A stretch of 20,193 nt of DNA from a virus. Below the pieces are notes generated by a model that saw only the letters and a program-made list of their open reading frames with translations, was not told the origin of the DNA and did not search any database. Shown here piece after piece: positions 1 through 20,193 of this stretch. The stretch spans positions 1 to 20,193 of IMG/VR virus record IMGVR_UViG_3300017788_000231, one strand, 5' to 3'. Position numbers and translations under genes: made by a program. How positions within the stretch are numbered: the stretch's first letter is position 1; every line of letters starts with the position of its first letter.

Positions 1-188
1 CAGGCCGAGATCCAACAGAATTTCAACAGCGTGGCCTGGAGGTACGGAGTATGAAGTTCTCCGGTGTTAACCCGCATCTAATGCTTTATATGGTATGTCT
101 AATGTGGCTGCCAATGCCAACTTCCTACGGTGGATCAAATACTGCGGCAGTAGGCGCGGGATTCACTAAATTGCTGTTGGTGCCCTAA
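1..188 (+). other. Uncertain 3' end of an upstream gene, probably degraded or frameshifted
   Basis: No single convincing gene can be read here. Frame 3 is open from the window edge to a TAA at 186-188 and ends in a plausible structural-protein tail (GGSNTAAVGAGFTKLLLVP). Frame 1 stops at 52-54. Frame 2 stops near 71 but afterwards reads a plausible stretch (YGMSNVAANANFLRW) up to a stop near 170. Protein-like text in two overlapping frames suggests a frameshifted or decayed fibre-type gene end, but it could simply be the genuine frame-3 C-terminus of a gene that starts outside the window. A late-promoter-like box begins immediately after it. Confidence 0.3.
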
Positions 189-189
189 C

Positions 190-197
190 GGTAAATA
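190..197 (+). promoter_or_regulatory. Late-promoter-like box GGTAAATA
   Basis: The box matches the core of the T4-like late promoter (TATAAATA) and lies 20 nt upstream of the 218 start, with a purine-rich AAAGAGAG between them as a possible weak ribosome site. The following bases (TATACAATAAAGAGA) resemble those after the boxes at 293 and near 6198, suggesting a shared promoter-leader module for the fibre genes. Confidence 0.5.
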
Positions 198-217
198 TAC
201 AATAAAGAGAGCGCGAT

Positions 218-283
218 ATGGCCATACAAACGATCAACATAGGTAATCAAGTAAACGACGGATTGGGTGATCTAAAATCGTAA
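218..283 (+). pseudogene. 21-codon stub of a phage structural-protein N-terminus
   Basis: The reading frame starts at ATG 218 as MAIQTINIGNQVNDG and ends at TAA 281-283 after only 21 codons. From memory of the family, this N-terminus (TINIG..VNDG.GDDL+.AF.KVN.NF) opens much longer tail-fibre or virion structural proteins in marine T4-like phages. Here one Asp of the usual GDDL is missing and the frame stops just after LKS, where the conserved AF.KVN part should follow. It retains a late-promoter-like box and a purine-rich leader. I read it as the remnant of a deleted structural gene. A real micropeptide or an assembly collapse at a repeat remain possible. Confidence 0.55.
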
Positions 284-292
284 TAACGCAAC

Positions 293-300
293 AGTAAATA
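293..300 (+). promoter_or_regulatory. Late-promoter-like box AGTAAATA
   Basis: The box lies 18 nt upstream of the 319 start, with the purine-rich GAAAGAG at about 304-310 as a possible ribosome site. It closely resembles the box plus leader at 190-215. Confidence 0.5.
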
Positions 301-318
301 TAAGAAAGAGAAAAGTCA

Positions 319-2013
319 ATGCCTACATATTCGATAATACCTTCGGGCACAGCACTATACGAAGGAGAAGCAGTTACTTTTACGATAAATTTAACAGATG
401 TTCAATTAGGATCTACCCTTTATTGGAATACTGTGCAGGTATCGGGAGTAATAACCACAACAACATTCACTGATCAGATCACCAGCGGATCTTTGACAGT
501 CACTGGAAACACCCTGTTTTTGACTAGAACTACAGCAGTGCAACCAGAAGAACAAACAAAGTCATTTAGGATAACTCTAATGACTGATTCTGAAAACGGT
601 GTTCCGGTGACTACTAGTGTTCCGGTGATCATAGAGGATTCAGAGCAGGCTCCCTCTTCATCGTCGCAGCCCCTGGTAGCATCGGGGGGATTTGCTGTCG
701 GAGATCCGCCCAAAATAGTCATAGATTCTAATGGGACTTCTTCCCTTACTAATGGTGTTTTTTCTGGAAATCTGTTTGTAGAGGGTGACATATCGAGGCT
801 TAATACTGAGGTAGAAATTGGAGACAAGATTGTAAGTTTAAACACAGAAATATCTTCGGATATTACTGCATTAAATGGGGGCATCGTTCTGAGAGGAACC
901 ACTAATAAAACGGTGTTGTGGACTTCGGTCGACACTATTGAAGCTTGGACTTCTAATCAAAATTTTAATTTAAACACCGGAAAAGCTTACCTAATTAATA
1001 ATGCACAGGTCATAAATTCTACCTCTTTGGGCGCAGGAGTTACCAGTTCTAGCCTAACTTCGGTGGGAACTATCAATACGGGTGTCTGGCAAGGCACTAT
1101 CATTTCCCCGCAGTACGGCGGGACGGGAATCAACAATGTCAACAAGACTATCACTTTAGGTGGTGACCTCCAGACCGCCGGCGCAGTAACACACAGCGGA
1201 GCCCATTCGTTGACCGTGACTACTACAGAGACCACATCAGTGACGTTGCCCGTTTCCGGCACGTTGATTTCTACTACTAGCACAGGTGCCGTAACTAATG
1301 CCATGTTGGCCAACAGCAGCATAACAGTCAATGGGGCCACTGTCTCATTGGGCGGCACTGTTAATACCCCAAATACTACCTATGCGATTTCAGCAGAAAC
1401 CGCCACAGGCGGAGTCAATCTAGCACTCACTGACAGCAGCAACACTGTGGATAATGTAAGATTTGCACAGGGAACCAATGTAACCATAGCGAGAACTAAT
1501 GCTGACACCATAACTATCTCGTCCACTGATACCACTTATTCGGCAGGCACCGGCGTCACGCTTACCGGAACTTCATTTAGTATAGGGCAGACCGTGGCTA
1601 CAAATTCGTCTGTGACATTTTCGTCGATCAACCTAGGGTCGGCTTCTGGAGCTACGACAGGACAGCTTAGAGCTTCAGACGATATCATCGCTTTCGCGTC
1701 ATCGGATCTCGCTCTGAAAGAAAATATATCAGTTATTACAAACAGTCTCGATAAAATCAAACAGTTAAAGGGCGTGGTCTACGATTGGACTGACGAATAC
1801 ATCCAGCGGAAAGGCGGATTAGATCCCGTGTATCTAAGAAAAACCGATGTGGGGTTGATAGCACAAGATGTAGAAAAGATATTGCCCGAAATAGTGGCTA
1901 AAAGACAGGACGGCTACCTAGCTATAAAATACGACAGGATCGTAGCATTGTTAGTAGAAGCGATCAAAGATCTTTCTTCAGAAATCGACGAGCTAAAGAA
2001 AAATGCCGGTTAA
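319..2013 (+). CDS. Tail-fibre-like protein with N-terminal Calx-beta-like domain and C-terminal S74 chaperone
   Basis: This 564-aa protein is a probable trimeric tail fibre or spike. Residues 1-115 form one Calx-beta-like beta-sandwich (YEGEAVTFTINL ... FRITLMTD) related to the repeats of the next gene. Residues about 130-455 are Ser/Thr/Gly-rich beta-repeat text typical of phage fibre shafts (GTINTGVWQGTIIS, YGGTGIN). Residues 461-564 are an intramolecular chaperone of the peptidase S74 family: SSDLALKENI, then VGLIAQDVE and a final helical segment. The Ser462-Lys467 spacing matches the S-x4-K catalytic dyad known from endosialidase tailspikes, so self-cleavage just before Ser462 after trimerisation is likely. 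It has its own late-promoter-like box, and its last 11 bases overlap the next gene, suggesting coupled translation. The fibre role is inferred from the domains; the receptor is unknown. Confidence 0.85.
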   Translation: MPTYSIIPSGTALYEGEAVTFTINLTDVQLGSTLYWNTVQVSGVITTTTFTDQITSGSLTVTGNTLFLTRTTAVQPEEQTKSFRITLMTDSENGVPVTTSVPVIIEDSEQAPSSSSQPLVASGGFAVGDPPKIVIDSNGTSSLTNGVFSGNLFVEGDISRLNTEVEIGDKIVSLNTEISSDITALNGGIVLRGTTNKTVLWTSVDTIEAWTSNQNFNLNTGKAYLINNAQVINSTSLGAGVTSSSLTSVGTINTGVWQGTIISPQYGGTGINNVNKTITLGGDLQTAGAVTHSGAHSLTVTTTETTSVTLPVSGTLISTTSTGAVTNAMLANSSITVNGATVSLGGTVNTPNTTYAISAETATGGVNLALTDSSNTVDNVRFAQGTNVTIARTNADTITISSTDTTYSAGTGVTLTGTSFSIGQTVATNSSVTFSSINLGSASGATTGQLRASDDIIAFASSDLALKENISVITNSLDKIKQLKGVVYDWTDEYIQRKGGLDPVYLRKTDVGLIAQDVEKILPEIVAKRQDGYLAIKYDRIVALLVEAIKDLSSEIDELKKNAG

Positions 2014-5000
2014 ATCATCGGGCCAGTTATCCTTCACAGATCTAGCCACTGAATTTCCAGACACTGCTCCTTTCTCTATCGCAGACTATTATCGAGGAGG
2101 TGGACTAGTTCCTGATGCGCCGGTTAACTCGCAGGTTCCGGTCGCCGGACCGATAAGATTTTCAAATTTTTATGGTGCTACCTATATACTCTATGCGTTT
2201 GGTACTATACCTACTAGTTTAAACGAAGGAGTATCGGGCGTATTTAACGTATCCACTGTAGGTATAGCTAATGGAACCACGTTGTATTGGACTATAAATC
2301 TCGCGGGTAATCTAAACAGCAGCGATTTTTCCGCGACCAGCGGCAGTTTCGTAATCAACACAAATGCAGGTAATTTTTCGATAACTACGATCGCTGACGA
2401 ACTCACAGAGGGTGCAGAAACATTCACAGTCAGCGTGAGGACAGGAAGCACTATCGGTCCGGTCGTAGCTACCAGCAATTCTGTGACCATCAACGACACA
2501 TCTCTGACGAGAACCTATGCGTTTGGTACCATACCCACGAACATCAACGAAGGCGGCTCAGCTACGTTCAACGTCACTACCACCAATGTGCCTAACGGCA
2601 CTACCCTTTATTGGACTATATTAAACAACACGACCACCAATGCTGATTTTTCCGCAACCAGCGGAAGTTTCACTATCAATTCAAACGCGGGTAGTTTTAC
2701 TGTGACACCTACAGCCGATCAACTCACAGAAGGCGCAGAATCATTCCGTGTAGAAGTGCGAACCGGCAGCACTTCGGGAACAGTGAGAGTAACCAGCAAT
2801 TCTGTGACAGTCAACGACACATCTCTGACGAGAACCTATGCGTTTGGTACCATACCCACGAGCATCAACGAAGGCAGCTCAGGTACGTTCAACGTCACTA
2901 CCACCAATGTGCCTAACAGCACTACCCTCTATTGGACCATATTAAACAACACGACCACCAATGCTGATTTTTCCGCGACCAGCGGAAGTTTCACTATCAA
3001 TTCAAACGCGGGTAGTTTCACCATATCTCCTAGAGCAGACACCACCACAGAGGGTGCAGAAACATTCCGTGTAGAAGTGCGAACCGACAGCACTTCGGGA
3101 ACAGTGAGAGTGACCAGTAATTTAGTGACCGTCAATGACACGTCTTTAAATCCTTCAACCTACTCTATAGGATCAACTAATATCGCTAGAATAATCGAAG
3201 GATATAACGCTTTTTTTACCGTATTTACTACAGGAGTAGCATCGGGGACGACATTGTATTGGAATATAGAAGGTGTGTCCGGACCGGCCCCTAACTTAGT
3301 TTCAACCGCGCTACTCAACGGATCGGCCGGAATCCTTCCGCAAGAAACACATTTCCTGGAAATTTTTAATAGTAGACGATTGGGAGATATCGACAACAAC
3401 GGCACTCTTAGTTCCTTTGACACTCTTCAACACATGAGATGGGCCTATGATACAACTGGGTCTGCGATCCCTTCCGATCAGTCAACATATATCGTAGACA
3501 CGCTTTATCCGAGACTTCGTAGCGACGCTACCAAATACTCCTATGTATACGGGCCTGCGGCCTCTACAGCTGACTTTTTATTCTCGCAGGGTTCTTTTGC
3601 AATAGGTACTAACGGCCAAGGCGGTATAACGATATCACCAATGCATGAGGCAGCAACCGGAGAAAATGACGAAACGTTTCGTATAAGATTATTTACCGAC
3701 GCAGCCCGCACTAATCTAGTAGCCACTAGCCATACCATAGCTATAGTCGAACCAACATACTCAGTGACTGTTCCGGCCAGTATCAACGAAGGAACCGCAG
3801 GAACATTTACTGTAAATACTGCCGGCGTTTCTAATTCTACTATCCTTTATTGGACCATATTAAACGTTACGACCACCAATGCTGATTTTTCCGCGACCAG
3901 CGGCAATTTCACCATCAACTCAAACACTGGTAGTTTTACTGTGACACCTACAGCAGACGCTGCCACAGAAGGTTCAGAAACCTTCCAAGTACAGATAAGA
4001 ACAACTAGCACCAGCGGTACTATCAGAGCCACTAGTTCGTCAGTCACCATAAATGACACGTCTCGGACTCCTGCGGCCACATACAACTTTGGTACCATAC
4101 CCACGAGCATCAACGAAGGCAGCTCAGGTACGTTCAACTTTACTACCGCCGGTGTGCCCAACGGCACTACCCTATATTGGACTATAAATCTCTCGGGTAA
4201 TCTAAACAGCAGCGATTTTTCCGCGACCAGCGGCAGTTTCACTATCAATTCAAACGCAGGTAGTTTTTCGATAACTACGATCGCCGATCAACTCACAGAA
4301 GGCGCGGAATCATTCACAGTCAGCGTGAGGACAGGCAGCTTTTCTGGGCCTGTGGTGCGGACTAGTAATTCCGTGACCATCAATGACACATCTCTGACGA
4401 GGACCTATGCATTTGGTACTATACCCACGAGCATCAACGAAGGCAGCTCAGGTACGTTCAATGTCACTACCACCAATGTGCCCAACGGCACTATCCTATA
4501 TTGGACGATAAATCTCGCGGGTAATCTAAACAGCAGCGATTTTTCCTCGACCAGCGGCAGTTTCACTATCAATTCAAACGCAGGCAGTTTTTCGATATCT
4601 ACGATCGCCGATCAACTCACAGAAGGCGCGGAATCATTCACGGTATCTATCAGGACAGGCAGCATTTCTGGGCCTGCGGTGCGGACCAGTAATTCCGTGA
4701 CCATCAATGACACATCTCTGACGAGGACCTATGCATTTGGTACTATACCCACGAGCATCAACGAAGGCAGCTCAGGTACGTTCAACGTCACTACCACCGG
4801 TGTGCCCAACGCCACTACCCTTTATTGGATAATATTGCATTCAACCACCGCAGGTGCAGATTTCATAACAGCCAGTGGAACATTCATTATTAACAGTAAC
4901 AGAGGCAGTTTTGTCGTATCTCCTACAGCAGACGCTATCACAGAGGGTGCCCAAACATTCCGTGTAGAAGTAAGAACAGATTCTTTTTCTGGAACCGTGA

Positions 5001-6199
5001 GAGCTACCTCTGGACTCGTCACTGTCAACGATACATCTACTTCCCCCACATACAACTTTGGTACTATACCCGCGAGCATCAACGAAGGCAGCTCAGGTAC
5101 GTTCAACGTCACTACCACCGGTGTGCCCAACGGCACTACCCTATATTGGGCGATAAATCTCACAGCAGTAGTCACTAGCGGCGATTTTCCCGCGACCAGC
5201 GGCAGTTTCACTATCAATTCAAATGCCGGCAGTTTCGTCGTATCTCCTAGAGCAGACGTTAGCACAGAGGGTGCAGAAACATTCACGGTATCTATCAGGA
5301 CAGGCAGCATTTCTGGTACTGTGGTGCGGACCAGTAATTCTGTGACCATCAATGACACATCTCTGACAGCTCCTGGGCAAGTTTCGAGAACTACGGCTGG
5401 AACTACAACATGGGTTTGCCCAACTGGCGTTACATCTGTCAGTGTGCTTTGTATCGGTGCTGGCGGTGGCGGAAAATATAATGGCGGTGGTGCCGGCGCT
5501 GGCGGGAACCTAGCTTACAGAAATAATATGACAGTGACACCCGGAGTTACATATTATCTAAGAGCCGGCACTGGTGGTCTAGGCAGCGCCTCCGGAACGG
5601 GAGATGCTGGCGTTGGTGGAACTTCGTGGTTTAATACCAGCAGTACTAGTGCAGGTACAATGATCTTTGCAGGGGGTGGCGATGGAGGTAAGGGAACCAG
5701 CGGATTTAGCGCTCCATATACTGCCCTTAGACAGGGCGGTCTTCCTAGCACCGCTACTCCACCGACAGCATCAAATGTTACCACGCATCGTGGGGGCCAA
5801 GGCGGTAATGGCAGCACTAGCCGAGGAGCAGGAGGTGGCGGTGCTGGCGGGTATACCGGTACCGGCGGCCGTGGCGCAGGAACCAACGGTAATGCTACTG
5901 GCGGTAATAACGGTGGTGGTGGTGGCGGATATAGCGGCAACGATCGAGGAGGTCTTGGTGGCGGTACCAGAATCTTTGGATCTGGCGCCAGTGGCAGTGG
6001 TGGTAGCAACGTTACTACAGGAATCGGCGGTAATGGTGGGGATGGCGGAACTGGAACTACTACAGCATACGGTAAAGGCGGCCCTGCTGATACCGGTAGT
6101 GCTACCAGCACCGCCCTTAATGGTACTAACGGTGCTGTGCGTATTCTATGGCCTGGTATTACTAGATCTTGGCCTAGCACCGGAATCGCCGATCAATGA
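2003..6199 (+). CDS. Giant fibre/adhesin: nine Calx-beta-like repeats, dockerin-like loop, glycine-rich tip
   Basis: This 1398-aa virion protein is probably a distal fibre or adhesin. Residues 1-62 are a short head common to T4-like marine phage fibre proteins (LSFTDLATEF, IADYYRGG, GPIRFSNFYGA). Residues about 63-1122 hold nine beta-sandwich repeats of about 107-108 aa with the pattern INEG..GTFNV, DFSATSGSF, TEGAE.F.V and VTINDTS, as in calcium-binding Calx-beta domains. Repeat 4 carries about 91 extra residues including a dockerin/EF-hand-like loop at 462-473. Residues about 1125-1375 are glycine-rich (GAGGGG, GGNNGGGGGG), like phage fibre-tip domains. The end, GAVRILWPG...SWPSTG, is a family signature I recall from marine phage fibres. 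The ATG at 2003 overlaps the previous stop and has no strong Shine-Dalgarno. Receptor binding is inferred. Confidence 0.8.
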   Translation: MPVKSSGQLSFTDLATEFPDTAPFSIADYYRGGGLVPDAPVNSQVPVAGPIRFSNFYGATYILYAFGTIPTSLNEGVSGVFNVSTVGIANGTTLYWTINLAGNLNSSDFSATSGSFVINTNAGNFSITTIADELTEGAETFTVSVRTGSTIGPVVATSNSVTINDTSLTRTYAFGTIPTNINEGGSATFNVTTTNVPNGTTLYWTILNNTTTNADFSATSGSFTINSNAGSFTVTPTADQLTEGAESFRVEVRTGSTSGTVRVTSNSVTVNDTSLTRTYAFGTIPTSINEGSSGTFNVTTTNVPNSTTLYWTILNNTTTNADFSATSGSFTINSNAGSFTISPRADTTTEGAETFRVEVRTDSTSGTVRVTSNLVTVNDTSLNPSTYSIGSTNIARIIEGYNAFFTVFTTGVASGTTLYWNIEGVSGPAPNLVSTALLNGSAGILPQETHFLEIFNSRRLGDIDNNGTLSSFDTLQHMRWAYDTTGSAIPSDQSTYIVDTLYPRLRSDATKYSYVYGPAASTADFLFSQGSFAIGTNGQGGITISPMHEAATGENDETFRIRLFTDAARTNLVATSHTIAIVEPTYSVTVPASINEGTAGTFTVNTAGVSNSTILYWTILNVTTTNADFSATSGNFTINSNTGSFTVTPTADAATEGSETFQVQIRTTSTSGTIRATSSSVTINDTSRTPAATYNFGTIPTSINEGSSGTFNFTTAGVPNGTTLYWTINLSGNLNSSDFSATSGSFTINSNAGSFSITTIADQLTEGAESFTVSVRTGSFSGPVVRTSNSVTINDTSLTRTYAFGTIPTSINEGSSGTFNVTTTNVPNGTILYWTINLAGNLNSSDFSSTSGSFTINSNAGSFSISTIADQLTEGAESFTVSIRTGSISGPAVRTSNSVTINDTSLTRTYAFGTIPTSINEGSSGTFNVTTTGVPNATTLYWIILHSTTAGADFITASGTFIINSNRGSFVVSPTADAITEGAQTFRVEVRTDSFSGTVRATSGLVTVNDTSTSPTYNFGTIPASINEGSSGTFNVTTTGVPNGTTLYWAINLTAVVTSGDFPATSGSFTINSNAGSFVVSPRADVSTEGAETFTVSIRTGSISGTVVRTSNSVTINDTSLTAPGQVSRTTAGTTTWVCPTGVTSVSVLCIGAGGGGKYNGGGAGAGGNLAYRNNMTVTPGVTYYLRAGTGGLGSASGTGDAGVGGTSWFNTSSTSAGTMIFAGGGDGGKGTSGFSAPYTALRQGGLPSTATPPTASNVTTHRGGQGGNGSTSRGAGGGGAGGYTGTGGRGAGTNGNATGGNNGGGGGGYSGNDRGGLGGGTRIFGSGASGSGGSNVTTGIGGNGGDGGTGTTTAYGKGGPADTGSATSTALNGTNGAVRILWPGITRSWPSTGIADQ
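2192..5369 (+). repeat. Nine in-frame tandem repeats of about 321-324 bp
   Basis: Units begin near 2192, 2513, 2834, 3158, 3755, 4079, 4403, 4727 and 5048, giving spacings of 321-324 bp except repeat 4 (597 bp, carrying an insertion). Many start with TATGCGTTTGGTAC or a close variant, followed by a conserved block encoding INEG. Copies 2 and 3, and copies 6, 7 and 8, share long near-identical DNA stretches. The repeats are coding and each encodes one Calx-beta-like domain. They could recombine with each other and are also prone to collapse in short-read assembly. Confidence 0.9.
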
Positions 6200-6205
6200 A
6201 ATATA
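6198..6205 (+). promoter_or_regulatory. Variant late-promoter-like box near GAAATATA
   Basis: The sequence GAAATATAC lies at the stop codon of the fibre gene and is followed by GAATAAAGGAACAG, paralleling the box-plus-leader at 190-211. It departs from TAAATA at one position. An AGGAA at about 6213-6216 serves as the ribosome site for the 6227 start. Confidence 0.3.
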
Positions 6206-6226
6206 CGAATAAAGGAACAGATAAAA

Positions 6227-6754
6227 ATGCCAACTACTAAAGTCACACTAGATTTCTATGATGATGTTTTTTATATCAAAGCCGTGGATTTCACCCATAA
6301 TTGGGCTACTAGAGGTAATTTCCTCAATACCGGATTTCCCTACTCAGAATCCGTGGCGCTGTTGACCTATGAACCTATGAGGAATAACTATTCTGTGGAA
6401 TATATCGGCGGCCAAACAGTGTCCGGTAGGGTAGAAGAGATCGTCTGGATAGAACAAAATCTTGATCAACTAATCGCGCACGCCAAAGAAGAAAAGCAGG
6501 CACTGGCTAATGTAGTTCCGACCATAAGACAGATGAGAAAACAAAAACTAGATGAAACCGATTGGATGGTCCAACGGCATCAAGAAGAGCTATTGTCCGG
6601 TAATCCTGTTACATTAGACGAGGAACAGTTTCAGGTATTATTGGGATGGAGACAATGGATGAGAGAGATTCCTGATAATTACCCTGGAATAGATCTAGAC
6701 GGTGCTTCCACGGCTCTAATATGGGCCGAATTACGTTTATCAGACGAAGATTAA
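6227..6754 (+). CDS. Tail-fibre assembly chaperone-like protein
   Basis: This 175-aa soluble protein lies directly downstream of the two fibre genes. Residues about 98-150 (RQMRKQKLDETDWMVQRH, then EEQFQVLLGWRQWMREIP) match the pattern R..KL..TDWM..RH.....L...Q...L..YRQ.LR.IP found in phage tail assembly chaperone and fibre assembly proteins. The N-terminal 90 residues are a beta-rich segment I cannot assign. By position and motif it probably helps fold or attach the preceding fibres. It might instead be a minor structural protein. The ATG at 6227 has AGGAA 10 nt upstream. Confidence 0.6.
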   Translation: MPTTKVTLDFYDDVFYIKAVDFTHNWATRGNFLNTGFPYSESVALLTYEPMRNNYSVEYIGGQTVSGRVEEIVWIEQNLDQLIAHAKEEKQALANVVPTIRQMRKQKLDETDWMVQRHQEELLSGNPVTLDEEQFQVLLGWRQWMREIPDNYPGIDLDGASTALIWAELRLSDED

Positions 6755-6763
6755 AAACGGTTA

Positions 6764-6771
6764 GGTAAATA
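6764..6771 (+). promoter_or_regulatory. Late-promoter-like box GGTAAATA, 5 nt before the neck gene
   Basis: The box ends exactly 5 nt before the ATG at 6777, and no Shine-Dalgarno follows it. The bases between are TAACT, echoing the CTAT that often follows TATAAATA in T4 late promoters. Transcription starting at the usual distance would begin at or near the start codon. Confidence 0.5.
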
Positions 6772-6776
6772 TAACT

Positions 6777-7553
6777 ATGCCGACCACTGAAGTTACTAAT
6801 CTCGAAACCGCCAAGACCAAAGTCTACAAATATGTGGCCAACATGCTGGGCGAAGGTATCGTTGACGTCGAGCTAGATGCCACCCACTACGAAACTGCCT
6901 TAGAACGTGCTCTAGGAAAATATCGCCAAAGAGGAGACAGTTCGGTAGAAGAAAGCTATATGTTCCTTACTTCGGTAGAAAATCAAAATACCTATGTTTT
7001 GCCTAAAGAAGTCATCGAAGTTAGGCAGGTTTTCCGCAGGAGCATAGGATCGAGATCGGGCAGCGGCCAAGGCGGCACTATATTCGAACCATTTAATCTA
7101 GCCTACACTAACACCTATCTGCTCAGCAGCAGCAACATGGGCGGGATATTAACCTATGAACTTTTTGCACAATATCAGGAAATGATCGGACGCATGTTTG
7201 GTAGCTTTATAGAATTTAAATGGAACAATCAAACTAAGCATCTAACCCTGATGCAGCGTCCTAGGAACTCGGACGAAGAACTCATGCTTTATACCTATAA
7301 TTATAGGCCAGATATATCTATATTAAATGACACCTATGCCAGCCAATGGATCAAAGACTACACGTTGGCAAATTGCAAACTCATGTTAGGACAGGCTCGA
7401 GAGAAATTTGCGCAAATTGCTGGCCCGCAAGGCGGAACTACCCTGAATGGTGCAGCTTTAAAAACAGAAGCGGTTTCGGAGATAGAAAAGCTAGAAAAAG
7501 AACTTAGCGAGCAGGTGGCAGGTGGTCGAGGCTATACCTTTATAATAGGATAG
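6777..7553 (+). CDS. 13: Neck protein (T4 gp13-like)
   Basis: This 258-aa protein resembles the T4 gp13 neck/head-completion family, whose T4 member is about 309 aa. In T4 this protein sits with gp14 at the portal after DNA packaging and provides the site where the tail joins. Recognisable parts are the N-terminal helical segment (AKTKVYKYVANMLG, then YETALERALGKYRQRGDSS), the central SYMFLTSVENQNTYVLP...EVIEVRQVFRR, the mid-protein EFKWNNQTKHLTLMQRPR and the C-terminal WIKDYTLANCKLMLGQAR...KFAQIAGPQGG. In T4 gp14 and gp15 follow immediately, but here a nucleotidyltransferase-like gene does. The late-promoter-like box lies 5 nt upstream of the start, with no Shine-Dalgarno. Confidence 0.85.
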   Translation: MPTTEVTNLETAKTKVYKYVANMLGEGIVDVELDATHYETALERALGKYRQRGDSSVEESYMFLTSVENQNTYVLPKEVIEVRQVFRRSIGSRSGSGQGGTIFEPFNLAYTNTYLLSSSNMGGILTYELFAQYQEMIGRMFGSFIEFKWNNQTKHLTLMQRPRNSDEELMLYTYNYRPDISILNDTYASQWIKDYTLANCKLMLGQAREKFAQIAGPQGGTTLNGAALKTEAVSEIEKLEKELSEQVAGGRGYTFIIG

Positions 7554-7556
7554 TCT

Positions 7557-8276
7557 ATGCGTGCTCGAGAATTTTTAAAGGACGATCTGTCTGTTAAGAC
7601 TAATATCGATTATCATCAAAGATTAAATCCAGCAACCTGGGATGATGATCAATTGAAGTCGGACATCAGAGAGAGATTGATAGAAATCGCAGAAAGATTT
7701 GTAGAATATTTAGAAATAGAAAACTTCTATATCGAAGACATAGTACTAACTGGGTCTATGGCTAACTTTAATTGGACCGAATACAGCGACTTTGACGTGC
7801 ATGTAATCACCGATTATAAGAAATTAAATTGTGATGATATCGCCGAGGCATTCTACACCGCCAAGAAAAAGATATGGAACGACGAAAACGATATAATGAT
7901 TGTTGGGCACGAAGTCGAAATGTATGTGGAAGATATCGCCCAGCCGTCTGTGAGCCAAGGAACATATAGTCTATTAAATGATACATGGAAGAACAAACCG
8001 TCATACAACCCACCAAAAATCAACGACAGCGCCGTAGATATCAAGACCAAATCGTTGGCGCAATTCATCGATAAAAGCATCAACAAACACGATACCTCTG
8101 AAGAACTAAAGCGTTTGATGACGAAAATAAGAAACATGCGTAAATCAGGCCTAGAACAAGCCGGCGAGTTTTCCACCGAAAACCTAGCTTTCAAAATACT
8201 GAGAAATCAGGGCTATCTCGATAAATTAAAAAATGCTATATTGGATAGACAGAGCCAAGAATTAAGCATCAAATAA
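7557..8276 (+). CDS. Nucleotidyltransferase-fold protein
   Basis: This 239-aa protein carries the signature of the polymerase-beta-like nucleotidyltransferase fold: LTGSMANFN (Gly66-Ser67) followed by SDFDVHVITDY (Asp78 and Asp80), the GS-x10-DxD arrangement that binds nucleotide and metal. A third acidic candidate lies in GHEVEMYVED (Glu119 or Glu121). The C-terminal half (about 160-235) is charged and helical. I recall similar proteins in marine T4-like phages annotated only as nucleotidyltransferase; substrate and target are unknown. The N-terminus MRAREFLKDDL resembles short leaders seen on other phage proteins. The ATG at 7557 lies 3 nt after the gp13-like stop with AGGA just upstream, so translation is probably coupled. 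RNA, protein or antibiotic modification are all open options. Confidence 0.7.
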   Translation: MRAREFLKDDLSVKTNIDYHQRLNPATWDDDQLKSDIRERLIEIAERFVEYLEIENFYIEDIVLTGSMANFNWTEYSDFDVHVITDYKKLNCDDIAEAFYTAKKKIWNDENDIMIVGHEVEMYVEDIAQPSVSQGTYSLLNDTWKNKPSYNPPKINDSAVDIKTKSLAQFIDKSINKHDTSEELKRLMTKIRNMRKSGLEQAGEFSTENLAFKILRNQGYLDKLKNAILDRQSQELSIK

Positions 8277-8289
8277 TTTGATTTTTTCT
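8268..8289 (+). terminator. Possible weak AT-rich hairpin and T-run
   Basis: ATCAAA-TAA-TTTGAT can fold into a 6-bp AT-rich stem over the stop codon of the nucleotidyltransferase gene and is followed by TTTTCTTT. The stem is weak and overlaps the candidate -35 of the next promoter, so termination here is only a possibility. Confidence 0.25.
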
Positions 8290-8305
8290 TTATAGATGCT
8301 ATAAT
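8278..8305 (+). promoter_or_regulatory. Sigma70-like promoter for the dNMP kinase
   Basis: TTGATT at 8278-8283, a 16-bp spacer, then a perfect TATAAT at 8300-8305 make a good host-type promoter in the gap before the kinase gene. It is unlike the TAAATA boxes before the structural genes and would allow early or middle expression of a nucleotide-metabolism gene inside a late cluster. Confidence 0.55.
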
Positions 8306-8329
8306 ATCTAGACAATTTTGGAGTCTAGG

Positions 8330-8962
8330 ATGATTATAGGTATCTGTGGTTTTATCGGTTCGGGCAAAGACACCATAGCTGATTATTTGGTAAACTTCCA
8401 TGAATTCCGGAGAGAAAGTTTCGCTAACACGCTTAAAGACGCTGTCAGCGCAGTGTTCGGCTGGGATAGGACCATGCTAGAAGGCAGGACCAAAGCTGCT
8501 CGTGAATGGCGTGAGCAGGTAGATCCGTGGTGGGCAGAGAGATTAGAAATGCCTACGCTAACTCCCCGTTGGGTATTACAATATTGGGGTACAGAAGTAT
8601 GCCGACTAGGGTTTCACGATGATATCTGGATAGCATCTCTAGAAAATAAACTGAGAAACAGCAGAGATAATATAGTGATATCTGACTGTCGATTCCCTAA
8701 CGAGATCAACAGTATCAAACGTGCAGGCGGAAAAATCGTATGGGTGCAACGCGGAGATCTTCCAAGTTGGTATGAAATCGCGCTTTCAGCAAATCAAGGC
8801 GACCTGGTCGCCAAACAACAGCTAACTTCTTTAAACATACATGCATCCGAAACTAGCTGGATAGGTACAGAATTTGATTACGTCTTAGACAATAACGGCA
8901 GCATAGACCTATTGTACGATCAGATCAAAAATCTGGTGTTAAATCCCCTTGCTTCCATCTAA
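8330..8962 (+). CDS. 1: Deoxynucleoside monophosphate kinase (T4 gp1-like)
   Basis: This protein of about 210 aa phosphorylates dNMPs to dNDPs for phage DNA synthesis, by homology to T4 gene 1 (241 aa). The N-terminus is a P-loop (IIGICGFIGSGKDTIADYL, with GSGKDT at residues 10-15). Then come the family-typical EGRTKAAREWREQVDPWWA, TPRWVLQYWGTEVCR and VISDCRFPNEI. I place the start at ATG 8330: GGAG at 8320-8323 lies 6 nt upstream and the P-loop strand begins at once. An in-frame TTG at 8318 would add four residues that include the Shine-Dalgarno, so it is less likely. The last 38 bases overlap the convergent HNH gene on the other strand. A sigma70-like promoter precedes it. Confidence 0.9.
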   Translation: MIIGICGFIGSGKDTIADYLVNFHEFRRESFANTLKDAVSAVFGWDRTMLEGRTKAAREWREQVDPWWAERLEMPTLTPRWVLQYWGTEVCRLGFHDDIWIASLENKLRNSRDNIVISDCRFPNEINSIKRAGGKIVWVQRGDLPSWYEIALSANQGDLVAKQQLTSLNIHASETSWIGTEFDYVLDNNGSIDLLYDQIKNLVLNPLASI

Positions 8963-9260
8963 CCCCGATTTCTTGTAACGTCCTTTGGCAATTGGCACAG
9001 ATAGTTTTTAGGTTGCTAGGCCTACAATTGTCTAGATTACCGTCTATATGATAGACATTAAAAATATTTTTGTGTTTGCTAGAAAATCCGCATTTTTCGC
9101 AGAAATCTTTTTTAGAATACCCTTTCTGCCTCCATCTAGGTAGTCCAATATTAGAGTTCCTAGAACAACTGTCGCATTGCCTCCTATAGAAGACCTTCTT
9201 TCCTTTGTAGTAGTTAATCGCGACCGGTTTAGATTGACAGTTAGAGCACAATGGTCTCAT
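8925..9260 (-). CDS. Free-standing HNH/zinc-ribbon endonuclease-like protein
   Basis: This 111-aa protein is the only convincing minus-strand gene. Cys5/Cys8 with Cys29/Cys32 can form a zinc ribbon. Cys54/Cys57 with Cys88/Cys91 can form a second zinc site around an HNH-like core (VYHIDGNLDNCRPSNLKT, with His71, Asn75 and Asn84). I recall close relatives scattered as single genes through marine T4-like and podovirus genomes, where they are taken to be homing-type HNH nucleases; activity is not proven. Its 3' end overlaps the end of the kinase gene by 38 nt in convergent orientation. A perfect TATAAATA on its own strand ends 4 nt before the ATG, and no Shine-Dalgarno is visible. An in-frame TAG 14 codons upstream rules out a long extension. 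Confidence 0.8.
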   Translation of the reverse strand: MRPLCSNCQSKPVAINYYKGKKVFYRRQCDSCSRNSNIGLPRWRQKGYSKKDFCEKCGFSSKHKNIFNVYHIDGNLDNCRPSNLKTICANCQRTLQEIGVRWKQGDLTPDF

Positions 9261-9264
9261 CGAG

Positions 9265-9272
9265 TATTTATA
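9265..9272 (-). promoter_or_regulatory. Perfect late-promoter box TATAAATA on the minus strand
   Basis: The + strand reads TATTTATA, giving TATAAATA, the exact T4 late consensus, on the minus strand. It ends 4 nt before the HNH start codon at 9260, so transcription at the usual spacing would begin at about the start codon. Confidence 0.55.
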
Positions 9273-9329
9273 CCCGCCCTTTTTCTGCCCTTTTTGGGGC
9301 TAGTTAACCTGCTATTTCTTTCGAACCTC

Positions 9330-9337
9330 GCTAAATA
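9330..9337 (+). promoter_or_regulatory. Late-promoter-like box GCTAAATA before the tail sheath
   Basis: The box lies 26 nt upstream of the sheath ATG, with a strong AGGAG at 9351-9355 between them. This is the usual late-promoter, short leader, Shine-Dalgarno layout. Confidence 0.5.
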
Positions 9338-9363
9338 TTATCAAGCTAATAGGAGATGGAGAT

Positions 9364-12300
9364 ATGGCTTTAACTTCACCAGGCGTTGAACTCAGCGTAG
9401 TCGACGAAAGTTTTTATACAGCAGCAGAACCAGGTACTAGACCACTTCTGCTGCTGGCCACTGCTGGAAACAAACCCAATGCAGCAGGTACCGGAACCGC
9501 ACCGGGAACGCTGGCCAGTAACAGTGGAAGGGTCTATGTGATCACTAGCCAACGCGAGCTAGTAGAGACATTTGGTGATCCTATATTTAGAGTAGATTCA
9601 AATAACAATGCGATAAATGGCAGCGAGTTAAACGAATATGGTCTTCAAGCAGCATACAGCTTCTTAGGAGTCAGTAATTCGGCAGTGGTCCTGAGAGCAG
9701 ACATAGATTTAAATGAGCTAGTACCGTCACCCTCCGCCCCAGGCGGGGAGCCTATTGACGGCACTTTTTGGTTAGATACTGCAGCTTCACAGTTTGGTGT
9801 TTTCCAATGGGACGGCAATCCAGGTTCAGTACGGGGAGGCCAATCATTTAATGCAAAAACTCCATTGATCGTTCTAGAAGCCAATCGCTTGATACAATCA
9901 GGCCAAGATGCAGGTTCTCCTAAATCATCGGTGGGTATCATCGGTGATTACGCTATAGCACAGGGAGTTGATCCTATCACGGATGGCGAATTAAATGACA
10001 CCATATCAAATGTAGCACAAACAACATCAAATGTATTAACCCTATGGTATAAAAATAGACAAAATATCTGGGTTAAAGTAGGTTCACCGGCCTGGAAAAA
10101 TAGTTGGCCTGTTGTTAAATCTAACGCATACAGCGTCGACGATCTAACAGGATCAATACTTGTAAACGATCAAAGCATCTCAGGCTCATCAATCGCAGCT
10201 ATTGCAGCGGCTATTAATAATAATGGTACACTAAATTTTGCCGGAGTTAGAGCAGAAGTTATTAATAACAGTCTAGAGATTTTTTCTACAGGAGTAGAAG
10301 TTGTTATCGCAGATAGCGGTAGCGGGTCAGATATTTTAACAAAAACTGCTATTTCTACCGGAACTTATAGAACTGCTGCTTTGGCGATTCGACCACATAC
10401 CAACATTCCAGGGTGGCGTATTAGGGATACATTTCCTGGAAAACCGGCCAATATCAGTAACAGACCTTCGGGATCAATATGGATTAAAATCACTGAACCA
10501 AATGCTGGCGCTAGATGGCGACTCAAGAGATATAATCAAAACAGCAACCAATGGGCTCCGGTAGAAGTCAACTTTTACAGTTCTAGCTCCGGAGCATTAG
10601 CAGCCCTAGACCCGTCTAGGGGCGGAATAGGAATAGCCACCGATCGTGCATTCGTGCATTATAATTTTGAAGAATATACTTCGAATCCCATCGCCGAATT
10701 CAGAATCATGCGTAGAGCACGGACCGGAGCAACCAATATTCGAACTAGAGAAATTACTAGTACCAACAGAATACCTCAAGGCGTTTATACATTTGTCATG
10801 GGAGAGAGTCGTGTAGGTACTGCAGAGATTTTTTATGCGACTATAAACTTAACCATAGGTAGCAATGATGTAGGGGCCGAAGAACTGGTAACTGCTATAT
10901 CTAGTGCCGGTTTTAATAATATCGTAGCTGACGTTGTAGGGAACCGTGTGTTTATATCCCATAATCGAGGAGGCGAAATACGCATCGCCGACGATGGAGA
11001 TAGCACTAATTTCGTCGGAACGATTTTAGGGATGTACGACGTTAATAATAATTTAAACATGTATCCGGCTCCTGTGGGAGATTTAAGATTTGCATTAGTC
11101 GCGTCAAACTGGATACCATTAACCATTACGCCCGATACTGCAACAGTAACTAGGCAGAGTTATTACATACAACCTACTGCACCTAATACACTAGTAGAAA
11201 ATGGAAAGATTTGGTATAGTTCGATCGTCGACGAAGTCGATATCATGGTCCATAATGGTAGAACCTGGGTGGGTTACAGAAACGTCGATCTAGGAGCAGG
11301 AGTCGGTGTTACTGACACTAATGGTCCTATCGTTAGTGCTACAGCACCGCAGGAACAAACCGATCAGACTGATCTAGTAGACGGTGATCTCTGGATCGAC
11401 ACCGGAGATCTAGAAAATTATCCTGCTCTTTATAGATTCAACGGCACATCGTTGTCGTGGGAATTGATCGATAAAACCGATCAAACCACTGAAAACGGCA
11501 TTTTATTTGCCGATGCCCGCTGGGCCACAGATGGTCAATCAGGGACACCGTCATCTATCGCAGAATTGCTAAACAGCAATTATCTAGACTTCGATGCACC
11601 GGATCCTGCACTATATCCTCGTGGTATGCTGTTATGGAATCTAAGAAGAAGCGGGTTTAACGTTAAAAAATTCGTAAAAAACTACATCGATATCACCGGT
11701 GATAATCTAAGATATAACTCCAGCCAGAGCGACAGCGGATTCAGACCTACTACCGGCGAGCGCATGGAGACATATTACCCACATCGTTGGGTCACTGAAT
11801 CTAGCAATCAAAGTGATGGTTCGGGGAGTTTTGGAAGAAAGGCACAGAGAAAGGTAGTACAGCAGGCATTACAGCGTGTAGCCAATTCCAACCAAGACAT
11901 CAGAGATACTGAAAGATTTAACTATAATCTGTTAGCCTGCCCAGGGTATCCCGAATTGATCGGAGAAATGCAGACTATAAACTTTGATCGAGGGTTAACT
12001 TCCTTTATAGTAGGGGATACACCGTCTAGATTACAGGCAAATGCTACTACATTGACAGAATGGGGTACTAACATCCGAGGTGCAGCCGAAGATGGTGATA
12101 TTGGATTAGTGACGTCTGACGAGTATCTAGGAATATTTTATCCGTGGGGCTTTACCTCAGATAATTTTGGAAGAGATATAGTAGTACCTCCTAGCCATAT
12201 GATCCTAAGGATGATAGCCCTCAATGATCAAGTAGCTTACCCATGGTTCGCTCCTGCCGGTACTAGAAGGGGAGGTATCACTAATGCCACATCTGTGGGA

Positions 12301-12774
12301 TTCGTTGATGAAGAAGGAGAATTTAGAACAGTAGCATTGAATCAAGGCCAGCGCGATACCTTATATAATCTAAAGATCAATCCTATCTCATTCTTTGTTG
12401 GAGCAGGATTAGTAAACTTCGGTCAAAAAACTAGATCTAGGGGAGATTCGGCGCTAGATCGCATAAATGTATCAAGATTGGTCATATATCTAAGAAGCCA
12501 ATTGAATCGACTGACCAAGCCTTATATTTTTGAACCTAATGATAAGATCACTAGAGACGAAATAAAAGCTCAGGTAGAAACCTTGTTGTTGGAATTAGTC
12601 GGCCAAAGAGCTATCTATGACTTCTTAGTGGTCTGCGACGAATCTAATAATACACCAAACAGGATTGATAGAAACGAACTGTATGTGGACATAGCTATAG
12701 AGCCAGTTAAAGCTATCGAATTTATCTATATACCATTAAGAATCAAGAACACTGGTGAGCTTTCGGGTGCATAA
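9364..12774 (+). CDS. 18: Tail sheath protein (T4 gp18-like), oversized
   Basis: This 1136-aa protein is the contractile tail sheath subunit; T4 gp18 is 659 aa. The N-terminus (SPGVELSVVDES, RPLLLLATAGNKPNA, YVITSQRELVETFGDP, YGLQAAYSFLGVSNSAVVLRA) is the conserved sheath core. Roughly residues 715-1136 complete it, ending with RLVIYLRSQLNRLTKPYIFE, QVETLLLELVGQRAIYDF and IPLRIKNTG. Between them lies a long insertion (about 120-715) of repeated beta modules, four with a DG-x-[FLI]-W or similar motif (Trp136, 373, 617 and 677) and two flagellin-hook-like alpha/beta segments (about 263-330 and 492-556). In T4 the variable domains of gp18 face outward, so these probably decorate the tail surface. 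AGGAG lies 8 nt before the ATG. Confidence 0.9.
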   Translation: MALTSPGVELSVVDESFYTAAEPGTRPLLLLATAGNKPNAAGTGTAPGTLASNSGRVYVITSQRELVETFGDPIFRVDSNNNAINGSELNEYGLQAAYSFLGVSNSAVVLRADIDLNELVPSPSAPGGEPIDGTFWLDTAASQFGVFQWDGNPGSVRGGQSFNAKTPLIVLEANRLIQSGQDAGSPKSSVGIIGDYAIAQGVDPITDGELNDTISNVAQTTSNVLTLWYKNRQNIWVKVGSPAWKNSWPVVKSNAYSVDDLTGSILVNDQSISGSSIAAIAAAINNNGTLNFAGVRAEVINNSLEIFSTGVEVVIADSGSGSDILTKTAISTGTYRTAALAIRPHTNIPGWRIRDTFPGKPANISNRPSGSIWIKITEPNAGARWRLKRYNQNSNQWAPVEVNFYSSSSGALAALDPSRGGIGIATDRAFVHYNFEEYTSNPIAEFRIMRRARTGATNIRTREITSTNRIPQGVYTFVMGESRVGTAEIFYATINLTIGSNDVGAEELVTAISSAGFNNIVADVVGNRVFISHNRGGEIRIADDGDSTNFVGTILGMYDVNNNLNMYPAPVGDLRFALVASNWIPLTITPDTATVTRQSYYIQPTAPNTLVENGKIWYSSIVDEVDIMVHNGRTWVGYRNVDLGAGVGVTDTNGPIVSATAPQEQTDQTDLVDGDLWIDTGDLENYPALYRFNGTSLSWELIDKTDQTTENGILFADARWATDGQSGTPSSIAELLNSNYLDFDAPDPALYPRGMLLWNLRRSGFNVKKFVKNYIDITGDNLRYNSSQSDSGFRPTTGERMETYYPHRWVTESSNQSDGSGSFGRKAQRKVVQQALQRVANSNQDIRDTERFNYNLLACPGYPELIGEMQTINFDRGLTSFIVGDTPSRLQANATTLTEWGTNIRGAAEDGDIGLVTSDEYLGIFYPWGFTSDNFGRDIVVPPSHMILRMIALNDQVAYPWFAPAGTRRGGITNATSVGFVDEEGEFRTVALNQGQRDTLYNLKINPISFFVGAGLVNFGQKTRSRGDSALDRINVSRLVIYLRSQLNRLTKPYIFEPNDKITRDEIKAQVETLLLELVGQRAIYDFLVVCDESNNTPNRIDRNELYVDIAIEPVKAIEFIYIPLRIKNTGELSGA

Positions 12775-12780
12775 ATTGAA

Positions 12781-12788
12781 AGTAAATA
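12781..12788 (+). promoter_or_regulatory. Late-promoter-like box AGTAAATA before the tail tube
   Basis: The box lies 20 nt upstream of the tube ATG at 12809, with GGAG at 12797-12800 as the ribosome site. This could give separate high-level transcription of the abundant tube protein. Confidence 0.5.
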
Positions 12789-12808
12789 ATAAAAACGGAG
12801 ATTAAGAG

Positions 12809-13465
12809 ATGTCAATATCAACACTATCAAGATTCAGCGTTCCTTTAAACAGTTCAGAATCTGCGAACTCGCAAGGGTTGCTGATGCCCAAGCTACAGTA
12901 TAGATTTAGGGTGTTCTTACAGAACTTTGGTGTTTCGAAACCGACCACTGAATTAACTAAACAGGTTATGGATATAACTCGTCCAACAGTAACTTTTGAC
13001 GACATCGAGTTACCTGTTTACAACTCTAGGGTTCGATTAGCAGGAAGACCTATGTGGGAAAATATTACATTGACACTAAGAGATGACGTGTCCGGCGAAG
13101 TACAAAAATTAGTCGGGCAACAGCTACAGAAACAGTTTGACTTCTTCGAACAATCTAGTGCAGCATCCGGCCAAGACTACAAATTCACTACACGGATCGA
13201 AATACTCGATGGTGGAAATGGTCAGAATCCAGAAAATACTGGGGTTTTTGAAACATGGGAAATCTACGGTTGTTATGTACAATCAGCAAACTACAATACA
13301 CTAAATTATGCAAGTAGTGATCCGGTGACTGTTACCTTGATTATCAGATACGACAATGCTGTGCAATTCAAAGGGGCATCGGAATCAGGTTCAGACAGAG
13401 GAGTCGGTGCAGCCATAGGAAGAACTATTGGCAGCTTTGTTTCCGGAGGTGGTCAGACAGAGTAA
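12809..13465 (+). CDS. 19: Tail tube protein (T4 gp19-like)
   Basis: This 218-aa protein forms the inner tail tube that DNA passes through; T4 gp19 is 163 aa. Family features are the N-terminal beta segment (PKLQYRFRVFLQNFG), KQVMDITRPTVTFDDIELPVYNSRV, RPMWENITLTLRDD, and the C-terminal FETWEIYGCYVQSANYNTLNYASSDPVTV in which ITLTLRD and VTLIIRYDNAV are tube-fold strands. The last 25 residues are Gly/Ser-rich. It lies directly after the sheath gene, as in T4. It has its own promoter-like box and Shine-Dalgarno, and a strong terminator begins 18 nt after its stop codon. Confidence 0.9.
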   Translation: MSISTLSRFSVPLNSSESANSQGLLMPKLQYRFRVFLQNFGVSKPTTELTKQVMDITRPTVTFDDIELPVYNSRVRLAGRPMWENITLTLRDDVSGEVQKLVGQQLQKQFDFFEQSSAASGQDYKFTTRIEILDGGNGQNPENTGVFETWEIYGCYVQSANYNTLNYASSDPVTVTLIIRYDNAVQFKGASESGSDRGVGAAIGRTIGSFVSGGGQTE

Positions 13466-13482
13466 TCGTTGATGCTCTAGAA

Positions 13483-13508
13483 AAAGCTGCTTTAGAGCAG
13501 CTTTTTTT
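13483..13508 (+). terminator. Rho-independent terminator after the tail tube gene
   Basis: AAAGCTGCT-TTAG-AGCAGCTTT forms a 9-bp stem (11 bp if the flanking A/T pairs join) with a 4-nt loop and a run of seven T. It ends the sheath-tube transcripts. A late-promoter-like box follows within 4 nt. Confidence 0.9.
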
Positions 13509-13511
13509 ATC

Positions 13512-13519
13512 GATAAATA
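13512..13519 (+). promoter_or_regulatory. Late-promoter-like box GATAAATA, 5 nt before a start
   Basis: The box directly follows the terminator T-run and ends 5 nt (AAACT) before the ATG at 13525. No Shine-Dalgarno is present. It is a 7/8 match to TATAAATA. Confidence 0.6.
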
Positions 13520-13524
13520 AAACT

Positions 13525-14889
13525 ATGTCCAGCTTTTTCAATGATTTTTTAGATAATATCGGTCGAGGTTTGACACAGCCTAAGGGTGTCTCCGGAGACT
13601 GGCAGCACGCCAGCAGAGTTTTTACTAATTCAGGATATCGTCTTGCGCCAAAAAGCAAGTTTCTTTATCATGTAGTTTTTAATGTAAATCCAGATGTTAT
13701 CAAGTCATCTACGTTTAGACAAAAACATCTTACACAGATCAGTCTTCTAGTTAAATCTGTAGATCTTCCTAAATTTAAAATTACTGTGGATAATCCACAT
13801 CAATACAACAAGAAAAAACAGGTACAAACCAAACTCGAATACGACCCGATAAGCATCAAATTCCATGACGATAATCTAGGAATCAGTACAGAACTTTGGT
13901 CTCTATATTACGGTTATTACTTCGCAGATTCAGCGCATGGTGGATCTGCAGGATCAGTGCCGAAACCAGGCGTATCTAATATGTCTGGATTCATGGGGAC
14001 TTTAAGCTCTTTAGCGCCCGGTTTAGGAAGATTGCTAGGAAATCCTAGATCAGCCGCGGGCTCTTCAGAGGCAACTACGCCCGTGGGATATCAGAGAAAC
14101 ACATACGAATCAGAGGTGAGAAATAGATACAGATTTGGTCTAGACAACGACAGTTTCAGACCGTTTTTTAGTTCTATACAGATTTATCAGTTATCTAGAA
14201 AAGTCTATCAGGCATATACACTGATAAATCCGATCATATCTTCATGGCAGCACGACACACTATCCTACGAAGAAAATGGCACCACAGAAAACACCATGGC
14301 TATTAATTACGAAGCTGTTTTTTACGGTCAAGGTGCTGTAGCCGAAGGTAATCCCAAAGGCTTTGCCACAGAATTATATGATCGCAGTCCAAGTCCTCTA
14401 TCGATAGCCGGCGGAGGGGTAGCTAACTTGTTAGGCCAAGGCGGGGTAGTCGATGGTACTGCTGATATAATCGGCGATATTACTAGTGGTCGCGCATTTA
14501 GCAATCCAGCAGCTCTAATCGGTACATTAACCAAGGGATCTAATGTATTAAACAATGCCAAGCAATTAACTAAACGAGGAATCAAAGATGAACTGTTTAG
14601 TGCTGCGGTTTCCAGTGTGCCTCCCATCGTAGGAGGACTTCTACAATATGATTTTCCTAAAAGAAGCGGAACAGGGCAGAATACTCCTATACAGGCAACC
14701 GGCTACAATAGTGGCCAACTTTCCACGAGAAATAATGCACCACCTCCAGCACCGGCTCCAGCACCGGCTCCAGCACCAGCACCAGCACCAGCACCGGCTC
14801 CAGCACCAGCACCGGCTCCAGCAGTAATACTACCAGTATCGCCCCCAACTGCGGTAGTGACTCCAATACAGCCCGCACCTTCTCAATAA
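13525..14889 (+). CDS. Second tail-tube-like protein with Pro-Ala C-terminal tail
   Basis: This 454-aa protein is a longer relative of the gp19 tube fold. Residues about 40-135 (KFLYHVVFNVNPD, LLVKSVDLPKFKITVDNPHQYN, LEYDPISIKFHDDN, LWSLYYGYYFAD) and about 195-275 (FFSSIQIYQLSRKVYQAYTLINPIISSWQHD, TMAINYEAVFYGQG) carry the tube-like beta structure. A Gly/Ser-rich insertion (about 137-190) separates the two halves. Residues about 400-445 include 13 consecutive Pro-Ala pairs. Such paralogues next to gp19 in marine T4-like phages probably act at the tube end, as baseplate tube initiator (compare T4 gp54/gp48) or terminator; which one is not clear. Start ATG 13525 has the box 5 nt upstream and no Shine-Dalgarno. 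Confidence 0.7.
   Translation: MSSFFNDFLDNIGRGLTQPKGVSGDWQHASRVFTNSGYRLAPKSKFLYHVVFNVNPDVIKSSTFRQKHLTQISLLVKSVDLPKFKITVDNPHQYNKKKQVQTKLEYDPISIKFHDDNLGISTELWSLYYGYYFADSAHGGSAGSVPKPGVSNMSGFMGTLSSLAPGLGRLLGNPRSAAGSSEATTPVGYQRNTYESEVRNRYRFGLDNDSFRPFFSSIQIYQLSRKVYQAYTLINPIISSWQHDTLSYEENGTTENTMAINYEAVFYGQGAVAEGNPKGFATELYDRSPSPLSIAGGGVANLLGQGGVVDGTADIIGDITSGRAFSNPAALIGTLTKGSNVLNNAKQLTKRGIKDELFSAAVSSVPPIVGGLLQYDFPKRSGTGQNTPIQATGYNSGQLSTRNNAPPPAPAPAPAPAPAPAPAPAPAPAPAPAVILPVSPPTAVVTPIQPAPSQ
14746..14823 (+). repeat. Pro-Ala coding microsatellite (13 dipeptides, 6-bp unit)
   Basis: Thirteen consecutive Pro-Ala codon pairs alternate between CCAGCA and CCGGCT, some grouped into a 12-bp unit CCAGCACCGGCT. 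A change in copy number would keep the frame, so tail length could vary between relatives. Confidence 0.9.
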
Positions 14890-14903
14890 TAAAATCAAAA
14901 AAA

Positions 14904-15266
14904 ATGTCAAATTTACCTAGACCCGAAATCAACTCAGATACTGAAGTTAGAGATTTTTTTGACGGTTATTTTATACAACCTATTTCATTTCCTTCTAACG
15001 AACTAGATGCAACTATCGGTTATTTCAAAGGTCGAGGATTCGACGATGTGTCAGCTAACGCAGTTTCGGTAGTGATATTAAGGCAGGCCAAGGTCGACAA
15101 CATCAAGATATTTGAATTGTTAGATTCACTTAAGAATATTTCAGACGTAAAACTATTAGGAGCAGTAGTGGAAATTTTAAACTACGATAGGGAAGCTGTT
15201 AGCGTATTAGGATATAGATTTCCTAAAGAATTTGATAGCTACGAGTCTAGAAATATTAGACTATGA
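14904..15266 (+). CDS. Conserved phage protein of unknown function, 120 aa
   Basis: I cannot assign a function to this small acidic, helical protein. It reads VRDFFDGYFIQPISFPSNE, DATIGYFKGRGFDDVSANAV, VILRQAKVDNIKIFELLDSL, LGAVVEILNYDREAVSVLGYR. I recall similar proteins in marine T4-like phages next to tail or head-completion genes, usually called structural or hypothetical. Its stop overlaps the gp4-like start by 4 nt (ATGA), so the two are probably co-translated and may act together in head or tail completion. The ATG at 14904 follows an A-rich stretch with neither a Shine-Dalgarno nor a clear TAAATA box, and lies 15 nt after the previous stop. Confidence 0.75.
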   Translation: MSNLPRPEINSDTEVRDFFDGYFIQPISFPSNELDATIGYFKGRGFDDVSANAVSVVILRQAKVDNIKIFELLDSLKNISDVKLLGAVVEILNYDREAVSVLGYRFPKEFDSYESRNIRL

Positions 15267-15694
15267 AAAGATTTGCGCAGGGAAAATTCGAATTAAAACA
15301 TCCTGAAAAATATATAGGTCTAGGTCTACCTAGATATAGATCTAGTTGGGAATGGGCAGTAATGCGTATGTGTGACAACAATTCTTCGATAACGAAATGG
15401 GCATCGGAGAGTATACAAATACCATATAGGGACCCATTGACCGGAAAATATACCATATATGTTCCTGATTTTTTTATAAATTTTGTAGATAAGACCGGCA
15501 AACAGCACGCTGAACTATGGGAAGTAAAACCGGAAAATCAAGCTTTAAGGGAACGGGTAGGAAAAAATAAAATTAATCAAGCACATTACATACGAAATAT
15601 GGCTAAATGGGAAGCTGCTAATGCTTGGTGTAGACAAAAAGGCCTGAGATTTAGAGTCCTTTCGGAGAATGACATCTTCCATAAGCATAAATGA
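15263..15694 (+). CDS. 4: Head completion protein, nuclease fold (T4 gp4-like)
   Basis: This 143-aa protein resembles T4 gp4 (about 150 aa), needed to finish DNA-filled heads before tail joining and reported to be a nuclease. The shared opening is QGKFELKHPEKYIG...YRSSWEWAVMR, followed by WASESIQIPYRDPLTGKY. A PD-(D/E)xK-type active site can be read as Glu in SSWEW, Asp in YVPDFFI and Glu-x-Lys in LWEVKP. The C-terminus has a basic helical stretch (ERVGKNKINQAHYIRN) and WEAANAWCRQKGLRFRVL, also typical. It overlaps the upstream 120-aa gene by 4 nt. It lies just before the small terminase gene, a different place from T4, where gene 4 is followed by 53 and 5. Confidence 0.85.
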   Translation: MKRFAQGKFELKHPEKYIGLGLPRYRSSWEWAVMRMCDNNSSITKWASESIQIPYRDPLTGKYTIYVPDFFINFVDKTGKQHAELWEVKPENQALRERVGKNKINQAHYIRNMAKWEAANAWCRQKGLRFRVLSENDIFHKHK

Positions 15695-15700
15695 TAAGTA
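15693..15700 (+). promoter_or_regulatory. Degenerate late-promoter-like box GATAAGTA
   Basis: The sequence differs from GATAAATA at one base and ends 7 nt before the gp16-like ATG at 15708, with ACT directly before the ATG as in other close-spaced boxes. It overlaps the gp4-like stop codon. This is the weakest of the close-spaced group. Confidence 0.25.
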
Positions 15701-15707
15701 TTTGACT

Positions 15708-16214
15708 ATGACTAAAAAATTAGAAGAATTACTAAACCTTCCAGAAACTAGAGAGCTGGTCAAAGAGCAGAACGCTGCGTCTAAAATAGATAAAAAAGAA
15801 AAGATTAAGTCTTCAGTGCCTGCAGAAAATTTTTTTAAAAGCATCGACGAATTTGATAAGATATCCTCGGCACTACCGCAGGTTAACGGACTAGGAGATC
15901 TATCGGACACTGAATTTGACGAGCTAGCAAAAAGAGCTACTGATGCCTATGACGATTTAATGGATCTTGGTATGAATGTAGAACCTAGATATTCCAGCAG
16001 GATTTTCGAGGTAGCCGGAACAATGCTAAAAAATGCCATAGATGCTAAAGCAGCAAAAATCGATAAAAAACTAAAGATGGTCGAATTACAGCTGAAAAAG
16101 CACAAGATCGATCAAGATTCTAAAGGAAAGTCCTCGGATGATCCTGCAGAAGGAGAAGGATTTTTGATAACCGATAGAAATAGTCTTTTGGAAAAATTAA
16201 AGAATATAAAATAA
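15708..16214 (+). CDS. 16: Terminase small subunit (T4 gp16-like)
   Basis: This protein of about 168 aa recognises phage DNA and regulates the packaging motor gp17; T4 gp16 is 164 aa. It begins MTKKLEELLNLPETRELV, as I recall for marine gp16 proteins. A central helical core follows (DLSDTEFDELAKRATDAYDDLMDLG, then PRYSSRIFEVAGTMLKNAID), and then a Lys-rich coiled-coil-like helix (AKAAKIDKKLKMVELQLKKHKI), matching the long helical hairpin that makes the small-terminase ring. I prefer ATG 15708 over an in-frame ATG at 15669, which would overlap the gp4-like gene by 26 nt and add 13 residues unlike the family. No Shine-Dalgarno is obvious. Confidence 0.8.
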   Translation: MTKKLEELLNLPETRELVKEQNAASKIDKKEKIKSSVPAENFFKSIDEFDKISSALPQVNGLGDLSDTEFDELAKRATDAYDDLMDLGMNVEPRYSSRIFEVAGTMLKNAIDAKAAKIDKKLKMVELQLKKHKIDQDSKGKSSDDPAEGEGFLITDRNSLLEKLKNIK

Positions 16215-16217
16215 ATA
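16210..16217 (+). promoter_or_regulatory. Late-promoter-like box AATAAATA, 5 nt before a start
   Basis: The box overlaps the gp16-like stop codon and ends 5 nt (ATTAT) before ATG 16223. No Shine-Dalgarno is present. It is a 7/8 match to TATAAATA. Confidence 0.55.
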
Positions 16218-16222
16218 ATTAT

Positions 16223-16756
16223 ATGAAAACATTCGTAGAATATCTAACTGAAAGCCGGAAGACCTATAAATTTAAAATCAAGGTAGCTGGTGACCTTGGA
16301 GAAAATTTTAATGCAGATTTAAAAGCTGCCTTAGATAAATTTTCAGTAGTCAAACTCAGTTCAGGAAAACGCACACCTATTCAGGAAGTTCCTTTAGATT
16401 TTCCTGATACTAGAAACAGTCATGTAACTATCTACGAAGCAGAGATAGGCTATCCCACTACACCTCAGGTATTAACTGACTATATCGTAAGCTGCTGTAA
16501 ATGCACGCATGCTGATATCAAAGTCCGAGGTGAAAACGAACCGACCGAGGCGTATCAACAACAGAAAACCGAAGGTGGCGACGACAGCGCACAAGATCAA
16601 GTCGGCCAAAAGCGAGTGTCTGATTTTATCAAAGAGCTGGCAGCAGAAGCTAAAATGCGGAGCTGTGAAGGTCAACCTAGAGAAGTAGAATCTAAAATGC
16701 CTGAGCCTGGACCTGCAGTGAGTCCTATAGGTTCTAAGGTCCAAAAAGGAAAATAA
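16223..16756 (+). CDS. Unassigned 177-aa protein with a capsid-targeting-like leader
   Basis: The function is not recognised. The N-terminus MKTFVEYLTES closely resembles the T4 capsid-targeting sequence MKTYQEFIAE of internal proteins, and LTE before Ser fits the gp21 prohead protease rule (Leu/Ile-x-Glu, then a small residue). Residues about 15-100 look like a compact alpha/beta domain (KTYKFKIKVAGDLGENFN, HVTIYEAEIGYP, LTDYIVSCCKCTHADIKVRG). The C-terminal 75 residues are polar and probably disordered (QQQKTEGGDDSAQDQ, PGPAVSPIGSK). It sits between the two terminase subunits. I infer a protein placed inside the prohead before packaging; a cytoplasmic packaging factor is the alternative. 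The box is 5 nt upstream, with no Shine-Dalgarno. Confidence 0.65.
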   Translation: MKTFVEYLTESRKTYKFKIKVAGDLGENFNADLKAALDKFSVVKLSSGKRTPIQEVPLDFPDTRNSHVTIYEAEIGYPTTPQVLTDYIVSCCKCTHADIKVRGENEPTEAYQQQKTEGGDDSAQDQVGQKRVSDFIKELAAEAKMRSCEGQPREVESKMPEPGPAVSPIGSKVQKGK

Positions 16757-16758
16757 TC

Positions 16759-17262
16759 ATGGATTTTTATAAAGTTTATTCTAAGATCAGAGAAATAGAT
16801 CAAGGTAAATCAACCATCACAGAAAACTGCGGGGCATCGATGCCCGGAACGCAGATACCCACAGCACCACCCATACCTCCTGTTTCGATGAACATGAACA
16901 TATCGGCGCAGGGAGTGGATCAAATTAAAGAATTAATATCTCTGATTAGTGCTACCCAGCCAGCAGATAAACCCGGACCTAGCAGCGATATAATTGATAT
17001 AGAACCAAAAGCCGACATTGGAAAAGATCAAGGATTACCGGATCTATTGAAATTAGCAGGTGCTGGGGAAAAAGAAAGTTATGCTAACGAGCCAGAAGAA
17101 AGAATATCCAGCATAGATAAGATATTACCAAGCGGTGATGATCTACATAAATCTAAGCGCATGTTCAAAAAAGCCAACGGCGGAGATAACGCTATGGCTA
17201 TAGAGGGCATTCGTGCTCAGTTAGATCGAAGATATCGAGAAATCAAAGAAGGCAAAGAATAA
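16759..17262 (+). CDS. Conserved marine-phage protein of unknown function, 167 aa
   Basis: This is a low-complexity, mostly helical and disordered protein. It opens MDFYKVYSKIREIDQGKS, passes through a Pro/Met-rich segment (GTQIPTAPPIPPVSMNMN), a helix (GVDQIKELISLISA) and an acidic region. It ends in KANGGDNAMAIEGIRAQLDR...EIKEGKE, which I recall as a recurring C-terminal motif (GGDN.MA.E.I...L...Y.EIKE) in proteins of marine T4-like and other phages. No enzyme motif is seen. The ATG at 16759 lies 2 nt after the previous stop and has AAGGA 9 nt upstream. A strong terminator follows its stop, so it closes a transcription unit with the preceding gene. A packaging or head-assembly role is suggested only by position. 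Confidence 0.7.
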   Translation: MDFYKVYSKIREIDQGKSTITENCGASMPGTQIPTAPPIPPVSMNMNISAQGVDQIKELISLISATQPADKPGPSSDIIDIEPKADIGKDQGLPDLLKLAGAGEKESYANEPEERISSIDKILPSGDDLHKSKRMFKKANGGDNAMAIEGIRAQLDRRYREIKEGKE

Positions 17263-17279
17263 CCGTCGTGGCGCAGCCC

Positions 17280-17307
17280 AAATAGGCTCTTCGGAGCCTA
17301 TTTTTTT
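17280..17307 (+). terminator. Rho-independent terminator with UUCG tetraloop
   Basis: AAATAGGCTC-TTCG-GAGCCTATTT makes a perfect 10-bp stem closed by the very stable C(UUCG)G tetraloop and runs into seven T. It lies between the 167-aa gene and the large terminase gene. Confidence 0.95.
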
Positions 17308-17308
17308 C

Positions 17309-17316
17309 ATTAAATA
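17309..17316 (+). promoter_or_regulatory. Late-promoter-like box ATTAAATA, 4 nt before the terminase start
   Basis: It begins 2 nt after the terminator T-run and ends 4 nt (AAAT) before ATG 17321. There is no Shine-Dalgarno. The layout repeats the terminator, box, start arrangement at 13483-13525. Confidence 0.55.
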
Positions 17317-17320
17317 AAAT

Positions 17321-18916
17321 ATGCCGAGTAAAAGCCTAGATGGCGTACTGATTAAAAAAGCTAATCGCCAAGAGCGATTCAACGAATCGCATATTGAAGA
17401 TCTTATGCTTTGTGCAGATACCGCAACAGGGTATCTACATTTTGCTAAGAACTTTTTTTATATACAACATCCTGTAAAAGGAAAATTACTTTTCCAACCG
17501 TATCAGTACCAAGTAAACCTTCTTCACAGTTATAATAATAATAGATTTAACATAAACATGTTACCACGTCAAAGTGGTAAGACTACTTGTGCTGCAGGAT
17601 ATTTACTATGGTACGCTATGTTTCATCCGGACCAAACTATATTAGTAGCAGCACACAAATATATAGGTGCTCAGGAGATCATGCAGCGTATCCGTTATGC
17701 CTACGAAGATTGCCCTGATCATATACGCTGCGGTGTAACTAACTATAATAAAGGCAGCATCGAATTTGATAACGGAAGTCGAATAGTGTCGGCGACCACC
17801 ACAGAAAATACCGGCCGGGGTATGAGTATATCCTTGCTGTATTGCGACGAATTTGCGTTTGTGCAGCCCAACATCGCTGAAGAATTTTGGACCTCTATAT
17901 CACCCACATTGGCCACCGGCGGCCGTGCGATTATTACTAGTACACCGAATTCTGACGAAGACACATTCTCTACCGTATGGAAAGAAGCTAATAAAAGATT
18001 TGATGATTACGGTAACGAAACTGAACTAGGAATCAACGGATTCTATCCATTTACTGCACACTGGAACGAACATCCAGACAGAGATGATGACTGGGCTAGG
18101 GAAGAACGAGGTAGAATTGGAGAAGAGCGATTTCGACGAGAATATGGTTGTGAGTTTTTAGTCTACGACGAGACCCTGATAAATTCTATCACATTAGCCG
18201 GCATGTCTGGGATCGACCCTGTGCTAAAAATGGGTCAATGTAGATGGTATAAAAAACCCAGAGATGAAATGATCTATGCAATAGCTTTAGATCCTGCACT
18301 AGGTACCGGAGGAAATAATGCAGCTATAGAAATAATAGAACTTCCGACCATGGAACAAATAGGAGAATGGCATCATAACACTACTCCTGTAGAAGGGCAG
18401 ATTAAGATATTAAAAGACATCAACAAATACATCGCTGACTGCTGCCCAAAAATGAATGGACAAAATATCTATTGGAGCGTAGAAAATAATACCGTAGGTG
18501 AAGCAGCATTGATAGCTATAAAAAACCTAGGAGAAGAAAACATTCCAGGACTTTTTATCGCCGAGGCGATACGAAAAGGACATGTCCGTAAATTTAGGAA
18601 AGGTTTCAATACCACGCATAAAAGTAAAATATCAGCATGTTCTAGATTGAAATTTTTCATAGAAAGCGGTAAGATGAAGATATATTCAAAACCATTAATA
18701 TCTGAGCTAAAGTCTTTTATAGCTACAGGAGTGACGTTTAAAGCTAAATCGGGAGAAACTGACGATTTAGTCAGCGCAATGTTGTTAGCTGTTCGAATGA
18801 GTGCGGTAATGTCGGACTGGGACTCAAGGATATTTGATATTATGACCGATATCGGTACTGACGATGTGGTAGATTTTGAACCTCCGATGCCTATCTTTGT
18901 TTCAACTAATTTCTAA
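17321..18916 (+). CDS. 17: Terminase large subunit, packaging ATPase and nuclease (T4 gp17-like)
   Basis: This 531-aa motor pumps DNA into the prohead and cuts the concatemer; T4 gp17 is 610 aa. The ATPase domain shows Walker A PRQSGKTT (82-89), Walker B LLYCDE (172-177, with Asp176 and catalytic Glu177) and the coupling motif TSTPN (206-210). The RNase H-like nuclease domain shows Asp324 (YAIALDPALGTGG), Glu388 (YWSVENNT) and Asp481/Asp482 (SGETDDLVSAM), matching the T4 catalytic triad Asp401, Glu458 and Asp542. The N-terminal part is about 75 aa shorter than in T4. A terminator and a late-promoter-like box separate it from the upstream genes, and two unassigned genes lie between it and gp16. 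Confidence 0.95.
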   Translation: MPSKSLDGVLIKKANRQERFNESHIEDLMLCADTATGYLHFAKNFFYIQHPVKGKLLFQPYQYQVNLLHSYNNNRFNINMLPRQSGKTTCAAGYLLWYAMFHPDQTILVAAHKYIGAQEIMQRIRYAYEDCPDHIRCGVTNYNKGSIEFDNGSRIVSATTTENTGRGMSISLLYCDEFAFVQPNIAEEFWTSISPTLATGGRAIITSTPNSDEDTFSTVWKEANKRFDDYGNETELGINGFYPFTAHWNEHPDRDDDWAREERGRIGEERFRREYGCEFLVYDETLINSITLAGMSGIDPVLKMGQCRWYKKPRDEMIYAIALDPALGTGGNNAAIEIIELPTMEQIGEWHHNTTPVEGQIKILKDINKYIADCCPKMNGQNIYWSVENNTVGEAALIAIKNLGEENIPGLFIAEAIRKGHVRKFRKGFNTTHKSKISACSRLKFFIESGKMKIYSKPLISELKSFIATGVTFKAKSGETDDLVSAMLLAVRMSAVMSDWDSRIFDIMTDIGTDDVVDFEPPMPIFVSTNF

Positions 18917-18922
18917 TAAATA
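18915..18922 (+). promoter_or_regulatory. Late-promoter-like box AATAAATA, 5 nt before a start
   Basis: The box overlaps the terminase stop codon and ends 5 nt (ACTAT) before ATG 18928. The CTAT resembles the extended T4 late promoter TATAAATACTATT. No Shine-Dalgarno is seen. Confidence 0.55.
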
Positions 18923-18927
18923 ACTAT

Positions 18928-20193
18928 ATGAAAAATCTCACTACGATATCTTCGGATCTTTTCAATAAGATACGCAGTTCTTTCACAGATATGAAAATAG
19001 GCGATCAAGAAGGTAAAGTTACTACCAATCCTTCAGATGCAAGATTCTTTGATATCAACTATTCTATAGAAGGTCACGATCTCGGTCGTGTTAACATTAA
19101 AGTTGACGAGGATAGTTTGACAGTGATCTATAATGAATCGATGCTAGGAGAGAACGATGCTTTAAAAACCGATTGGTTCGCATTTTTAAAAGATATGCGC
19201 CAATTCGCCAAACGAAATATGCTGAGATTCGATACTAGAGATATAACTAAGTCAAATTTAGATCAGAGAGATTACGAATATTTGGCTCGCAAAAACGGAG
19301 AAAGCAAAATGAGTGAATCAAGACTTTTTGGCACGTCTAGGACGAGCTATCAAGACATAGGTAATGCGAGAATCGTAGTGAAACATTCCGCACCCGTTAA
19401 CTATGATAATCCTGCAGGTAGATCCCAGAGGATTGACAGCATTTATATCGAAAGCAGCAATGGTGAGCGATTTCGATACCCGCACAAACATTTAAACGGT
19501 GCTAGGGCTATGGCTGTGCATATCGGAAACGGTGGTACTGCCTATGATGAAATCGGAGGATACATTTCCGGACTCAGCGAAGAGCTTGGTAAACTCAGAC
19601 AGTTTAAAAATTACGCATCGCGCTCGGGCGTTGTCAGCGAAACGCTCGATGATCTAACACAGAGAGTTCTGTCAAGGATCGACACTATTAAATCTGAAAT
19701 CCATAGCCTACAGAGAGAAACAGCCTATAGAGACTTCGCAGATAAATTCCAACCTCAGCAGTCCCCGGAAGTACCTGAAGATATCAGGAACAATTGGGTA
19801 GACGCCCTAACCATTAAATCATTCAATGAAGAACTCACAGATGTTTTTCCTTATCTCTATAAACTAGTCAACGAGCAACCACAAGAATTGGGCTATGAGG
19901 ACCTAGTCGCTGAAGAAAAAGAAGTCTGTGATGACTGCCACAAAGATCCCTGTGAGTGTGATGACGAAGTCAAAGAAGATTCTATGTTCGCTGAGTTTGA
20001 GGACCAAATGGACGAAATCACGACATTCGATTATGATGTAGAAGAAGGCAAAATGAGCGAAATCGATATAGATCTACGAGACATTGCCAACAGCGGAGAT
20101 CAAGATGATCTCCTCGATGCCTTAGGCGGCTCCAAGGGTAATGCTGTCGCAGATGTCTTGGAAGACATGATGTCGGACATAGCCAATAAACTG
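18928..20193 (+). CDS. Large conserved virion-type protein, 3' end outside the window
   Basis: The frame is open for exactly 422 codons from ATG 18928 to the window edge. It begins MKNLTTISSDLFNKIRSSF. Residues about 100-240 (KDMRQFAKRNMLRFDTRDI, SRLFGTSRTSYQDIG, SNGERFRYPHKHLNGARAMA, IGNGGTAYDEIGGYI) followed by a helical segment (EELGKLRQFKNYASRSGVV) are a block I recall from large conserved proteins of marine T4-like phages, called structural or hypothetical. A Cys cluster, CDDCHKDPCEC (Cys334 to Cys344), could bind a metal. The region after about 325 is strongly acidic. The late-promoter-like box is 5 nt upstream with no Shine-Dalgarno. No enzymatic function is visible; a head or internal virion role is a guess from position. 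Confidence 0.75.
   Translation, partial: MKNLTTISSDLFNKIRSSFTDMKIGDQEGKVTTNPSDARFFDINYSIEGHDLGRVNIKVDEDSLTVIYNESMLGENDALKTDWFAFLKDMRQFAKRNMLRFDTRDITKSNLDQRDYEYLARKNGESKMSESRLFGTSRTSYQDIGNARIVVKHSAPVNYDNPAGRSQRIDSIYIESSNGERFRYPHKHLNGARAMAVHIGNGGTAYDEIGGYISGLSEELGKLRQFKNYASRSGVVSETLDDLTQRVLSRIDTIKSEIHSLQRETAYRDFADKFQPQQSPEVPEDIRNNWVDALTIKSFNEELTDVFPYLYKLVNEQPQELGYEDLVAEEKEVCDDCHKDPCECDDEVKEDSMFAEFEDQMDEITTFDYDVEEGKMSEIDIDLRDIANSGDQDDLLDALGGSKGNAVADVLEDMMSDIANKL

Follow-up and report, generated by a model that had tools for sequence, protein, structure and literature searches.

A candidate T4-type capsid-targeting leader on a conserved virion protein family of T4-like and jumbo phages

Why does a viral protein encoded among terminase genes begin like the internal proteins of phage T4, and where would such an N-terminus take it? 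The question arises from one gene in the window, by which we mean the whole 20,193-nt stretch of viral DNA analysed (IMG/VR record IMGVR_UViG_3300017788_000231).

The gene, its neighbours and its family

The ORF at 16223..16756 (+ strand, as are the neighbouring genes and the features mapped within it) is real, and the ATG at 16223 is the sole usable start within its open frame. It encodes a protein of 177 aa that begins MKTFVEYLTESRKTYKFKIK. Upstream lie a gene for a gp4-type head completion/closure protein with a TnsA-like fold (15263..15694; phrog_218, 5e-38; PF08722, 6e-22) and, directly before the gene, a TerS-like ORF (15669..16214; phrog_16202, 4e-16; phrog_445 terminase small subunit, 2.6e-5). 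Downstream, an ORF whose own N-terminus ends in ITE at residues 20-22 (16759..17262) precedes the gene for the terminase large subunit, TerL (17321..18916; phrog_36964, 5e-117; PF03237; PF17289). The location between the terminase genes that the original prediction had given is correct, with one extra ORF before TerL.

The same prediction held that the body of the protein resembles nothing that could be named. This did not hold up: a profile search matched residues 2-138 to phrog_14802, annotated as virion structural protein (E=3e-8), and annotated structural proteins of five phages (PA5oct, RaK2, CBB, GAP32, and 121Q) are among the homologues. Further named homologues are found in relatives of PA5oct and in Munch, Serratia BF, Atu_ph07, Phosso, and Vibrio 2.275. 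Hosts include Agrobacterium, Sinorhizobium, Pseudomonas, Vibrio, and enterobacteria, and many phages with the gene are uncultivated; a relative is encoded in more than 570 of the 600 IMG/VR stretches listed, which is a lower bound. In RaK2-like phages, genes for the sheath and tube-like proteins are followed by that for gp4 head completion, by a small ORF, and then by the family gene, and the window has the same arrangement. The match to the profile extends over most of the protein and, together with this gene order, places the window protein in the phrog_14802 family. It shares with the members RaK2 ORF047, CBB_210, 121Q gp557, and PA5oct EST35_0202 the leader, the ferredoxin-like domain described below, and the neighbourhood, whereas its C-terminal region differs from theirs and several members lack Glu10 or have Leu or Lys at position 11.

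That homologues are part of the virion is known from the data of others. Mass spectrometry of virions detected CBB_210 through 13 unique peptides that cover 60.5% of it (PMC5259590), and the record of PA5oct EST35_0202 is annotated as found by ESI-MS/MS. Sequence searches of the PDB returned no relative of the family protein, and searches of Pfam and NCBIfam gave no significant match for the 177-aa protein. The C-terminal motif searched alone had no match in the named phages. Using the Atu_ph07, PA5oct, and Vibrio proteins as queries for related loci yielded nothing new, and one alignment was too divergent for use. We also considered gp270c of phAPEC6 as a family member, with a listed mass of 16.2 kDa, and could not safely equate the two.

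Likeness of the leader to those of T4 internal proteins

The first ten residues, MKTFVEYLTE (16223..16252), align residue by residue with MKTYQEFIAE, the start of T4 ipII and ipIII as translated from NC_000866, where Ala follows. Five of the ten positions are identical (1, 2, 3, 6, and 10), and three more are conservative (F/Y at 4, Y/F at 7, and L/I at 8). T4 ipI begins with MKTFKEF and has its LxE-type site at STITE, followed by Ala (NC_000866). In T4, leader mutants have shown that targeting depends mainly on residues 4 and 7 and processing on residues 8 and 10; a leader with Asp10 is inhibited in processing with its targeting intact (PMC9026906). The cleavage rule of gp21 is L/I-x-E in the same work. 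The ten-residue leader of the window protein falls within the length of 10-19 residues that defines T4-type capsid-targeting sequences and has Phe4 and Tyr7 at the targeting positions, and L8-T9-E10 followed by Ser11 satisfies the rule, with the predicted Glu10-Ser11 site at 16250..16255. T4 gp61.1 (gene 61.1, L237:18969-19130) also starts close to capsid-targeting leaders (MKTFKEFIKED), with Asp after the LxE-type Glu10.

Such a short likeness could be fortuitous. We scanned 3,342 gene-like ORFs of PA5oct, Vibrio 2.275, CBB, Atu_ph07 (400 kb), and most of T4, together with those of two large genomes of uncultivated relatives (257 and 358 kb), using simple gene calling and pieces of 20 kb, the cutting of which loses some ORFs. 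The fixed-register motif M-x-x-[FLY]-x-x-[FYLI]-[LIV]-x-E-[SAG], set up after the finding was seen, occurs at seven of the 3,342 ORF starts versus one of 10,789 internal methionines (Fisher p=2.6e-4), and shuffled N-termini gave an expectation of 0.65 such starts. Two of the seven starts belong to T4 ipII and ipIII, two to gp22 (in Vibrio 2.275 and CBB), and three to family members (in Atu_ph07, Vibrio 2.275, and the 257-kb relative); the member of the 358-kb relative (MRSFIEVLQES) fails the strict motif because of Val at position 7. A looser motif was only mildly enriched at ORF starts; the claim of a leader rests on the fixed-register form.

Conservation of the leader across the family

All 89 near relatives have Glu10, followed by Ser in 78 and by Ala in 11; P2 varies freely, and both TCN and AGY codons are used for Ser11. 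One of the two patterns used to gather relatives overlaps the site; a search with patterns outside the leader still yielded starts of the types MKHFRDYLIES, MKRFSDYLMES, and MKNFKQYLTES, in which LxE followed by Ser is kept. After clustering at 70% identity, 85 non-redundant members had a readable leader, and an 86th (L275) had no leader at its called start. Glu10 is kept by 78 of these 85, and a hydrophobic residue occupies position 4 in 100%, position 7 in 98%, and position 8 in 100%.

The loss of Glu10 is confined to one part of the tree, which is built on few columns and has several long branches. Glu10 is kept in every one of the 68 rows that fall outside a single supported clade of 18 rows. 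The cultivated jumbo phages belong to this clade, and within it well-supported branches force at least five changes at the position, so that cleavage is not common to the whole family. Glu10 is missing in PA5oct, RaK2, Phosso, Munch, and others. Its replacement is Asp, as in Hallingskeid, RaK2, and Serratia BF, or else Ser, Ala, or Gly, and these members retain positions 4, 7, and 8. Among the cultivated members, Atu_ph07 and Vibrio 2.275 have LTE followed by Ser, and 121Q has LTE followed by Lys. Homologues lacking the leader had been named beforehand as evidence that would speak against the proposal. What we found is divided: Glu10 changes repeatedly, but the hydrophobic pattern persists, as the T4 rule would predict, in our interpretation, if targeting was retained and cutting dispensable. 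The conservation of Glu10 also runs contiguously into the conserved residues 13-18 and hence could be structural.

Predicted structure

The structure prediction proposed along with the leader was run with AlphaFold2 on 41 sequences (mean pLDDT 72). It gave a leader helix (residues 4-10), a linker containing the putative site (11-14), a domain (15-103; 16265..16531) with the conserved PLDFP and mostly pLDDT >85, a stretch of low confidence, and a C-terminal helix (123-147; 16589..16663) that carries a conserved AQDQVGQKR-type motif. The domain is predicted as strand-helix-strand-strand-helix-strand, and "ferredoxin-like" refers to this order of predicted elements only. Because the site lies within the linker, a cut there would leave the domain whole. 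A model of the CBB homologue (26 sequences) has the same order of elements, with a leader helix at pLDDT ~57. A second conserved L/I-x-E with P1 at residue 138 (40 of 41 sequences) was considered as a possible C-terminal site; it is within the predicted helix and followed by Leu.

The C-terminal motif also occurs outside this context. In L011:3896-4819 and in L012, AQDQVGQKR (residues 123-131 of the window protein) recurs nearly letter for letter in a protein of 308 aa whose N-terminal domain is very diverged, and the motif may represent a binding element that moves on its own.

A gp21-type protease and candidate sites in relatives

The original prediction suggested looking for a gp21-like protease in the remainder of the genome. 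None is encoded within the 20-kb window fragment, but a PF03420 protease (gp21-type, S77) is present in one copy in each of the ten complete cultivated relatives and also in both large uncultivated ones. Sequence matches beside the protease in these relatives point to candidate substrates: gp23 starts with LLE-S or LTE-S and LxE-G sites, and a small core protein starts MLDEIFE followed by Ala, or similar. The gp22 scaffold of RaK2-like phages starts MSKLDKFLNE followed by Ser, or similar. In CBB this gp22 leader has the same pattern and type of site as the family member of that phage (MNKLQKILTE; six of ten residues identical), whereas beyond the leader gp22 is unrelated to the family protein, being a long scaffold in which LxE sites are numerous. 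In L081:6001-8200, a gp21-like ORF lies two genes after the family member, whereas in the large relatives the distance exceeds 40 kb; this placement is either a rearrangement or a chimeric assembly.

Function of the family protein

Taken together, we regard it as fairly probable that this is a head protein conserved among jumbo and T4-like phages, brought into the prohead by a T4-type capsid-targeting leader, cut after Glu10, and kept in the head. Residues 1-10 would form an amphipathic helix, with hydrophobic residues at 4, 7, and 8, that docks the protein on a prohead core of gp22-type scaffold, which in several relatives bears the same kind of leader. During prohead maturation, a gp21-type protease would cut after Glu10 and free the ferredoxin-like body with its C-terminal helix, to be left in the head as a structural protein. 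Where Glu10 is absent, the leader would act in targeting as before and remain on the protein. For the window protein itself we infer targeting, cleavage, and an internal location from these comparisons; its final location is probably the inner head, and trimming of the leader by gp21 in this phage appears likely. Against this reading stand the absence of Glu10 in several lineages, the lack of gp21 in the window, and a body unrelated to the T4 internal proteins.

With T4 IPII and IPIII (and IPI) the window protein has in common the length of the leader, the hydrophobic positions 4/7/8, and L/I-x-E followed by S/A at 8-11, as well as a gp21-type protease in its relatives and the presence of its homologues in virions. 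The match of the window protein to phrog_2667, in contrast, covers residues 1-31 only (E=0.013), and the strongest such match among relatives (L074) covers residues 1-39 (E=1.6e-4). The T4 internal proteins are divergent, whereas this is a conserved syntenic gene for a folded domain, with the site lost in some lineages. The window protein falls outside the homologous family of IPI-III, its mature body having no homology to them, and the family is better described as head proteins with a capsid-targeting sequence (CTS) and a conserved body of their own.

The most serious competitor is a permanent docking helix, never cleaved, on a neck, portal-vertex, packaging, or capsid-surface protein, whose likeness to the T4 leader would reflect a similar mode of helix binding. 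The gene does lie among those for gp4, TerS-like protein, and TerL, the spacing from Met1 to the first strand is constant, lineages with a changed Glu10 still have the protein annotated as a virion protein, and phAPEC6 is rich in unassigned outer-layer and vertex proteins (PMC7247149). We nevertheless think it unlikely, since elsewhere in the scanned genomes the motif occurs only on prohead core proteins, and the retention of Glu at P1 and Ser/Ala at P1' with a variable P2 is what the gp21 rule predicts. Another rival is a factor for early host takeover that is injected along with the DNA, in the manner of T4 IPI or Alt. The original prediction had raised such a role, and the same type of leader does load T4 IPI-III, of which IPI is an injected inhibitor (PMC9026906). 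Jumbo phages of unrelated hosts, however, have it as a single, conserved gene in a fixed order with those for sheath, tube, gp4, and TerS-like proteins; the gene encodes a conserved folded domain instead of a fast-diverging body, and profile searches gave no effector-like match. This role therefore seems very improbable to us. A chance likeness, in which a short amphipathic N-terminus happens to end in LxE, gains something from a short motif defined post hoc with a mildly enriched looser form, but we find it scarcely credible given the enrichment of the fixed-register form and its retention throughout the family, also in clades that searches without leader patterns brought up.

A further possibility, which we rate as distinctly improbable, is that the family is a component of a proteinaceous inner body, delivered to the prohead core by the T4-type leader, which would stay attached where Glu10 is lost. 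Bubblegram imaging has revealed an axial inner-body rod in 121Q (PMC5646251) and phAPEC6 (PMC7247149). 121Q carries the family, while N3, PAU, G, and PBS1, which had no rod in the bubblegram study, have records in the searched collection and are not among the organisms tallied with a family match. This comparison, of one phage against four, makes a weak case for a link to the inner body; the family can be counted among the candidates for inner-body proteins in RaK2-like phages. If the head-protein reading set out first is correct, a widespread virion protein family of jumbo phages gains a predicted cleavage site and a way of entering the head, and the T4 capsid-targeting rule would cover, besides divergent internal proteins, a structural protein that is conserved. 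The natural Glu10/Asp10/Ser10/Ala10 series parallels the mutational experiment in T4.

Additional observations in the window and in relatives

The slot between the family gene and terL is very variable in size among relatives, from 167 to 1,158 aa (window 16759-17262; L002:4501-7974, L049:5651-7672, L062:6552-8003, L074:6560-9712). Several versions of its protein have PG_binding_1 domains, and many have an LNE-S/A- or LTE-S-type site near the N-terminus or preceding a conserved "ASMNISMN..." module; the slot may encode modular head cargo. Elsewhere in the window, a nucleotidyltransferase-like protein (7557-8276; PF01909, phrog_36119) has a leader-like N-terminus, MRAREFLKD, without an L/I-x-E site. 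Finally, an ORF of 1,398 aa (2003-6199) consists of many near-identical repeats of ~100 residues (FGTIPTSINEGSSGTFNV...VTINDTSLTRTY) and a glycine-rich C-terminal part, and is probably a fibre or decoration protein.
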